Notes under the pieces: model-generated
The model's database searches: none
Told to the model about the DNA's origin: nothing
What the model saw: only the letters and a program-made list of their open reading frames with translations
In this document: positions 1 to 64,000 of the stretch, piece after piece
Position numbering within the stretch: position 1 is the stretch's first letter
How the letters are laid out: each line of letters opens with the position of its first letter
Made by a program: the position numbers and the translations under genes
From: Anaerolineaceae bacterium
GTDB taxonomy: Bacteria > Chloroflexota > Anaerolineae > Anaerolineales > Anaerolineaceae
Direction of reading: 5' to 3'
Assembly (NCBI GenBank): GCA_016841525.1
Contig: JAENYZ010000006.1
Location: forward strand, 62,001-126,000
DNA length: 64,000 nt

Positions 1-604
1 GTTGTTTTTCAATTGCATTCACTTTTCCATCAAGTAAGCCCAGGATGGGTTTCATCTGTAATACACTGCCTAACAAATACGAGGCATTTCCGATTCGCCC
101 ACCTTTGTGTAAGTATTCAAGAGTGTCAACTAAAAAGTAAACAACTTCCCGCTGGCTCAAATCTTTAATTTTTTGAACAATTACATCTGCAGGCAAGCCT
201 TCATCTGCCCATTTTTTTGCCATCTTGACCAGGACACCTAATCCACCAGCAACCGTGCGAGTATCAATAATGTGGACATCGGCGTCCGGAACATTTTCGG
301 CAGCAATTTCTGCTGACCTGAATGTGCCGCTGAGGTCTTTTGAAGGCGTCGGGATGATAATGGCTTCCCCTGCCTCAGCATAGGCTTCAAATAAAGGTTC
401 ATAAAGCGCTGGGGGTGGGGCAGCAGTTTTTGGGAGGTCTTTTGCCTTCTGTAAATTAGAAAGAAAGGTGGGTGTGTCGATTTCTGTGTCATCTCGATAA
501 GGTTCATCATTAAAAATGATGATCTGTGGGATAACATCGACTCCTAGCATACTTAATTCATCGAGCGGCAAGCCGCAGGTGGTGTCTGCAATGATTTTTG
601 TCAT
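1..604 (-). CDS. DegV family (FakB-type) fatty-acid-binding protein, C-terminus cut by window edge
   Basis: About 201 N-terminal residues are visible; the rest lies outside the window. The family binds a single fatty acid and, in Firmicutes, presents it to the FakA kinase. Supporting motifs are the start MTKIIADTTCGLP, a KTAAPPP loop (around residue 59), the LSGTFRSA loop (91-98) that holds the carboxylate-binding Ser, and LEYLHKGGRIG (162-172) followed by KPILGL, all typical of DegV proteins. The ATG at 602-604 is preceded by a good AGGAGA site. A TATAAT-like -10 lies at 644-649 on the minus strand. The ligand cannot be inferred. No FakA-like gene is in the window. Confidence 0.9.
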   Translation of the reverse strand, partial: MTKIIADTTCGLPLDELSMLGVDVIPQIIIFNDEPYRDDTEIDTPTFLSNLQKAKDLPKTAAPPPALYEPLFEAYAEAGEAIIIPTPSKDLSGTFRSAEIAAENVPDADVHIIDTRTVAGGLGVLVKMAKKWADEGLPADVIVQKIKDLSQREVVYFLVDTLEYLHKGGRIGNASYLLGSVLQMKPILGLLDGKVNAIEKQ

Positions 605-697
605 AATAAATTCTCCTAGGTAGATAAATAAATGAATAGCATGATTATAACGTAATTCAATTCTCACTTCTTGCTTGTTTTACAATAATTGAATTAC

Positions 698-3019
698 TTA
701 TCTTGAGATGATTAAGAAGATTTTCAAGATCCTTGTTTGGGTTAATAGTTTACTTAAATTTTGTCTTGCTGTGTTTACCTGGTTAATCGATAAGGATCCA
801 CGCGAATAAATGCCTTGAATATAAAGGTCCGTAATATTTTGTATATTTTTATTAATCAGGCGAATTAGCTGTTGACCCAATCGTGAGGATTGTTGTTTGT
901 TGAGAAAGTCAACAATGTCTTGTTGAAGCTCGAGAGGTGTGATTGATGGCTTTGGCGAGATATAAACACCTGTCAGGTGCCTTTTCATCCTCTGGTAAAT
1001 CTTCTCTATTTGATGATTTAATTGTAACTTTCTTGTTTTTGATGTTGAGAGTCTGTACCATATAAATCCTGCAACCAGTAGAACAATAATGCTTCCAGCC
1101 AGGATTAACAAATTTAACCAAATTGAGCTTTCTTCATTCACCATATCACCAGGATCATTTTCATTTGGGACCGTCAGCGGGTAATCGGTGTAAGTGTCCC
1201 ATGAAAAAGGAATGAGGCTGGTTGTCGGCTCAAAAGGCACCCACCCGTAAGGGGGGATGTAAATCTCAGGCCAGGCATGGGCATTTTCTTCCGTGACTAC
1301 GAACATTTGCCTGGCATAATCATATTGTCCGGTTGCATAACCAACTACGATTCGGGCTGGAATATTTGCCGCTCGGGATAAAATAACCATTGCACTCGCG
1401 AAATAATCACAATATCCCTTCTGTAAATCAAAAAGAAAATAATCCACCACATCAATATTCGGATTTGGCGTAGGAATATCCAAGGTGTATTCAAATTGAC
1501 GCAAATATGATTCAATTGCTTTAGCTTTATCATAGGTGGTGCTGGAATCTTTTGTAATGGTTGACGCGAGTTCATAAATGCGTGCTGGCAATTCCTCAGG
1601 TATTTGAAGGTAAGTTTTTAGAAATTCTTCAGGATCAGTTCCGGTTGTTTGACGCAGTTCTTCTTCAGATACAAGCAGGACAGGAGAATTAACCTCGTAA
1701 GACAGAGCATTTATTTGACCAGAAAAATATTCATTTGTTACGACACGCCAGCCGGTATTGACCCTGTGATCAACCGTTTGCGGGATACCTGAAGCATAAA
1801 GAGTTTCTGATGCAGTATTTGATTTATTAATTTTTAGGTTGAGAAGGCGTGAATGATTTAAATCTGCAATTTTTATGATTTCATTCTCAGAAAAAGTCTT
1901 CGTTGCAATTTCAGTGTTTGTCCAACCATTTCCTGTATATGTATCGTATGAACGTCCAAACCAATAATATTTTGGCAGGCTGCTGTTGAAATCAATCTCA
2001 GGGGGAAGGAAGACTTCTCCGGTATCAATTTCCATCACAAGATTTTCTGATAATTCCGGTCCCGAACCGATTAAAAATTGCCTTGGAAGAACCCCCGATG
2101 TTGAATTGGAAAATGGTTCTTGGGGTGTTTTTTGTAAACCAAGCAATTTATCAAAACGAGTTGGATTTTGATCTTCTATGAAATTCATTTGATTGCGAAA
2201 TTCAGTAATAGCGTCATAGGGGATATTTGGTAAGACACTTGCTATTAACATGATGGCCAGAATGATTGGAATCCCCAGGAAGGCAACATCTGCCCTTAAT
2301 TCTTCTGAAAAATCAATTTTATGCGTATCCCATTCTTCTTCGCGACGTAAATGTTCGAATACGACAATCATCAATAGTAAAAAAGAAAGGGTAAGTATTA
2401 ATCCCTGCGTGTTCTGTCTTGTATAACCAAGAATACCAATCAGTATTGTCAAAATTGGTAAGCCAGCTATAAAGGCATGCTTCTTTCGGCGAAACATCCA
2501 ACCCGATGCAAAGGTGGCAATCCATAAAATTGTCCCCCAAAACACTTCGTTTATCTCCGAATTGAAAATCGTCTGTTCTTTGCCCAGCCTGGAAATCCAA
2601 CCAACCAATTCGCTGCTTAGATTGAATAGATTTTCAAATGAACTTCGAAGAAAAAATATGAACAGATTGACATTCATTGGATATCGTGTGAAGGGCAAAG
2701 CAATTCTATTCAGCCTGAACCCATTCACAATCGCTAAAAACAAATTGCGATATGCACCGGATTTGATCAACATCAATAACACCAAACCCATTAACAAACC
2801 GCAGAAAAATTTTAAGTTTGACCTTTGTCTGCCGCCTGAAATAACCCAGCCTGCAGAAAATGCGACGAAACTAAAAATGAACATCCATGTTAGTGGAAAA
2901 TTACGAATAGAATCATCCATTCCGGATGTGACAGAAAAGACGAGCATTACTGCCAGAGCCCAGAAAATCGCCCACCCAAGGTGAAATTTTCCAACTAAAG
3001 GAAACGGTTGCGATTTCAT
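698..3019 (-). CDS. TgpA-like membrane transglutaminase with DUF4129-like tail
   Basis: A 773-residue membrane protein. The N-terminal ~260 residues hold several transmembrane helices. An extracytoplasmic region follows, then a transglutaminase-like core with catalytic Cys536 (GYCDYFASA) and His581 (NAHAWPE). The acidic third position is Glu597 (PFEPT) where TgpA enzymes usually have Asp. One more helix and a cytoplasmic DUF4129-like tail follow. A longer in-frame start at 3097 exists, but the ATG at 3017-3019 makes a four-base ATGA overlap with the upstream DUF58 gene and is preferred. It is the last gene of a MoxR-DUF58-DUF4129-DUF58 operon, the usual context of TgpA-type proteins. The substrate is unknown; a peptidase-like or crosslinking role at the envelope is inferred. 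Confidence 0.88.
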   Translation of the reverse strand: MKSQPFPLVGKFHLGWAIFWALAVMLVFSVTSGMDDSIRNFPLTWMFIFSFVAFSAGWVISGGRQRSNLKFFCGLLMGLVLLMLIKSGAYRNLFLAIVNGFRLNRIALPFTRYPMNVNLFIFFLRSSFENLFNLSSELVGWISRLGKEQTIFNSEINEVFWGTILWIATFASGWMFRRKKHAFIAGLPILTILIGILGYTRQNTQGLILTLSFLLLMIVVFEHLRREEEWDTHKIDFSEELRADVAFLGIPIILAIMLIASVLPNIPYDAITEFRNQMNFIEDQNPTRFDKLLGLQKTPQEPFSNSTSGVLPRQFLIGSGPELSENLVMEIDTGEVFLPPEIDFNSSLPKYYWFGRSYDTYTGNGWTNTEIATKTFSENEIIKIADLNHSRLLNLKINKSNTASETLYASGIPQTVDHRVNTGWRVVTNEYFSGQINALSYEVNSPVLLVSEEELRQTTGTDPEEFLKTYLQIPEELPARIYELASTITKDSSTTYDKAKAIESYLRQFEYTLDIPTPNPNIDVVDYFLFDLQKGYCDYFASAMVILSRAANIPARIVVGYATGQYDYARQMFVVTEENAHAWPEIYIPPYGWVPFEPTTSLIPFSWDTYTDYPLTVPNENDPGDMVNEESSIWLNLLILAGSIIVLLVAGFIWYRLSTSKTRKLQLNHQIEKIYQRMKRHLTGVYISPKPSITPLELQQDIVDFLNKQQSSRLGQQLIRLINKNIQNITDLYIQGIYSRGSLSINQVNTARQNLSKLLTQTRILKIFLIISR

Positions 3020-4314
3020 TCCAACCTCTTCCAGGAAAGATCTTCTGGTTTCTTGATGGGGATCGCTCTTCCGGTACCGGATATACGCCATTCCCAAAGC
3101 GGTTCTTCCTTTACCTCTGTGTGCTCCTTAAACATCTCAGATTTCATTTCATAAGCCTGAATATTGGCTTTCATAAGCTGTTTCAGGACGATTTCGGAAG
3201 AACCTTCAGCGCCATAACTCATCGGGTCAAAAACCAGGAGTGTGGGTATTAAACCCTTGGCTTTTAACCAGATTAATGAATCCCACCAATCCATTGATAT
3301 GTCTGGTGTTATGATGATCACACTGGCTTTTTGTTTAAATCCTCCCAGAGACTTCCGCAGAAGATCTTTTAACGGGAGACTTCCTGGTTCACACAGGGCA
3401 AGGGCACGCATAATTTTCATTGCTTGATCATTTGCATGCTGCGGGGTTATCCATGTGTGCTGGCGATCATTGGCGATCAGCCCGACGGCTTTTCCATCTC
3501 GAAGACCTTTTATTGCCAGGGAAGCGGATAGAATAATGCCAACTTCAAGTGAATTATTATTTTCTGCACCACACTGAACAGGACCATACATATCCTGAAG
3601 AATCCACCAGTTACTAGTAGGTGTGTTCTCAAAGACCCGAGAGCTGAGCTCATTCCTTTTTGCTGTAATTGGCCAATGGATATACCTCAAAGGGTCCTGG
3701 GGCTGATAATCTCTGACCGTGCTGACTGCGATGGACTGTTCAATGATGCTTTTGTCCATTCGCCCATCACCTGTGCGACCCCCACTTGCAACCTGGATTT
3801 GAGGCAGCGGCACAATAGGTGGTGTGATTAAAATATTGGTTTCAGACGGATCATAAATGGTAAGATCGTAGAAGCCAAATAAATCTGAGGTGTTGATCGT
3901 TGTTGGACCTAACCGGTACAAGCCTCTTCGGGTACATACATGTCGTTTACGCCAGGTGTAGTAATTATGTGGATCAATATTGGTTCCAATGGATGATTTG
4001 CTTCCCGGAATGTTTGTGTGGTCGACAATCTCAAGCCAGGTTGTTGGTACCAAGCTATTATTATGAACCGTGATTCGATCCTCAACAACATCGCCAACCT
4101 TAGCAAAGCTGTATCGCATTTCTCTCACTATTGACAGATTATTCTTCAAATTGTGAATTGAATATGTACTGAAGATGAAGGATAGACCTAAAGCAAGCAG
4201 GGTGATCCACCATCCTTTAAAGGGGAAAATAACTGCAAGCATCAATAAAAGGACCAATGACACCGGCAAGAGCCTGATTCTGAGCTTTAGTTTGATTTCA
4301 AGATCTTCCTTCAC
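3016..4314 (-). CDS. DUF58 domain protein (first paralogue of the MoxR operon)
   Basis: 432 residues: two N-terminal hydrophobic helices, a beta-rich region, then the DUF58 signature YQPQDPLRYIHW around residue 200 and a von Willebrand A-like alpha/beta fold. DUF58 proteins work with MoxR AAA+ ATPases and are thought to help assemble or mature envelope complexes; the biochemical function is not established. The start is a GTG at 4312-4314, inside the last 17 bases of the upstream DUF4129 gene, so translation is probably coupled. A second DUF58 gene lies two genes upstream (5928-7115). The two share the signature but differ over most of their length, so they are old paralogues rather than a recent duplication. 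Confidence 0.88.
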   Translation of the reverse strand: MKEDLEIKLKLRIRLLPVSLVLLLMLAVIFPFKGWWITLLALGLSFIFSTYSIHNLKNNLSIVREMRYSFAKVGDVVEDRITVHNNSLVPTTWLEIVDHTNIPGSKSSIGTNIDPHNYYTWRKRHVCTRRGLYRLGPTTINTSDLFGFYDLTIYDPSETNILITPPIVPLPQIQVASGGRTGDGRMDKSIIEQSIAVSTVRDYQPQDPLRYIHWPITAKRNELSSRVFENTPTSNWWILQDMYGPVQCGAENNNSLEVGIILSASLAIKGLRDGKAVGLIANDRQHTWITPQHANDQAMKIMRALALCEPGSLPLKDLLRKSLGGFKQKASVIIITPDISMDWWDSLIWLKAKGLIPTLLVFDPMSYGAEGSSEIVLKQLMKANIQAYEMKSEMFKEHTEVKEEPLWEWRISGTGRAIPIKKPEDLSWKRLE

Positions 4315-5923
4315 TGTTTGTTACCTGATTTTCCTGGTTTTGCTCAAAGGTCTCCTTTAATTTTGCCAACAATCTTTTTGCTTCTTTTACCTGCGCATCA
4401 TTGATTGGGTGCTTTGAATATCTCGCGTCGATAAAAACATTTGTGAAGGTATTTACCAAAGTAGTTGACTCTCCATAAAATTGATTATAGGTTTGTGCGT
4501 ACTCCAGCGGCGTTTCTGATTTTTTTCGTTCTCTTCCAAATTGTTGATTCCATTGGATCCATTCCAAATAAGTCATAATTAACGCCTGGCGAGGTGGCAT
4601 TTTTCGAGTGCTCCCTGCCAGTTTGGGCAATCTTATTTGTCGATTTCTGATGTATTCACTTATATTTTTAAGCCCGGTTTTATAGCTGGCAGCTGTTGAC
4701 CGTTTTATTTTAAGAATCGCTTCTTTTATCCATTTCCAGAAATCTTTTAACCAATTTACAAAACGAAAATTTTTGACGAGAGATCCTAAAAAGTTGTTGT
4801 TTTTGAAATAAAACCGGATTGTAAAGACAATTATTAGGATAAAAACCAGCCAAAAGAGGACTGATTTTATTACTGCAAACCAGGAGGGAGTTGAGCCGCT
4901 AATTTCTGGAGGTGCAGGGATGTATTCCTGAACCTGATCCTGGATAAGATTTTCAACCGGTTCATCTGAGAAAAGAGAAGCAATTAGAGATATAACAAGG
5001 GCGATGGGGAAGATGATGAGAAACTGAAAGATTGAAAAGAGGAATAAAAATATTTGAGCTATGATTTCCAAAAGGGGTTCAAACCCAAGTGTGATATCGT
5101 TGGGCAAAAAAATAATTATGAAGATAACAAAGATGATAAATAGAATCGTGTATAAAATCCATCGTTTTGTTAAATCGGAATTGACTGGAATTTCATTCAA
5201 ATACCAGTATGTCTTCATGATGGCGTATTGGTTTATCGATAAGAAAACAAACCCGGCTGCAAAATAGAGAAGTAATACTGGTAAAAATGATTTTGAATTA
5301 ATTTGAATGAACAATTGGATTTCAATAAAATAATTGATCATGCTTATCAATATGATCATTAAAAAGCCAAGAATAAATATCAGATTGAGTAAATTTCTGC
5401 GCGCTTTCCTTCGATCAGTAAAGACGATCCCCAGTTTTTCCTGTGCCATTAATGAATGATCTTCTTCAAGCTGGGTTAAAGGGTGGCTGAAAACCCAGGT
5501 TAACATCCAGATAAATAGAATCCCACCCATATTAAGCAAAGTGTTTACATCAAAGAAATTGATCCAAAAATCTTGCTGCCATGAGCTGATCTGACCCCAT
5601 AGTGTCGAAAAACCTGCAATCAGCATAGTTAGAAATTTTGTTATAAATATGATAAAAATGATTTCTGATACAGTCCCCATTACTTGATTTTGTGAAAAGC
5701 GAGATTCCTTGCGCTGAAAATTTCTCAGCAGAAGTGATTCGAGGGCGACAAAAAAGGACAGAGACTGAAATACTAGAGCTCGAAAACCGGGATTAATGAT
5801 CTGGAAAAAATTTCCCAAAACAATGGCAAAACACGTAAGCATCAAACTGATTAACAGGAAATTGATAAAAGTTGTTGTTTGAAGATATTTTATGGATTGC
5901 GGCTCTTTCGGGTGGTTATTCAT
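4298..5923 (-). CDS. Polytopic membrane protein with C-terminal DUF4129 domain
   Basis: 541 residues with many predicted membrane segments in the first ~370 (for example residues 16-45, 165-195 and 255-315), then a basic cytoplasmic region. The tail carries the DUF4129 pattern (a TPLEYAQ element, a helical stretch, DARYSKHPI). DUF4129 is typically fused to or encoded beside transglutaminase-like proteins in MoxR/DUF58 clusters, and here it sits between two DUF58 genes. It starts 4 bases after the upstream DUF58 stop and overlaps the next gene by 17 bases. It contains no catalytic motif I can recognise; a scaffold or partner role is inferred. Confidence 0.8.
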   Translation of the reverse strand: MNNHPKEPQSIKYLQTTTFINFLLISLMLTCFAIVLGNFFQIINPGFRALVFQSLSFFVALESLLLRNFQRKESRFSQNQVMGTVSEIIFIIFITKFLTMLIAGFSTLWGQISSWQQDFWINFFDVNTLLNMGGILFIWMLTWVFSHPLTQLEEDHSLMAQEKLGIVFTDRRKARRNLLNLIFILGFLMIILISMINYFIEIQLFIQINSKSFLPVLLLYFAAGFVFLSINQYAIMKTYWYLNEIPVNSDLTKRWILYTILFIIFVIFIIIFLPNDITLGFEPLLEIIAQIFLFLFSIFQFLIIFPIALVISLIASLFSDEPVENLIQDQVQEYIPAPPEISGSTPSWFAVIKSVLFWLVFILIIVFTIRFYFKNNNFLGSLVKNFRFVNWLKDFWKWIKEAILKIKRSTAASYKTGLKNISEYIRNRQIRLPKLAGSTRKMPPRQALIMTYLEWIQWNQQFGRERKKSETPLEYAQTYNQFYGESTTLVNTFTNVFIDARYSKHPINDAQVKEAKRLLAKLKETFEQNQENQVTNSEGRS

Positions 5924-5927
5924 GATT

Positions 5928-7115
5928 TCAGTGCAACCCCAGTGTTTTCAAATGTTCGGTTTTTGTTGCCGTATACAATGGAATTGAAAAGAAGTTAGCC
6001 AAACTTCGCAGTTCGGGATAATTTGGTTTGTTTGCGGTCAGTATGACGACGGGCATCAGCCCACGCTTTCGAAATTGGGAAAGATCCTCAAGGAGGTTTC
6101 GTTTAAGCCCGCCCGAGATCAATATAATCGTCGTTCCCCAAGAAAGGCTGGTTGAATTTTCCCTGAGTAAAATCTCAAGGGAGGGATTGTCTCCTAATTG
6201 AATCCTCGCAAGGATTTCCAGGATGTTGATGAAATGTCCAGAGCCTTTGTGTGGAGGGAGGGGAGCCGGCATATGGTTGTCCATCATAGGATCTGACCCA
6301 TTGGTGATCAATCCAACAGGTTGCTGCTTGTTATTCCCCCAAGCGGCAATGGATGCTGCGGCTGTTATTGCAAGTTCAGACGCATCAAAAAGTGATTTTA
6401 TCTCATAACTCTCACGGTGCAGATCCAGCATGACAAGGACGTCCAGGGCGATGGAGGCTTCGTATAGTTTTACTTGAAGTTTGCCCGTTGATGCTGTTGT
6501 TTTCCAATCAATTCGACGGATGGAATCACCGTGAGTGAAATCTCTTTTGCCTAATAACCGGCTGGGGTCTTCAAAAATTGGGTTGTTGTGTTTTATGGTA
6601 CCAAAGGGAGATCGGGAGGGGAGTGTGAAGGACGCCAGTTCTATTATTTGTGGAAAAATGATGATTGGATCATCATGAAATACCACCTGGCTCGGTTTCA
6701 CCAATCCGAGTGGATCCCCAGTTCTGGCTGTAAATGGTCCCAATTTAAAATAGCCTCGCTTCAATGCGGTTAATGCGTATGTAATATGTTTTTCACCATA
6801 AATCCCTAAGCTAAAAACTTCGTTTATTGATTTTCCAGCACTTAAGTTCGCCTGAATGCTCTCATGGATCTCAAGCCAAAGGATTGGCAAAAAACTTTGG
6901 TTCTTGATTGTCAGATCGACATCAATTTTTTCTCCTAAAAAAACGTGATCATCAAATTCGCGTTTGAACTCGATGTGACGTATTGCACGTTTATTCCACC
7001 AGAATCCGATCAGAAATGTCCCGACGATCATGTATAAGACAGTCAGGGCGGATTCAGCTCTGAGTAAAACTGCCAGTATCATTAAAAAAACGATCAATGG
7101 CAGATAATCGGTCAT
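5928..7115 (-). CDS. DUF58 domain protein (second paralogue of the MoxR operon)
   Basis: 395 residues. Two hydrophobic segments occupy the first ~45 residues, a beta-rich domain follows, then the DUF58 core with the signature HGDSIRRIDWKTTAS near residue 205 and a vWA-like C-terminal half. It lies 2 bases downstream of the MoxR stop and 4 bases upstream of the DUF4129 gene, so the cluster reads MoxR, DUF58-a, DUF4129, DUF58-b, transglutaminase. The retained RIDWK motif makes this the more canonical of the two DUF58 proteins. A role as MoxR partner in envelope or secreted-protein maturation is inferred from family context. Confidence 0.88.
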   Translation of the reverse strand: MTDYLPLIVFLMILAVLLRAESALTVLYMIVGTFLIGFWWNKRAIRHIEFKREFDDHVFLGEKIDVDLTIKNQSFLPILWLEIHESIQANLSAGKSINEVFSLGIYGEKHITYALTALKRGYFKLGPFTARTGDPLGLVKPSQVVFHDDPIIIFPQIIELASFTLPSRSPFGTIKHNNPIFEDPSRLLGKRDFTHGDSIRRIDWKTTASTGKLQVKLYEASIALDVLVMLDLHRESYEIKSLFDASELAITAAASIAAWGNNKQQPVGLITNGSDPMMDNHMPAPLPPHKGSGHFINILEILARIQLGDNPSLEILLRENSTSLSWGTTIILISGGLKRNLLEDLSQFRKRGLMPVVILTANKPNYPELRSLANFFSIPLYTATKTEHLKTLGLH

Positions 7116-7117
7116 TA

Positions 7118-8065
7118 TTACGCTTCCTGGTCTTTAAGTTTGAGAGGAGTTTCTTCGATAAGCTTATTGATCAAACTTTCACTGGTGAGACCCCGTAATT
7201 CTGCTTGGGGTTTCAGTATCAAACGATGGGATAAAACGGGCACAGTAAGGTATTTTACATCGTCCGGCAAGACGTAATCCCGGTTTCGGATGGCAGCCAG
7301 GGCACGACTTGTTGTCGATAATGCTAATGTAGCTCTGGGACTCCCGCCCAAAAGGATATCACTATGGTTACGTGTGCTTTCGATAAGGCGGATGATGTAA
7401 TCGATCACGGTATCATCTACATTCACATCCCAAATTTGTGTTCTTAATTCATTAAGCGTATCAGGCTCAACAATTGACTTTAGAAATTCAACAGGATGAG
7501 TCCCTTTGATGCGATTAAGGATTTCCTTTTCCTCTTCATGTGAGGGGTACCCCAAATCAAGTTTGAGAATAAAACGATCCAATTGCGCTTCAGGCAGGGG
7601 AAAGGTTCCTTCATATTCGATTGGGTTTTGTGTTGCCAAGACGATAAAAGGCTGAGGGAGTGGGTATGTCTCACCGTCCAAAGTTACCTGGCTTTCTTGC
7701 ATGGCTTCAAGCAGAGCGGATTGGGTGCGTGGCGTGGCACGATTGATCTCATCAACCAGTAAGACATTTACAAATAAAGGGCCGGGTCGAAACTCGAAAT
7801 CTTGTGAGGCTTGATTGAAGATGGAAACACCAGTAATGTCGTTAGGAAGCAAATCGGGTGTGCATTGCAGGCGTTTGAACTTTCCCCCAAGGCTGATTGC
7901 CAGTGAGCGTGCTAACATTGTTTTACCAACACCCGGGACATCTTCAATCAGCACGTGTCCCTGGCAGAGTAAGGCTACCATTAGCAGTTCAACAGCGTTG
8001 TTTTTTCCTACGATGACATTGGCGATGTTTTTTTTGATTTTTTCAATGACAGGTATTAATTCCAT
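7118..8065 (-). CDS. MoxR-type AAA+ ATPase (first copy)
   Basis: 315 residues from the chosen start. Walker A is [10 protein letters not shown], Walker B is [15 protein letters not shown], the sensor region is [14 protein letters not shown], and a GGSPRA element lies in the C-terminal lid: a complete MoxR ATPase. MoxR proteins act as chaperone-like remodellers for partner DUF58/vWA proteins. An in-frame extension to 8230 is possible, but the ATG at 8063-8065 has an AAAGGTGG ribosome site at good distance, and the extra 55 residues are low-complexity and overlap the divergent zwf start. It heads the five-gene minus-strand operon. A second MoxR gene is at 22097-23068. Confidence 0.93.
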   Translation of the reverse strand: MELIPVIEKIKKNIANVIVGKNNAVELLMVALLCQGHVLIEDVPGVGKTMLARSLAISLGGKFKRLQCTPDLLPNDITGVSIFNQASQDFEFRPGPLFVNVLLVDEINRATPRTQSALLEAMQESQVTLDGETYPLPQPFIVLATQNPIEYEGTFPLPEAQLDRFILKLDLGYPSHEEEKEILNRIKGTHPVEFLKSIVEPDTLNELRTQIWDVNVDDTVIDYIIRLIESTRNHSDILLGGSPRATLALSTTSRALAAIRNRDYVLPDDVKYLTVPVLSHRLILKPQAELRGLTSESLINKLIEETPLKLKDQEA

Positions 8066-8095
8066 GGATGTGCCACCTTTTTTTAGAGTATAACT

Positions 8096-8101
8096 ATTAT
8101 A
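8096..8101 (-). promoter_or_regulatory. Probable -10 box for the MoxR operon
   Basis: A perfect TATAAT on the minus strand, 31 bases upstream of the MoxR ATG. No good -35 hexamer is visible at 16-18 bases, so this is only a tentative promoter in the 109-base divergent gap between the MoxR operon and zwf. Confidence 0.35.
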
Positions 8102-8174
8102 ACGATAAACGAATTGAATAAAATGATTTATTGAATATCCATTAAAAGAATCACGAAATAATTTGGAGAATCCA

Positions 8175-9674
8175 ATGCCAGAAATTGATGTCAATCTTGA
8201 ACCTTGCTCAGAAGGTGTTGCCGTAGTCATTTTTGGTGTGACCGGTGACCTGGCAAGGCGGAAACTGATGCCTGCACTTTATGAGAATGCAAAAATTGGT
8301 CGCCTTCCAGAACCTTTTTATATTTTAGGCTTTGCAAGACGCCCCTGGAGCCATGAGAAAATGCGTGACGTCCTTCGCCAGGGTGTTGTAGATTATGGCA
8401 GAACAAAACCCATTGATGGAAAAGTTTTGGATGGTTTGTTAGCAAATGCCTATTATGTTGAGTCGACTTTTCAAGATCAAGATGGTTATAAAAAGCTTCA
8501 AGAGGCTATCAATAATCTTGGTATTCAAAACACCTTATTTTATCTTTCTACGCCACCCGGGTGGTATTCAACGATTGCCGAAAACATTGGTGCTACAGAA
8601 ATGGAATCTTGCCCCAATGGATGGCGAAGGATTGTTGTGGAGAAACCCTTTGGTCGCGATCTTGAAACAGCGCTATCTCTTGATGCTAAACTCCATTCTG
8701 TATTTTCTGAAGAACAAATTTATCGGATGGATCATTACCTAGGGAAGGAAACGGTCCAGAACATTCACGCATTTCGGTTTGGCAATGGTATTTTTGAGCC
8801 CCTCTGGAATCGTAAGTACATTGATCATATTCAAATCACTATGGCTGAATCCGATGGGGTGGGGACACGGGCGGGGTATTACGACAAGGCAGGGGTGATA
8901 AGAGACGTTTTCCAAAATCATCTTTTACAATTATTGACATTGACTGCAATGGAGGCACCAGCAGCTTTTAATGCCAAATCCGTTCGGGATGAAAAAGTAA
9001 AAGTGTTGAAATCAATTAATGATATTTCCGGTGAAAAAGCCCTTATAAATACATTCAGGGCGCAATATGTCAGTGGGACAATTGAAGGAAAAAGGGTTGC
9101 TAGCTATCGCGATGAACCTGGGGTTGCTGCGGAGTCGACAACAGAAACTTACATGGCGGCTCGATTGTTTGTGAATAACTGGCGTTGGGCAGGGGTCCCT
9201 TTTTACTTGAGGTCTGGCAAGCGGCTGCCAAAACGTGTCACTGAAATCTCGATTCAATTCACACAGGTACCATTGGCTTTATTTGGACAGCGCAATCTAG
9301 CAGGGGAAGCACCTAATGTGCTGATCATTCGCATTCAGCCTGATGAGGGGATCACATTGTATCTTGGCGCAAAAGCACCAGGCAACCAGATGCGCATTGA
9401 ACCCGTAAGGATGCATTTCAGTTATGCCGAAGCCTTTGGGGGAGAGCCTCCTGAAGCATATGAACGTTTATTGTTAGACTGCCTTTTGGGTGACGCAACA
9501 TTGTTTACGCGAAGTGATGAAGTAGAAGAAGCCTGGCGATTGACGAATGGCATCATAGAAGCCTGGGTGACCCAGGACCTGGAAAATTTACCGGTTTATG
9601 AAGCTGGTACCCAGGGTCCGCATGGCGCGGATGATTTTATCCGTGATGATGGCAGGAAATGGCGCGAGATTTAA
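8175..9674 (+). CDS. zwf: Glucose-6-phosphate dehydrogenase
   Basis: 499 residues. Oxidises glucose 6-phosphate to 6-phosphogluconolactone with NAD(P)+, the entry to the oxidative pentose phosphate pathway. The N-terminal Rossmann motif GVTGDLARRKLMPALY and the family active-site segment RMDHYLGKE are present, as are VEKPFGRDL and FYLRSGKRLPKR. Length matches the family. An upstream in-frame TTG at 8163 overlaps the GGAGA ribosome site (8165-8169), which instead positions the ATG at 8175. No gnd, pgl or opcA is adjacent, so it stands alone between the divergent MoxR operon and a convergent zinc-ribbon gene. Confidence 0.97.
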   Translation: MPEIDVNLEPCSEGVAVVIFGVTGDLARRKLMPALYENAKIGRLPEPFYILGFARRPWSHEKMRDVLRQGVVDYGRTKPIDGKVLDGLLANAYYVESTFQDQDGYKKLQEAINNLGIQNTLFYLSTPPGWYSTIAENIGATEMESCPNGWRRIVVEKPFGRDLETALSLDAKLHSVFSEEQIYRMDHYLGKETVQNIHAFRFGNGIFEPLWNRKYIDHIQITMAESDGVGTRAGYYDKAGVIRDVFQNHLLQLLTLTAMEAPAAFNAKSVRDEKVKVLKSINDISGEKALINTFRAQYVSGTIEGKRVASYRDEPGVAAESTTETYMAARLFVNNWRWAGVPFYLRSGKRLPKRVTEISIQFTQVPLALFGQRNLAGEAPNVLIIRIQPDEGITLYLGAKAPGNQMRIEPVRMHFSYAEAFGGEPPEAYERLLLDCLLGDATLFTRSDEVEEAWRLTNGIIEAWVTQDLENLPVYEAGTQGPHGADDFIRDDGRKWREI

Positions 9675-9726
9675 AAGTTCAGCCTGTTAACACGTAAATA
9701 TTTTTTAAAGATTTCTGCGGCTTTAT

Positions 9727-10323
9727 TTACTGCGGCGGAAGTTTTACGTGGCAATTTGGGCATTCTCGGTCCAAATTTCGAACCACAAAACCGCAATTCA
9801 TACAGGTTCGAGGCTGGATATCCCCCAAGGGTGCCCCGCAGGCAATACATCGGCCTTCACTGATAGGGTTTGGTGTATTGCAATATGGACAAATATTTCG
9901 TTGTAATTTCTCTGATAGGGCTTTACCAGCGCCGTGCTGTCGCGCTGTTTTTTCAACAACCTCCCATAATTCGTCAGCAAGAGAAATGGATTCAATATCC
10001 TGAGCGATGTCATCAATACGGCCAAGCAGAGATAAGGGGTTGCGAAGCGCGCTTAATGCTGTGTAACCGAGACTGGCAGCCACGCCCAGGTAGGCTTGTT
10101 TCCCAATTTGGATTGAAACCCCATCTTCAACCTCATGAATAGTGATTGTCAGGGCTGTTTGTCCACCAGAACGCGCAGCCTGGTGCGTGGAGATCTGAAC
10201 AGCAATCTTTGGGTCACGACCAATTTGCTGAACAATGTATGAGCCGCGATTGAAATATGCAATGATATCGCGGGCAAAATCGCTGGGTTTAAGAACACCA
10301 TGAAAGAAGCGGGTATCTGGCAT
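9727..10323 (-). CDS. Zinc-ribbon protein of unknown function
   Basis: 198 residues. The first ~130 form a domain I do not recognise, with a glycine/alanine-rich hydrophobic stretch near residues 78-95. The tail carries two zinc ribbons: CPYC with CIAC, and CMNC with CPNC, ending HVKLPPQ. Such double ribbons often mediate protein-protein or nucleic-acid contacts. The gene converges on zwf with a 52-base gap and no clear terminator. No function is assigned. Confidence 0.75.
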   Translation of the reverse strand: MPDTRFFHGVLKPSDFARDIIAYFNRGSYIVQQIGRDPKIAVQISTHQAARSGGQTALTITIHEVEDGVSIQIGKQAYLGVAASLGYTALSALRNPLSLLGRIDDIAQDIESISLADELWEVVEKTARQHGAGKALSEKLQRNICPYCNTPNPISEGRCIACGAPLGDIQPRTCMNCGFVVRNLDRECPNCHVKLPPQ

Positions 10324-10388
10324 TGAAAACCTTTCTGAGATTGAATAGTACCGTTTTTACTTCACTTTCTTAATTATTCACCATGGAT

Positions 10389-10394
10389 TATAAT
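10389..10394 (+). promoter_or_regulatory. Possible -10 box before the SH3 protein
   Basis: TATAAT 30 bases upstream of the ATG at 10424. The -35 region (TTTCTT at 17 bases) is poor, so this is tentative. It lies in the divergent gap shared with the zinc-ribbon gene. Confidence 0.3.
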
Positions 10395-10423
10395 CCCTTT
10401 GCAGGTTGATAGGACTAGATTAT

Positions 10424-11059
10424 ATGATGTTCTTTATGAAAAATCGCTTGATTCGCACATCTTTTGTAATATTTTTCCTGATGATTATTGTTGGTCTGAC
10501 CCTTGTGGGGCAGGTTCAGGCGGGACCGCTCGCCCAGCAGCCCACAGGTGTGATACCAACTGTAACCAGTACGCCGCGCGGACCTTATGTGATCGTTAAT
10601 GCGATTACAGCTAATGAAACTCAAATCAATGTCAGAGCTGGTCCCAGCGCATTAACCGAAAAGGTCGGGGTATTAATTGTTGGGCAGGAAGCAAATGCGC
10701 TTGGACGGTATGGCGATTGGGTTCAAATTGAGTATCCTGGCATCCCGGGCGGTAAAGCCTGGGTTTATGGGAATTACGTCTCCATTTTTGGCGGAAATTT
10801 GCCTTTGCTGGAACCCCCGCCAACATCTACCCCGAATATGACGCAAACGGTTGACCCAACGCTTGCGGCTCAATTCTTGATCACGCCGGATTCAACACGG
10901 TTACCCACATTTACGGAGCCTCCGCCACTAGAAATTCCTACTTTCACTTCTGAAGTGAACAACGGGGGTGTGGGTGGCGTTCCTGTTGGATTGATTATTG
11001 TCGGTCTTGGATCCTTAGGTTTATTTCTTGGGGTTATTGCCCTGATCAGCGGTCGATAG
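10424..11059 (+). CDS. Exported SH3-domain protein anchored by a C-terminal helix
   Basis: About 211 residues. An N-terminal signal or anchor helix (basic residues, then FVIFFLMIIVGLTLVG) is followed by a bacterial SH3 domain (roughly residues 45-115; INVRAGPSA, VGVLIVGQEANALGRYGDWVQI, KAWVYGNYV). A Pro/Thr-rich linker and a C-terminal hydrophobic helix come next (about 183-208). SH3b domains bind peptidoglycan or other surface ligands; the topology suggests an envelope protein. The start is uncertain: TTG 10406, ATG 10424 and ATG 10436 are all in frame. The same SH3 plus Thr/Pro-linker design recurs in the DUF389 protein at 45029-46462. Confidence 0.75.
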   Translation: MMFFMKNRLIRTSFVIFFLMIIVGLTLVGQVQAGPLAQQPTGVIPTVTSTPRGPYVIVNAITANETQINVRAGPSALTEKVGVLIVGQEANALGRYGDWVQIEYPGIPGGKAWVYGNYVSIFGGNLPLLEPPPTSTPNMTQTVDPTLAAQFLITPDSTRLPTFTEPPPLEIPTFTSEVNNGGVGGVPVGLIIVGLGSLGLFLGVIALISGR

Positions 11060-11062
11060 CCT

Positions 11063-11719
11063 TTATTGACTGAAAAAGTTACCCAAGCCCTTAAAACAAT
11101 CCGCGCTTAACTTGTGACCGATATCCGCTTCACAAAAAGTGACATTGGCTTGATGTTCTTCAAGCCATTTTGCAGATTCAGAGGCCTTGTTGATCGGGAT
11201 GATCTCGTCCTGAGAGCCATGGGCAATGAAAAAATCTTTATTCTTAATCCCGTCAGGATCGATGGAAGATCGCCAAGTCTGAGGAATGAAACTTGCTAAT
11301 GCAGCAATCTTATTGATTTTTTCGGGATATAAAAAGGCTAAAGCATAAGCCATCACAGCACCCTGGCTAAACCCCATGACGTCATAGCTGGTAGTTTTTA
11401 TCCCATTATCCTCCAGCCAAATTTCGACGCGATCCATCAGTTGGTCTGCCAGCGTTTGATACGTGTCAAGCCCTGGCCACTGCGGGGTGATTTTATGCCA
11501 GGCGAATTGCTCTGCCCCAATTTTTACAGGCGCCCTGGGCGCAATGAAGAGATGTGTTTCATGCAACGGATTTGTCAAAATCCACATCACATTTTCATTT
11601 CCCATGTAACCGTGAAGCAGCAGCAAGACCCGCGTTTGATCACTTAATTGGGGCGGTTGTTTAATCCTGAAGGTCCAATCTTTGATTATTGTTTCCTGTG
11701 GATTATTGTTTTCACTCAT
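11063..11719 (-). CDS. Carboxylesterase / phospholipase-type alpha/beta hydrolase
   Basis: 218 residues with a complete alpha/beta-hydrolase layout: LLLHGYMGNE near residue 33, the nucleophile elbow GFSQGA around 118, Asp in HGSQDEIIP and His in DIGHKLS near the end. Size and motifs fit the phospholipase/carboxylesterase (YpfH/EstB-like) group that hydrolyses short acyl esters or thioesters in the cytosol. There is no signal peptide. It converges on the SH3 gene with a 3-base gap, and the patatin gene lies 32 bases upstream on the same strand, so two lipid or ester hydrolases may be co-expressed. Physiological substrate unknown. Confidence 0.85.
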   Translation of the reverse strand: MSENNNPQETIIKDWTFRIKQPPQLSDQTRVLLLLHGYMGNENVMWILTNPLHETHLFIAPRAPVKIGAEQFAWHKITPQWPGLDTYQTLADQLMDRVEIWLEDNGIKTTSYDVMGFSQGAVMAYALAFLYPEKINKIAALASFIPQTWRSSIDPDGIKNKDFFIAHGSQDEIIPINKASESAKWLEEHQANVTFCEADIGHKLSADCFKGLGNFFSQ

Positions 11720-11751
11720 AATTTTGTTCTATCACCTAAAATAATTACTGA

Positions 11752-12672
11752 CTAATCTAAATCTCCCCAAATCTCGGGCTTTTCACCAGGTATGAACTTA
11801 CCCTTTACTCTTCGTTGAAGCTTTTTCATCCAATTTGCTTCCGATTCAATTTGTGTTAAGACTTCTTCCGTGGCAATCATCCCTTCCCGGATCATTTCTT
11901 CAGCATCGATATTTTGCAGTAAACCGATATGGCCAACCCGGGGTGTGATGATGACCTCAGGTTTATGAACCTGCATTGACAATTCTGACAAGTGTTTACT
12001 GCTGACCTCAATGGATCGCGTGAAAATCTTAAGTGCTTCCACCGGGCGTAATTTTGTTAACCGCTCAACAATTGAACTTGGACCTGGGATTGAGATGGGG
12101 AGGGGAAGTTCATCAGGAACCCAGTCCTCCGGTGTCTTATGAAGCATGACTGCAATTACGGGGAGGTCAGGGCACATCCAACGGGCAACCTGTACAGGAA
12201 CGGGATCTAAAACGCCGCCATCTATCAATATACGGCCGCCTATTTCCTGGCTTGGGAAAACGCCCGGAACAGCAATTGTTGCCAGGACGGCATCAATGAC
12301 CTTTCCTTTGGTTAGAATAATTTCTTCACCAGAATATAAACTTACCGCAGTGGCGGCAAAGGGAATTTTTAATTCATCAAAAGTGCGATCTGCTAATAGC
12401 TCTGATAGGATTTTGGTAATACCTGAAAGTCCTAAAAGAGAAGGCTGGTCGTTTGATTGGTGCCAGAATGATCGGTTTGCATTCATCTCATTGACGGTTT
12501 TTTCGATTTTTTCTGTACTGAACCCTGCTGCATAAACAGCACCAACCAGTCCACCAGCACTGGTGCCGGCAATTGCTTTTATTTGAAAACCGTGGTTTTC
12601 TAATGCTCTCAACACGCCGATGTGAGCGACGCCTCGAACACCGCCGCCGCCTAAAGCAAGTGTAATTTCCAT
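11752..12672 (-). CDS. Patatin-like phospholipase (NTE/RssA type)
   Basis: 306 residues. The oxyanion motif GGGGVRGVAHIG, the nucleophile GTSAGG and the catalytic Asp in IDGGVLDPVPV form the Ser-Asp dyad of patatin-type lipid acyl hydrolases. Length and the GGGxRG...GxSxG...DGG order match the bacterial NTE/RssA group. The ATG at 12670-12672 is chosen because the upstream GTG at 12684 abuts the AAGGAG ribosome site. It lies upstream of the esterase gene and diverges from smpB. Cytoplasmic or membrane-peripheral; substrate not inferable. Confidence 0.92.
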   Translation of the reverse strand: MEITLALGGGGVRGVAHIGVLRALENHGFQIKAIAGTSAGGLVGAVYAAGFSTEKIEKTVNEMNANRSFWHQSNDQPSLLGLSGITKILSELLADRTFDELKIPFAATAVSLYSGEEIILTKGKVIDAVLATIAVPGVFPSQEIGGRILIDGGVLDPVPVQVARWMCPDLPVIAVMLHKTPEDWVPDELPLPISIPGPSSIVERLTKLRPVEALKIFTRSIEVSSKHLSELSMQVHKPEVIITPRVGHIGLLQNIDAEEMIREGMIATEEVLTQIESEANWMKKLQRRVKGKFIPGEKPEIWGDLD

Positions 12673-12819
12673 ACAGTAAAACACTCCTTAATAGATTTTT
12701 CTCTCAATTCATTATTATACCCATGAGTCACTGGCTTATTGAAGATTAATCGATCAGAGCTCGCTGTAATTTGGTGAGGTGATTTATTAACACCCCAGTC
12801 TGTGTTAAAATTAGTCATT

Positions 12820-13278
12820 ATGAATGGAATAAAGATTATTTCGAGAAATCGAAAAGCAAAATTTGAATACGAATTATTTGACAATTTCGAAGCCGGAATA
12901 GAGCTTCGGGGGTCGGAAATAAAATCTATCCGTGCCCGGCAGGTTTCTCTTTCAGAAGCATATGTAAGGACCAATGGACGCCAGGCTTGGTTGGTTGGGG
13001 CACACATCGCTCCTTATGATCAGGCAAGTGCGTTTAACCATGATCCTGAACGTGAGCGAAGGTTGTTACTGCATAAACGTGAAATCAGTGCATTATGGGA
13101 TGGCGTTCGTTTGAAGGGGATGACAATCATACCTACGATGCTGTACCTTAGGGATGGGCTTGCAAAAGTAGAAATTGCATTGGCTAAAGGAAAACGCCAA
13201 TATGATAAGCGCCAGTCAATTAAGAAACGCGACATGGAACGAGAAGTCGAACGAACGCTGGATCGTCGCGATCGATGA
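12820..13278 (+). CDS. smpB: tmRNA-binding protein SmpB
   Basis: 152 residues. SmpB brings tmRNA to stalled ribosomes for trans-translation. The N-terminal RNRKAKFEYEL, the core ELRGSEIKSIR, and the basic tail with KGKRQYDKRQSIKKRDMERE are family hallmarks. A GTG at 12802 is in frame, but the ATG at 12820 starts at the conserved region. No ssrA (tmRNA) gene is recognisable in the flanking intergenic sequence. It opens a same-strand series that runs to yggT. Confidence 0.96.
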   Translation: MNGIKIISRNRKAKFEYELFDNFEAGIELRGSEIKSIRARQVSLSEAYVRTNGRQAWLVGAHIAPYDQASAFNHDPERERRLLLHKREISALWDGVRLKGMTIIPTMLYLRDGLAKVEIALAKGKRQYDKRQSIKKRDMEREVERTLDRRDR

Positions 13279-13323
13279 TATTGGCAATGCATCTGATCAT
13301 AATTTCATGAAAGTGACGACCTT

Positions 13324-14031
13324 GTGCTGAACAATAATCTCATCGCCCTGGCAATAACACTGGTTATTGCTTTATTGTGGCTGCGCATTAACGATTATTT
13401 TGCTCATAAAGGGTGGGTGACCAGCAAAACCAGCAGAAAAATCATTCATATAGGCACAGGCCCAATTTTTGTTTTATGTTGGTTGCTTTTTAATCCTTCA
13501 CCAATTGCGCCTTTTATTGCTGCAGTTGTACCCTTAGGGATTACCTTACAATTTGCCCTCGTGGGTTCTGGCGTGATCAAAGATCCTTCCGCTGTTGCAG
13601 CAATGTCACGCTCTGGAGACCGAAAAGAGATTCTTAAAGGTCCGCTTTTCTATGGACTGGTATTTGTCATTTTGACGATTGTTTTCTGGCGTAATTCAGC
13701 AATTGGCATCGTGGGTTTAATGATTTTGTGCGGCGGTGACGGCCTGGCTGATATTATTGGCAGTCATGTGGGCGGTTACAAGCTGCCGTGGTCTCAAAAG
13801 AAAACGCTCGCAGGTTCAATGACGGTGCTGATTGGGGGTTTTTTATTTGCCTTTTTGATGGTTTGGGTATTTATCAGCCAGGGATATTTAGATCTCACTC
13901 CTGGTGAAATAATTTTGCCCATTTTCATTATTGCGTTAATTTCAGCCTTTGTAGAATCATTGCCTTTTGAAAACATCGACAACGTTACTATACCGCTTGT
14001 TTCAATTATTATTGGGATGATTGTCTTTTAG
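13324..14031 (+). CDS. Phytol/dolichol kinase-like membrane enzyme (CdsA superfamily)
   Basis: 235 residues, mostly membrane-spanning (about seven hydrophobic segments). SRKIIHIGTGP near residue 38 and GGDGLADIIGSHVGG with KKTLAGSMT around 138-162 are the signatures of the CTP-dependent polyprenol/phytol kinase branch of the phosphatidate cytidylyltransferase superfamily. A role phosphorylating an isoprenoid alcohol, or a related lipid-activation step, is inferred. It starts with GTG at 13324 and sits 17 bases before hutH. In a non-photosynthetic bacterium phytol as substrate is uncertain. Confidence 0.8.
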   Translation: MLNNNLIALAITLVIALLWLRINDYFAHKGWVTSKTSRKIIHIGTGPIFVLCWLLFNPSPIAPFIAAVVPLGITLQFALVGSGVIKDPSAVAAMSRSGDRKEILKGPLFYGLVFVILTIVFWRNSAIGIVGLMILCGGDGLADIIGSHVGGYKLPWSQKKTLAGSMTVLIGGFLFAFLMVWVFISQGYLDLTPGEIILPIFIIALISAFVESLPFENIDNVTIPLVSIIIGMIVF

Positions 14032-14048
14032 ATAACAGGAGTTGTGTT

Positions 14049-15602
14049 TTGAAACAGATAATTATTGATGGTCAGAGCCTTCGAATTGAGGATGTTATTG
14101 CGGTCGCAAGGCACGGTGCAAAGGTTGCGCTTGCTGAATCAGCAAAGGAAGCAATCAAGGAATCGCGCCAGTGGGTGGATCAAATTATAAGCCGTGGTGA
14201 TCCTGTGTACGGGATCAATACCGGTTTTGGTATTTTCGCTGATTATCAAATTCCATCTGAAGATTCTGCACAATTAAGCCGTAACCTGATCCTGAGTCAT
14301 GCGGTTGGCACGGGAAGCACATTGGATGAGGAGATCGTGAGGGCGGCGATTCTTGTTCGCGCAAATACGCTTGCAAAGGGGTTTTCAGGTGTCAGGGTTG
14401 ATGTGGTCGAAACTTTGATTGCCTTATTAAACAAAGACGTAATTCCTGTTGTTCCTTCTCAAGGCTCATTGGGGTCCTCAGGCGATCTTGCACCTCTTTC
14501 ACACCTTGCCCTTGTTTTCACCCGAGATGAGAAGGATAATGAGAAAGAGTCGGGACAGGCAGTTTTTGAGGGTGAAGTATTAACGGGCAAAGAAGCCATG
14601 AAGCGAGCTGGTATTGAGCGGATAATCCTTGGTTCAAAAGAAGGGTTGGCACTTAATAACGGCGCAACATTCTCAGCTGCAATTGCAGCCCTGGCAATTC
14701 ATGATGCTGAGACTTTGTTGAATGCCGGCGAGATATCTCTTTCGATGACGCTGGAAGCTGTGATGGGATGTTTGGCGGCATTTGATGAACGATTACATCA
14801 AGCAAGAGGACATGAAGGACAGACACGAGTAGCAAAATCAGTTCGTGAGCTAACCGATGGGAGCTCGCTGATCAATGCTTATGGCAGGGTGCAGGACGCT
14901 TATTCGTTGAGGTGTGCCCCACAGGTTCAGGGCGTTGCCTGGGATACATTGGACTTTGTTAAGAAAATCATAGAAACAGAAATAAACGCAGCCACGGATA
15001 ACCCCCTGCTGTTTGCTCCTGGCGTAGCTGTATCTGGGGGGAATTTTCACGGCGAACCAGTTGGCGTTGCGATGGATTTTATGAGCATTGTCATGTCAGA
15101 AGTTGCTTCAATTTCTGAAAGGCGCGTTTTTAGATTAACCGATGGTCATTTAAACGCCGATCTCCCGCCCATGCTGGTTGATCGCTTATCGGCTGCGGGA
15201 TTAAACTCTGGCTTGATGATGCCGCAATACACGGCGGCATCCCTTGTACTCGAGAACCAGACTCTGGCATCTCCTGATTCCGTGCGGTCTTTGCCCACAT
15301 CTGCGGAACAGGAAGATCACAATGCAAATGCAATGACAGCAGCCAGGCATACAAGAGAGATCATTACCAATACAGCCCACGTACTTGCAATTGAACTCTA
15401 TACCGCAGCCAGAGCGCTGGACCTGCGCCTGAGGCAGGACCCGGAGCTGGTACTGGGAAAGGGTACAGGAAAAGCATACACCCTGATTCGTGAAAATGTG
15501 CCTTATCAACCGGGTGATGCATGGTGGGGTCCTGAAATTGAGGAAGTTAAAAAATTGATAGTGAATGAAAAATTAACATCAATCAAATATAATCAAAGTT
15601 GA
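14049..15602 (+). CDS. hutH: Histidine ammonia-lyase (HAL/PAL family)
   Basis: 517 residues. Converts L-histidine to trans-urocanate and ammonia. The MIO-forming loop reads GSLGSSGDLAPLSH, so the cyclising triad is Ser-Ser-Gly instead of the common Ala-Ser-Gly, a variant allowed in the family pattern. Other active-site blocks are present: YGINTGFG, LSHAVGTG, ALNNGA, QDAYSLRCAPQVQG, SGGNFHGEP and AEQEDHNAN. The start is TTG at 14049 with AGGAG at 14037-14041. No hutU, hutI or hutG is nearby, so histidine catabolism is either encoded elsewhere or the enzyme has another role. Related aromatic ammonia-lyases or aminomutases cannot be excluded. Confidence 0.88.
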   Translation: MKQIIIDGQSLRIEDVIAVARHGAKVALAESAKEAIKESRQWVDQIISRGDPVYGINTGFGIFADYQIPSEDSAQLSRNLILSHAVGTGSTLDEEIVRAAILVRANTLAKGFSGVRVDVVETLIALLNKDVIPVVPSQGSLGSSGDLAPLSHLALVFTRDEKDNEKESGQAVFEGEVLTGKEAMKRAGIERIILGSKEGLALNNGATFSAAIAALAIHDAETLLNAGEISLSMTLEAVMGCLAAFDERLHQARGHEGQTRVAKSVRELTDGSSLINAYGRVQDAYSLRCAPQVQGVAWDTLDFVKKIIETEINAATDNPLLFAPGVAVSGGNFHGEPVGVAMDFMSIVMSEVASISERRVFRLTDGHLNADLPPMLVDRLSAAGLNSGLMMPQYTAASLVLENQTLASPDSVRSLPTSAEQEDHNANAMTAARHTREIITNTAHVLAIELYTAARALDLRLRQDPELVLGKGTGKAYTLIRENVPYQPGDAWWGPEIEEVKKLIVNEKLTSIKYNQS

Positions 15603-15636
15603 CTTTGATGATAAATTGGATTAGATTAATCATATT

Positions 15637-16770
15637 ATGAAACCAGGCGATAATTTTTCACGACGCGAATTTATAAAATTACTTGGCTTGACCCTGGGTG
15701 GTCTTGCTTTAAGTGGTAATTCACTGGATCGAGTGTTTGCTGAAAGCGGTTTATTGAGAAATCAGCAGCTTGTTCTACCTGAATTTCCTTTGAATACACC
15801 CTTGGGCAGGATTTGCTCGGGGGATCCGGGCGCGCATTTTCCACTGAAGAGTGAGCCTTACTGGGATGCACCAGAGGTTGGTGCCGCCTGGAGAGATGAT
15901 GTCTTTGAGTGGAAAAAGGAAGTGATCGCAAAGCAGCTTGACCCGATTCGGATAAATCAACGTTGGGTTGAAACCGAAGCAGGGTATATTTATGGTGAGT
16001 ACGTCCAGAAATCGAAACACATTCCACAAGAACCCCTTTTAGAATTGCCAGAAACACCAACAGGAGAACGGGGTATGTGGGTAGAGATTGTGACCCCATA
16101 TACCGGGATGACCTTTGCCAGACCGCCTTCACAATATTGGATTCGCGATGTTGTCAATCCTCGGCTGTATTATTCTCAAGTTTTTTGGGCATACGATGTT
16201 AGAAGGAATCCCGAAAACGGCAAAGTAGAATACCTGTTAAGGCAGCTCTACGGTGCATATGCAGATGCATATTGGGTGGACGCATCTGTTTGCCGGCAGA
16301 TAACACCGGAAGAAATTGCGCCCATTCATCCCGATGCAGAGGACAAACATGTTGTTGTGAATTTGATGTATCAAACGATGGCTTGTTACGAGGGCGATGA
16401 GGAGGTCTTTTTTGCGAAGGTCACAACAGGCGGCATTGGTGAAGAAGGTGAATGGTTGACACCTTTAGGCACCCATACGATTTGGCGAAAGATCCTTTCA
16501 ACGCACATGAGCGCAGGACCTGCCGTCGGGAATTATGATATTTCTGGTGTCCCGTGGACAACCCTTTTTGACAATAACGGCGCAGCTATACACTCCACCT
16601 ATTGGCACAATAATTTTGGTACGGCACGCTCCCATGGCTGTGTCAATGCGCGGCCTGAAGATGCAAAATGGGTCTGGCGTTGGACTGCACCACATGTCGA
16701 TTATTATCCCGGTGAAAAGACAATTCAAGGTCTGAACCAATCGACTAAAGTCGAAGTCATTCACGGATAG
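15637..16770 (+). CDS. Tat-exported L,D-transpeptidase (YkuD domain)
   Basis: 377 residues. A twin-arginine signal (SRREFIK, then a hydrophobic stretch ending near FAES) directs export. The C-terminal YkuD domain has the catalytic His in AAIHSTYWHNNFG and the SHGCVNARPEDA motif with nucleophile Cys. The family makes 3-3 peptidoglycan crosslinks or attaches proteins to peptidoglycan. The N-terminal ~220 residues form a region I cannot assign. The gene precedes ccdA by 13 bases and a TlpA-like thioredoxin, which is notable because the catalytic Cys would work in an extracytoplasmic thiol environment. Confidence 0.9.
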   Translation: MKPGDNFSRREFIKLLGLTLGGLALSGNSLDRVFAESGLLRNQQLVLPEFPLNTPLGRICSGDPGAHFPLKSEPYWDAPEVGAAWRDDVFEWKKEVIAKQLDPIRINQRWVETEAGYIYGEYVQKSKHIPQEPLLELPETPTGERGMWVEIVTPYTGMTFARPPSQYWIRDVVNPRLYYSQVFWAYDVRRNPENGKVEYLLRQLYGAYADAYWVDASVCRQITPEEIAPIHPDAEDKHVVVNLMYQTMACYEGDEEVFFAKVTTGGIGEEGEWLTPLGTHTIWRKILSTHMSAGPAVGNYDISGVPWTTLFDNNGAAIHSTYWHNNFGTARSHGCVNARPEDAKWVWRWTAPHVDYYPGEKTIQGLNQSTKVEVIHG

Positions 16771-16783
16771 GCGGTTTTTTTTT

Positions 16784-17509
16784 ATGAGTGCAGCGAATGT
16801 CTCTATTGGTCTGGCTTTTTTGGCTGGATTAGCTTCATTTTTTTCTCCTTGTGTTTTTTCCCTCGTGCCTGCCTACATTGGTTACCTGAGCGGGCGTTCT
16901 CTCTCAAAATCCAATGAAACACACACAACTGACCGCATGGGGACTTTTTTCCACGGTGTGGCTTTTGTTCTTGGTTTTAGTTTTGTTTTTGTTTCTTTAG
17001 GGCTTGCCTTTTCAGTACTGAGTCAATTCTTTTTCCAGGTAAGAGATATTCTTGCAAAAGTTGGCGGGGTGATCATCATTCTTTTTGGTTTGCACATGAC
17101 AGGACTGCTTCATCTTCCATTTTTGGATTACGATTTTCGAATTCAGTCTAAGGTCGGGAAAGGCAGCAGTCTGATCTCATCTTTCTTAATGGGTGTATTT
17201 TTCTCGGCAGGCTGGTCTCCCTGTGTGGGTCCAACCCTTGGCTTGATATTGACCCTGGCTATTCAGGGCGGAAACACGGGGCAGGGTGTGTTACTGCTCA
17301 GTTCATATTCCCTGGGGATGGGCATTCCTTTTCTCGCTGCAGCGTTGGGGGTTGGTTGGGTGACTGAAATCCTGAGAAAATACAGCAAAGCCATGCAAAT
17401 CGCACAAATCGTAATGGGCGCCTTGTTGATTATTGTGGGCATTTTATTGTTTTTAGGTATTTACCAGCAGCTTGTTACTTTTGAATCACTAATCGATTTT
17501 GGAATATAG
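16784..17509 (+). CDS. ccdA: CcdA-type thiol-disulfide transporter
   Basis: 241 residues with about six membrane helices. The paired cysteine motifs FFSPCVFSLVPAY (helix 1) and WSPCVGPTLG (helix 4) are the redox pair of the CcdA/DsbD-beta family, which moves electrons from cytoplasmic thioredoxin across the membrane to periplasm-facing thioredoxin-like proteins. The next gene, 4 bases downstream, is such a protein, so the two form a transmembrane thiol-reduction pair. Cytochrome c maturation is the classical role, but no cytochrome or ccm gene is near; general reduction of exported cysteines is equally plausible. Confidence 0.93.
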   Translation: MSAANVSIGLAFLAGLASFFSPCVFSLVPAYIGYLSGRSLSKSNETHTTDRMGTFFHGVAFVLGFSFVFVSLGLAFSVLSQFFFQVRDILAKVGGVIIILFGLHMTGLLHLPFLDYDFRIQSKVGKGSSLISSFLMGVFFSAGWSPCVGPTLGLILTLAIQGGNTGQGVLLLSSYSLGMGIPFLAAALGVGWVTEILRKYSKAMQIAQIVMGALLIIVGILLFLGIYQQLVTFESLIDFGI

Positions 17510-17513
17510 AGAA

Positions 17514-18140
17514 ATGAAAAATCGGCCTTCAAAAAATCGAAAATATATTATTGATATCCTGATTATTATTGTCATTCTTGTTATGGCTGCGATCATTTAT
17601 TACCGGGTGGACCAGATGATTGATGATCGTAAATCTTCTGAAGATGAAATTGAAGCGGTTTCAAAAAACACGCCAGAAGCGATAATTTCACCGACGTCTG
17701 ATGAACAAGCGCCAACACAACCAAGTGTAGTACCAGCATTTGGTTTTAATTTAAGTAATTTGGACGGGGAAAACGTTGCTTTGTCAGATCACCTGGGAAA
17801 AGCAGTCATGGTCAATTTCTGGGCTACCTGGTGTCCGCCCTGTCGAAATGAAATGCCGATCATTCAAGACTTTGCCGCTGCCCACCCAGACGGACTGGTT
17901 GTTTTGGCAATCAATGCAGGTGAAGAAAGCCTGGAGGTTGAGAATTTTGTCAACAGCCATAATTTGGATGCCATAAATTTCTTAATGGACCCAACCAACA
18001 GCGTATCAGATCTTTACAGGGTACCGGGCTTACCGACATCCCTGTTCATTGATGCGGAAGGCTTATTGCAAAATGTTCATATTGGGGAATTAAATGAGGC
18101 TTACCTGGCAGAATATTTAGCCGGGATTGGGGTGAAATAA
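17514..18140 (+). CDS. Membrane-anchored TlpA/ResA-like thiol-disulfide oxidoreductase
   Basis: 208 residues: an N-terminal membrane anchor (about residues 10-30), a polar spacer, then a thioredoxin fold with the active site WATWCPPCRNEMP and the cis-Pro loop VPGLPTSLFID. It is predicted to face outside and receive electrons from CcdA. A TTG at 17499 is in frame but lies within ccdA; the ATG at 17514 is preferred. The next gene follows after 2 bases, so ccdA, this gene and the DUF2085 fusion are surely co-transcribed. Confidence 0.92.
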   Translation: MKNRPSKNRKYIIDILIIIVILVMAAIIYYRVDQMIDDRKSSEDEIEAVSKNTPEAIISPTSDEQAPTQPSVVPAFGFNLSNLDGENVALSDHLGKAVMVNFWATWCPPCRNEMPIIQDFAAAHPDGLVVLAINAGEESLEVENFVNSHNLDAINFLMDPTNSVSDLYRVPGLPTSLFIDAEGLLQNVHIGELNEAYLAEYLAGIGVK

Positions 18141-18142
18141 GC

Positions 18143-19144
18143 ATGATACAGGTAACTTTGTTTATTGCCGGTGATGACCCGAGATTAATGCAAATTGAAA
18201 GAAATCTGTCAGATCTGCAACGAGAATTTCCACATCAATTACACGTTATTGATATAGCAAAAGATCCTGTTTTAACACAAGAATTTGAAGATAAAGCACC
18301 GGTTCTTGATGTTGGCCTGTTTCGATTGATCAAATCTTTTGATAAAGACGAGATCAGGTATGCTTTATCAAAAGCCGATGAAAGATTAAACGAAGCCAAA
18401 TCAAAAGGCAATGAAACCATGGTTCGTCACATAACCGAACCAGTAAAGATGACAGGTGCTGATCGATTCTCACGCTGGTTTTCAAAACATTATATGGTTA
18501 TGTTAAATGGCTTTGTTTTTCTCTACCTATTTCTTGCTGTGCTCGCACCGATTTTTATGAAGGTAGGTTGGGAAAGGCCGGCAAAAGTCATTTACAAAGT
18601 TTACAGTCCGCTCTGTCACCAGCTGGCATTTCGGTCATTCTTTTTATTTGGAGAACAGCCTTATTACCCGAGAGAATTGGCTGGTGTTGAAGGTGTGATC
18701 ACCTATGGACAAGCTACAGGTTTAGATGAAAACGATCTTCAAGCTGCAAGAAATTTTTTAGGGAATGAAACACTGGGCTATAAGATGGCTTTGTGTCAGC
18801 GCGATATTGCAATTTACGGCGCAATCTTTATTTTTGGTTTGATTTTTAGCTTGATCGGAAAGAGAATAAAGCCATTACCCTGGTATTTGTGGATAATCAT
18901 CGGTCTTGGCCCAATTGGATTGGATGGATTTTCCCAGCTTCTAAGTCAAACAGGCTTGGGGATTTTTAATTGGCTCAATCTGCGAGAAAGCACACCAATT
19001 TTGCGATCGATGACAGGTTTATTTTTTGGCCTGGCAACTGCCTGGTTTGGTTATCCTTATCTTGAAGAATCGGTACATGAAAATCGGCAAGAAATGGCAT
19101 TAAAGTACGCAATTGTAAAACAAATATCCAAAGAGAAGGTTTAA
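18143..19144 (+). CDS. Thioredoxin-like (cysteine-less) domain fused to DUF2085 membrane domain
   Basis: 333 residues. The first ~80 resemble a glutaredoxin/DUF836-like fold (VTLFIAGDDPRLMQIERNL, HVIDIAKDP, APVLDVGLF), but the CxxC position reads DDPR, so no redox cysteine remains there. After a linker come about four membrane helices with DUF2085 motifs: YSPLCHQLAFRS near residue 154 and ALCQRDIAIYGAIF near 217. DUF2085 is a family of unknown function with conserved Cys and His. The gene is sandwiched 2 and 3 bases from the TlpA and pgeF genes. The fusion and its thiol-redox context are suggestive, but no activity is assigned. Confidence 0.8.
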   Translation: MIQVTLFIAGDDPRLMQIERNLSDLQREFPHQLHVIDIAKDPVLTQEFEDKAPVLDVGLFRLIKSFDKDEIRYALSKADERLNEAKSKGNETMVRHITEPVKMTGADRFSRWFSKHYMVMLNGFVFLYLFLAVLAPIFMKVGWERPAKVIYKVYSPLCHQLAFRSFFLFGEQPYYPRELAGVEGVITYGQATGLDENDLQAARNFLGNETLGYKMALCQRDIAIYGAIFIFGLIFSLIGKRIKPLPWYLWIIIGLGPIGLDGFSQLLSQTGLGIFNWLNLRESTPILRSMTGLFFGLATAWFGYPYLEESVHENRQEMALKYAIVKQISKEKV

Positions 19145-19147
19145 CAA

Positions 19148-19936
19148 ATGCCCTTCGTTGAAAAGGATGGATTGCGTTATTTCCAATTTAAATCATTTGA
19201 AGCTTTACCTATTTTTCACGCAGTGCTCACCCGGCAGGGAGGGGTCAGCAAGCCGCCTTTTGACAGCTTGAATTTTGGGGGAACCGTGGGTGATGACCCG
19301 GCTGCAGTTTTGAAAAATCACCAAAAGACTTTTCAACTCCTCGATTTGGATTACACATCCCGGTTTGACGTGTGGCAGGTGCATGGAACGGATATTGTTT
19401 GTACAGACAGCCCAAGAGATCTTGATTCAGACCATCAAAAAGCAGATGGCATTCTGACAAATAATCCTGACATTACATTGTTCATGCGTTTCGCTGATTG
19501 TGTCCCAGTTCTTATGGTTGACCCCATTAAAAATGTGATTGGGATCGTTCATGGTGGTTGGCAGGGAACTTCTTTGAAGGTAGCCCAAAGAGCAGTTAAA
19601 AAGATGCACGAGTGTTACGGAACAAATCCTGGTGATATCCATGCGGGAATAGGACCCTCAATTTGTCAATCCTGCTATCCGGTGGGGCGTGAAGTTTATG
19701 ATTCGTTTATTACCAGCTTTGGTGACCAGGCTGACATGTTTTTTAAAACCACAAAGAACCAATTACTCTTGGACCTGTGGGAAGCAAATAGAATAACATT
19801 AAAATCAGCAGGTGTATCCAACATCGAAGAATCTGGCATCTGCACAGCTTGCAGCCTTGACGACTGGTATTCTCACCGTGCAGAAAATGGCAATACAGGT
19901 CGATTTGGGGTTTTGATGAGTCTCAAGGGTCATTAA
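19148..19936 (+). CDS. pgeF: PgeF/YfiH-type laccase-domain protein (purine nucleoside phosphorylase family)
   Basis: 262 residues. Conserved metal-binding and catalytic blocks are all present: HAVLTRQGGVS, RFADCVPV, VHGGWQGTS, GPSICQSCYPVG, CTACSLDDWYSHR and NTGRFG. The family was called polyphenol oxidase/laccase-like; members act on purine nucleosides, and PgeF in E. coli prevents misincorporation of L-Ser into peptidoglycan. In many bacteria it is adjacent to yggS, as here (12 bases). Cytoplasmic. Confidence 0.92.
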   Translation: MPFVEKDGLRYFQFKSFEALPIFHAVLTRQGGVSKPPFDSLNFGGTVGDDPAAVLKNHQKTFQLLDLDYTSRFDVWQVHGTDIVCTDSPRDLDSDHQKADGILTNNPDITLFMRFADCVPVLMVDPIKNVIGIVHGGWQGTSLKVAQRAVKKMHECYGTNPGDIHAGIGPSICQSCYPVGREVYDSFITSFGDQADMFFKTTKNQLLLDLWEANRITLKSAGVSNIEESGICTACSLDDWYSHRAENGNTGRFGVLMSLKGH

Positions 19937-19951
19937 TGTGGGAGAGATATG

Positions 19952-20695
19952 ATGCGTGAAGAAAAGCTTGATCAAATAGAAAAAAACATCAGGATGAACC
20001 TGGCGCTTGTTAATCAGCGCATTACAGAGGCTGCTGACAAAGCTGGAAGGGATCTGGATGAAATCAAATTAATTGCTGTAACAAAATTGATGTCGGTTGA
20101 AGTGATTAATGGGGCGATAGAGGCTGGCATTCGTCGGTTTGGAGAGAATTACGCTGAACAGGCAGCTGAAAAAATTGATATCCTTGGAAAAACCGCTGAC
20201 ATTGAGTGGCATATGATCGGGCAAATTCAAAGTCGAAAAGCAGAGACGGTCAGCCGATATTTTGATATGGTCCATTCCCTTGATCGGATGAAAATTGCCA
20301 GATACCTGGATAAATATGCAAAAGAACAAAACCGGGTTACACCTGTATTGATTGAAGTAAATGTGAGTGGTGAAGCAAGTAAATATGGTTGGGATGCATC
20401 CGACGAAAGCTTATGGCCAAATTTAGCAGACCAATTCCGGGAGATTTGTGCTCACCAGAATATTGAGGTGAAAGGCTTGATGACCATGCCACCTTTGTTT
20501 GACGACCCGGAAGATAGTCGACCTATATACAAAAAACTGCGGCATTTGCAGCAATTTTTGATAAAGGAAGTCTCTGAATCCAAATGGGATGAGCTTTCTA
20601 TCGGGACCAGTTTTGATTACCCAATAGCTGTTGAAGAAGGTGCAACAATGGTCAGGATTGGCACTGAAATATTTGGTTCAAGACCGACTATCTAA
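19952..20695 (+). CDS. yggS: YggS/PLPBP family pyridoxal-phosphate-binding protein
   Basis: 247 residues. A single-domain alanine-racemase-like barrel that holds PLP and is involved in PLP and amino-acid homeostasis. The PLP lysine is in LIAVTKLMS, followed by FGENYAEQAAEK, IEWHMIGQIQSRK, VLIEVNVSGE, KGLMTMPP and the C-terminal SIGTSFDYPIAVEEGATMVRIGTEIFG, all typical. Tandem ATGs lie at 19949 and 19952; the second is spaced better from GGAGAG (19941-19946). It sits between pgeF and yggT, a widely conserved neighbourhood. Confidence 0.95.
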   Translation: MREEKLDQIEKNIRMNLALVNQRITEAADKAGRDLDEIKLIAVTKLMSVEVINGAIEAGIRRFGENYAEQAAEKIDILGKTADIEWHMIGQIQSRKAETVSRYFDMVHSLDRMKIARYLDKYAKEQNRVTPVLIEVNVSGEASKYGWDASDESLWPNLADQFREICAHQNIEVKGLMTMPPLFDDPEDSRPIYKKLRHLQQFLIKEVSESKWDELSIGTSFDYPIAVEEGATMVRIGTEIFGSRPTI

Positions 20696-20721
20696 AAAAT
20701 TTTTAAATTTTGGAGGCATTT

Positions 20722-20982
20722 TTGGGAATTCTAATTACGTTCATCAATATTACCATCAGGGTACTGAGTCTGCTTGTATTTTTATTTTCAATATTGAGCT
20801 TTTTCTTGAGTCCGTACCACCCGATACAAAATGTGCTCTCTCAAATTGTTGAGCCGATGTTGAATCCCATCAGAAACCGCATTCCCCCAATGAGCGGCAT
20901 CGACCTCAGTCCTTTGATTTTGATTATTTTATTACAGGTGCTCGGTTCGATTTTGGTTGCTTTACTGCGCAGCATAAGTTGA
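20722..20982 (+). CDS. yggT: YggT family small membrane protein
   Basis: 86 residues with two hydrophobic hairpins flanking the conserved loop NPIRNRIPPMSGIDLSPL. YggT proteins occur beside yggS and cell-division genes; the function is unresolved. A TTG at 20710 is in frame but overlaps the GGAGG ribosome site (20712-20716); the TTG at 20722 is five bases beyond it and is chosen. The gene ends two bases from the convergent coiled-coil gene without a visible terminator. Confidence 0.88.
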   Translation: MGILITFINITIRVLSLLVFLFSILSFFLSPYHPIQNVLSQIVEPMLNPIRNRIPPMSGIDLSPLILIILLQVLGSILVALLRSIS

Positions 20983-20984
20983 AG

Positions 20985-21686
20985 CTATTCAGCAAATAAT
21001 ATTCTTCCACATGTTGGGCAAAAGACAAATCTGTTAGAAGCCCTGATCGATTGGAGATCAGAGGGGGTTAACGACTGACCGCAGATGCTGCATCCACCTT
21101 CGGTGACTGCAGCAACGGCAACGCCGTGTTTACTTTTCAATAATTTTTGATAAAGGTTAAGTGCTTTTGTAGATACTGATTGCAGTACAGCATCTCTTTC
21201 TCGGGTGAGCCTTTCAAGGTCGGTTTCAAGTTTTTTCTTTTCACCCAGCATGGATGCATTTTCTTCTGCAACAGTACCCTTGATTTGCTTGAGTGCTTGA
21301 ACAGCATGTTTTTCTGCATTTTCAGCCTCTTCATTGGCAATCATTGCATCCAGTTGTTCATCTTCTAACTGGCTAATATACCGTTTCAGAGCTTCGGATT
21401 CCATTTGCAAGTCCTGTAATTCTTTTGGATTTTTTATTTTTCCACCAAAAAGTGCAGCCTGGGTTGTCTTCCGCTTTATTCTTTGTGCTTCGACTTTATC
21501 CTCAATTTGTTTGAGTTCAATACGTTTTTGTCTTGCTTGCGACTGTGCTTTTTCTAAAGTATTTTGAGCTCGTTTGACGCGGGAATCATCGCTTAATTTT
21601 TTATCTATTTCACCCAATCGTGCCGTGATTTGGTGAATTTGTGTATCAATTTTTTGCAACCGATAAAGATTAAGGGCTTCACTCAT
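20985..21686 (-). CDS. Coiled-coil protein with C4 zinc ribbon (DUF164 family)
   Basis: 233 residues: a long, highly charged coiled coil from about residue 5 to 170, then a C-terminal zinc ribbon with CSICGQSL and FCPTCGRILF. This architecture is the CT398/DUF164 family, found across bacteria, with proposed links to RNA or secretion complexes but no settled function. It starts with ATG at 21684-21686. Cytoplasmic. Nearest same-strand genes are far away, so it is probably monocistronic. Confidence 0.88.
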   Translation of the reverse strand: MSEALNLYRLQKIDTQIHQITARLGEIDKKLSDDSRVKRAQNTLEKAQSQARQKRIELKQIEDKVEAQRIKRKTTQAALFGGKIKNPKELQDLQMESEALKRYISQLEDEQLDAMIANEEAENAEKHAVQALKQIKGTVAEENASMLGEKKKLETDLERLTRERDAVLQSVSTKALNLYQKLLKSKHGVAVAAVTEGGCSICGQSLTPSDLQSIRASNRFVFCPTCGRILFAE

Positions 21687-21814
21687 CGATTAAACCTTTC
21701 AAAAGCGTAACGATTGGTTGGTGTAATTTTTTTGGTTTTTTAAGTACTTAAGGTCAATTCTATCATTAAGTGGTGAAATGTTTTTTATAGAGTGTTCTTC
21801 TTGTTTACTCAAAA

Positions 21815-22039
21815 TTGAAAAAATTTTTCATTTCGGGTTCATATGATTTCGATACTAAAATTTTTTGGAAAGAAAACCAGACTTACACATTAATTTGCTC
21901 GATTTCCCAAGCCAGCAGACGTTTGGAAATTAGAAATTATTACGACGATGGAAAGACCAACAGTTTGTTTTTCGAAAATACTGACGAAAGTACTGTTCTT
22001 AATAGTTTATTATCGGATAAAATTGGGGAATTGAGATAG
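21815..22039 (+). CDS. Possible small hypothetical protein
   Basis: A 74-residue reading frame beginning with TTG at 21815 and lacking internal Met. The composition is protein-like (mixed charged and aromatic residues, no obvious repeats), but there is no Shine-Dalgarno sequence close to the TTG and no recognisable domain. It fills most of the gap between the zinc-ribbon gene and the second MoxR gene. It is listed because the frame is clean and otherwise unexplained; comparative data could easily overturn it. Confidence 0.35.
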   Translation: MKKFFISGSYDFDTKIFWKENQTYTLICSISQASRRLEIRNYYDDGKTNSLFFENTDESTVLNSLLSDKIGELR

Positions 22040-22096
22040 AATAAGGATGATATTATTAAACCTTTGATTAATTAATCGATTCCAAGGAGTTCAGAC

Positions 22097-23068
22097 ATGG
22101 CTGTAGATATATCGCAAGTTCTTAAGTTGGGCTACAAATTAAAGTCCAATCTCAACACCGTCATTATTGGAAAAGAACGCACAGTAGCGCTAACCGTGAT
22201 TGCAGTTTTGAGCCAGGGTCATATCTTAATTGAGGATGTTCCAGGTGTTGGAAAAACGATGCTGGCGCGCAGCCTTGCCAAATCTCTTGGGTGCAGTTTT
22301 AAACGCATTCAATTCACGCCTGATATGCTTCCAAGTGATGTTACTGGTGTGTCAATTTACAATCAAAACACACGTGAGTTTGAATATCGTCCAGGGCCGC
22401 TCATGGTTCAAATTGTGTTGGCAGATGAGATCAACAGGGCAACGCCCAAAACACAATCAGCTTTGCTTGAGGCGATGGAAGAACGCCAAATAACGGTTGA
22501 TGGCACAACTTATAAATTGCCGGCGCCATTTATGGTAATGGCTACACAGAATCCGATTGAGTATGAAGGGACATTCCCACTGCCAGAAGCGCAGCTGGAT
22601 CGGTTTTTGATGCGAATAGACCTGGGTTATACATCCGCTGCCAACGAGATTAAAATACTCGAACAACAAAGACTGGTTCACCCGATTTTAGATTTGGAGC
22701 CGGTTTTAGAGGTTGAAGAAATCCTTTATGCTCAGGAAGCCATTAAACAGGTTCATGTTTCTGACCCAATAAAAAAATATATTGTAGAGATTGTCCGGAA
22801 AACAAGGACGCATCCAGAAGTATTCTTAGGTGCGAGCCCAAGGGGCAGTTTAGGTTTATTTCGTGCTGGACAGGCTCGGGCTGCACTTGATGGACGGGAT
22901 TATGTTTTACCCGATGATATTAAGTATTTGGCACCGTATGTGCTGCCGCATCGCGTTGTTGTTGGACCTGCAGCAAGGTTAACAGATATAAGTTCTGAAA
23001 AAATCGTGCGAGAGATTTTAGAGACCGTTCCCGTTCCCGGCGGTGATTTGGAGGACGGTGGGGAGTGA
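22097..23068 (+). CDS. MoxR-type AAA+ ATPase (second copy)
   Basis: 323 residues. Walker A is [14 protein letters not shown], Walker B with [12 protein letters not shown], the sensor is [13 protein letters not shown] and the lid contains [11 protein letters not shown]. It is clearly homologous to the copy at 7118-8065 but carries different C-terminal sequence. AAGGAG lies at 22084-22089, eight bases before the ATG. The stop overlaps the start of the DUF58 gene (GTGA at 23065-23068), giving a two-gene MoxR-DUF58 unit that immediately precedes the rod-shape genes. Confidence 0.94.
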
Positions 23069-24393
23069 TAAAGTTTGGGCGGTCTTTCTGGTGGTTGCTG
23101 ACATTAATTGGTGTGAGCTTTCTGCTAACCCGGATACCTGAATTAGCAAGTAACCCCATCTATACCCGCTTGCTTGTCACATTATTGATTATTTTATTTG
23201 TCAATGCTATCTGGGCAGCTTTTTCTCTTACTGGCATTAATATTTCCAGGAAATCAAGAATTTCAAGAAAACAAGTCGGGGAAATTTTTACTGAAAATTT
23301 TGAGGTACAAAATAGATCAATTATCCCAAAAATTTGGTTAAAAATCACGGATAGAGCAGCCTTGTCAGGTGTTGCAGGATCTCGCATTATTACCTGGCTG
23401 GGATCACAGCAAAATTATGCTTATTTGGCTTATTCTCTGCTCGAAAATCGCGGCTGGTTTACTTTGAGCCCCACAATGATCGAGTCAGGGGATATTTTTG
23501 GCTTATTTCTTATTCAAAAGACATTTCAATCATATTCAAGACTGCTTGTCATTCCACATACCTTTGATGTAAAGGGTTTTCCTTCACCCTTTGGTAATTT
23601 GCCAGGCGGAAGGGCTTTAAGGCAAAAATCGCTTGAAGTCACACCTTATGCTGCAGGTGTCAGGGAATTTGTGCCGGGAGATCCATTAAAGCGCATTCAT
23701 TGGCCTTCATCAGCTCGCCAGCAAAAACTCATTGTCAAGGAATTTGAAAAGGATCCTTTAGCTGAAGTTTGGATTTTCATTGATGCTGAGGCGGATATGC
23801 ATATAAAATCTGAAACACCGGAATTTCAGATCACAAGAGACTACTGGTGGGTTAAGTACTCATGGATGAAGAAAGCACCTGAATATGCCTTGCCCAGAGA
23901 TACTGAAGAGTATGCCATTTCTATAGCAGCGTCGCTGACGAAATATTATATTCAGCAAGGACGGGAAGTGGGCCTTGTTTCAGCCGGTCAAAATTATTCA
24001 ATATTGCCTGCAGAACGCGGCGAACGTCAGCTGGGAAAGACCCTGGAAACCCTGGCTGTTGTAAAGGCTAAAGGTGAAATTCCTTTTTGGCATCTTGTCA
24101 GTTCTCAGATCAGTCACCTGGCTCGGGGGACCACGATGATATTGATCACACCTTCGAATGATGAGAAGCTGTTGACAGTGGTGATGGATTTAATCCAGAG
24201 GGGGTTGATGCCAGTGGTGATATTAATTGACCAGAGCAGTTTTGGTGGCGAGGAAGATGTAAGCCTGCTGGAAGAAAAATTCACTGCTCAAGGAATTATG
24301 ACTTTTGTTGTTCGATATGGAGATGATTTATCAAAGGCTTTAGGGTCATCAAAATTCACTATTGACTCTCGAATAATGTATCGAAGGGTATAG
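23065..24393 (+). CDS. DUF58 domain protein paired with the second MoxR
   Basis: 442 residues. Two N-terminal hydrophobic segments (about 8-25 and 32-55), an immunoglobulin-like beta region, the DUF58 signature [20 protein letters not shown] near residue 210, and a vWA-like C-terminal part. The start is GTG at 23065, overlapping the MoxR stop by four bases. The substrate or target is unknown; the pair may service envelope proteins made by the neighbouring Mre/PBP2 operon, but that is inference from position only. Confidence 0.9.
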
Positions 24394-24614
24394 ATTATTG
24401 AGAAATCAAAGAAAAACACATTTATTTCGTATAGTAATTTCAAATATCACTTTAACCACGAAATAATTTTTATCTTTTGTAAAATTTTGAACAATTTTAT
24501 ACCTATCAGCCAGAAAAATTGATTTTCAGGCTCATGCAGGTGGGGAAGGTGATTGACATGTCGTTTCGTCAAAGGTAAACTTTTTTCTTGATAAAATGTT
24601 AAAAATTCGTCCTG

Positions 24615-24623
24615 TGGTATAAT
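24615..24623 (+). promoter_or_regulatory. Extended -10 promoter for mreB operon
   Basis: TGG followed by TATAAT (24618-24623) forms an extended -10 element, 58 bases upstream of the mreB start. The -35 region is weak, which is tolerated with an extended -10. The rest of the 288-base gap from 24394 holds no open frame. Confidence 0.5.
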
Positions 24624-24681
24624 TGCGAGGATAAATTGGTAGTGAAACCTCTATCAATCTTGATAAATAAGGAGTTTTACC

Positions 24682-25755
24682 TTGGCGTTTTCTCCCCTGA
24701 ACTGGTTTTGGGGATTATTTTCCCTCGATATCGGCATTGATTTAGGAACTGCAAATACAATCATCAATATTCGCGGGAAGGGCATTGTTATTAACGAGCC
24801 CTCCTGGGTGGCTATTGATAAACGCACCCGTGAGCCTGTTGCGATTGGTGCAAAAGCAAGAGCAATGGTAGGGCGAACACCGGCATCTATAGTGGCGCTC
24901 AGGCCTTTACGTGACGGTGTCATCTCTGATTATGAGATTACTCAAGCTATGTTGGAATATTTTATTGGCAAAGCACACCAGCAAAGTATTGTGCCGTTGC
25001 CTAAGCCAAGAATTGTAGTTGGCATTCCATCAGGTGCAACGGAAGTAGAAAAGAGAGCGGTATTTGATGCTGCAATGGCTGCAGGTTCAAGACAGGTTAA
25101 TATGGTTCCTGAGCCTAGCGCCGCAGCAATTGGTGCTGGATTACCGGTGAATGGTCCTTCAGGCACAATGATCGTGGATATTGGCGGTGGTACGACAGAA
25201 GTTGCTGCCATTGCAGTAGGTGGTATCGTTGTTTCACGTTCTTTACGTGTGGCTGGTGATGAACTTGACCAGGATATCATTAATTATGTACGTAATAAAT
25301 ACAACTTATTTATTGGTGAACGCATGGCGGAGAAAGTGAAAATTGCGATTGGATCCGCTTTCCCGATGAAAGAAGAAAAAACAATAGATGTTCGCGGCCG
25401 TAATTTAATTACTGGTTTACCAGAATCGATAGAGATTTCGTCTGTTGAAATCCGAGAGGCGATATCTGGCTCGATCGGTGTTATTGTTAAAACAATTCGT
25501 GACGCATTAGATGAAGCACCGCCAGAAATTTTATCGGACTTGATAGATAATGGCATTTGTTTGGCAGGCGGCGGTGCTCAATTAACGAACCTGGATCAAC
25601 GTTTATCTTCAGATCTCAGGGTACGTGTTTGGGTTGCAGAGGACCCAATGACTTGCGTTGCACGGGGGTGTGGCATTATTTTGGAGAATATTGATGAATA
25701 CTCAAGTTTCCTGGTCGGTCTTGAAAGAGAACCTGTAACACGGACCTTATCCTGA
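24682..25755 (+). CDS. mreB: Rod-shape-determining actin homologue MreB
   Basis: 357 residues. MreB filaments under the membrane guide the elongasome. Actin-fold phosphate and adenosine motifs are visible: DIGIDLGTANT near the N-terminus, VGIPSGATEVEKRAV, EPSAAAIGAGLPV, MIVDIGGGTTEVA and CLAGGGAQL. The extra N-terminal LNWFWGLF stretch may be an amphipathic membrane-targeting helix. The start is TTG at 24682 with AAGGAG ten bases upstream. First gene of mreB-mreC-mreD-mrdA-rodA. Confidence 0.98.
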   Translation: MAFSPLNWFWGLFSLDIGIDLGTANTIINIRGKGIVINEPSWVAIDKRTREPVAIGAKARAMVGRTPASIVALRPLRDGVISDYEITQAMLEYFIGKAHQQSIVPLPKPRIVVGIPSGATEVEKRAVFDAAMAAGSRQVNMVPEPSAAAIGAGLPVNGPSGTMIVDIGGGTTEVAAIAVGGIVVSRSLRVAGDELDQDIINYVRNKYNLFIGERMAEKVKIAIGSAFPMKEEKTIDVRGRNLITGLPESIEISSVEIREAISGSIGVIVKTIRDALDEAPPEILSDLIDNGICLAGGGAQLTNLDQRLSSDLRVRVWVAEDPMTCVARGCGIILENIDEYSSFLVGLEREPVTRTLS

Positions 25756-25821
25756 TCTTTGGCTATTTTTCCATTATTCTGATCTCTTTGAACCTTCTAT
25801 CGATTTGGGTATCGCTCAGCT

Positions 25822-26661
25822 ATGAAATTCCTTAGTTCTAAAAACACACAGACAATCGTTATTATTGTTGTGGTTGGCGGTTTATTATTTTTGGCGTTAA
25901 GCGGTTATTTAACCCCGGTCTTTAATTTGTCATTGAATCCGCTTGTTTCATTCCAGCGATGGATGTCTGTCCGATACCTATCAGCACGCGACTTCTTGAC
26001 AACACCGAGTGATGTTGTTCAGCTGCGCGAACAAAATGCGATTCTTGAATCGCAGGTGACCCAATTGCAAACCCAATTAATCGAAATGGAAGAGCGGCTC
26101 GGAGAAGCCCAGGTTTGTTTTGCCTTATTGGATTTTGGGCGAACAAATCCTCAATATGATTATATTGCTGCCACTGTTATTGGTCGTGAAATCAGTCCAT
26201 TTCTGCAATACATTATTATTGATAAGGGGACAGAGGATGGCGTTCGTTACGGCATGCCTGTCGTTACACAGCAAGGCTTAGTCGGCCGAATTGATGCTGT
26301 TATTGCAAGGGCTTCACGCGTGAAATTGATCACGGATTCTACTTCTGTGGTGAATATTCGCTTGCAATCAGGGGCAATAGAAGCACAATTAATTGGCTCC
26401 TTAACTGGTGATTTATCACTGGATATGATCCCCTTAGATGAAACGATCGAACCAGGGGACGTTGTTTTAACTTCTGGATTAGGAGGAAATTATCCCCCGA
26501 ACATCTTTGTGGGGCAGGTTTTATCCACCCAGCAGCGCGATAACGCCTTGTTCCAGACCGCTTCTGTTCAGCCCATTGTAAATTTTGAGAGTATCAATGC
26601 CGTATTGGTGATTGATAATTTTGAGGCAATTAATATTTCTCCATTAATTCCGGAGCCTTAA
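25822..26661 (+). CDS. mreC: Rod-shape-determining protein MreC
   Basis: 279 residues: an N-terminal membrane helix (about 12-32), a coiled coil near residues 68-95 (EQNAILESQVTQLQTQLIEMEE), then the beta-rich MreC domain (AATVIGREISPF, IDKGTEDGVRYGMPVV, GLVGRI, LTSGLGGNYPPNIFVGQV). MreC bridges MreB and PBP2 and activates the elongasome. It lies 66 bases after mreB and 2 bases before mreD. Confidence 0.95.
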   Translation: MKFLSSKNTQTIVIIVVVGGLLFLALSGYLTPVFNLSLNPLVSFQRWMSVRYLSARDFLTTPSDVVQLREQNAILESQVTQLQTQLIEMEERLGEAQVCFALLDFGRTNPQYDYIAATVIGREISPFLQYIIIDKGTEDGVRYGMPVVTQQGLVGRIDAVIARASRVKLITDSTSVVNIRLQSGAIEAQLIGSLTGDLSLDMIPLDETIEPGDVVLTSGLGGNYPPNIFVGQVLSTQQRDNALFQTASVQPIVNFESINAVLVIDNFEAINISPLIPEP

Positions 26662-26663
26662 TT

Positions 26664-27167
26664 TTGATTTCTCACCTTGTGTGTGCGCTGTCACTTGTGG
26701 TATTTTATAGCTTGCAAACGGCTATTTTCTCTCAGGCTAACTTGATTTCTGGTACTGCTGATGTTGTTTTGTTGTTCCTGGCTGCCTGGTCTTTGCAAGA
26801 ACAGGTGAAGAACAGCTGGTTGTGGACCGTCATCGCCGGCGTTTTGATCAGTTTAGCATCTGCAATGCCGTTCTTTGCGCCTTTGATTGCTTATCTGGGT
26901 GTCGTTAGCATCTCAAAACTATTACAAAGACGTGTGTGGCGCAACCCAATATTGGCTATGTTTATCGTTACATTAGTTGGCACAATTTTTCAACACGGTA
27001 TTTATATTTTTATGCTTCGAATTAATGGTGCAGTATTTCCTTTGAGCACAAGTTTTGATCGTGTTGTTTTGCCAAGCTTATTATTAAATTTAATATTCGC
27101 ACTTCCGGTTTATGCAGTTGTTAGTGATTTGGTCGGGCGAATTTACCCCTTGGAGGTGGAGGCATGA
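26664..27167 (+). CDS. mreD: MreD-like membrane protein
   Basis: 167 residues with about five membrane helices and little else conserved, as is normal for MreD. Assignment rests mainly on position between mreC and mrdA, on size and on hydrophobicity (LLFLAAWSLQEQ and the final LNLIFALPVYAVV fit the family). It starts with TTG at 26664, with CGGAG at 26651-26655. The stop overlaps the mrdA ATG by four bases (27164-27167). Confidence 0.82.
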   Translation: MISHLVCALSLVVFYSLQTAIFSQANLISGTADVVLLFLAAWSLQEQVKNSWLWTVIAGVLISLASAMPFFAPLIAYLGVVSISKLLQRRVWRNPILAMFIVTLVGTIFQHGIYIFMLRINGAVFPLSTSFDRVVLPSLLLNLIFALPVYAVVSDLVGRIYPLEVEA

Positions 27168-29251
27168 GTGTTTTCCCTCAACGCAACAATAAATTTGAAA
27201 ATTGGCGCTTTTTGGTCCTTTTTATTCTCATAGGGACAATTTTTGGCTTTTATATCCTGCGTTTGTTTGATATTCAAATCATCCAGGGAGAAGATTTTAT
27301 TGCACAGGCAAATAATAATCGAACCCAGGTGATCTATGAGCCTGCCATTCGAGGCACCATTTATGATCGTAATGGGTATATCCTTGCCCAAAATGTGCCT
27401 TCGTATAATGTGGTTGTTACCCCCGGTTATTTGCCTGCAGATGAGGGAGATATTCAGGATATCTTCAGAGAACTCTCAGAACTCATCGATATGCCCGTGA
27501 GCCAGGGAGATACTGATGAAGAAACGGTGCGAAATTTTACACCTTGCTACAATGATCTGGGCATTTCTCAAATTGTTTTTATTGCCACCACAAACTGGCC
27601 TTATCAATCTACAGCTTTAAAATGTGATGTTTCCCAGGATGTCGCTATGGTTGTGATGGAAAATAGCGAAGATTGGCCGGGAATTGACGTTGAGATCTCT
27701 TCTGTCAGACATTATCCAACCGGCGATTTGACATCGGAAATCATTGGATTTTTGGGTCCTGTTCCTGCTGTGCTTGAAGATTATTATTTTGATCTGGGAT
27801 TTGTTGCTAACAGGGATAAGGTTGGATATGCCGGGGTTGAACAATCACTCAATGATATTCTCGCTGGAAGAAACGGCAGAGAACTCGTCGAGGTCAATGT
27901 GGCTGGGGAGATCATAAGAACATTGGAAGAACCGGTAGAACCAACGCCAGGGCAGGACATTTACTTAACGATTGATTCCCGATTGCAATCCATTGCTCGT
28001 GAGGCACTGATAAATGAGCTTAATTATTGGAATACTTATTCCGGCAGAACAATTTCTAATAACGGCGTTGTGATTGCGATGAAGCCAAAAACCGGCGAAG
28101 TTTTAGCTTTGGTCTCCTACCCTAACTATGAAAATAATCGGATGGAAAGGATCATCCCGGGTTACTATTACGAGCAATTGAGCAACGATCCCCAGCGTCC
28201 TTTATTTAATCACGCGATATCAGCCGAACATCCCCCCGGTTCTGTTTATAAGATGACTTCTGCGCTTGGTGTTTTGAATGAAGGTGTTGTTACCCCGGAA
28301 TATGAGGTTGAGGATCCGGGGACGATTACGGTTATCCAGCGGTTTTATGAAAATGATCCGGGTGTACCGCGTCAATTTGTTTGTTGGGACCGGAATGGCC
28401 ATGGAATGGTCAACTTTCTAGAAGGGGTTGCATTTTCTTGTAATATTTACTGGCATAAAGTTGCCGGTGGATTTGGTGATGAAGTGCCGGATGGCGGCTT
28501 AGGACCCTGGTTGATGAGTGAATACGCCCAAGCGCTTGGTTACGGAACTTTAACCGGCATTGAATTGCCAGGCGAATCGGATGGACTTGTTCCTAACCCT
28601 ACATGGAAACGTTTGACAATGGGTGAAAACTGGGCGACAGGGGATACCTATACTGCGGCTATTGGCCAAGGATTTGTGCTGGCAACACCGCTGCAGGTGT
28701 TGAATTCGATTTCAACGATCGCCAACGGCGGCAAGTTGATGGATGTCACGATTGTGGATAAAGTGATCGACCAGGATGGCGAGATTATTCAGCAAATGAC
28801 ACCCACCGTTCGATGGGATATTACTGAAGATCCTGTAATAAACATGTACGATGGAAATGTCGAAACAAGTGAAACCAAGACTGTTGAACCCTGGGTGATT
28901 GAATTGGCAAACCAGGGCATGCGTTTGGTCGTGACAGAAGGCACCGCCAGTCGTTATGAGACAGATCGTCACGATGACTTGTTCAGAAACGACACCAGCA
29001 GATCAGCGGGAAAGACAGGCACGGCTGAGTATTGTGATAACGTTGCCCAGGCACAAGGCTTATGCGAGTTTGGTGCCTGGCCATCCCACGCTTGGTATGT
29101 TGGGTATGCCCCCTGGGATGATGCTGAAATCGCTGTTGTAGCATTTATTTACAATGGAACTGAAGGCGCAACTTTTTCAGCGCCTATTGTGCGACAGGTG
29201 ATTGATGCTTATTTTGAACTCAAACTCATTGACACACCTGTTCAACCATAA
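27164..29251 (+). CDS. mrdA: Penicillin-binding protein 2 (elongasome transpeptidase)
   Basis: 695 residues: an N-terminal membrane helix (about 15-35), a dimerisation domain (RGTIYDRNGYILAQN), and a class B transpeptidase domain with PPGSVYKMTSA (SxxK), FSCNIYW (SxN) and SAGKTGTAEY (KTG). It crosslinks lateral-wall peptidoglycan with RodA. A pair of Cys around the first domain (FTPCYNDLG, ALKCDVS) could form a disulfide, which would fit the thiol-redox genes upstream. ATGA overlap with mreD. Confidence 0.97.
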   Translation: MSVFPQRNNKFENWRFLVLFILIGTIFGFYILRLFDIQIIQGEDFIAQANNNRTQVIYEPAIRGTIYDRNGYILAQNVPSYNVVVTPGYLPADEGDIQDIFRELSELIDMPVSQGDTDEETVRNFTPCYNDLGISQIVFIATTNWPYQSTALKCDVSQDVAMVVMENSEDWPGIDVEISSVRHYPTGDLTSEIIGFLGPVPAVLEDYYFDLGFVANRDKVGYAGVEQSLNDILAGRNGRELVEVNVAGEIIRTLEEPVEPTPGQDIYLTIDSRLQSIAREALINELNYWNTYSGRTISNNGVVIAMKPKTGEVLALVSYPNYENNRMERIIPGYYYEQLSNDPQRPLFNHAISAEHPPGSVYKMTSALGVLNEGVVTPEYEVEDPGTITVIQRFYENDPGVPRQFVCWDRNGHGMVNFLEGVAFSCNIYWHKVAGGFGDEVPDGGLGPWLMSEYAQALGYGTLTGIELPGESDGLVPNPTWKRLTMGENWATGDTYTAAIGQGFVLATPLQVLNSISTIANGGKLMDVTIVDKVIDQDGEIIQQMTPTVRWDITEDPVINMYDGNVETSETKTVEPWVIELANQGMRLVVTEGTASRYETDRHDDLFRNDTSRSAGKTGTAEYCDNVAQAQGLCEFGAWPSHAWYVGYAPWDDAEIAVVAFIYNGTEGATFSAPIVRQVIDAYFELKLIDTPVQP

Positions 29252-29262
29252 GTTAACTTCTT

Positions 29263-30375
29263 ATGAAACAAATACGAAATATCTGGCAAAATTTTGATTT
29301 CTGGCTGTTCAGTGCGGTTCTGATCCTATCTATTTTAGGTATTGCATTGATCCGCAGCTCCATTGCTGGCAACCTTGAGCTTGTTGACCATCCACAGCGT
29401 CAAACGACTTTCCTGGCCATCAGCCTTGTAGTGCTGTTTGTTGTTGCTGCTGTTGATTACAAATACTGGATGACTCTGATACAGCCCATGTACCTTGTGA
29501 CCATGGTATTCCTGTTGTTTGTGTTCACTGCTGAAGCAAGGTTCGGTGCGGTGCGCTGGTTGGAAGTGGGACAAATTCTGATCCAGCCGGCGGAGCTGGC
29601 AAAGATTGTAATTATTCTAACCCTGGCGAATTTTTTTGCTAACAGGGATAATCGCATTCTAAAGTTTTCAACGATATTAAGAAGCGCTGTTCTTGTTGGT
29701 GGCTTATTGATTTGGATTTTCCTTCAACCAAATTTAAGCACCACGATTGTTCTTTTGGTGATTTGGGCTGCTTTTTTGTGGATTACTGGAATCAGAATTC
29801 GATATATTTTAATCGCGATTGGTTTGGTCTTATTTGTTTTGGTGATTGGTGCCCTTACAGGATTTTCTTTCTTAGAAGATTATCAAAAATTACGAATAAC
29901 AAATTTCTTATTTCCGGACCCAGACGCCCGTTATGGAGAAACCTATAATGTGGACCAGGCATTGATCACCATAGGTACGGGGGGATTATTTGGCCAGGGT
30001 TACAACCAGTCCACGCAGGTTCAATTAAGATTTTTGAAAGTAAGGCATACAGACTTTATCTTCAGCGTGCTTGCTGCTGAATTTGGTTTTGTTGGTACAG
30101 TGCTTGTCCTGCTTTTGCTGGTTGTGGTTATTGTTCGCTGTTTTAGAATTGCACAGAACGCTTCCGATACTTTTGGCGCTTTAATTGCCTATGGATTTGG
30201 TGTGTTGATATTCTTCCAATCGATTGTCAATATTGGTGTGAATATGAATGTCTTGCCTGTGACCGGCTTAACCTTACCCTTTGTAAGTTATGGGGGCAGC
30301 TCTTTGCTTTCTTTGATGCTGGGTATCGGTTTGGTCGAAAGTGTGGCTATGCGTTCGGAGAAACGAACAGAATAA
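29263..30375 (+). CDS. rodA: SEDS glycosyltransferase RodA
   Basis: 370 residues with about ten membrane helices. SEDS-family motifs include GAVRWLEVGQILIQPAELAK, the large outer loop after YQKLRI with QALITIGTGGLFGQGYNQSTQ, HTDFIFSVLAAEFG, and NIGVNMNVLPVTGLTLPFVSYGGSS (split here only by reading). It polymerises lipid II into glycan strands. RodA rather than FtsW is called because it follows mrdA by 11 bases at the end of the mre operon. Confidence 0.95.
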   Translation: MKQIRNIWQNFDFWLFSAVLILSILGIALIRSSIAGNLELVDHPQRQTTFLAISLVVLFVVAAVDYKYWMTLIQPMYLVTMVFLLFVFTAEARFGAVRWLEVGQILIQPAELAKIVIILTLANFFANRDNRILKFSTILRSAVLVGGLLIWIFLQPNLSTTIVLLVIWAAFLWITGIRIRYILIAIGLVLFVLVIGALTGFSFLEDYQKLRITNFLFPDPDARYGETYNVDQALITIGTGGLFGQGYNQSTQVQLRFLKVRHTDFIFSVLAAEFGFVGTVLVLLLLVVVIVRCFRIAQNASDTFGALIAYGFGVLIFFQSIVNIGVNMNVLPVTGLTLPFVSYGGSSLLSLMLGIGLVESVAMRSEKRTE

Positions 30376-30729
30376 ATTATCTCTGTCCTTCCTTAATTTT
30401 ATTCACATGCATTTGATTGAAATAACAAAATTGGCCTAAATATTTACATAAATATTGGTTCCCAATGCCAGTTCGACCCTAAACGATCAATAATTTCCTG
30501 GATAGGTGATATTCTCTCAAAAGTCTGTGGATTCTGAAGCGCCGCTATGTAAACATGGCAGGATCACACTTTCTAAACCATTTGCTGGGACTTAAGGTGT
30601 TGACTGCAGTGAAAAATTTTCTCCTTTTTCTCTTTATTTGAATTTTACCTTGCTGGAAATTGATTTTAAAATTTTATTTGAAATGCGTGTTGTTTCTAAG
30701 AATGGCTTATTAAAACCAGTGGTTTCCTC
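30376..30729. other. Intergenic stretch with a possible short gene remnant
   Basis: AT-rich sequence between rodA and the tRNA promoter. No intact gene is seen. On the minus strand, 30444-30563 is an open, protein-like tail of about 39 codons that includes HVYIAALQNPQTFE and ends with WHWEPIFM and a stop, but it has no start and a stop lies just upstream. It may be the decayed end of a gene or chance. Confidence 0.4.
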
Positions 30730-30758
30730 TTGATACTTTTAATCGGATTTGGTAAAAT
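30730..30758 (+). promoter_or_regulatory. Sigma-70-type promoter for tRNA-Gln
   Basis: TTGATA (30730-30735), a 17-base spacer and TAAAAT (30753-30758), placing the start about 10 bases before the mature tRNA end at 30777. Confidence 0.75.
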
Positions 30759-30776
30759 ATAGCCCAATTAAGTTAT

Positions 30777-30847
30777 TGGGGGTTCGTCTAACGGCAGGAC
30801 AGCAGACTCTGAATCTGTATATGGAGGTTCGAATCCTTCACCCCCAG
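30777..30847 (+). tRNA. tRNA-Gln (anticodon CUG)
   Basis: A full cloverleaf can be drawn over 71 bases. The acceptor stem pairs TGGGGGT with ACCCCCA and G is the discriminator. The D arm is GTCT...GGAC. The anticodon stem is GCAGA/TCTGT with loop CTCTGAA, giving anticodon CTG. The T arm is GGAGG/CCTTC around TTCGAAT. U1-A72 is typical of tRNA-Gln. CCA is not encoded. Confidence 0.95.
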
Positions 30848-30850
30848 CTA

Positions 30851-30875
30851 AAAAGCCCAATTTTGGGCTTTTTTG
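30851..30875. terminator. Bidirectional intrinsic terminator after tRNA-Gln
   Basis: Stem AAAAGCCCAA / TTGGGCTTTT with a two-base loop, followed by further T residues. It serves the tRNA on the plus strand and the convergent methyltransferase on the minus strand. Confidence 0.85.
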
Positions 30876-30891
30876 TTTAATTTTCAAGCAA

Positions 30892-31656
30892 TTATTTTTT
30901 TCCTGTAATCATTTTCAAAACGATATCATTTTCAAATACAAAATTTTCCCCATCCCTGGTGTTCAGCTTGTTATTGATTTTCTTGATGCCAACCTGATAT
31001 TCAGTATCACTTAACATTGCCAATTGAGAGCATGCATTTTTCTCGAGGAATGAATGTTGAAGAACTTTTCTACCAAATTTTGGATCGTGGATCATTTCAA
31101 CATCCTCAATATCCAGAATTTTGAAGCCGATTTGTGCTAACCACTTTTCAAGCTGCATTTGTGTTGGGAACCTCGTGATATCACGTTCGAAGGTGCCTTC
31201 AAAAAATTCGTAAACATACCATTTGTTTCGTCTGTCTGTCGGGTCCATACCAATGATTGAGAGCCTGCCATTTTCGGTCAATACGCGGTACGCTTCTTTA
31301 AGGAAGGCTATTTGATTAGAAAAGTGGTGTACAGCATTAACAACAAAAATGAAATCGAATGAATTGTCTAAGAAAGGCAAATGTTCAGCCATGGACTGGG
31401 TGAGGTATATGTTATCGGGATGCTGCGATTTTTTAAGCATGTTGAAAGAGGAATCAACCCCAAAGAATGAAATCCCTTGATCTGCTCTCAAAGCTTTTAG
31501 CCAATGGCTTGTGCCGCAGCCAACCTCCAGAACCTTATGATGGTGTTCTTCGCTTAGAATGCGTCTGAGAGCCTTGAGCGTGCCTGGATACATGTTCCCA
31601 ATGTAACGCTGGTTATAAGTGCTGGCTATTTCTTCGTAATTAGTGTTTTTTTGCAT
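30892..31656 (-). CDS. Class I SAM-dependent methyltransferase
   Basis: 254 residues. Motif I is VLEVGCGTSHWLKAL, followed by FFGVDSSFNML, an acidic turn, and DFIFVVNAVHHFSN with LKEAYRVLTENGRLSIIG, a Rossmann-like methyltransferase of the UbiE/type 11 kind. The C-terminal ~90 residues are variable and would define the substrate, which I cannot infer. It is divergent from the spermidine synthase-like gene and ends at the shared tRNA terminator. Confidence 0.85.
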   Translation of the reverse strand: MQKNTNYEEIASTYNQRYIGNMYPGTLKALRRILSEEHHHKVLEVGCGTSHWLKALRADQGISFFGVDSSFNMLKKSQHPDNIYLTQSMAEHLPFLDNSFDFIFVVNAVHHFSNQIAFLKEAYRVLTENGRLSIIGMDPTDRRNKWYVYEFFEGTFERDITRFPTQMQLEKWLAQIGFKILDIEDVEMIHDPKFGRKVLQHSFLEKNACSQLAMLSDTEYQVGIKKINNKLNTRDGENFVFENDIVLKMITGKK

Positions 31657-31699
31657 TTTTCAGAATAAGTGGTTGGTTTAAGGTATAACTATTGTCAAT

Positions 31700-31705
31700 T
31701 ATAAT
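31700..31705 (+). promoter_or_regulatory. Possible -10 box before the spermidine synthase-like gene
   Basis: TATAAT 36 bases before the ATG at 31741. The -35 position (TTTAAG at 17 bases) is mediocre. The divergent gap is 84 bases long. Confidence 0.4.
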
Positions 31706-31740
31706 TTCTGTTTTGAGCGTTTTGAGATTAGTTAAATTAT

Positions 31741-33294
31741 ATGAAAAAGTATTATCTTTTTATCACCGTGTTCTTTTCAGGAATGACCGCCCTGGCTGTG
31801 GAGATGTCCGCATCCCGGTTAATTGGCAATGTTTACGGGAGCAGCAATCTCGTCTGGGCAAGTGTCATTGGACTGATATTAATTTATCTCGCTGTTGGCT
31901 ATTGGGTAGGTGGAAAACTGGCGGATAAATATCCGAATTTTCATTTCTTTTACAAATTACTGATGTGGGCAAGCCTTGCCATTGCGCTCGTTCCCATGGC
32001 TTCACGGCCAATTTTAAGACTGACGGCGAATGCCTTTGACCGCTATCAAGTTTCAATACTTGCAGGATCCTTTGTCACTATATTAATTCTTTTTATCGTT
32101 CCTGTGATATTGCTTGGGATGGTTTCACCTTTTGCGTTGAAACTTGCTTTAAGAGAAAAGGATTCGGTCGGAAGGACAGCTGGTTTGTTATCAGCAATTT
32201 CAACCCTTGGCTCTTTCATCGGCACTTTTTTGCCCGTATTAATTTTGGTTCCTCTAATTGGCACCTACCGCACCTTTCTATTTTTCAGCAGTGTATTAAT
32301 GCTGGTATCGACAGTTGGATTCTTGATCTATGTTGGATTTAATAAATGGCTCAAGTTTAGCTGGATGCCTGGCCTTTTAGTAATTTTGTGGATTTTCGGT
32401 GTGAGGGGGGCGGATAAGGCGACTGAAAATTTGGTTTATGAAACGGAGTCTTCTTATAATTACATTCAGGTGATTGAATCAGATGGATTTCGCTATTTGC
32501 GGTTGAATGATGGGCAGGGCATGCATTCTGTTTATCATCCGACCCAATTGAATTATTATGGACCTTGGTCACAAGTGCTTGCTGCGCCTTATTTCAATAC
32601 TTATCCACACTCGCCGGAGTCGGTAAATCGCATCGCCCTTGTTGGCCTGGCAGCCGGTACGACAGCCAGGCAAGCCAATGCTGTCTATGACAACATCGAA
32701 ATTGATGGGTTTGAAATTGACCCTAAGATAGTGCAGGTAGGGAAGCGGTATTTTGAAATGGGGCAGTCCAATTTAAACATTTTTATCCAGGACGGCCGCT
32801 GGGGGTTGGCACATTCTCCATACAGCTATGACATTATCAGTGTTGATGCCTATCGACCGCCGTATATCCCCTGGCATATGACCACAATTGAATTTTTCGA
32901 GATTGTGCATCAGCACTTAACGGATGACGGTGTGATGGTAATCAATATTGGTAGAAGTCCTTTAGATAGAACACTGGTTAATGACCTTGGGACAACTGTT
33001 GAACAGGTTTTTGCCAGCACCTTTATTATGGATATCCCCGAATCATTCAATACCATGCTTTTTGCGACAAAACAGCCTGGAAGTTGGGACAATTTTATCC
33101 AGAATTATTCGATATTGGCAGAGACTTCAAGCCCATCCTTATTACTTGAAGTGATGACAAAGACTTACATGAATAAAATGCCGCCAATTGATTACACACA
33201 GGTTTATACTGATGATCGTGCGCCAATTGAGTGGTTAACAAATAAGATTGTCGTTGATTTTGTCCTATCTGGTGGAGCGAAAGAATTGCAATGA
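31741..33294 (+). CDS. Membrane-fused spermidine synthase-like protein
   Basis: 517 residues. The N-terminal ~210 residues form seven or so membrane helices beginning FFSGMTALAVEMSASRLIG, a common fused-transporter-like domain. The C-terminal half is a spermidine synthase fold: YLRLNDGQGMHSVYHP, VALVGLAAGT-like nucleotide loop (IALVGLAAGTTARQA), IDGFEIDPKIVQVG and ISVDAYRPPYIPWHMTT. Such proteins are frequent in Chloroflexi; whether they make polyamines is unproven. The substrate-binding Asp region (VDAYRPPYIP) differs from true SpeE (typically DSTDP). The stop overlaps the next gene by four bases. Confidence 0.85.
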   Translation: MKKYYLFITVFFSGMTALAVEMSASRLIGNVYGSSNLVWASVIGLILIYLAVGYWVGGKLADKYPNFHFFYKLLMWASLAIALVPMASRPILRLTANAFDRYQVSILAGSFVTILILFIVPVILLGMVSPFALKLALREKDSVGRTAGLLSAISTLGSFIGTFLPVLILVPLIGTYRTFLFFSSVLMLVSTVGFLIYVGFNKWLKFSWMPGLLVILWIFGVRGADKATENLVYETESSYNYIQVIESDGFRYLRLNDGQGMHSVYHPTQLNYYGPWSQVLAAPYFNTYPHSPESVNRIALVGLAAGTTARQANAVYDNIEIDGFEIDPKIVQVGKRYFEMGQSNLNIFIQDGRWGLAHSPYSYDIISVDAYRPPYIPWHMTTIEFFEIVHQHLTDDGVMVINIGRSPLDRTLVNDLGTTVEQVFASTFIMDIPESFNTMLFATKQPGSWDNFIQNYSILAETSSPSLLLEVMTKTYMNKMPPIDYTQVYTDDRAPIEWLTNKIVVDFVLSGGAKELQ

Positions 33295-33971
33295 ATTATC
33301 AAGCCTGGTATTTGAAAACCTCCAAATGGTTGATTTCGGTATTAACACCATTTGTGATCCTGATGATTTCTGTCAGGATATTAATTACACCGCTTTTTGC
33401 TAAAATAGAATATAAACTGCCGGGTTTCCCTGAAGATCCTTATGGATTTTCAATACAGGATCGCTTGAGGTGGTCTGAACCCTCGATACGTTATCTGGTC
33501 AATAATGAAGATATAGATTACCTGGAAGTGCTTGCATTTGATGATGGTGAACCCATTTTCAATGACAGGGAGTTAAGTCATATGGTAGATGTTAAGGGGG
33601 TTGTTACGGGTATGCGGGTGGCTTTGGCGATATTTTTGATTCTTTTAGTTTTTTGTATCTGGGTCTTGTTGAAAAATGAGCGCCGAGATCTAATACACGC
33701 AGCTTTTTACCAAGGTGGATGGGGACTATTAGGCTTGATTGCTTCTATTTTGCTGCTGGTTGCGATCAGTTTCAATCAATTGTTCACATGGTTCCATCAA
33801 ATCTTTTTTTCGGACGGGACATGGCAGTTTTACACATCTGACACCTTAATACGATTATTCCCAATGCGTTTTTGGCGAGATGCATTTATCTTTGTTGGTG
33901 TATTAAGTTTGATCATTGCTGGCATGGTGATTATAATAACCAGGAAGCATTTACGATTAAAAGCAAAATAA
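33291..33971 (+). CDS. DUF1461 (TIGR01906-type) membrane protein
   Basis: 226 residues with four membrane helices. An outward loop after helix 1 contains YGFSIQDRLRWSEPSIRYL and ends in DRELSHMVDVKGVV, the characteristic pattern of the DUF1461 family. Function unknown. The ATG overlaps the stop of the spermidine synthase-like gene (ATGA at 33291-33294), so the two are translationally coupled, hinting at a shared membrane process. Confidence 0.85.
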   Translation: MNYQAWYLKTSKWLISVLTPFVILMISVRILITPLFAKIEYKLPGFPEDPYGFSIQDRLRWSEPSIRYLVNNEDIDYLEVLAFDDGEPIFNDRELSHMVDVKGVVTGMRVALAIFLILLVFCIWVLLKNERRDLIHAAFYQGGWGLLGLIASILLLVAISFNQLFTWFHQIFFSDGTWQFYTSDTLIRLFPMRFWRDAFIFVGVLSLIIAGMVIIITRKHLRLKAK

Positions 33972-33994
33972 TTATTTATATGAATTTCAGTAAT

Positions 33995-34027
33995 AAAAAA
34001 AAGGCGATCCGAGCGGATCGCCTTTTT
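33995..34027. terminator. Bidirectional intrinsic terminator
   Basis: Perfect eight-base stem GGCGATCC / GGATCGCC (34003-34010 and 34015-34022), loop GAGC, flanked by A8 and T5. It closes the DUF1461 gene on plus and the ABC ATPase gene on minus. Confidence 0.92.
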
Positions 34028-34057
34028 GTCATAGATTTTGTGAGTTCTTATTTATTC

Positions 34058-35170
34058 TTAGCGGATTGCAACAGGGTTGTCAGGATCTGCTACCGGGTCA
34101 AATATGTGCATATTGTCCATGTTGAAGGTGACTGTTATTTTATCGCCCATTTCAACGCGTGTGCGGGGGTCTACACGGGCAACGAAGTTGTGGTCGCCAC
34201 TAACGAGGTAGAGGAAGATCTCATTACCCATTAACTCGGTGACGTCCACATCTACTTCAACTTCTTCCGCAATGATGGAAGGCGGTGCATATTCAGGATT
34301 GTGAATATCTTCAGGTCGGATACCGAAAATAATCTCCTGGCCCACCAATCTTTCGTAAAGCTCTTTACGATTTTCTGGAACTTTGACCTTGAAGCTTCCA
34401 AGATCAACGATCATTTCATCACCTTCTTTGGTGAATTTTCCGTTGAAGAAGTTCATGGATGGGGAGCCAATGAATCCGGCGACGAACATATTGTCAGGAT
34501 AGTCATACAATTGCTGCGGTGTGTCAACCTGCTGTAATATGCCTTTGTTGATCACGGCAATCCTGGTAGCCATGGTCATAGCCTCAGTTTGGTCGTGGGT
34601 CACATAGATAAAGGTGGTGTTGAGGCGTTGATGCAGTTTGCTGATCTGAGCACGTGTCTGAACGCGTAATTTTGCATCCAGGTTTGAAAGGGGCTCATCA
34701 AAGAGGAACACTTTTGGCTCGCGAACGATAGCACGACCAAGCGCAACACGCTGTCGTTGACCACCTGAGAGTTCTCTTGGTTTACGCTGCAATAACTGGC
34801 CAATGCCAAGGATTTCTGCTGCGTCTTCCACACGTTTCTGAATCTCCTCTTTGGGGAGTTTCCTCAGCTTAAGACCAAATGCCATATTGTCATAAACTGT
34901 CATGTGGGGGTAGAGGGCGTAGCTCTGAAATACCATTGCAATATCCCGGTCTTTTGGGGCTACGTCGTTGACGACCTGGTCGCCAATCCTTACTTCACCG
35001 TCGGTGATATCTTCCAATCCAGCGAGACAACGTAAAGCTGTTGTTTTACCGCAGCCGGATGGTCCGACGAGCACAAGAAATTCCCTGTCTTCAATATCCA
35101 GGTTAACATCATTGAGCGCGACGAAATCACCAAACTTCTTCCATACATGATCGTACGTTACACTTGCCAT
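34058..35170 (-). CDS. ugpC: UgpC/MalK-type sugar ABC transporter ATPase
   Basis: 370 residues. Walker A GPSGCGKTT (36-44), Q-loop MVFQSYALYPHMTVYDN, signature LSGGQRQRVALGRA, Walker B VFLFDEPLSNLDAKLR and the H-loop TFIYVTHDQTEAMTMA are all intact. A ~130-residue C-terminal TOBE-like regulatory region (GIRPEDI) follows, as in MalK/UgpC/MsmK. No permease or binding-protein gene is nearby, so it probably serves several carbohydrate importers encoded elsewhere. AGGAGG precedes the ATG, and an extended -10 is found at 35208-35216. Confidence 0.93.
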   Translation of the reverse strand: MASVTYDHVWKKFGDFVALNDVNLDIEDREFLVLVGPSGCGKTTALRCLAGLEDITDGEVRIGDQVVNDVAPKDRDIAMVFQSYALYPHMTVYDNMAFGLKLRKLPKEEIQKRVEDAAEILGIGQLLQRKPRELSGGQRQRVALGRAIVREPKVFLFDEPLSNLDAKLRVQTRAQISKLHQRLNTTFIYVTHDQTEAMTMATRIAVINKGILQQVDTPQQLYDYPDNMFVAGFIGSPSMNFFNGKFTKEGDEMIVDLGSFKVKVPENRKELYERLVGQEIIFGIRPEDIHNPEYAPPSIIAEEVEVDVDVTELMGNEIFLYLVSGDHNFVARVDPRTRVEMGDKITVTFNMDNMHIFDPVADPDNPVAIR

Positions 35171-35207
35171 AATTTTGTTCCTCCTATCTAAAAAGTTTAG
35201 TGAGAAA

Positions 35208-35216
35208 ATTATACCA
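35208..35216 (-). promoter_or_regulatory. Extended -10 promoter for the ABC ATPase gene
   Basis: On the minus strand TGG followed by TATAAT, 38 bases upstream of the ATG at 35170. The best -35 candidate (TTGACT) is 26 bases away, so the extended -10 is the main evidence. Confidence 0.5.
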
Positions 35217-35310
35217 TGATTAAAAACGATTTTTCAAAAAGTCAAGAGGGAATTTTAAGGAAATTTTGATTAATCATTGGAATAAATTCGTCAAATTAAC
35301 TTTAAAAAAA

Positions 35311-35344
35311 CAAAAAAGCACCAGCAGGTCCTTTTACTGGTGCT
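35311..35344 (-). terminator. Intrinsic terminator after the FGGY kinase
   Basis: Stem AGCACCAG / CTGGTGCT (35317-35324 and 35337-35344). Read on the minus strand it is followed by six T residues. It lies 20 bases after the kinase stop and would end the whole ATPase-kinase transcript. Confidence 0.85.
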
Positions 35345-35363
35345 GAATTTGAGATTTGCTTAG

Positions 35364-37055
35364 TTATCGGCGTTTCTTTTCTAGTATATTCGTGCGCAGA
35401 TTGTTCAATCGCTTCATCGCGTTATTGTGTCCATATCCGAAATAATCATGGAGGAGCGTATATTCAGAATAAAGCCGATTATAGGTTTTCTTGTCATTGT
35501 TATTTGGAACAAAGCTTTTGCTCGAAAGTTGTGCCATTTTCTTGCTTGCTTCCTGAATGTTCCCGTATCCACCACGCGCTTCCCCTGCAGCTACGGCAGC
35601 GTACATGGCCGCGCCTAAGGCTGAGGTATATGGGCTTTTTGCAACTTTAATTTCGGTTCGGGTTACATTCGCCATGATATTTAGGAGGAGTTTATTTGTG
35701 GTAGGTTTTCCGCCCGTTACAATAATTTCATTGATCGGGACACCGCTCGCGATGAAGGTTTCAAAAATCTTCCGAGTTCCAAAAGTTGTTGCTTCAAGAA
35801 GTGCACGATAAACTTCCTCGGGCTTTGTTTTTAGAGAATACCCGAGGATCAAACCAGATAAGTCGTCATCGACAAGGATGCTGCGGTTGCCATGCCACCA
35901 ATCCAAAGCCACCAAACCTGATTCCGCTGGTTTTAAAGCGGCTGCTTTCTCTTCTAATAGCTGGAATATGCTTATTTTTTTCTGGCGTGCCTCTTTTGAA
36001 TATTGCTCAGGGACTGCGTTATTCATAAACCATGAAAAGTGATCGCCGCTTCCAGCCTGGCGTGCTTCATAAGCGAATAATCCCGGGACAATGCCGTCTT
36101 CAACCATCCCGCACATTCCCGGTACGCGATATTCTTTCTTTGACAAAATCATATGCCGAAAATCGGAATCCATAATAATTGCCATATTCCCGGGTTCAAC
36201 CACGGTTGCGGCAGAAACGGCTGCATGACTGCTAAGAACACCAATTGAAACGGGTATTCCGGGTTCAAGCTTCATCCATTGCGCTGCTTCTTCAGTTAAT
36301 TCACCAGCCTGTTGACCAAGGGGAGAGATTTCCCGGCTCATTTTTTCATCGACGATATTTGCCAAATCCGGGTCCATCGCGCTGAAAAAGGTTTCCAGGG
36401 GAAAACCTTCACTCTTGGACCAGAGCGCTTTGTAGCCAGCCGCACATATGTTGCGGGTTTCAATACCAGTGAGCTGCCAAACAATCCAATCGGATGCTTC
36501 AATTAATTTGTCTGCAGCATTGTAAATTGACGAGGAGTCATCATACAATTCCCAGACCTTTGGAAAGAACCATTGATGATTCAATTTCCCACCGTAACGA
36601 TCCAGGAAGGTTTCGAAGCGGTCTGTTGCTAATTGGGTAAGCCTGCCTGCTCTTTCTTTTGCTGATTGGTGATAAATATGTTTTGGCCAAGCATGTGGTT
36701 CATGAGCGTAATCTTCGATGAGCGCTAAGGGTGTGCCATCATCCTTTACGGGGATAAGGGTTGATCCTACAAAGGAAGTGCCTAAAGCAATAATTTGAGA
36801 GGGATCAACTTGGCTTTCTTTGAGAAGCTTAGGAACGGTCCGTTTCAATGCATTGATGTAATCTTGAGGATGCTGGAGTGCCCAACCTTCGTCTAATTCA
36901 ATATCTGTGTCCGGCAATTTATCGGTGATAATCCCATGGTAATAAGAATAAGTACTTGTTGCTGCCAAATTTCCATTACTGACGTCCACAAGGATTGCCC
37001 TGACAGATTCAGCACCAAAATTGATCCCTATTGTGAAATTTTTCTTTGCGCTCAA
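35364..37055 (-). CDS. FGGY-family carbohydrate kinase, ribulokinase-like
   Basis: 563 residues, the length of AraB. The first phosphate motif is IGINFGAESVRAILVD, then GTSFVGSTLIPV, and the C-terminal half has LVALDWWHGNRS, EATTFGTRKIFE, IIVTGGKPTTNKLLL and SALGAAMYAAVAAG, all closest to ribulokinases. It is predicted to phosphorylate a ketose such as ribulose, but araA/araD are absent and the sugar is uncertain. The gene lies 44 bases downstream of atpG on the same strand with no terminator between, so it could be read through from the ATPase operon. Confidence 0.85.
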   Translation of the reverse strand: MSAKKNFTIGINFGAESVRAILVDVSNGNLAATSTYSYYHGIITDKLPDTDIELDEGWALQHPQDYINALKRTVPKLLKESQVDPSQIIALGTSFVGSTLIPVKDDGTPLALIEDYAHEPHAWPKHIYHQSAKERAGRLTQLATDRFETFLDRYGGKLNHQWFFPKVWELYDDSSSIYNAADKLIEASDWIVWQLTGIETRNICAAGYKALWSKSEGFPLETFFSAMDPDLANIVDEKMSREISPLGQQAGELTEEAAQWMKLEPGIPVSIGVLSSHAAVSAATVVEPGNMAIIMDSDFRHMILSKKEYRVPGMCGMVEDGIVPGLFAYEARQAGSGDHFSWFMNNAVPEQYSKEARQKKISIFQLLEEKAAALKPAESGLVALDWWHGNRSILVDDDLSGLILGYSLKTKPEEVYRALLEATTFGTRKIFETFIASGVPINEIIVTGGKPTTNKLLLNIMANVTRTEIKVAKSPYTSALGAAMYAAVAAGEARGGYGNIQEASKKMAQLSSKSFVPNNNDKKTYNRLYSEYTLLHDYFGYGHNNAMKRLNNLRTNILEKKRR

Positions 37056-37099
37056 TTTTTCTCTCCTGTTTAGAACTACTTATTTCATAATTTCATATC

Positions 37100-37993
37100 T
37101 TAATTATGTAAGAGACCTGCACCCGCTGCAAGTTCCTGCATTTGTTGGGTGATTTTTTTCTTTCTTTCCGCATTAATGACCCATCTTAATTCATCTATGA
37201 TTTCCTCAGCATTGTCCTTTGCTTCTTGCATAAGATTAAATCTCGCCGCATGTTCTGCTGCAGCTGATTTTAAAGCCATCTTGTAAAAACTTGCGGCTAT
37301 ATAATGCTGAATTATTATTGAATAGATCCCTTTTGGGTCTGTTTCAATGATTGGTTTAGGCCAGTGATTTGTCATTGGTTTTTGAGCGGTCTCAGGTCGC
37401 TGAAATTCATAAGGCAATAATTTAAACGTTGAAAACTGATATTGTCCACCCTTTTCAATCTGGTTGAATAAAATATAAAATTGATTAAATGAATAATCCT
37501 CGTACTGCTCCACCCACTTCTGGGTTAATATGTAGCCTTTTTGGTAGGTCATCAGATCTGTTCCAGGCATTGGTTGCCGCCATGAAATATCGACTTCCAT
37601 TTGCTCAAGTTTGCGGATCAATCTGGATCCCATTGCCCAAATTTGATAAGATGGGGGTTCCATCTCCTGAATCCAATTCAGAGATTGTTCAATAAGGGCG
37701 TCATTGAATTTTCCGCATAATCCTCGTTCTGTACCAATCAGCAAAAAGATTGTGTCGGTTATTTTTTGATTTTTGTTTTTACTGCTTCTGGATTTGACCT
37801 GCGATTTTTTGATGTGCGGCAGGACTTCAGCAATGATGTGGTTGTAATTATCCTCATAGGCGTTCATTTTTTCAATTTTGTTCAACGCCATTTGCCATGT
37901 ACCCATTGACATGGTCCTGAGGGCTCCAAGCAAGGGCTCTATGGTTGAAATATTCTCAAGGCGAGATTTTGCGAGTTCAAAATTTTGAGACAT
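37100..37993 (-). CDS. atpG: N-type ATPase gamma subunit
   Basis: 297 residues. Forms the central stalk that couples rotor and catalytic head. The N-terminal and C-terminal helices of the family are recognisable: STIEPLLGALRTMSMGTWQMAL and AAAEHAARFNLMQEAKDNAEEIIDELRWVINAERKKKIT (in two adjoining blocks). The middle Rossmann-like domain contains FLLIGTERGLCGKFN. It is divergent from ordinary AtpG, as in N-ATPases. It starts 8 bases after the PII-like gene and is the last subunit of the operon. Confidence 0.9.
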   Translation of the reverse strand: MSQNFELAKSRLENISTIEPLLGALRTMSMGTWQMALNKIEKMNAYEDNYNHIIAEVLPHIKKSQVKSRSSKNKNQKITDTIFLLIGTERGLCGKFNDALIEQSLNWIQEMEPPSYQIWAMGSRLIRKLEQMEVDISWRQPMPGTDLMTYQKGYILTQKWVEQYEDYSFNQFYILFNQIEKGGQYQFSTFKLLPYEFQRPETAQKPMTNHWPKPIIETDPKGIYSIIIQHYIAASFYKMALKSAAAEHAARFNLMQEAKDNAEEIIDELRWVINAERKKKITQQMQELAAGAGLLHN

Positions 37994-38001
37994 AAGGTTA
38001 A

Positions 38002-38322
38002 TTAAAAGGTTTCAATCCGATTAATATCCCAAATAAATGCGATTGCACCGCCCAAATCTGCGACAACCGGTGCCGTACCCAGCGTATCTTTATTCTGGGA
38101 GTCCATGGTGCTCATTTCAACCTGTGTGCGACAGCTGCTTTTAATAATTTCCAATACTTCTTCCAATTTTTCCTTACTTACTGCAATAAAAAGTGAGTAT
38201 TGGCTCTGCCTTAGCATGCCTCCTTTTGTGTGGGCATAAGTAGCAGTGTGCCCTCGGTTGATTAACGCATCTAAAACATCTTCTGCGTTACTCGATGGTA
38301 CGACAGCCATTACCATTTTCAT
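38002..38322 (-). CDS. PII-fold protein of the cyclic-di-AMP receptor family (DUF970) inside the ATPase operon
   Basis: 106 residues. The start MKMVMAVVPSS, the strand-turn TATYAHTKGGMLRQSQ, VLEIIKSSCRTQVEM and the end DLGGAIAFIWDI match DarA/PstA-type trimeric receptors of cyclic-di-AMP along the whole length. Compared with Staphylococcus PstA as I recall it, Ala-Thr and Gly-Gly-x-Leu-Arg are kept, but the Arg before Ala-Thr is Thr and the Asn of the second loop is Gln, so the ligand may differ. The ATG overlaps the atpA stop by four bases, and atpG follows after 8 bases, so it is expressed with the ATPase. A regulatory role on the enzyme is inference. Confidence 0.85.
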   Translation of the reverse strand: MKMVMAVVPSSNAEDVLDALINRGHTATYAHTKGGMLRQSQYSLFIAVSKEKLEEVLEIIKSSCRTQVEMSTMDSQNKDTLGTAPVVADLGGAIAFIWDINRIETF

Positions 38323-39998
38323 GATGATGCACCTTTCTTCTCAACCCAGAAAGCATTGAAGTCGCTGAATGCTCTGTCCAGGTCTTTACTGATTTCCTCT
38401 GTCAAGACGCCTTCCCTGTCAATATCGCTCAACAACTTACTTTCGCTGGTTGGGAAATAGTTTTTTAATTCGTCTTGATACGCGTCCAGAAGAGGAAGCG
38501 GTATGTCGTCCAGGTATCCTTTGTTCAGACCGTACAAGAGTACAACTGTGAGGGGAAAAGTAAAGGGCTGATTGGGTTTTTGCTTAAGAATGTTTAATAT
38601 GCGTTTCCCTTTTTCAATTTGTTGTTTTGTCGCCTGGTCAACTTCAGTGCCAAACCTGGTGAAATGTTCAACCTCTTCATACTGAGATAATTCAAGTTTT
38701 AAATTACCAACCAGTTTTCGAACAGCTTGTCTTTGTGCTGCACCACCGACACGCGATACCGAGCGACCAATATCAACCGCAGGTTTTTGTCCCTGGTTGA
38801 AAAGATCAGCGTCCAGCATTAACTGCCCATCGGTAATTGAAATCAGATTGGTTGGAATATAATCGGATAAATTTCCGTTTTGTGTTGTTGCTATTGGTAA
38901 GGCAGTAATTGACCCGCCTTTATTTTCCTCATTTAGTTTGCATGCCCGTTCAAGCAATCTTGAGTGAATGTAAAATATGTCCCCTGGATAAGCCTCGCGT
39001 CCTGGCGGCCGCCGAAGAAGCAAGCTTAATTCGCGATATGAATCAGCGTGTTTGCTTAGATCATCGAAAATGATCAAGACATCCAACCCTTGATCCAGGA
39101 AGAATTCTGCCATTGTCATCCCTGTGTATGGGGCAAGATAACGTAATGCAGGTTGGTCATCTGGACTGCTGATGACGAATGAGGTGTACGAAAGTGCGTC
39201 ATGTTTCTTAAGCGTTTCTATAGTCGCAAGGGTGCTGGATTTCTTCTGACCAATCGCAACATAAATACACCGAACATCGGAGTCTTTTTGGCTGATAATC
39301 GCATCAACAACTAAAGTAGTTTTCCCGGTTTGACGATCTCCAAGAATGAGCTCTCTTTGTCCTCGGCCAATTGGGAATAAAGTGTCAATGATTTTCGTAC
39401 CGGTGAACATGGATTCATTGACTGGCGCTCGTTTGATCACACCGGGCGCAACTCGTGATAAATACCGATATTCACTTGCTTCGATGGGTTCATCTGTATC
39501 CATCGGGTTACCCAACGGATCAATCAGACGGCCCAGTAATTGGGAGCCAACCGGAACCTTTAATCGATTGCCAGTTGCTTGAACCAGGTCTCCTCCACGG
39601 ATGTCATTTTCACTTCCCAACATGATCAGATCGACCCGTTTTTTATCGAGGTTTAATGCCATACCTTCGACACCTGTTGGAAATACGACAATTTCATCAA
39701 TACTGACATTTGGCAGCCCGGATACAGTAGCGACGCCATTTCCAATGTGGTGAACAGTACCGACATCCTTAAAGCGAACACGTGTTGAAATTAGTTTGGA
39801 TTGCTCCGAAAGTTTATCGACCGTTTCTTTAAATTTCCTTCTTGGCTTCAAATCCTGTTCATGGTCGACATTTTTTTTCACCTTTGCAAGAAAATCCTCT
39901 TTGCTTACGGATAATTTCATACGCGAAGCAATTTCTTCCGAGATGTCCTCGTAGAGTTTTTCTGGTAGGCGAAAATCTTCTTTATCCGTTCTGGTCAT
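38319..39998 (-). CDS. atpA: N-type ATPase alpha subunit
   Basis: 559 residues, about 50 longer than ordinary AtpA because of an N-terminal extension of charged, helical character (roughly residues 1-75). The nucleotide fold has the P-loop GDRQTGKT, then VRCIYVAIGQKKS, LIIFDDLSKHADSYRELSLL and the arginine-containing SVSRVGGAAQ. It forms the non-catalytic part of the head. It overlaps atpF upstream by 17 bases and the PII-like gene downstream by four. Confidence 0.95.
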   Translation of the reverse strand: MTRTDKEDFRLPEKLYEDISEEIASRMKLSVSKEDFLAKVKKNVDHEQDLKPRRKFKETVDKLSEQSKLISTRVRFKDVGTVHHIGNGVATVSGLPNVSIDEIVVFPTGVEGMALNLDKKRVDLIMLGSENDIRGGDLVQATGNRLKVPVGSQLLGRLIDPLGNPMDTDEPIEASEYRYLSRVAPGVIKRAPVNESMFTGTKIIDTLFPIGRGQRELILGDRQTGKTTLVVDAIISQKDSDVRCIYVAIGQKKSSTLATIETLKKHDALSYTSFVISSPDDQPALRYLAPYTGMTMAEFFLDQGLDVLIIFDDLSKHADSYRELSLLLRRPPGREAYPGDIFYIHSRLLERACKLNEENKGGSITALPIATTQNGNLSDYIPTNLISITDGQLMLDADLFNQGQKPAVDIGRSVSRVGGAAQRQAVRKLVGNLKLELSQYEEVEHFTRFGTEVDQATKQQIEKGKRILNILKQKPNQPFTFPLTVVLLYGLNKGYLDDIPLPLLDAYQDELKNYFPTSESKLLSDIDREGVLTEEISKDLDRAFSDFNAFWVEKKGASS

Positions 39999-40770
39999 TC
40001 ATACTCTCTTCCAGGGATACGAAAACTTCTGACTTTAATTCGGCCAGTTCAGCGGCAAGGTTGTTTTCAACGACAAGGTCACCCATCCTGACCTTTATGC
40101 CAGCAATCAGCTCAGGATTAATTTCAATTTCCATGTTTACGTTTCTATCAGCAAGGGCGCTGAACGTGCGAACAAGTGAGCGTTGGAGCTCGGGGGAGAG
40201 CTCTTTGGCGGATACAACATGAACAGTTGGCGTTCTTTCTGCAAGAGAATCTCTGATGGTTCTAACCTGGGGCATACCACTTTTGCCCATATCCCAAATT
40301 TCCTTATTCAATTCCTCAATCAGCATCTCGTGTGTTTTTTCAGGTGTCGTTTTCGAAAGCACCTGACCGCTAATATTCAAGACTGTCTGGACGAGTTCTT
40401 GTTCCAAGGTTTCCATTTCCAATCTTTGACGTTTTTCTGCTTCGTTTTCAGCGTCTCTGATAATTCTCTCAGCTTCATTTTGTGTTTCCTGCAACAGAGC
40501 TTCGCTTTCAGCTTGCGCATTTTGATAAGCTTGTTCAAGACGAGATTCAATTTCTTTATCAATATTAGCGAGTCGATCTTCAATTTTTGCTAATTTTTCT
40601 TCAGCTTCTTGTTCTTTCGCTTTTGCATTGGATAACATTTCTTCTTTTTGCCTGGAACGTTCTTCAATGCGTTTAACGGTTGGTTTGAAAAGCAAAAAAT
40701 AAAGCGCGACAGCAGTTACAAGGAAATTTATTATTTCGGCCAGAATTGTTATTAGATCAATATCCAGCAT
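39982..40770 (-). CDS. atpF: N-type ATPase b subunit with delta-like C-terminal domain
   Basis: 262 residues. One membrane helix (about 8-28) and a long charged coiled coil (about 33-130) form the b-type peripheral stalk. The C-terminal ~110 residues resemble the delta/OSCP C-terminal domain (ELQRSLVRTFSAL, INPELIAGIKVRMGDLVVENNLAAELAELK). No separate atpH gene exists in the cluster, so this protein probably supplies both stalk and head-attachment functions. AAGGAG precedes the ATG. Gap to atpE is 17 bases. Confidence 0.9.
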   Translation of the reverse strand: MLDIDLITILAEIINFLVTAVALYFLLFKPTVKRIEERSRQKEEMLSNAKAKEQEAEEKLAKIEDRLANIDKEIESRLEQAYQNAQAESEALLQETQNEAERIIRDAENEAEKRQRLEMETLEQELVQTVLNISGQVLSKTTPEKTHEMLIEELNKEIWDMGKSGMPQVRTIRDSLAERTPTVHVVSAKELSPELQRSLVRTFSALADRNVNMEIEINPELIAGIKVRMGDLVVENNLAAELAELKSEVFVSLEESMNDQNG

Positions 40771-40787
40771 CTAAAATCTCCTTATGA

Positions 40788-41060
40788 TTAAAAGAATCGA
40801 TCGAGCAAGGGGTTCGCAAAAATTAATATTAATATGACCAACAGAACATAAATTGCTGTTGATTCGAGCAAAGCCATTGAAATTAGCAAAGTTGTGCGCA
40901 AATCATTAGCCGCATCCGGTTGGCGAGTAATGCCTTCCAGAGCCTTCTTAACGGCAATTCCCTCCATGATAGCCGGCACAATTGCGCCCAGAACCATTCC
41001 GCCTGTTGCGACAATAATTGTCAGAACAGTGATGAGGGTTGAAGAATCAAGTTGCCACAT
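40788..41060 (-). CDS. atpE: N-type ATPase rotor c subunit
   Basis: 90 residues, two membrane helices joined by the loop ITRQPDA. Helix 2 carries Glu66-Ser67-Thr68 and Tyr71, the arrangement of sodium-binding c subunits, while helix 1 has Glu33 (PAIMEGIA) where Ilyobacter has Gln32. This double-carboxylate site is characteristic of N-ATPases. The helix 1 glycine repeat is reduced, consistent with a large ring. Ion specificity, Na+ or H+, cannot be settled from sequence. Confidence 0.95.
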   Translation of the reverse strand: MWQLDSSTLITVLTIIVATGGMVLGAIVPAIMEGIAVKKALEGITRQPDAANDLRTTLLISMALLESTAIYVLLVILILIFANPLLDRFF

Positions 41061-41087
41061 AATTTTCTATTCCTTTCTGATTTAGTT

Positions 41088-41777
41088 TTAGCTTTTTGAA
41101 AGCTCTTGTTTGAGTTGTCGTCGTTCTTCTTCCATCTCTTCAACTTCAATGGCGGAAGCAATATAAAGCGATGCCAAAACCAGGAAGATGTAAGCTTGGA
41201 GAACACCAGTAAGCATGCCTAAAGCAGCCAATGGTAGGGGAACAAGAAAAGGGATTAAAGAAAAGACAATTGCTACGATTAAGTCTGTGCTGAGAATATT
41301 GCCAAAAAGACGGATTGCCAGGGATAAAGTGCGAGAAAATTGGCTGACAATTTCCAAGGGTAAAATAAAAATGGGATTTGCAAAATCTTTTAAGTACTGC
41401 CAGAGCCCTTTATCTCGAATGCCATAGAAGTGCACAGCAAAGAAAACGACAATAGCAAGAGCAGTTGTGGTATTGATATTGGCTGTTGGTGAAACCATTA
41501 ACGGAAATATACTGAATATGTTTGCCAGGACCAGGAATATTGCCAAAGTTCCCAGGATTGTTAAGTATTTTGACACATTGATATCTTCGGGCATCACTGA
41601 GCTAACAATATTATTGATCATTTCAACAATCATTTCACCAGCTGTTGGTTTGTATTTGCTAATAAAAAATGCAGCGACGATAATGATCACCATCATGACC
41701 CATGTTGAAACAACCGTATCCGTTATTGGTAATCCAAAAAGATAGAAAATAACTTGCGGCGCTATCGCCTCCATCAT
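41088..41777 (-). CDS. atpB: N-type ATPase a subunit
   Basis: 229 residues with five or six membrane helices. The essential helix contains LSLAIRLFGNILSTDL with the stator Arg, followed by the C-terminal EVEEMEEERRQLKQ tail. It forms the ion path next to the c ring. It lies 12 bases after atpR and 27 bases before atpE. A second ATG immediately downstream of the first (MMEA) makes the exact start ambiguous by one codon. Confidence 0.95.
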   Translation of the reverse strand: MMEAIAPQVIFYLFGLPITDTVVSTWVMMVIIIVAAFFISKYKPTAGEMIVEMINNIVSSVMPEDINVSKYLTILGTLAIFLVLANIFSIFPLMVSPTANINTTTALAIVVFFAVHFYGIRDKGLWQYLKDFANPIFILPLEIVSQFSRTLSLAIRLFGNILSTDLIVAIVFSLIPFLVPLPLAALGMLTGVLQAYIFLVLASLYIASAIEVEEMEEERRQLKQELSKS

Positions 41778-41789
41778 TAATCCTTTGTA

Positions 41790-42089
41790 TTAGTGAATTT
41801 TCCCTTTTCCTACTTCAAATCTCTTTTGCCAGATAAACAGTATCAACAGCCTTGATACCATAAAAGATGAAAAAACAATCAATAATGCATAAATTGAATA
41901 AAATCCCACAGCAATAAAGATGAGCGAAATGAAAACCAAGCGGATGATCGTTCCGCCTATGATCAACCACTTGCTGCTGCGGGGCTTTTCAGGGTGGATC
42001 ATCATAACTGACCACCATTGAGATTTCAATACAATAAAAGCCATTCCAGCACCAAGTATGATCCATAAGGGTACGGAGAGGACATCCAT
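41790..42089 (-). CDS. atpR: N-type ATPase accessory membrane protein AtpR
   Basis: 99 residues with three membrane segments. GGTIIRLVFISLIFIAVG places an Arg within the second segment, a feature of AtpR proteins, which are found only in N-ATPase operons and are proposed to help c-ring assembly. Size, position between atpQ and atpB, and the one-base overlap with atpQ (TAATG type) support the call. Confidence 0.85.
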   Translation of the reverse strand: MDVLSVPLWIILGAGMAFIVLKSQWWSVMMIHPEKPRSSKWLIIGGTIIRLVFISLIFIAVGFYSIYALLIVFSSFMVSRLLILFIWQKRFEVGKGKIH

Positions 42090-42367
42090 TACGCATCCTC
42101 CTGGTTGTGAAGTTTGCGATTTGATAATTTTGTTCTAAGCAATTCTAAGTGTATGAATTTGTAAAGGTTATAATATCCAACAATAACGCCGATTATTAAG
42201 AATAAAAACGTAAATAAATAACCCGAGCCAATTATTTTGTTATCAATTTGATAGCCAAGTAAAACGCCGCCAAAGATTGGCAAAGCAAGATCCCAACCCA
42301 GGGTTGTAAGAGAAATTCCCCTGGCATTTTTCTTTGGTATTACACTTCGTTTTTCAATTGACTTCAT
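42089..42367 (-). CDS. atpQ: N-type ATPase accessory membrane protein AtpQ (AtpI/AtpZ-like)
   Basis: 92 residues: two membrane helices (about 24-42 and 48-68) with LPIFGGVLLGYQIDNKI between basic termini, resembling AtpI/AtpZ assembly proteins. In the N-ATPase order D-C-Q-R it holds the Q position. It overlaps atpR by one base and starts 7 bases after the atpC stop. Confidence 0.85.
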   Translation of the reverse strand: MKSIEKRSVIPKKNARGISLTTLGWDLALPIFGGVLLGYQIDNKIIGSGYLFTFLFLIIGVIVGYYNLYKFIHLELLRTKLSNRKLHNQEDA

Positions 42368-42374
42368 ATATCGA

Positions 42375-44197
<1,823 letters not shown>

Positions 44198-44243
44198 TTA
44201 TGCTGCTGGAGAGCAAGACAAAATGAACTTAAGAGCAGCCTTA

Positions 44244-44272
44244 ATTATCCATAAAGCAGGATTAGTTGTCAA
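44244..44272 (-). promoter_or_regulatory. Strong promoter of the N-ATPase operon
   Basis: On the minus strand TTGACA (44272-44267), 17-base spacer, GATAAT (44249-44244). The predicted start is about 60 bases before atpD. Confidence 0.8.
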
Positions 44273-44289
44273 ATTGTCAGTAAATTCGA

Positions 44290-44349
44290 CCAAGGTTGTT
44301 AAACCGTGGAATACAGGCTCATCCGTCAAGATTCATAAGCCTGTATTCC
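44290..44349. repeat. Two abutting inverted repeats upstream of the atp promoter
   Basis: First repeat, 44290-44309: CCAAGGTT-GTTA-AACCGTGG, arms matching at seven of eight positions. Second repeat, 44308-44349: a perfect 12-base pair GGAATACAGGCT / AGCCTGTATTCC around an 18-base loop. They lie 18 bases upstream of the atp -35 box and 20 bases after the superoxide reductase stop. The second lacks a T tract on the minus strand, so it is a poor terminator; operator or attenuated terminator are both possible. Confidence 0.7.
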
Positions 44350-44368
44350 TGTTTGTTTTTTGATTTTG

Positions 44369-44761
44369 TTATAAGACTTTAATATCTTTCTTACTTTCCC
44401 AAAGCCCGTGAATATTACAATAGGACATTGCCATCAGGGTTCCGGGTTCCTTAATCTTTACTGCTACTTTAACCTTTGGTTCCGTGGTGAGCGGTCCTTG
44501 ATTTGCACCTTTTATCGATTGCCCATGGCCTGAAAAATCAAATTTTCCTACTTCAAAAGGAAATTTTCCAGAGTCTGGTTTAAAGAATAATGAGATCCAA
44601 GCAATGTGATGCTCTGTTGTATTTGGATGTGGAATTTCTTTTCCAATTGTTAGTGAAACAAGAAATTCTTCATCCGCTTTGACAGAATCCGGGCATTCAA
44701 TTACAGGTGCGTGTTTTTCGCTTTTCCAATCTGCAGTCTGGAGAAAGTCACTTAATAACAT
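44369..44761 (-). CDS. Superoxide reductase (neelaredoxin, class II)
   Basis: 130 residues with no N-terminal desulforedoxin domain. Reduces superoxide to hydrogen peroxide. The ferrous centre ligands are visible: Glu and His in SEKHAPVIE, His residues in IPHPNTTEHHIAW, and Cys plus His in SYCNIHGLWE. Rubredoxin, its usual electron donor, is the next gene upstream. A candidate promoter lies at 44800-44828. This enzyme is typical of anaerobes exposed to transient oxygen. Confidence 0.95.
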   Translation of the reverse strand: MLLSDFLQTADWKSEKHAPVIECPDSVKADEEFLVSLTIGKEIPHPNTTEHHIAWISLFFKPDSGKFPFEVGKFDFSGHGQSIKGANQGPLTTEPKVKVAVKIKEPGTLMAMSYCNIHGLWESKKDIKVL

Positions 44762-44799
44762 ATTTTATCCTTTCAGAGCTTGTGGTTTCCTCGTTACTA

Positions 44800-44828
44800 A
44801 TGATACCCAAGTATGCTTTACAATTCAA
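44800..44828 (-). promoter_or_regulatory. Candidate promoter for superoxide reductase
   Basis: TTGAAT (44828-44823), 17-base spacer and TATCAT (44805-44800) on the minus strand, within the 80-base gap between rubredoxin and superoxide reductase. Confidence 0.45.
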
Positions 44829-44841
44829 AAAAAGATCCCTA

Positions 44842-45003
44842 TTAATCGATCTTCTCAAATTCTTCTTTCCCTAAACCACAATCAGGGCAAACCCAATCGT
44901 CCGGCAAATCCTCGAACGGGGTTCCCGGTGCGATCCCTGCCATTGGATCACCTTCTGCAGGATCATAGATATACCCACATGCAATACATTCGTAAGATGA
45001 CAT
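44842..45003 (-). CDS. Rubredoxin
   Basis: 53 residues. The two iron-binding knuckles are [15 protein letters not shown] and [14 protein letters not shown], giving the Cys4 mononuclear iron site; the intervening [15 protein letters not shown] is canonical. It supplies electrons to superoxide reductase encoded just downstream. The ATG at 45001-45003 has AGGAG eight bases upstream. The gene starts 25 bases after the DUF389 stop. Confidence 0.97.
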
Positions 45004-45028
45004 TCGTGAACTCCTTTTTAATTCGTAG

Positions 45029-46462
45029 CTAATTAGTTATTGATATTTCGGTTGGATAGACTAAATTCCTTTTTGGATACCAGCCGATGCGCCCATCCTC
45101 GTCCTGGACTTTTACCCAAATTAACCCTTCGAAAATCACAGATTCATGCAGATCCAGAAGGACCGCATATTCGGCTAATCTTGCGATCTCAGGCCCACCA
45201 GGTTCCTGGTAAAGAAAATAATATGGGGGAAATTCGCCTGCGCTGATAACGATAGCCGCAATAGGTGTTGGAGTCATCCGGGTGGGTGTCATTGTTGCCG
45301 TAGGTGTGGATGTTGCAGGTAAAGGTGTTTGTGTCGGCGGCAATGAAGTTTGTGTTGATGTTGGTGTATTCGTGGGGCTGGGACCAAGGGTTGGTGTTAA
45401 TGTTATTGTTGGAGATGGCGTTTGGGTTGGGGGAACCATGGGATCAAAAGTTTCCGATCTTATATGATCCACTTTCAGGGAAACTGGTTTATCAAGCCTT
45501 GCGACGAGAATCTCCTGTAAGTTGACGACCTGGTTATAAGTCAGCGGTGAATTGGATCGCACTGTGATATCAAGCTGAATTTCCTCTTCTGATCGAAAAA
45601 TTGTCAATTCCACAAGTTCAGCATTCCGAATTTCTGAAAATTCAGTTTCAATTAAGTTGTTGATTAAGCGATTTTCCTGTGCATTAGATACCAAACTGAT
45701 GCCTACTATGGTGAGCGGAATTAAAAGTAAAGCTGTGAGAAGTGCCGCCACAAGGAGGCTCCTGGGTATCTTATTGTTATTCCTTTGGAATCTTGGCACA
45801 AAGCCTTCCAGGAAGAAGACAAGAATTGCTGCAAAAGCAATGGTGATTGCGTTTGTCAAGAACAGGAGCGCGGCACCGCCTGCGATTTCCCAACGCCCAA
45901 GCGCAATGCCAATACCAATTGTTGAAAGTGGCGGCATTAAGGCGGTGGCAATGGCAACACCTGGCAAAGCTGCGGAGAGGTGCGGCTGTGATAATGAATA
46001 GGCTGCTGCCAATCCCCCTGCGAGGGCTATCATCAGGTCATTGGGTGTAGGTTGCGTGCGTGCGAAAACTTCTCCCGGAATTTCAAGAAGTGACGGGACA
46101 AAAGGCAGATAAATGTTAAATAGGGTGATGAGCGTGGCAAGTAATATGGAGAGCAAGGCACCCCTGATCAACGCAGCAGCTGAATCCCTAGTGAGGGCAG
46201 CATCTGCTGTGATTGACCCCAAACCTACCCCTAGGATTGGAGACATGAGCGGTGCAACAAGCATTGCGCCTATGATAACTGCAGGGGAATCGTTGATCAA
46301 ACCGATTGTTGCAATTGCGCCGGAAAGGATCACAAGGAAAAAATAATCAAAACCTGGTGTTGCAGCCTGGCGAATATATTCTATGATCTCATTCCGCCGC
46401 TTTAAATTGAGGGGTTTAATATATTGCGACAGCCAGGTCTGAAATCGATTCTCTTGGTCCAT
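45029..46462 (-). CDS. DUF389 membrane protein with Thr/Pro linker and SH3 domain
   Basis: 477 residues. Residues ~35-250 form about six membrane helices with the DUF389/TIGR00341 motifs [18 protein letters not shown] and [16 protein letters not shown]. An extracytoplasmic alpha/beta region (about 270-345) follows, then a low-complexity Thr/Pro/Ser linker (about 350-400) and a C-terminal SH3-like domain ([32 protein letters not shown]). DUF389 has no established function. The added SH3 end suggests contact with the cell surface or wall. Two closely spaced same-strand genes (rubredoxin, superoxide reductase) follow. Confidence 0.85.
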
Positions 46463-46511
46463 GGCATCAATTTTACTTGAAATTCATGAGTTCATCCATC
46501 CAATGATGTGT

Positions 46512-48146
46512 TCAATCTGTGACCCTCATCCACAAGAATTGGTGTGGTTTTAAAATATAGCTCTGTTTTTTCTCGGTGATTGTATCTGGCTCACTTTCCT
46601 CAAGAAGGTTGATTAATCGCCTTCCAGAGAAATTTGAAAGATCCAGCTCAATTGATTTTTCTTCTCCGGTGAGATTATGGATACATATCACGTTTTGTTC
46701 TTCAAGGGTTCGAAGAATGGCAAGGAACGAAGTTTGGTCCTGGGCGAGGAACTCAAAATCGCCAACAGCAAAAATGGGGTGCGATTTACGAACTGAAACC
46801 AGATGTCGCATCTTGTTTAATAAGGATTCAGGATCCTGGCGCTCCACAGCAACGTTGACCTTTTTGTAGGTATATTCCGGGGAATCAATGACAGGGGCAT
46901 AAAGGTCTTCAGGATTTGCTTTTGAAAACCCGGCGTTGATACTGTCGTTCCACTGCATTGGTGTTCGGACGCCGTTCCGATCAAACAACCAGATATTGTC
47001 TCCCATTCCGATTTCATCCCCGTAGTAGATAATAGGTGCTCCAGGCAAGGCATACAACAAGGCATTCGCCAATAATATTTTTTGCTGGTCGTTATCAAGC
47101 AATGGCGCCAAGCGGCGTCGTATTCCCAGATTGAGCCGCATTCGTGGATCCGGTGCGTATTCGGACCACATCCATTGACGTTCTTCTTCGGTTACCATTT
47201 CAAGGGTGAGCTCGTCATGGTTTCGAAGGAAAATGCACCACTGGGTGTTCTCAGGGATCTCTGGTGTTTGGGACATGATCCAATGGATGGGGCTGGTGTC
47301 ACCTTTTCGCATAGCCATATATATTCTGGGCATCACAGGGAAATGAAACCCCATGTGAAATTCATCACCTTCACCAAAATAAGGCCTGACATCCACTGGC
47401 CATTGATTAGCTTCGGCTAATAAAATTTTATCCTCATATTTTTCATCGAGGTGCTTCCGGAATTGCTTCAAAATCTCGTGTGTTTCAGGCAAGTTTTCGC
47501 AGTTGGTCCCTTCTCTTTCGATTAAGTAGGGGACTGCATCTGCCCGAAAACCATCGATACCCATATCAAGCCAAAAATCCATGACGTTCATCATCTCTTT
47601 GACTACTTCTGGATTGTCATAATTTAAGTCGGGCTGCGTGGAATAAAAGCGATGCCAAAAATACATGCCTGCAACTTCATCGTAGGTCCAGTTTGATACC
47701 TCGGTATCTAAAAAGATGATCCGGGTGTTCTCATATTTTTCATCTGTTTCCGACCATACATAATAGTCGCGATATTTAGAATTGGGATCAGAACGTGATT
47801 TCTGAAACCACGGATGCTGGTCTGAAGTGTGATTCAGTACCAAATCTGCAATGACCTTTAATCCCCGTTTGTGTGCTTCCAATATCAGGTTCTTAAAATC
47901 ATCAATGGTGCCATAATCCGGATGGACGCTGTAATAGTCTGCAATATCATAGCCATCATCTTTTAAAGGCGAGGGGTAGATTGGAAGAATCCAGATGCAG
48001 TCGACACCAAGCTCTTTAATATAATCAAGTTTGCTGATCAAGCCTGGGATATCCCCTTTTCCATCCCCGTTGGAATCACAATAAGCCCGGACATGAACCT
48101 CATAGAATATTGCATCCATATACCAGTGCAATTTATCTTTTGTCAT
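46512..48146 (-). CDS. treS: Trehalose synthase (maltose alpha-D-glucosyltransferase), GH13
   Basis: 544 residues. Interconverts maltose and trehalose. GH13 motifs are present: [27 protein letters not shown] with the nucleophile Asp, [10 protein letters not shown] with the acid Glu and [25 protein letters not shown] and the [15 protein letters not shown] block are specific to TreS rather than amylases. The ATG at 48146 has an AGGAGG site; an in-frame ATG at 48200 lies before it and is not used. No fused maltokinase domain. Role: compatible solute or glycogen-linked metabolism. Confidence 0.93.
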
Positions 48147-48196
48147 TTTTCCTCCTCTTAAATTCTTATGATTGAGTTTTGATGCGGTCTTCCCAG

Positions 48197-49324
48197 TCAC
48201 CTTTTAACTTTTATGGTCTTGATATAATTTTTTATCAATATCCACACAATGCTGGCCAAATTCCCAACACCTCGCGCTTTGGATATGCTCAAGTAGGTTT
48301 GGGTAGTATTTTTGGGGATTTTGGGCTGATCAAGATCTGGTTTAATTACCAGCTTAAGTGACTCGCTTGGACAAACAGTGATGCATAATCCACAGCCCAT
48401 ACAGCGCGATTGATCAAATATGATCTCGCCATTATCGTCCATGGTCAATGCTGCCATTGGACAAATTTCTACACAAGCACCACAAGAGATGCAATCTGCA
48501 GGATCATATTGTGCGAAATATGGATTTGCAACGAGCGCGCCAGGATTTGGATGGTTTTTAATGTTGCTTAATACACCGCAGCAGCAGCTGCAGCAAGCGC
48601 ATAGAAAGATTGGATCTTGAGAATTTGATGGCTGCAATACCAGCCCGGCTTTCTGGGCTCGTTTGAGGATGTCTCGTGCTTCTTCCAGAGAAATCATCCT
48701 GCCTTTACCTGTTTTCACGGTGTTTCTTGCCGCACTATCAAACATCATGCAGGTTTCCATTGGCTTACCGCATCCCTTGTCAAGTATCTCCTTTTCCTGA
48801 CGGCAAACGCAATTTCGCACTGCAAAATCTGTTTTTGATTGAAGGATGGCTTCAACTTGCATGTACGGTAAAACTTCAGGAGCAACAGGGATGGCTTCCA
48901 TTACTGGAATTGTCCTTATTTGCGGCTGTTTTTTCCAGGGACCCTTTTCAAAATAAATGGGTGCATAGGCTTCAAATAAGTCCACCAATTCGGCATCCAG
49001 GCGATTGACCTGATCTTCATAAAAACCGACGACAAATTGGCTGATGGAATAGACCGGTGGTTTTCCTTCAGGATACCCACCTGAAATTAAACCCTTTTGA
49101 ACCATGCGCTCCAGCAGTTTGGAAGCGTAATCCTGTTCCAAACCGGCTTTATGGGCTATGACCGAAACGGGCTCATCAAGGATCATGAGGTGTATAGCTA
49201 ATTCGGCTTCTTCTTCAGTGAAAAGTTTTTGAAGAATTTGCAGCTCTACTCCGTCTTCAGTTGGTGGGTAGCCAGCTGGAAGCGTATCCAGGTAGCTGGC
49301 TAAGCGCTTATAGATACCTAACAT
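48197..49324 (-). CDS. Winged-helix / [4Fe-4S] ferredoxin-domain protein, cysteine-rich
   Basis: 375 residues. The N-terminal third looks like a winged-helix domain ([24 protein letters not shown], then VQKGLISGG). The middle has cysteine clusters [23 protein letters not shown] and the unusual [11 protein letters not shown]. The C-terminal part holds two classical ferredoxin motifs, [12 protein letters not shown] and [12 protein letters not shown]. Proteins of this type occur in anaerobes; the role is unknown, possibly redox sensing or electron transfer. An in-frame start at 49396 exists, but the ATG at 49324 begins at the conserved part. Confidence 0.8.
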
Positions 49325-49408
49325 GCTTTTCTCTTTTCGATTTTTTCTAAACTTGCCATCTGAGTCAAGTATAGCTTTGTCCCCTATCTGCGACAAGGTT
49401 TGGCTGGT

Positions 49409-52400
49409 TTACAAGCTGGAATTTTTTAGCAGCACAATTTTCTCTGCGTTCAATTTAATATTTTGCCGTTCCGAATCGCGTTCAATCACGCCTTCAACGA
49501 TAAAGGGGCCGATTTCTTGAAGTGCAAGGTGGTTTTGCCGATATAGATAAGGAGACACCAATATTTGAATGGAGCCTTCCAAATCTTCCAGGGTCAGGAT
49601 AGCCATTGTTTGTTTGGACTTTGTTCGAAATCTGCGGTACGTTTGACGCATTCCTGCAATCCTGACCATTTCACCGACCCTGTTTTCTGCTTCAGTGGTA
49701 GAAATTGCACCAGAAGATTGAATTTCTCGAGCAAATTGTTCCAATGGAGAGAAAGCAAGGCTTGCACCAAGAATTTCTAATTGTGCTTTATATTTCTTTT
49801 CAGCATCCCAATCCTCGATTTGTTTTCTTTCGGAAAATAATGATAATTGTCCAGCAGGATGTTTATGTGAAAGCCTTTTCAAGGCTTCCGGAATGTTAAC
49901 CAAACCCTCAAGAGCATCACACATGATCAGGTTTTCAGCTTCTGTTTTATGCGGGTCAACACATATTATGAAATCCTCAAGTGAATAGAAAGGACGATTT
50001 TTAATGATGGCATTAATCGTCTTCTGAGTCAGATCCCTGACCTGGTCCAGGCCCATGTAGAGCTTAGGCTTTCCATTGGGATAGGCAACTTTAAAGCGGT
50101 GGTTTGAATGGTTGATATGAGGCGGTGAAACCGATAAACCAAGCCTTCGTGTTTCCATTAAGTAAACTCGTTGTGAGTAATACCCTCCGCCATAACCTAG
50201 GACTGCAGCCATAAATTCTGCAGGATAGTGTGTCTTGCACCAGGCTGCGTTCCAGGCAAGCCTTGCGTAGGAAGCGGCATGGGCTTTGGGGAATCCGTAA
50301 CCTGCAAAGGCAGCCATCATTTCCCATATTCTCTCCCCAATTTCAGGGCTTACGCCCTTATTTTTTAATGCGCCTTCGATAAATTGCCTACGAAGGGTGT
50401 CCATAATACCACCGGGGTCAAAGTGACTCATTGCACGCCTGAGGATATCTGCCTGGGCAATCGTAAGACCGCCTAATTCATGTGCAATGCGCAAAACTTG
50501 TTCCTGGTAAAGTATGACGCCAAAGGTGTCTCCCAGCAGGTTTGATAACGAGGGATGAAGGTGTTCAATCGGTTCTTCACCTCGAAATCTTCGGACAAAA
50601 GCATCCCTCAAGCCGCCTTTCAATGGTCCGGGACGGTATAGTGCCAGGGTTACCATAATATCTTCCACATTTTTTGCGTTGATCTCTTTTAAAGTTGCAC
50701 GCATGCCAGGGCTTTCTATTTGGAAGCATCCAATCGTTTGAGCTTCTGAAATCGTTTTTTCGGTTTCAGGATCCTTTTCCGGGATGCTTTCCAGGACATC
50801 CAACCCTTGGTTGAATTCGCTAAGCCGCCAGGACCTGATTTTATTAGCAACCTCACCTAAAACGGTTAATCCGCGAATTCCAAGCAGATCGATTTTGACC
50901 AGTCCTAATTCTTCAACGCCATCCAGATCAAATTGGGTGTGGTTGATCCCTAAAGAGGTCGAATGTACTAGTGGTACCAGGTCCCTGATTGGGAAGGGCG
51001 CAATAACAATTCCCCCTGGATGAACAGAAAGATGTCTGGGAAAGTTTAAAATTGCTTTTGCATCATTAACGATTTTTTGGATCATTGGGATAGATTGATC
51101 ACGAAGAATGCCAGAGAATGGATCCACTTCATCATCGCTGCGTCGAAAACTGAAGGAGGAGGGCACTCTTTTTGAAAGTTGGCGAACAGTTTCTGGTGAT
51201 AAGCCGTAGACCTTTGCCACGTCATTAAGCGCTGATTTTGGTCTGTAACGATTGATCGTCCCGACCATTGCGACATGATTTTCGCCATAAGTATCAAAAA
51301 CGTACTTGATGATTTCATCTCGTCGATGAGATGCTATATCCGTGTCGATATCCGGTGGTTTCTTGCGAGCCGGGTTTAGAAAACGCTCAAAGTATAAGTT
51401 GAGGGCAATTGGATCGGGAGAGGTGATATTTAAACAATGGGCTACTAAAGAAGATGCTGCTGACCCCCTGGATGAGGTTGGGATCCCCAATTTTCGTGCC
51501 TGGTTGATCACATCCTGAACAATCAAAAAGATAGGTTCATATCCCATCTCAGAAATGATCTTCAGCTCATAATTCAAACGTTCTGTAATCTTTTCGTCAA
51601 TGTTTGGATATATTTTCCTGGCACCCTCAAAGGCTTTTACTTGTAGATATTCTGATTGTGAAATGCCCGATGGAGTGTTGTAATCAGGGTAATGTCTTTG
51701 TCCTATAGGTAATTTCAAATGACATTTTTCTGTAAGGGTATGCAGGTTTTTAATGGCTTCTGGAATATCTTGATATCTATGGGTGAAATCTTCCTGATTT
51801 GGAAAACTGGATTGTTTGAAGAGATCATAATCGTATTTCAGGGAATCGAGCTTTGAATTTTGGCGAATAGCAGATAAAGTTCGGTATATCGATTGGGCTG
51901 AAGGGATTTCATAGCGGATATCCTGGCTTGCGATGAATGGAATGGCATATTTTTTCGCGAGTTGAAGAAGGCTGCTCTCGTTTTTGAGTGGACCATCAGC
52001 AAACCGTTGAATTTCAACGTAGAGATCATCCCGGAAGAAGGATTGTATAACTTGAATAAAATTATCTGGATATTTGAAAGAGGGGGGACTGTTGAAAATT
52101 AATTCTCTTAAAATACCTTGCGGCCCCCCCATGATGCAAATCAATCCAGTGCCGTGATTTACCAGGTCGCTGTGTTCTAATGTTTTATTTTCGACCAGCA
52201 TCAAACTGCTCAGGTGTGATAAATTTGTCCAGCCCTCACGATCCTTTGCAATCAGACATAATATGCCCTGAAATCCCTTGTAATTAAAATCGATTTCAAG
52301 ACCGAGGATTGGTTTTATTCCTTCAGCCACACATGCTTCATGGAATGCAATTGAACCTGTGAGATAACGATGGTCTGTCATGCCTAAAGTTTGCACGCCA

Positions 52401-52495
52401 TATTTTATTGCATTTGCAACCAGATCTTCAGGAGAGAGCAGGGATTCCAGAAATCCGTAATAGGAGTGGGTTCGTAAGAAAGGAATGTTATTCAT
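49409..52495 (-). CDS. dnaE: DNA polymerase III alpha subunit family protein (short, DnaE2-like)
   Basis: 1028 residues. PHP domain (1-~210), Pol III palm with the catalytic Asp pair 382/384 in PPDIDTDI and a third Asp in VKIDLLGIRGL, fingers with SRGSAASSLVAH, helix-hairpin-helix region (GYGFPKAHAASYARLAW) and a C-terminal OB fold (about 920-1000). The PHP metal site is degraded: the HxH motif is Arg8-Thr-His10 and Asp192-Ile-Arg194 replaces the later Asp-x-His. Its ~1000-residue length resembles error-prone DnaE2/ImuC, but no imuA/imuB or lexA is adjacent, so replicative use is not excluded. Confidence 0.88.
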   Translation of the reverse strand: MNNIPFLRTHSYYGFLESLLSPEDLVANAIKYGVQTLGMTDHRYLTGSIAFHEACVAEGIKPILGLEIDFNYKGFQGILCLIAKDREGWTNLSHLSSLMLVENKTLEHSDLVNHGTGLICIMGGPQGILRELIFNSPPSFKYPDNFIQVIQSFFRDDLYVEIQRFADGPLKNESSLLQLAKKYAIPFIASQDIRYEIPSAQSIYRTLSAIRQNSKLDSLKYDYDLFKQSSFPNQEDFTHRYQDIPEAIKNLHTLTEKCHLKLPIGQRHYPDYNTPSGISQSEYLQVKAFEGARKIYPNIDEKITERLNYELKIISEMGYEPIFLIVQDVINQARKLGIPTSSRGSAASSLVAHCLNITSPDPIALNLYFERFLNPARKKPPDIDTDIASHRRDEIIKYVFDTYGENHVAMVGTINRYRPKSALNDVAKVYGLSPETVRQLSKRVPSSFSFRRSDDEVDPFSGILRDQSIPMIQKIVNDAKAILNFPRHLSVHPGGIVIAPFPIRDLVPLVHSTSLGINHTQFDLDGVEELGLVKIDLLGIRGLTVLGEVANKIRSWRLSEFNQGLDVLESIPEKDPETEKTISEAQTIGCFQIESPGMRATLKEINAKNVEDIMVTLALYRPGPLKGGLRDAFVRRFRGEEPIEHLHPSLSNLLGDTFGVILYQEQVLRIAHELGGLTIAQADILRRAMSHFDPGGIMDTLRRQFIEGALKNKGVSPEIGERIWEMMAAFAGYGFPKAHAASYARLAWNAAWCKTHYPAEFMAAVLGYGGGYYSQRVYLMETRRLGLSVSPPHINHSNHRFKVAYPNGKPKLYMGLDQVRDLTQKTINAIIKNRPFYSLEDFIICVDPHKTEAENLIMCDALEGLVNIPEALKRLSHKHPAGQLSLFSERKQIEDWDAEKKYKAQLEILGASLAFSPLEQFAREIQSSGAISTTEAENRVGEMVRIAGMRQTYRRFRTKSKQTMAILTLEDLEGSIQILVSPYLYRQNHLALQEIGPFIVEGVIERDSERQNIKLNAEKIVLLKNSSL

Positions 52496-52537
52496 ATTAA
52501 AATTTTTAAATTAAAGAACATTTATTCTAATATCTTT

Positions 52538-52566
52538 ATTATATCAAAGAGTTGTCTACTAAGCAA
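52538..52566 (-). promoter_or_regulatory. Promoter candidate for dnaE
   Basis: On the minus strand TTGCTT (52566-52561), a 17-base spacer and a perfect TATAAT (52543-52538), 43 bases before the dnaE ATG. Confidence 0.5.
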
Positions 52567-52596
52567 AATTTATTGTGGGTTGATCCGTGATGTGCA

Positions 52597-52633
52597 ATAA
52601 AAAAAGAAAACGGGAGCTTCAATTGCTCCCGTT
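52597..52633 (-). terminator. Intrinsic terminator after ino1
   Basis: Nine-base stem AACGGGAGC / GCTCCCGTT (52609-52617 and 52625-52633) with a seven-base loop. Read on minus it is followed by TTTTCTTTTTTT. It ends 24 bases after the ino1 stop and separates it from dnaE. Confidence 0.92.
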
Positions 52634-52657
52634 GATCTTTTGAGGACACGGTAAATA

Positions 52658-53737
52658 TTATTTTGCTTGAATAAAGGCGTTGGTTTTATCCCGTGCAATG
52701 CTGTCTTCGTATTGCTCAGGTGGGGTTTTCATGAAATAGGAGGATGGGGCTAATAGGGGGCCTGACAATCCTCGATCAAGGGCGAGTTTACAACAGCGAA
52801 CGGCGTCAATGATTACTCCAGCAGAGTTGGGGGAATCCCATACTTCTAATTTTGCTTCCAAATTGAGGGGGACATTACCAAAGGTTGTCCCTTCCATTTT
52901 GATATGGCAGAACTTCCTATCAGTTAACCAGGGGACGTAGTCACTTGGACCGACATGAATATCTTCTTCGGGGAGGGTATATGGGAGCATGCTTGTTACA
53001 GCGCCGGTTTTGCTGATCTTTTTAGATTGCAGGCGTTCTCGTTCGAGCATATTCATGAAGTCGGTATTTCCGCCAAAATTGAGCTGATAGGTGTGATCAA
53101 GTCTGACGCCGCGGTCAACAAACAGGCTGGTCAGCACTCGGTGCAAAATGGTTGCGCCAACCTGGCTTTTAATGTCATCGCCGATAATAGGCAGCCCTTT
53201 TTCGCTAAAGCGTTTTCCCCAGTAATCTGAACTTGCGATAAAGACCGGTATGGCATTGACAAACCCGCAGCCTGCATCAAGAACCTGTTCGACATACCAT
53301 TTTGTTGCCATTTCAGATCCAACAGGCATGAAATTGACAACAACATCCGTGTTTGTATCTTGCAAGATTTTAATGATGTCATCCGTAGGTCCTGGTGCTT
53401 TTTTGACAATTTGACTCAAATATTTCCCTAAACCATCGTGTGTCATCCCGCGATGGACGGGAATGCCAAGCTTGGGAACATCTGCAAAGCGATAGGTGTT
53501 ATTTGGGAAAGCATAAATGGCTTCTGACAGGTCTTTGCCAACCTTGGTATCCACAACATCAAAGGCGGCACTGAATTCAATATCTGAGATGTGGTATCCG
53601 CCTAAATCAACATGCATTAATCCGGGAACACGCTCATCATTTTTCGCATTTTTATAAAACTCGACACCCTGGATCAATGCAGACGCACAATTGCCCACGC
53701 CAATAATCGCAACTCGAACTTTTTTGTTTTCGCTCAT
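52658..53737 (-). CDS. ino1: Inositol-3-phosphate synthase
   Basis: 359 residues, the short bacterial form. Converts glucose 6-phosphate to 1L-myo-inositol 3-phosphate using NAD. N-terminal Rossmann motif [15 protein letters not shown], then [37 protein letters not shown] and [11 protein letters not shown] are typical. It implies inositol-containing lipids or solutes. Zwf (8175-9674) competes for the same substrate. It is closed by a strong terminator downstream; the DUF89-family gene lies 63 bases upstream on the same strand. Confidence 0.95.
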
Positions 53738-53800
53738 GAACTTAATAACCTTTCGTCTAAATGTTGTTTATTTAATATTGTTTGGTAAGAACGGCATGCA

Positions 53801-54973
53801 TCAATTTAATTTTTGGAAAAATGTGATCATGCCCCTCTTTCCGTTAATCATCCAATTTTCTTCAGCGTTTGATTCCAAATTTTGTAATTGGTCCTTTTTT
53901 AAACCGACAATAAGCTCTCCTTTTAACGTTCGCAAACTCAAAAAGGATGTTGGGAAGTAACCAGCTGCTTTCTCAATAGATGTGGTTGGGTTCCAGTGAT
54001 GATCACCGACAAGCTTTCTAAAATTTACATCACCTTTCAGTATCGCCAGATCATGTTGACTAATCTCTTGTTTCAAGGCATCAGGCATGGCTCGGTAAGA
54101 TCGGCTTGTTGCTAGAAAAGGTGGTGCTTTGATTCTGATTTTTCCAGACTTAAGACCGTTTGTAATACGAGCCGCCAGATGTTCACATTCTACTTCGGAT
54201 GAGGATGCCAGGCGATCTACTGCTTGATTGAGATCTTTTGGCAGGGAGTCCGAAACAAAAAATGGCTGATTCTTGAGATAGCAAGTTACAGATCGCGCAA
54301 GATTCCTTTGAAGTAAAAGGTCAATAAAGGCGAGGTCAAAAAATATCTCCTTTCCAACATTATCGAAGAAATAGGCAAGTTTACCGTTATGATGAGAGAT
54401 AAATTCAAATGCTCGCTCTGAGTGGTCAATAACAAATTTTTCTTCTGGATGACTCAGAATTGCATCGTAGGATTCGAGGTTGCTTAAATCACTTTGATTT
54501 CCCCATAGGGATTGATAGCAAGCTTGTTGAAAAGCAGACTCATCGTTTGAAGCGCTTTTGTTTTGATAAGCAATAATAAATTCGGGAAGTGCGGTTAAAA
54601 GTTCGTGATCTTTTAAGTGCTGAAAGGGATCTTTTCTATGCCATGGTCCGGGTTGAAAGTATTGCACTGCCTCAAGGACCCTGCGGAAAAAGAAGGTTTC
54701 TGCGAAAATCCAGGGAATATTCAGCCAGCTATTACCAATATAGGGATGGACATCCAGGTCCCATATTGGCCTATCGCTGGTTTGCTCTTGAAGCGGTTTT
54801 ATTTGCCCGCTTATCATCTCAGATTTTAGATCGAGTAAAGCTTTTTGAATTTGTGGTGGGTAATCGTACTGGTTTAATAAATTATCGATTATTCCAGGTT
54901 TTAATTCTTCGATTGTTTTCCGAGCAAAGGAGCCAGTTTCTGATGTCATGATGGGCGGCGGCAATGCTGTCAT
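53801..54973 (-). CDS. DUF89 / ARMT1-like metal-dependent phosphatase
   Basis: 390 residues. The acidic metal site of the family appears in LAYFFDNVGKEIFFDLAF (near residue 200), and ILKGDVNFRKLVGDHHW near the C-terminus is the KGD/NYRKL motif. PWIFAETFFFRR and WHRKDPF earlier are typical of the eukaryote-like ARMT1 branch, which acts as a damage-control phosphatase on sugar phosphates such as fructose 1-phosphate. CAGGAG precedes the ATG. Being upstream of ino1, it may clear by-product sugar phosphates, but this link is inference. Confidence 0.85.
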   Translation of the reverse strand: MTALPPPIMTSETGSFARKTIEELKPGIIDNLLNQYDYPPQIQKALLDLKSEMISGQIKPLQEQTSDRPIWDLDVHPYIGNSWLNIPWIFAETFFFRRVLEAVQYFQPGPWHRKDPFQHLKDHELLTALPEFIIAYQNKSASNDESAFQQACYQSLWGNQSDLSNLESYDAILSHPEEKFVIDHSERAFEFISHHNGKLAYFFDNVGKEIFFDLAFIDLLLQRNLARSVTCYLKNQPFFVSDSLPKDLNQAVDRLASSSEVECEHLAARITNGLKSGKIRIKAPPFLATSRSYRAMPDALKQEISQHDLAILKGDVNFRKLVGDHHWNPTTSIEKAAGYFPTSFLSLRTLKGELIVGLKKDQLQNLESNAEENWMINGKRGMITFFQKLN

Positions 54974-55220
54974 ATATTTCTCCTGACTTTCTGAGTGCGG
55001 TTATTTTTATAATTATAGTAGTATTTATTACAATCTTTTTAGCTTAATCTCTTCTGGTCCGATAGCTTGAATAATTATACAGAAGCTTCGAATATTTTCA
55101 AACAACAGTGGTCCAGGATTTTTTGTATTTATCCAGAATGTTTGAAGTATCATCATTTGACTGTAAAAATTGATTGATAAATTAAATTAATCAGATTGAT
55201 AAAATTTCATAAGGTGATTC
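54974..55220. other. Intergenic region between the DUF89 gene and feoA with a palindrome
   Basis: AT-rich divergent gap. It contains the 19-base near-palindrome at 55175-55193 (TGATAAATT-A-AATTAATCA, arms matching at eight of nine positions), 28 bases upstream of the feo -35 box, resembling an iron-regulator box. No open frame or RNA gene is seen. Confidence 0.55.
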
Positions 55221-55249
55221 TTGACTGAATCCCTTCCAAACGTTAAAAT
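55221..55249 (+). promoter_or_regulatory. Promoter of the feo operon
   Basis: TTGACT (55221-55226), 17-base spacer, TAAAAT (55244-55249); start predicted about 20 bases before the feoA ATG. Confidence 0.75.
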
Positions 55250-55274
55250 ACTGGAAATTATTATTAGAGGCTAA

Positions 55275-55499
55275 ATGAATTTATTAGGTGCACCTAAAGG
55301 TAAGGCAGTGCGTGTTGTTGATTATACCGGGGGGAAGGGCGTGAGCTTTAAATTGCGGCAATTGGGCCTGTGTCCCGGCCGAGAGGTCAAAGTTCTACGG
55401 TATGCACCGATGGGTGGGCCGATCATGGTTGATATTGACGGCCGATCTGTGGCCTTGGGCAGGGGGATTGCATCTCGGGTTAAAGTCGAGAAAATTTGA
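55275..55499 (+). CDS. feoA: Ferrous iron transport protein FeoA
   Basis: 74 residues, an SH3-like fold. LRQLGLCPGREVKVL and GPIMVDIDGRSVALGRGIASRV are diagnostic. FeoA modulates FeoB. The stop codon TGA shares its A with the feoB ATG (TGATG), so the two are coupled. No ribosome site stronger than AGAGG at 55266-55270. Confidence 0.94.
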   Translation: MNLLGAPKGKAVRVVDYTGGKGVSFKLRQLGLCPGREVKVLRYAPMGGPIMVDIDGRSVALGRGIASRVKVEKI

Positions 55500-57412
55500 T
55501 GCGATTTGGATTAATTGGTCAGCCCAACTGCGGGAAAAGTACATTATTTAACCAAATTGCTGGTTACAAAGCAGAAACTGGCAATTTTAGCGGCACCACA
55601 GTGACATTTACAGAAAGCAAGGTCCGATTGCTGGGGCAGGTTGTTGATGTTGTGGATTTGCCTGGCACCTACACATTAGCAGGTACAAACCCTGCAGAGC
55701 GTGAAGTTATAAAATATTTAACATCAAACGAAGTTGACGTTGTTGTTAATGTTCTGGATGCCTCACGTTTGTCCCATGGTTTGGCAATGACTGTTGAATT
55801 ATTAGAGCTTGAAATCCCTCTTGTGATTGCATTAAATATGATGGATGAAGCCGACAGGATGGGCATTCTTGTTGATGTCAGGGCACTGGAAGAATTTTTG
55901 GGTGCGCCTGTTGTTCCAATGATCGCTTCCAAGGGTCGCGGCATTCAACCGTTGTTCACCAAAGCTTTTCAGGTTGGCAAAGATGACAAAATTCCCGTTC
56001 AACCCAGATACAGTGAGGATATTGAAACTTATTTAACTATTCTCGAAACCAATCTCAAAAATGTTAAGAGCTATTTGAAGCCGAGGGCTTTAGCCATCAA
56101 ATTAATTGAAGGCGATGAAGCTATCCTGAAGGATGTACTCGATCAGAAGCCGGAAATCCAGGATGACCTGAGATCTATTCGAGAAGGTTTGCGGCATACG
56201 CGAGGTCAATCCTCTGATTGGGTGATCAGTGGAGAACGAAGTTCCCTGGCAGAACAGATTGCGAACAGAATCATCAAACAAGGTAAGCGGCATGTCACTT
56301 TTCGTGACAAATTGGACGATATTCTTCTCCATCCGCTTTTGGGTTATGTATTTTTAGTTCTTATTTTATATTTGTTCTTCCAAGCAGTCTACAGCCTGGG
56401 GGGCTTAATTGAGACGCCATTGATGGCATTGTTTGAGCAATTGGAAACCTGGGCGGTCAGTTTATTAGGTGAAAATCAAAACATCATAACTGAATTAGTG
56501 ATTGGCATGATCCAGGGTGTTGCAGGCGGTGTGGCAATTGTCCTGCCGTACCTGGTGCCTTTTTTGATAGGTTTGGGCGTTTTGGAAGATGTAGGATATC
56601 TGCCTCGCGTTGCCTTCTTAATGGACTCCTTGATGCACAAAATTGGGCTTCATGGCAAATCCATTGTTCCCTTCATTCTTGGTTTTGGCTGTAATGTGCC
56701 GGCGATTATGTCCACACGGATTTTGGAGGATAAGCGGGAGCGTTTTATTTCAGCAGCATTGTCCACGTTGGTACCCTGTGCTGCCCGATTATCCGTCGTC
56801 TTCGGACTGGTTGCTTTTTATCTGGGGCCTGCTCTTGCCCTTGGAATTTATCTATTCAATCTTTTTGTCATTGCCCTCACCGCGAAAATTCTTTCTAAAC
56901 TTGTTCCGGACAATTCACCTGGTTTGATATTAGAGATGCCGGTGTACCGGGTTCCGACACTTCGAACGGTGTTAAACAAAGCCTGGTGGCGCATTCGGGA
57001 GTTTATCGTAGAAGCATGGCCGTTATTGATTGTTGGCAGCATCGTCCTGGCGATTTTGAACCATCTTAATATCGCCTTTTATTTGAATACCCTGGTCAGA
57101 CCGCTCTCCTGGCTTTTAGGTTTGCCACAGGAAGTTGGCGTTCCATTGATATTTGGCGTATTGCGTAAGGAATTATCCCTGGTCATGCTGGGGCAGGCTT
57201 TAGGAAGTATGTCATTTTCTGATGTGCTGACGCCAGTCCAAATGGTGACCTATGCCGTATTTGTGGTTTTTTACATTCCATGTTTGGCCACTATGGTTGT
57301 GATACGAAAAGAATTAGGGACCAAAGCGATGTGGTATATCGCAGCGATGACAATTGTTATTGCTACAATGGCAGCGTTATTCGCCCGTGGAATTACAGAA
57401 ATATTTTTTTAG
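55499..57412 (+). CDS. feoB: Ferrous iron transporter FeoB
   Basis: 637 residues. The N-terminal G domain has GQPNCGKST (G1), the switch region GNFSGTTV, DLPGTYTL (G3) and LNMMDEAD (G4). The C-terminal half has about eight membrane helices with the two Gate motifs, including LPYLVPFLIGLGVLEDVGYLPR and GFGCNVPAIMSTR; a conserved Cys lies in each of GFGCNVPA, VPCAARL and IPCLATM. Imports Fe2+ under anoxic conditions. In-frame TTG at 55496 is rejected in favour of ATG 55499. A methyltransferase gene follows within 10 bases. Confidence 0.97.
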   Translation: MRFGLIGQPNCGKSTLFNQIAGYKAETGNFSGTTVTFTESKVRLLGQVVDVVDLPGTYTLAGTNPAEREVIKYLTSNEVDVVVNVLDASRLSHGLAMTVELLELEIPLVIALNMMDEADRMGILVDVRALEEFLGAPVVPMIASKGRGIQPLFTKAFQVGKDDKIPVQPRYSEDIETYLTILETNLKNVKSYLKPRALAIKLIEGDEAILKDVLDQKPEIQDDLRSIREGLRHTRGQSSDWVISGERSSLAEQIANRIIKQGKRHVTFRDKLDDILLHPLLGYVFLVLILYLFFQAVYSLGGLIETPLMALFEQLETWAVSLLGENQNIITELVIGMIQGVAGGVAIVLPYLVPFLIGLGVLEDVGYLPRVAFLMDSLMHKIGLHGKSIVPFILGFGCNVPAIMSTRILEDKRERFISAALSTLVPCAARLSVVFGLVAFYLGPALALGIYLFNLFVIALTAKILSKLVPDNSPGLILEMPVYRVPTLRTVLNKAWWRIREFIVEAWPLLIVGSIVLAILNHLNIAFYLNTLVRPLSWLLGLPQEVGVPLIFGVLRKELSLVMLGQALGSMSFSDVLTPVQMVTYAVFVVFYIPCLATMVVIRKELGTKAMWYIAAMTIVIATMAALFARGITEIFF

Positions 57413-57421
57413 CAGGTGATG

Positions 57422-57994
57422 ATGGCAAAATTTGACCATTTTAATTTGATCAGCCCACTATACGATTTTGTTTTTGGCAGGCGAGTTGATAATGAAATTG
57501 TTGACTTAGCTGATACTGCTGAAGATCAGGTAGTGCTTGATGTCGGTGGCGGCACTGGCAGGGTCAGTTTGCTTTTCAAAGAGAAGGTTAAGAATGTCAT
57601 AATCGCAGATTCCTCTGTTAATATGCTCAAAGAAGCCCAGGAAAAAGGTCTGTCCATCGTCAATTCCAACTCCGAGTGCTTGCCTTTCCCCGATGAATCA
57701 ATTCATCGAGTTATAATGGTAGATGCTTTTCATCATGTAAAAAACCAGCATGATACAATTGAAGAAATGTGGCGGGTTCTTAAAACGGATGGTTTCATCA
57801 TCATTGAAGAACCGGATATCAATAATTTCTATGTTAAATTAATAGCGGTAGGAGAAAAATTATTATTGATGCGCAGCCATTTTGTATCTCCATCTCGCAT
57901 TGCAGAAATGGGGGATTTTGATGGTAGGGCTGCTGTCGATATTACTCGCAGTAAGGGTAATGCCTGGATCAGGATAAAAAAGGAGAAAGTTTAA
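57422..57994 (+). CDS. Class I SAM-dependent methyltransferase in the feo operon
   Basis: 190 residues. Motif I is VVLDVGGGTGRVSLLF, followed by IIADSSVNMLKEA, FPDESIHRVIMVDAFHHV and EEMWRVLKTDGFIIIEEP: a UbiE-like methyltransferase without an extra domain. Starts at 57416 (GTG), 57419 and 57422 (ATG) are all in frame; 57422 has the best spacing to AGG at 57414-57416. It directly abuts the SCP2 gene (stop 57992-57994, next ATG 57995). Substrate unknown; a lipid or quinone is conceivable. Confidence 0.85.
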   Translation: MAKFDHFNLISPLYDFVFGRRVDNEIVDLADTAEDQVVLDVGGGTGRVSLLFKEKVKNVIIADSSVNMLKEAQEKGLSIVNSNSECLPFPDESIHRVIMVDAFHHVKNQHDTIEEMWRVLKTDGFIIIEEPDINNFYVKLIAVGEKLLLMRSHFVSPSRIAEMGDFDGRAAVDITRSKGNAWIRIKKEKV

Positions 57995-58327
57995 ATGGAA
58001 GAATTGAATGTCAGTCAAATTATGAAGCGAATTCCGGAATATTTTAATCCTGAGGAGGCAAAAGGGATTGAAGCGGTCGTGCAATGTTTCTTTTCAGGGG
58101 AACAGGCATCCAACTGGTTTGTCGTCATTAAAGACCAAACTTGTGAAGTTGAAGAGGGTCAGACTGATCATCCTGACATCACCATCAAAGCAAAAGGGGA
58201 AGAGGGAGTTAAGTTGTTCACAGGTGAAATGGATCCGATGCGTGCGTTTTTACTACGAAAAGTTAAGGTAAGCGGCGATATGGCATTGGGGATGAAATTA
58301 TTAAATTTATTTGATCGTCCATATTAA
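57995..58327 (+). CDS. SCP2 sterol/lipid-binding domain protein
   Basis: 110 residues, one SCP2 domain: VQCFFSGEQASNWFVVIKD, PDITIKAKGEEGVKLFTGEMDPMRAF (two blocks) and KVKVSGDMALGMKL are standard family features. SCP2 domains bind lipids or fatty acids in a hydrophobic tunnel. It is immediately downstream of the methyltransferase without a gap, so the two may work on the same hydrophobic substrate. No signal peptide; cytoplasmic. Confidence 0.88.
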   Translation: MEELNVSQIMKRIPEYFNPEEAKGIEAVVQCFFSGEQASNWFVVIKDQTCEVEEGQTDHPDITIKAKGEEGVKLFTGEMDPMRAFLLRKVKVSGDMALGMKLLNLFDRPY

Positions 58328-58368
58328 GACTTACATCATTGCATTATTAAAGCAGTTACTTACCATTT

Positions 58369-58716
58369 CTAATACAGCCCCCAATCATCTGCGAGCCCTT
58401 CTTCCATCATTGTAGGGTCCCAGGTTTCACGCCCATAGTTAATTTTTGTTGGCATTTCAAGAATCGTTTCCGCCTTCTTTCTGGTGCTTTCCATTATGGA
58501 AGGCCCATAAGGGCAGAATGGTGTTGTCAGGATCATAGTAATAACTGCGTGGTCAGATTTAACTTCAATATTTCTAACCAATCCAAGCTCCAAAATATTC
58601 AAGCCTAACTCAGGGTCAATTATCTCGCTCAAGCCATCTTCCAGGGCAGGAACATAATCAGGATGTGAGTTTTCGATGTCCCAGATTGGCATATTATCAA
58701 TGCTGTTGTCGTTCAT
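58369..58716 (-). CDS. DUF59 (MIP18/SufT-like) iron-sulfur assembly protein
   Basis: 115 residues. ALEDGLSEIIDPELGLNILELGLV is the DUF59 signature (in two adjoining blocks), and TTPFCPYGPSIMES carries the conserved reactive Cys. DUF59 proteins, including SufT and eukaryotic CIA2, help mature Fe-S proteins. An ATG at 58716 with GGAGAG four bases before it is chosen; the longer frame to 58773 overlaps the regulator gene. It lies 16 bases after the SufR-like regulator in one transcript and across from sufCBD. Confidence 0.88.
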   Translation of the reverse strand: MNDNSIDNMPIWDIENSHPDYVPALEDGLSEIIDPELGLNILELGLVRNIEVKSDHAVITMILTTPFCPYGPSIMESTRKKAETILEMPTKINYGRETWDPTMMEEGLADDWGLY

Positions 58717-58732
58717 GTTTCTCTCCATTTTT

Positions 58733-59341
58733 TTATTCTGAAATCTGATATGTACAGCGCTCATCGCCATCAAGGATACATGTCACTTTTTTGACGGGGG
58801 TTGAAAGAAATTCTGAAATCAGATGCATATCTAAATTGCAAATCTCAGGATAATCTTTACCCACCTGGAAATAGGGACAGGATAAGGATGAAATTTCGTA
58901 GGAGTCATTGCCCTTCTCATACTCAATAATGAAACCTTCACGAGTCAGGACTTGTTTAAGGGTTTCGATTCTTGCATCTAAAGTTTTTCCATCGAGGTCT
59001 TCTTTATGCGCTTGCGCCATCACAATTCCAATTTCACTAAACAGAGATTCCACTTCCTCTTCCGACATTTTGTCTTTTAAAGTACCAATTAGGCGTTTGG
59101 TCAGACGAAGGTAACTGGTAGGAAATTTCTCAACGCCTTCATCAGTTAATGAATAAATCAATCTTGGCCGACCTACCCCATGCCGCTCCTCAGAAGATAC
59201 AACTAGATCATCTGCTTCCAGAGAGGTGAGATGGTGCCTGATGGATATCCCATTGATACCAACTGCATCTGCGAGATCGTTTATCGTCGAACCGGGATAG
59301 GATAGCAATGTGTGCAATATTTTTTCGCGTGTGCTTTTCAT
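58733..59341 (-). CDS. SufR-like iron-sulfur transcriptional regulator
   Basis: 202 residues. The N-terminal winged helix (TINDLADAVGINGISIRHHLTSLEADD in parts, then GVGRPRLIYSLTDEG as the wing) is DeoR/ArsR-like. The C-terminal part has Cys155, Cys168, Cys188 and Cys196 (SCPYF, EICNL, VTCILDG, RCTYQI), the arrangement of SufR-type sensors that carry a Fe-S cluster. Proximity to a DUF59 gene and the suf operon supports control of Fe-S biogenesis. Its promoter overlaps a perfect palindrome at 59422-59447. Confidence 0.88.
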   Translation of the reverse strand: MKSTREKILHTLLSYPGSTINDLADAVGINGISIRHHLTSLEADDLVVSSEERHGVGRPRLIYSLTDEGVEKFPTSYLRLTKRLIGTLKDKMSEEEVESLFSEIGIVMAQAHKEDLDGKTLDARIETLKQVLTREGFIIEYEKGNDSYEISSLSCPYFQVGKDYPEICNLDMHLISEFLSTPVKKVTCILDGDERCTYQISE

Positions 59342-59392
59342 AATTTAAACCTAAAAATAACGATAGAAATACTCCGAATTCATTTGATGGTG

Positions 59393-59422
59393 ATTTTAGC
59401 ACGCAAGGGATAATGTTGTCAA
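59393..59422 (-). promoter_or_regulatory. Promoter of the SufR-like gene
   Basis: On the minus strand TTGACA (59422-59417), 18-base spacer, TAAAAT (59398-59393), about 52 bases before the ATG. Confidence 0.75.
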
Positions 59423-59447
59423 TATTTAAGATATTTATCTTAAATAT
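59422..59447. promoter_or_regulatory. Perfect 26-bp palindrome, likely regulator operator
   Basis: Arms ATATTTAAGAT and ATCTTAAATAT (11 bases each, no mismatch) around ATTT. One arm touches the -35 box of the SufR-like gene. On the minus strand the arm plus -35 reads TTAAATATTGACA, and the identical 13 bases occur at the sufC promoter (61473-61485). Confidence 0.7.
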
Positions 59448-59470
59448 CCTGAACAGTTTTGTTTCTTAAC

Positions 59471-59508
59471 AAAAAAGATGCCCATTGTGAAATGAGCATC
59501 TTTTGTGT
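59471..59508. terminator. Intrinsic terminator after the DhaL-like gene
   Basis: Hairpin AAAAGATGC ... GCATCTTTT (59473-59481 and 59496-59504) with an inner CATT/AATG stem and a GTGA loop, flanked by A and T tracts. It serves minus-strand gene 59523-60236; the T run on plus would also stop opposing transcription. Confidence 0.85.
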
Positions 59509-59522
59509 TTAATAAGATGGGT

Positions 59523-60236
59523 TTATTTGTTCAGGCTGCCCACAAAATTCATAATCGTAGAAGCGACAATAGAGCCAGATTGTGCACGATGGCTTGATTT
59601 GCCCATTGGGCTTGCTGCCATCAAGGCGCTCATTATTGCCTCCATGTTGCTGTCACCCGATTGTTTGGATTGGAAATAAGCCATCCCAGCCTGCATTAAG
59701 TCATCCAGCCCCAGGGATTGATCTGAATCAGCTTGTTCGCTGGTTTGTCCTGTTAAACCTGATAATAAGGACCCAAGAATATTGTCGGTTTGTGACGATT
59801 GGTTTGATGGTGTAGGCTTGCTGGATTGCCCAGCAAAACCAGATAATAATGAACCTAAAATATTGTCACTTTGGGCTTGTGGTTTTGGTTCAGGCTGTTC
59901 TACACCTAGAAGACTTTGCAGCAAAACACTCATTGATTTTTCATTCAGATCTTGCCCTGACAGGTTTCTGGCAGCATTTTCAAGGCCATGAGCGTAAAGC
60001 TTAGCTGATCCACTGTTTGTTTTTTCTTTTACAACCTGACTTGCATAGGCAAGCTGGTCTTCCACGGGTTTCCCAGATCGTTTTGCAACAGCATTTTGTG
60101 CCAGGTTGAAAATTTGGACCATGTTATCGCCGTGGTTATGGTTGTAGGAATCAGCTTCGTTTAATGTTTCTTTGTTTTGGGCAAGCTGCTTGGTGATGCT
60201 TCCAAACAATGTCGCGAGGTCTATCGAGCTTGCCAT
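59523..60236 (-). CDS. Protein of unknown function with DhaL-like N-terminus and an internal repeat
   Basis: 237 residues, no signal or membrane segment. Residues ~1-110 weakly resemble the DhaL/DAK2 fold: NHNHGDNM sits where DhaL has DGDHGxNM, and SGSAKLYAHGLENAA resembles the later glycine loop, but both metal-binding Asp are Asn. Residues 122-138 and 149-165 are an imperfect repeat, (S/T)DNILGSLLSG with a following GQ(S/T)S, in a Gln/Ser/Pro-rich linker; a Met/Ala-rich tail follows. It starts one base after the stop of the LysM gene, so both are expressed together. Function unknown. Confidence 0.75.
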   Translation of the reverse strand: MASSIDLATLFGSITKQLAQNKETLNEADSYNHNHGDNMVQIFNLAQNAVAKRSGKPVEDQLAYASQVVKEKTNSGSAKLYAHGLENAARNLSGQDLNEKSMSVLLQSLLGVEQPEPKPQAQSDNILGSLLSGFAGQSSKPTPSNQSSQTDNILGSLLSGLTGQTSEQADSDQSLGLDDLMQAGMAYFQSKQSGDSNMEAIMSALMAASPMGKSSHRAQSGSIVASTIMNFVGSLNK

Positions 60237-60237
60237 C

Positions 60238-60735
60238 TTAGTCTTTTAAATCCTCTGGTAATTCAGGGATTTCAAGTTCCATGCCTTCACGGACATTTCT
60301 TTCATTTCCCTGAAGTGCTTCTTTGTTTTGTTCAAGGATCAATTGCCAGTAGGGTGGGGTAGCATGCTTGTAATATTTCAGAGCCAGGTGGCTTAAGGTT
60401 TCACCAGCGGCAACTTTGTGGGTTGTCATGACCTTTGTTTCCTTTGCTTGTTCCAGTCCAGCCATTCGCTCTTCTTTAATTTTTCTTCGGGCATCAATCA
60501 TTTTTTCGCGTTCTGCTTCTCTAAGTTTTGCTTCAAGTTCTTTGATGCGTTTTTCTGCTGCGTCAGCTTCGGCAGAGACTTTGGATTTATCTCTGTTCTG
60601 ATCTAAAAGTGATTTTATCGCTTTCTTAGAAGCTTCTAATTCTTCTTCTAATTTTGCAATTTCCTCTTTTTCGTCTTTGCTGGAAAATGCATCGGTTACC
60701 TTACCGAAAATACCTTTTTTCTCTTTATCAGCCAT
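60238..60735 (-). CDS. Coiled-coil protein with C-terminal LysM domain
   Basis: 165 residues. Charged coiled coil from about 15 to 95, then a LysM domain (about 107-158: HKVAAGETLSHLALKYYKH, YWQLILEQNKEAL, REGMELEIPEL). LysM usually binds peptidoglycan or chitin, but there is no signal peptide, so this belongs to the cytoplasmic LysM class (like YgaU/Kbp) found with unknown partners. AGGAG precedes the ATG. The downstream gene begins one base after its stop, indicating a functional pair. Confidence 0.85.
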   Translation of the reverse strand: MADKEKKGIFGKVTDAFSSKDEKEEIAKLEEELEASKKAIKSLLDQNRDKSKVSAEADAAEKRIKELEAKLREAEREKMIDARRKIKEERMAGLEQAKETKVMTTHKVAAGETLSHLALKYYKHATPPYWQLILEQNKEALQGNERNVREGMELEIPELPEDLKD

Positions 60736-60988
60736 TTTAACTCCTTTGTTTTTTTATTTGACTAAATTAATTTTACCTCATTGAATTTCATAATATATAT
60801 ATAATTTGTTAGAATTGTCTTTTTGGTGTTTTTTATATCGTTTCTAATAGCAGGAAACGACCGGTTTTGCAAAATGTTCTTACATTAATTGGCTTCGTAC
60901 AAAGAGGTTGTTTCCCGATGATATTTACCTAAGGAAATAAAAATTTTAGTCGTTACAGGGATTGTTTGAACGTGCATTGAGGATTTTT
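60736..60988. other. AT-rich intergenic region
   Basis: Between divergent genes. It includes an alternating TATATATATA run near 60795. I see no open frame, RNA gene or clear hairpin. Confidence 0.6.
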
Positions 60989-61017
60989 TTGCAATATTTA
61001 TAGTTTTATTATAAAAT
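60989..61017 (+). promoter_or_regulatory. Promoter of the small membrane protein gene
   Basis: TTGCAA (60989-60994), 17-base spacer, TAAAAT (61012-61017), about 35 bases before the ATG. Confidence 0.65.
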
Positions 61018-61052
61018 ATATATCCAAGGTAAATTATTCTTCAGGAGGAATG

Positions 61053-61223
61053 ATGAAACTAAATGCTCCAAAAAACATTACATGGATTATCGCGTTGGTA
61101 TTAGGACTTTTGGCAATATTATCAAGATTTACTTCATTGCCAATTATTACAGATAATAATTTTTGGGTCCTGGCAATTGGTTGGGCATTATTAATTCTTG
61201 CCACTTATCTGAAGGATCTATAA
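61053..61223 (+). CDS. Small two-helix membrane protein, 56 residues
   Basis: The frame encodes MKLNAPKNITW, a hydrophobic helix (IIALVLGLLAILSRF), a short polar turn (TSLPIITDNNFW), and a second helix (VLAIGWALLILATYL) ending KDL. A perfect AGGAGG (61043-61048) and a near-consensus promoter precede it, so translation is very likely. Tandem ATGs lie at 61050 and 61053; the second is better spaced. No recognised family. It is a stand-alone transcript between the LysM gene and sufC. Confidence 0.8.
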   Translation: MKLNAPKNITWIIALVLGLLAILSRFTSLPIITDNNFWVLAIGWALLILATYLKDL

Positions 61224-61479
61224 CCTATCATTAGAGTCTTTTTATCGCTTTATCGATAGGATCTTCAAAGATTCTGTTTAAGTAGGGCTTAAATTATTTA
61301 TTAGCACGCTTTGGGTTGATATATCAAGGTGTGCTAATTTAAGTTAAATTTAGTCGTCAATTTACAATTTTTTTTAATAGGTGGTTTAATCGCAAAAAAA
61401 TTAGTTGGTGGGAGTCGAAAACCTAATTGTTTTTATAGGTGTGTAATATCAATAATTTATTATATTTTTATGTTAAATA
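61224..61479. other. Intergenic region upstream of the suf promoter
   Basis: AT-rich, without an open frame or RNA gene that I can support. The only signals recognised are at its right end, where the sufC promoter and the shared half-site begin. Confidence 0.55.
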
Positions 61480-61508
61480 TTGACACTTAAAATTACGCAT
61501 GCTATAAT
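61480..61508 (+). promoter_or_regulatory. Consensus promoter of the sufCBD operon with shared half-site
   Basis: TTGACA (61480-61485), exactly 17 bases, TATAAT (61503-61508): a full consensus. The -35 box is embedded in TTAAATATTGACA (61473-61485), the same 13 bases as at the SufR-like promoter. The 5' UTR is about 65 bases. Confidence 0.9.
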
Positions 61509-61581
61509 TCGGATGCTTAATTCTATTATGATAAATCAGATAAAATTGGTAATTAAAAAATCTTGCCTTTGAGGAGATTAA

Positions 61582-62358
61582 ATGTCAGCCTTAGAAATTA
61601 AAAATTTGCATGTTTCCATTGACGAGACGCCTATCATTAAGGGGCTAAACCTTAAGGTGAACAAGGGTGAGGTGCACGCAATCATGGGGCCGAATGGGAC
61701 AGGCAAGTCAACCCTTGCATACGCAGTAATGGGACATCCAAAATATGAGATCACCGATGGGGATATCCTTGTCGATGGTGCGAGTGTTCTTGAATTGGCA
61801 CCTGATGAACGTTCACGAGCAGGTGTTTTCCTCGCATTTCAATACCCGGTATCCATTCCCGGTGTGACGGTGGCAAATTTTCTTCGAACGGCACTTAATG
61901 CACGACACCGCCATATGGAGCCACCTCAAGGAGATATTTCAGTTTTAGAATTTAGAAAACTGCTCAAATCCAAGATGGACTTGCTTGAGATGGATTATGC
62001 TTTTGGCGGCCGTTATTTGAATGAGGGTTTTTCAGGTGGGGAGAAAAAACGAACGGAAGTATTACAATTAGCTGTTTTGGAGCCCGCTTTTGCCATTCTT
62101 GACGAAACGGATTCAGGTCTCGATATTGACGCCATCAGGATTGTTTCTGAAGGTGTTAATGCCGTCAAGGGTCCAAACATGGGGGTGATGGTCATCACCC
62201 ATTATCAACGAATTTTGAATTATATCAAACCCGATTTTGTTCATATCATGTTTGACGGGCGAATTGTCGAATCTGGTGACCAGGAACTCTCACTTCTTTT
62301 AGAGGATGAAGGTTATGATTGGGTTCGTGAAAAGTATGGACTGGCAGAAGCATCATAA
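61582..62358 (+). CDS. sufC: Fe-S assembly ATPase SufC
   Basis: 258 residues. ABC-type ATPase of the SufBCD scaffold. Walker [10 protein letters not shown] (36-44), signature [10 protein letters not shown], Walker [13 protein letters not shown] and the H-loop VITHYQ are intact; [13 protein letters not shown] is SufC-specific. GAGGAG precedes the ATG. First gene of sufC-sufB-sufD; the order C-B-D without leading sufA/sufE is common in Gram-positive-like systems. Confidence 0.98.
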
Positions 62359-62380
62359 GTGAAGATATTGGAGGTCTTCT

Positions 62381-63793
62381 ATGGGTAAGAACCCGGAGAC
62401 TGAGTTTTTAGATGAATTAGGAGAATACCAGTTTGGGTTTAGTGATCCAGAATCATTTGTTTTTAAAAGCAGAAAAGGACTGGACGAAGAGGTTGTAAGG
62501 CAAATTTCTGCTTTGAAGGGCGAACCAAAATGGATGCTGGAATTTCGCCTGAAAGCATTGAAACATTATCAAAACAGACCCATTCCAACCTGGGGTGCTG
62601 ATTTGAGTGATCTGGATTTTGATGATATCTATTATTATCTTAAGCCAACTGAGGGCGAGGGAACATCCTGGGATGATGTCCCCGACACGATAAAAAATAC
62701 GTTTGAAAAGCTTGGTATTCCAGAAGCAGAGCAGAAATATCTTGCTGGTGTTGGTGCACAATACGAATCTGAAATGATTTACCACAGCGTCCAGAAGGAA
62801 TTGGAAGAAATTGGTGTGATCTTTCTCTCAATTGAGGAGGGATTGAGACAACACCCAGATTTATTCCGAGAATATTTTTCAACAGTCATCCCGATTCAGG
62901 ACAATAAATTTGCTGCCCTGAACAGCGCAGTATGGTCTGGCGGTTCTTTTGTTTACATTCCACCAGGTGTGAAAGTTGACCTTCCCCTGCAGGCTTATTT
63001 CAGGTTGAATGCGGCCAATATTGGGCAATTCGAACGCTCATTAATCATTGCTGATGAAGGCGCACAGGTACATTATGTTGAGGGTTGTACTGCACCAACG
63101 TATTCAACAAACTCATTCCACAGCGGCGTGATTGAGATCGTTGTGAAAAAGAACGCCCGCGTCCGCTATTCAACGATCCAAAACTGGTCGAGTAATGTTT
63201 ATAACCTGGTGACGCAGCGTGCTAAGGTATATGAAAACGGTACGATGGAATGGGTCGATGCAAATCTGGGTTCTAAGGTTACTATGAAATATCCTTCATG
63301 TTATTTGATGGAACCGGGGGCACATGGTGAAATTCTATCTGTTGCCTTTGCCGGGCCAAATCAACACCAGGATGCAGGCGGCAAAGCGATTCATTTTGCA
63401 CCAAATACAAGCAGCAAAATTACATCTAAATCGATCAGCCGCGGGAATGGGCGATCCTCTTACCGTGGATTGCTGAAAATTCATGCCAATGCAGAGGGCT
63501 CAAAATCAAACGTGGTTTGTGATGCCCTCTTACTTGACCCCGAATCACGGTCTGATACTTATCCCTACATTGAAGTCGATGCTCATGATGTGAGCCTTGG
63601 TCACGAAGCGACTGTTTCAAAAGTAGGTGATGAGCAGTTGTTTTATTTGATGAGCCGAGGGCTCAGTGAAGAAGAGGCAACAACGATGGTTGTGTCCGGG
63701 TTTATTGAACCGCTGGTTAAAGAACTGCCGATGGAATACGCTGTCGAAATGAACCGCTTAATTCAATTGCAAATGATTGGCTCTGTAGGATAA
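62381..63793 (+). CDS. sufB: Fe-S assembly scaffold SufB
   Basis: 470 residues. The beta-helix core contains [39 protein letters not shown] with the conserved Cys, [16 protein letters not shown] and [14 protein letters not shown]; the C-terminus has [20 protein letters not shown] (in sequence) with the family His and Glu residues. With SufC and SufD it builds Fe-S clusters. 22 bases after sufC. Confidence 0.98.
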
Positions 63794-63813
63794 TCGGGAA
63801 AGAAGCACAATAT

Positions 63814-64000
63814 ATGACGTCTAAAGCACCAAAAGTAATCATTAAGAAATCATCGGGACGGACACGAGAAAGCCTGTCAGAATTTAAATTTGATCAAAAA
63901 CAGATTCCCCTTGCTAAAGAGGCAGGGTTGCGAGATTATCGTGAAAATGCCTGGGAAAATTATCAAAAGCTTTCTTTTCCAAGTTTGAAGGATGAAGCAT
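63814..64000 (+). CDS. sufD: SufD, N-terminal part only (cut by window edge)
   Basis: 62 residues visible, starting MTSKAPKVIIKK and including LRDYRENAWENYQKLSFPS, the N-terminal helix pattern of SufD (R-x-x-A-W-x-x-Y-x-x-L-x-x-P). It lies 20 bases after sufB. The rest of the protein, and any sufS/sufU, lie beyond the window. Confidence 0.88.
   Translation, partial: MTSKAPKVIIKKSSGRTRESLSEFKFDQKQIPLAKEAGLRDYRENAWENYQKLSFPSLKDEA

Follow-up and report, generated by a model that had tools for sequence, protein, structure and literature searches.

The window analysed here, the whole stretch of 64,000 nucleotides, encodes a SufR-like regulator and the proteins SufC and SufB, and its suf locus raises the question of whether a palindrome at the sufR promoter, together with a related sequence at the sufC promoter, forms the operator by which the regulator controls both. 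The features of the locus are listed in Table 1. The SufT-like gene is a mechanical call from TTG that overlaps sufR, its start being provisional, and it is probably co-transcribed with sufR. Two genes separate the promoters, the second of which presumably has a LysM-like end, as judged by eye; similar genes, also by eye, occupy the same place in the congener G061.

Table 1. Genes, promoters and candidate operator copies of the suf locus (window positions)
Feature	Position	Strand	Remarks
SufT-like DUF59/MIP18 protein	58369..58773	-	PF01883 1.6e-11; directly downstream of sufR
SufR-like regulator, 202 aa	58733..59341	-	winged helix and Cys155/Cys168/Cys196 (C-x12-C-x27-C)
sufR promoter -10 TAAAAT	59393..59398	-	18-bp spacer, TG before -10
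sufR promoter -35 TTGACA	59417..59422	-	
Candidate operator copy at sufR, 34-bp site	59418..59451	-	CAGGATATTTAAGATAAATATCTTAAATATTGAC read from sufR; includes the 26-bp palindrome
Intervening gene 1	59523..60236	-	without Pfam family
Intervening gene 2	60238..60735	-	without Pfam match
Candidate operator copy at sufC	61451..61484	+	AATAATTTATTATATTTTTATGTTAAATATTGAC, degenerate full dyad
sufC promoter -35 TTGACA	61480..61485	+	
sufC promoter -10 TATAAT	61503..61508	+	17-bp spacer, TG before -10
sufC	61582..62358	+	TIGR01978, exceeds cut-off
sufB	62381..63793	+	TIGR01980, exceeds cut-off

The best NCBIfam match of the SufR-like protein is TIGR02702 (SufR_cyano), over the full length but with 91.6 bits, below the equivalog cut-off of 178.8, and the protein is 30% identical to Calothrix SufR. 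An N-terminal winged helix-turn-helix is recognised by PF13412 above its cut-off, and Cys155, Cys168 and Cys196 are invariant across 28 aligned proteins, including two from Calothrix. Sequence search for a homologue of solved structure gave nothing better than E 0.087; the best PDB matches of the AF2 model (pLDDT 88.6) include winged-helix proteins of the MarR type, with low TM-score.

The initial annotation had described a perfect palindrome of 26 bp with 11-base arms touching the sufR -35 box, and it is indeed present at 59422-59447 (ATATTTAAGAT-ATTT-ATCTTAAATAT, arms of 11 bases each), overlapping the box by one base, the first of TTGACA (minus strand, 59422-59417). Three distinct places in the window (seven when nested ones are included) hold perfect palindromes whose arms reach 11 bases or more with spacers of up to 10, while ten dinucleotide-shuffled windows contained 0, 0, 1, 2, 0, 0, 0, 0, 0 and 0; the remaining two places, near 30850 and 34000, look like terminator hairpins. 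The string joining a palindrome arm to the -35 box, TTAAATATTGACA, had also been said to recur at sufC in identical register, and it is found at exactly these two promoters, as the only two copies, one per strand, in the source assembly (3,204,169 bases, 97.3% complete), where the reversed pattern gave 0 and 0 copies. The two promoters share one operator-to--35 register, and TG precedes both -10 boxes, with a spacer of 17 bp at sufC (hexamers matching at 12 of 12 positions) versus 18 bp at sufR (11 of 12).

The full extent of the site is seen where the two genes lie close together. In the sample of family f1, sufR and sufC are divergent in all 79 same-contig pairs, less than 300 bp apart in 50 and less than 500 bp apart in 55. 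Of the 50 close pairs, 40 have a single 34-bp dyad (GTCAATATWWWWGATWWTTATNNTAAATATTGAC) in which each end is itself one of the back-to-back -35 boxes, the site starting with GTCAA and ending with TTGAC; with four pairs at 300-500 bp included, the count is 41 of 54. Double-ended sites were counted because a merely shared site is near-automatic in close pairs, the same intergenic DNA being scanned from both promoters. Each of the 41 is followed at both ends, after 16-18 bp, by a -10-like hexamer; across the 54 sites such a hexamer is found 51 times facing sufC and likewise 51 times facing sufR, against 20% and 35%, respectively, in the shuffled controls. Among the ten close pairs with other sites, eight of genera g9 and g10 have no sufR-facing end, and G036 and G052 have an altered sufC end. 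The palindrome first described is real and forms the central portion of a longer dyad of 34 bp, into which the two opposed -35 boxes are also drawn in most close pairs.

A matrix built from the 50 close pairs, all from genera other than that of the window, scores the sufR site at 26.6 bits and the sufC site at 17.6 bits; nothing else in the window exceeds 0.0, and 20 shuffled windows gave 7.2 at most. With the R1 model, whose training included both sites, they reach 34 bits (E 1.4e-7) and 19.7 bits (E 0.0046) in their own genome. No wider regulon was evident in this genome scan: beyond the two suf sites nothing passes E 0.01, the next place having E 0.49.

In the genus of the window the two genes are about 2 kb apart, with one operator copy per promoter. 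At 47 promoters of the family the far half was scored with the matrix from the close pairs, anchoring on the near half alone: the mean over its columns 4-17 is 6.7 bits in register and falls to between -10.5 and -17.4 once the half is shifted by one to three bases, and the half stands out from shuffles at p<0.05 in 39 of the 47. The bases of the far GTC are retained at 14 (G), 18 (T) and 2 (C) promoters, and the following A, A and T at 40, 45 and 44. Since decay at split promoters is confined to the far GTC and the other far-arm bases persist, leaving about 28 bp (columns 4-31 of the symmetrised consensus, AATATTTATGATAATTATCATAAATATT), the sufC site is a degenerate full dyad rather than the half-site proposed initially. 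The half-site reading was rejected, as the far half exceeds chance in the genome of the window (p 0.034) and likewise in congeners that have sufR. The earlier count of 7 matches out of 11 in the left half at sufC agrees by eye, yet it undervalues a site of 17.6 bits. In G025 and G055 the sufR site fits best with a one-base slip. A higher score at sufR than at sufC is not established as a rule, being seen in 13 of 19 split pairs (p 0.17).

Conservation upstream of orthologues was checked, and the motif lies at sufR or sufC in most sampled f1 genomes, in family f2 and in scattered families of the class. Genomes of one genus are not independent in the following counts. A site scoring 8 bits or more at the sufR or the sufC promoter, a level that any of 20 shuffles reached at only 5 of 177 promoters, was found in 31 of 35 sufR genomes outside the matrix training and in 81 of 85 when the training pairs are included, the four without being G005, G025, G047 and G083. 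R1 matches are present in 72 of 86 f1 genomes with sufR versus 1 of 15 without, a comparison that is partly circular as 47 of them were used for R1 training; they are also present in 58 of 61 f2 genomes, none of which was used. In a sample of 298 genomes of the class, 192 have a SufR homologue (E<=1e-15) and 32 an R1 match, divided as 31 of the 192 with a homologue versus 1 of the 106 without (Fisher p 8e-6), which suggests that most distant SufR homologues use something invisible to R1. Outside f1, the match lies upstream of sufR, sufC, sufB or a SufR-family gene in all 28 matching genomes of this sample. None of the 32 matching genomes lies outside the class in a phylum sample of 400, for which the share from outside the class is unstated and to which R1 brings a bias towards f1.

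Where the regulator is missing, the site tends to be missing or weak too. Genus g17 has a sufR match in none of seven genomes and no site at the six sufC promoters tested (-26.4 to -8.9). In G061, a single MAG without a sufR match, the far half at sufC is the weakest among eight congeners, and the former sufR promoter retains the near half alone. In genus g15 no site was found at sufR in the seven genomes tested, and the sufC sites are mostly weak. An R1 match without a sufR match occurs in G023 (64% complete), and a site at sufB without a SufR match at E<=1e-15 in G216. The site also precedes an Fe(III)-transporter gene in four of eight g4 genomes and a superoxide dismutase gene in three f2 genomes. 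Further R1 matches, possibly due to chance, lie before genes without a reference match (G431 and G437), before a gene read as FtsH-like (G407) and, in G018, without a named neighbour.

The conservation and symmetry of the dyad, its promoter register, its co-occurrence with sufR, the weak sites where sufR is missing and the three cysteines of the SufR-like protein together indicate, with a probability of roughly 0.88, that this dyad serves as operator for the SufR-family regulator encoded next to it, a Chloroflexota protein predicted to repress both the sufR and the suf promoters.

A Fur/PerR protein or one of the Rrf2 family (IscR/RisR-type, RisR being an Rrf2-family protein) might instead own the site. 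The core TGATAATTATCA is AT-rich and resembles a Fur box; the sites at Fe(III)-transporter and superoxide dismutase genes would suit such a regulator, and both proteins are encoded in nearly all family genomes (Fur in 100 and Rrf2 in 98 of 101). In addition, an R1 match is also missing from G083 and G097, two of the three genomes in which no Rrf2 gene was matched. However, both proteins are present irrespective of the site, which tracks neither gene. All seven g17 genomes (G017, G049, G065, G076, G084, G092 and G098) have Fur and Rrf2 but neither sufR nor an R1 match, and G061 has both proteins, no sufR and weak sites, while the site is present without a Fur match in G018 and without an Rrf2 match in G093 (71% complete). 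The restriction of significant sites to the two suf promoters in the window's own genome also speaks against these proteins, whose ownership of the site is not favoured and appears improbable.

Even less credible is the view that the site is nothing but a strong sigma-70 promoter with an AT-rich UP element, its palindrome being a by-product of base composition and back-to-back promoters. The AT-rich sequence does adjoin the -35 box upstream, and the hexamers are very good, but the far arm is retained in register at one-way promoters, the site is absent from the six g17 sufC promoters and weak in G061, and shuffled promoters seldom reach 8 bits.

With the dyad as the SufR operator, the following mechanism may be proposed. 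SufR, presumably a dimer or a pair of dimers carrying Fe-S clusters on Cys155, Cys168 and Cys196, would bind directly upstream of, and merging with, the -35 box at both sufR and sufC, keeping sigma-70 off the box, which would place both the suf operon and the gene for SufR under its repression. Absence of the cluster, or damage to it, would relieve this repression and raise suf expression. Binding by the SufR-like protein, repression, cluster dependence and oligomeric state are inferred here. In most close pairs one dyad would serve both back-to-back promoters, and the lineage of the window, like several others, has two complete copies, here separated by about 2 kb and two genes; these probably arose from one by duplication. 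A more tentative and rather doubtful extension is that a Chloroflexota branch of SufR has its own long AT-rich operator for more than one dimer. Ancestrally, this operator would have been fused to the two -35 boxes, a single binding event closing both opposed promoters; it would have been duplicated as the genes separated and recruited in some lineages to Fe(III) uptake and superoxide dismutase. If so, SufR would be a wider regulator of iron and oxidative stress in anaerobes.

A regulator and a matching operator can be predicted in two families of Anaerolineae, which offer a natural case of absent sufR as well as split promoters that set the operator apart from the -35 box. The locus offers a ready candidate site, and the Fe(III) transporter and superoxide dismutase are further candidate targets. 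Within the open-licence literature, no paper on SufR in Chloroflexi, Chloroflexota or Anaerolineae was found.

The site in the window, which comes from an anaerobic bacterium, is very probably a docking site of the SufR-like protein, and it differs from that known for SufR of cyanobacteria and Streptomyces. In the passages cited, Synechocystis SufR (sll0088) is encoded divergently from sufBCDS and has two sites, one upstream of each gene (PMC6034842, PMC13421787, PMC8593673), an arrangement shared by the window, as are the conserved cysteines. The cyanobacterial operator given there is CAAC-N6-GTTG (PMC13421787, PMC8593673), and two such sites lie upstream of Calothrix sufR, whereas the conserved site here is an AT-rich dyad of 28-34 bp, as the initial annotation had anticipated in calling the motif unlike this type; the operator sequence is taken as a trait of the SufR members studied rather than as defining the family. 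The high-affinity site of Synechocystis is described as the suf one (PMC6034842), whereas in the window's genome the sufR site scores higher. Actinobacterial SufR is reported as a suf repressor in Streptomyces avermitilis, Mycobacterium tuberculosis (Rv1460) and Corynebacterium glutamicum, and Cys203, Cys216 and Cys244 of Rv1460 have the same x12/x27 spacing as the cysteines of the SufR-like protein (PMC6034842). The SufR gene heads the suf operon in M. tuberculosis (PMC6034842), and the CAAC-N6-GTTG operator overlaps the -10 box in S. avermitilis (PMC11995493); in the window, by contrast, sufR and sufC diverge and the site lies against the -35 box. Myxococcus xanthus RisR is a winged-helix protein that represses both suf and isc in an Fe-S-dependent manner, with a palindrome over the promoters and a footprint spanning about 30 bp (PMC9973013); the palindrome at suf promoters and the scale of the site are alike, but its motif, TKGAC-N7-GTCCW, is dissimilar.

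The suf locus of the window (Table) belongs to a 3.2 Mb assembly and carries two copies of the candidate operator, one at each suf promoter. The palindrome described in the initial annotation beside the -35 box of the SufR-like gene is present. Perfect arms of at least 11 bases are found at three separate places in the window in all, and the other two resemble terminator hairpins. The string TTAAATATTGACA, noticed at both promoters, was confirmed to occur twice in the whole assembly, once at sufR and once at sufC. The promoter hexamers are near-consensus (12 of 12 positions at sufC, 11 of 12 at sufR). The sufC copy, initially taken for a half-site, is instead a full dyad in degenerate form, its far half standing above chance at p 0.034; in the sufR copy the outer GTC of the far arm is lost and the arm itself retained. 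A matrix derived from closely spaced sufR/sufC pairs, containing no sequences of the window's genus, gave 26.6 bits for the sufR copy and 17.6 bits for the sufC copy; no other place in the window, the FeoA and FeoB-like genes included, scored above 0.0 bits, and the maximum in shuffled windows was 7.2. In a search of the same genome with R1, a sequence-only profile of the operator, the two suf sites alone passed E 0.01, the next best match having E 0.49.

Several neighbours of the locus may be mentioned. The FeoA gene and that of a FeoB-like GTPase/permease, the latter read from the sequence, lie a few kb from sufR. The suf region is adjoined by genes for a UbiE-type methyltransferase and an SCP2/UbiT-like protein (NF047962, below cut-off). 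UbiT is part of anaerobic ubiquinone synthesis, and a UbiT-like protein seems odd in this lineage given that role. A short frame encoding about 57 aa, which look hydrophobic on inspection, is located between the intervening genes and sufC.

Table. Coordinates of the suf locus and its neighbours in the window, and of SufR-type operators at other genes in relatives
Feature	Genomes	Position	Strand	Remark
FeoA and FeoB-like genes	window	55275-57412		
UbiE-type and SCP2/UbiT-like genes	window	57416-58327		
SufR-like gene	window	58733-59341	minus	SufT-like gene then follows
Perfect palindrome	window	59422-59447		
Two larger ORFs between sufR and sufC	window	59523-60735	minus	without Pfam matches
Short ORF	window	61050-61223		
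sufC	window	start 61582	plus	
sufB	window	start 62381	plus	
Operator before putative Fe(III) ABC-transporter gene	four of genus g4	L169:2547-2578, L170:1717-1748, L309, L310		
Operator before putative Fe/Mn superoxide dismutase gene	G264, G407, G416 (family f2)	L236, L293, L294; 17-26 bp upstream		gene read from sequence

Among 101 sampled genomes of the same family (f1), a SufR-like match was found in 88, and 86 were used, G019 and G057 having been left out of the sufR set because the only matches in them are weak. A usable sufC match was available in 84 of the 86. The two genes are divergent in all 79 same-contig pairs, of which 50 are less than 300 bp apart, 5 are separated by 300-500 bp and 24 by at least 1 kb. 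The 50 close pairs share a single conserved 34-bp dyad, GTCAATATWWWWGATWWTTATNNTAAATATTGAC (symmetrised form GTCAATATTTATGATAATTATCATAAATATTGAC), which in 40 of them starts with GTCAA and ends with TTGAC, so that the ends of the dyad are the -35 boxes of both opposed promoters. In eight of the other ten (genera g9 and g10) the end facing sufR is missing, and in G036 and G052 the sufC end is altered. Once the pairs at 300-500 bp are added, the double-ended dyad is found in 41 of 54, in every case with a -10-like hexamer 16-18 bp past either end; over all 54 sites this hexamer is present in 51 on the sufC side (20% in shuffled sequence) and in 51 on the sufR side (35%). At a threshold of 8 bits, a single site is present in 48 of the 55 pairs less than 500 bp apart and two sites in the other 7.

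Where sufR and sufC have moved apart, each of the two promoters usually retains a whole dyad copy. When 47 split promoters were anchored with the close-pair matrix by the near half alone, the arm merging with the -35, and the far half was then read, its columns 4-17 scored a mean of 6.7 bits; a shift of 1-3 bases lowered this mean to between -10.5 and -17.4, and the shuffle p was below 0.05 in 39 of 47. The far G, T and C are retained in 14, 18 and 2 of the 47, and the following A, A and T in 40, 45 and 44. Here the far GTC lies outside any -35 and decays while the adjoining bases stay. Judging from these sequence patterns, an operator of about 28 bp appears to be under selection apart from the -35, and the two copies in the window fit the split-promoter pattern.

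The site also follows sufR. A site of at least 8 bits at sufR or sufC was found in 31 of 35 sufR genomes outside the matrix training (81 of 85 once those used for training are counted) and was missing in four (G005, G025, G047 and G083); any of 20 shuffles reached 8 bits at only 5 of 177 promoters. In eight genomes sufC was usable and sufR gave no match; of these, the six of genus g17 scored -26.4 to -8.9 bits, G061 6.1 and G073 8.2; the sufC of G073 is on a 3-kb contig, and sisters of this genome have sufR about 1.5 kb off. R1, built from sequence only with 70 sites in 47 family genomes, matched 73 of the 101 genomes, namely 72 of the 86 that have sufR and 1 of the remaining 15, in a table that is partly circular; the one matched among these 15, G023, is 64% complete. 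Within the family, genus g15 departs from the pattern, as do G005 and G025. Genomes of one genus are not independent of each other, and many of those sampled are incomplete. In G061, a single MAG of the window's genus (98% complete), a contig carries the SufT-like gene and, in the same place as in the window, counterparts similar to its two intervening genes, and tblastn detected no SufR between the SufT-like gene and the next gene (L256:602-929). The relic promoter at the former place of sufR scores 4.0 bits in the near half and -24.7 in the far half, and the sufC far half, at -13.7 bits (-4.5 without GTC), is the weakest among eight congeners. Ownership of the site by Fur or Rrf2 was considered and is not favoured: both families are near-universal (100 and 98 of the 101 genomes) and present in all g17 genomes and G061, and thus do not account for its distribution. 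G018 carries the site without a Fur match. Of the three Rrf2-negative genomes, G093 has an R1 match and G083 and G097 have none.

R1, all training sites of which came from f1, was also applied beyond this family. It matched 58 of 61 genomes of family f2 (by model match) and 32 of 298 in a sample of the class, of which 28 do not belong to f1. In 15 of 15 genomes of f2 and a third family, f3, the coordinates place the match directly upstream of sufR; in the other 13 it precedes sufC, sufR, sufB (G216) or, in G244, a SufR-family gene of 29% identity. Of the 192 genomes that have a SufR homologue 31 were matched, as against 1 of the 106 others (Fisher p 8e-6), and all 32 R1-positive genomes in a phylum sample of 400 belong to the class. 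Most SufR homologues of the class lack an R1 match (a homologue is present in 192 of the 298 genomes, an R1 match in 32); R1 and the matrices are biased towards AT-rich sites like those of f1.

Some relatives have the site at other genes. In four of eight g4 genomes it is located 66-68 bp before a putative Fe(III) ABC-transporter binding-protein gene, followed by a permease gene in both loci examined (both genes read from sequence), and in f2 it precedes a putative dismutase gene (Table). Of 20 further loci, 13 are at sufR/sufC, 2 at dismutase, 2 at transporter and 3 at other genes. A single R1 match was seen before an FtsH-like protease gene in G407 (L295).

No relevant paper on SufR in Chloroflexi/Chloroflexota or Anaerolineae was found in the open-licence literature. 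Judged by position, a protein bound to the dyad would lie over the -35 region at both promoters, in keeping with repression, and we infer binding, repression and cluster sensing by the SufR-like protein of the window; the length of the dyad might, speculatively, reflect two or more dimers or extended contacts by the wings. The AlphaFold2 model of the regulator is confident (pLDDT 88.6, pTM 0.63), and its PDB matches are partial, comprising MarR-type winged-helix proteins and other alignments to MopR/PoxR sensor domains and BcsD, at TM-scores around 0.3-0.5 when normalised to the query length. Among NCBIfam models the best match is to SufR_cyano (91.6 bits, below the model cut-off). Cys155, Cys168 and Cys196 are invariant across 28 aligned proteins, including two SufR of Calothrix, and have the same spacing as Cys203/216/244, the predicted ligands of Rv1460 (PMC6034842). 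In cyanobacteria, according to a review, holo-SufR represses suf and itself (PMC8593673). The SufR of Calothrix belongs to the same protein family as the regulator of the window but has a different operator, two CAAC-N6-GTTG sites being present upstream of its sufR; the operators thus differ between branches, while the protein family is common to them.
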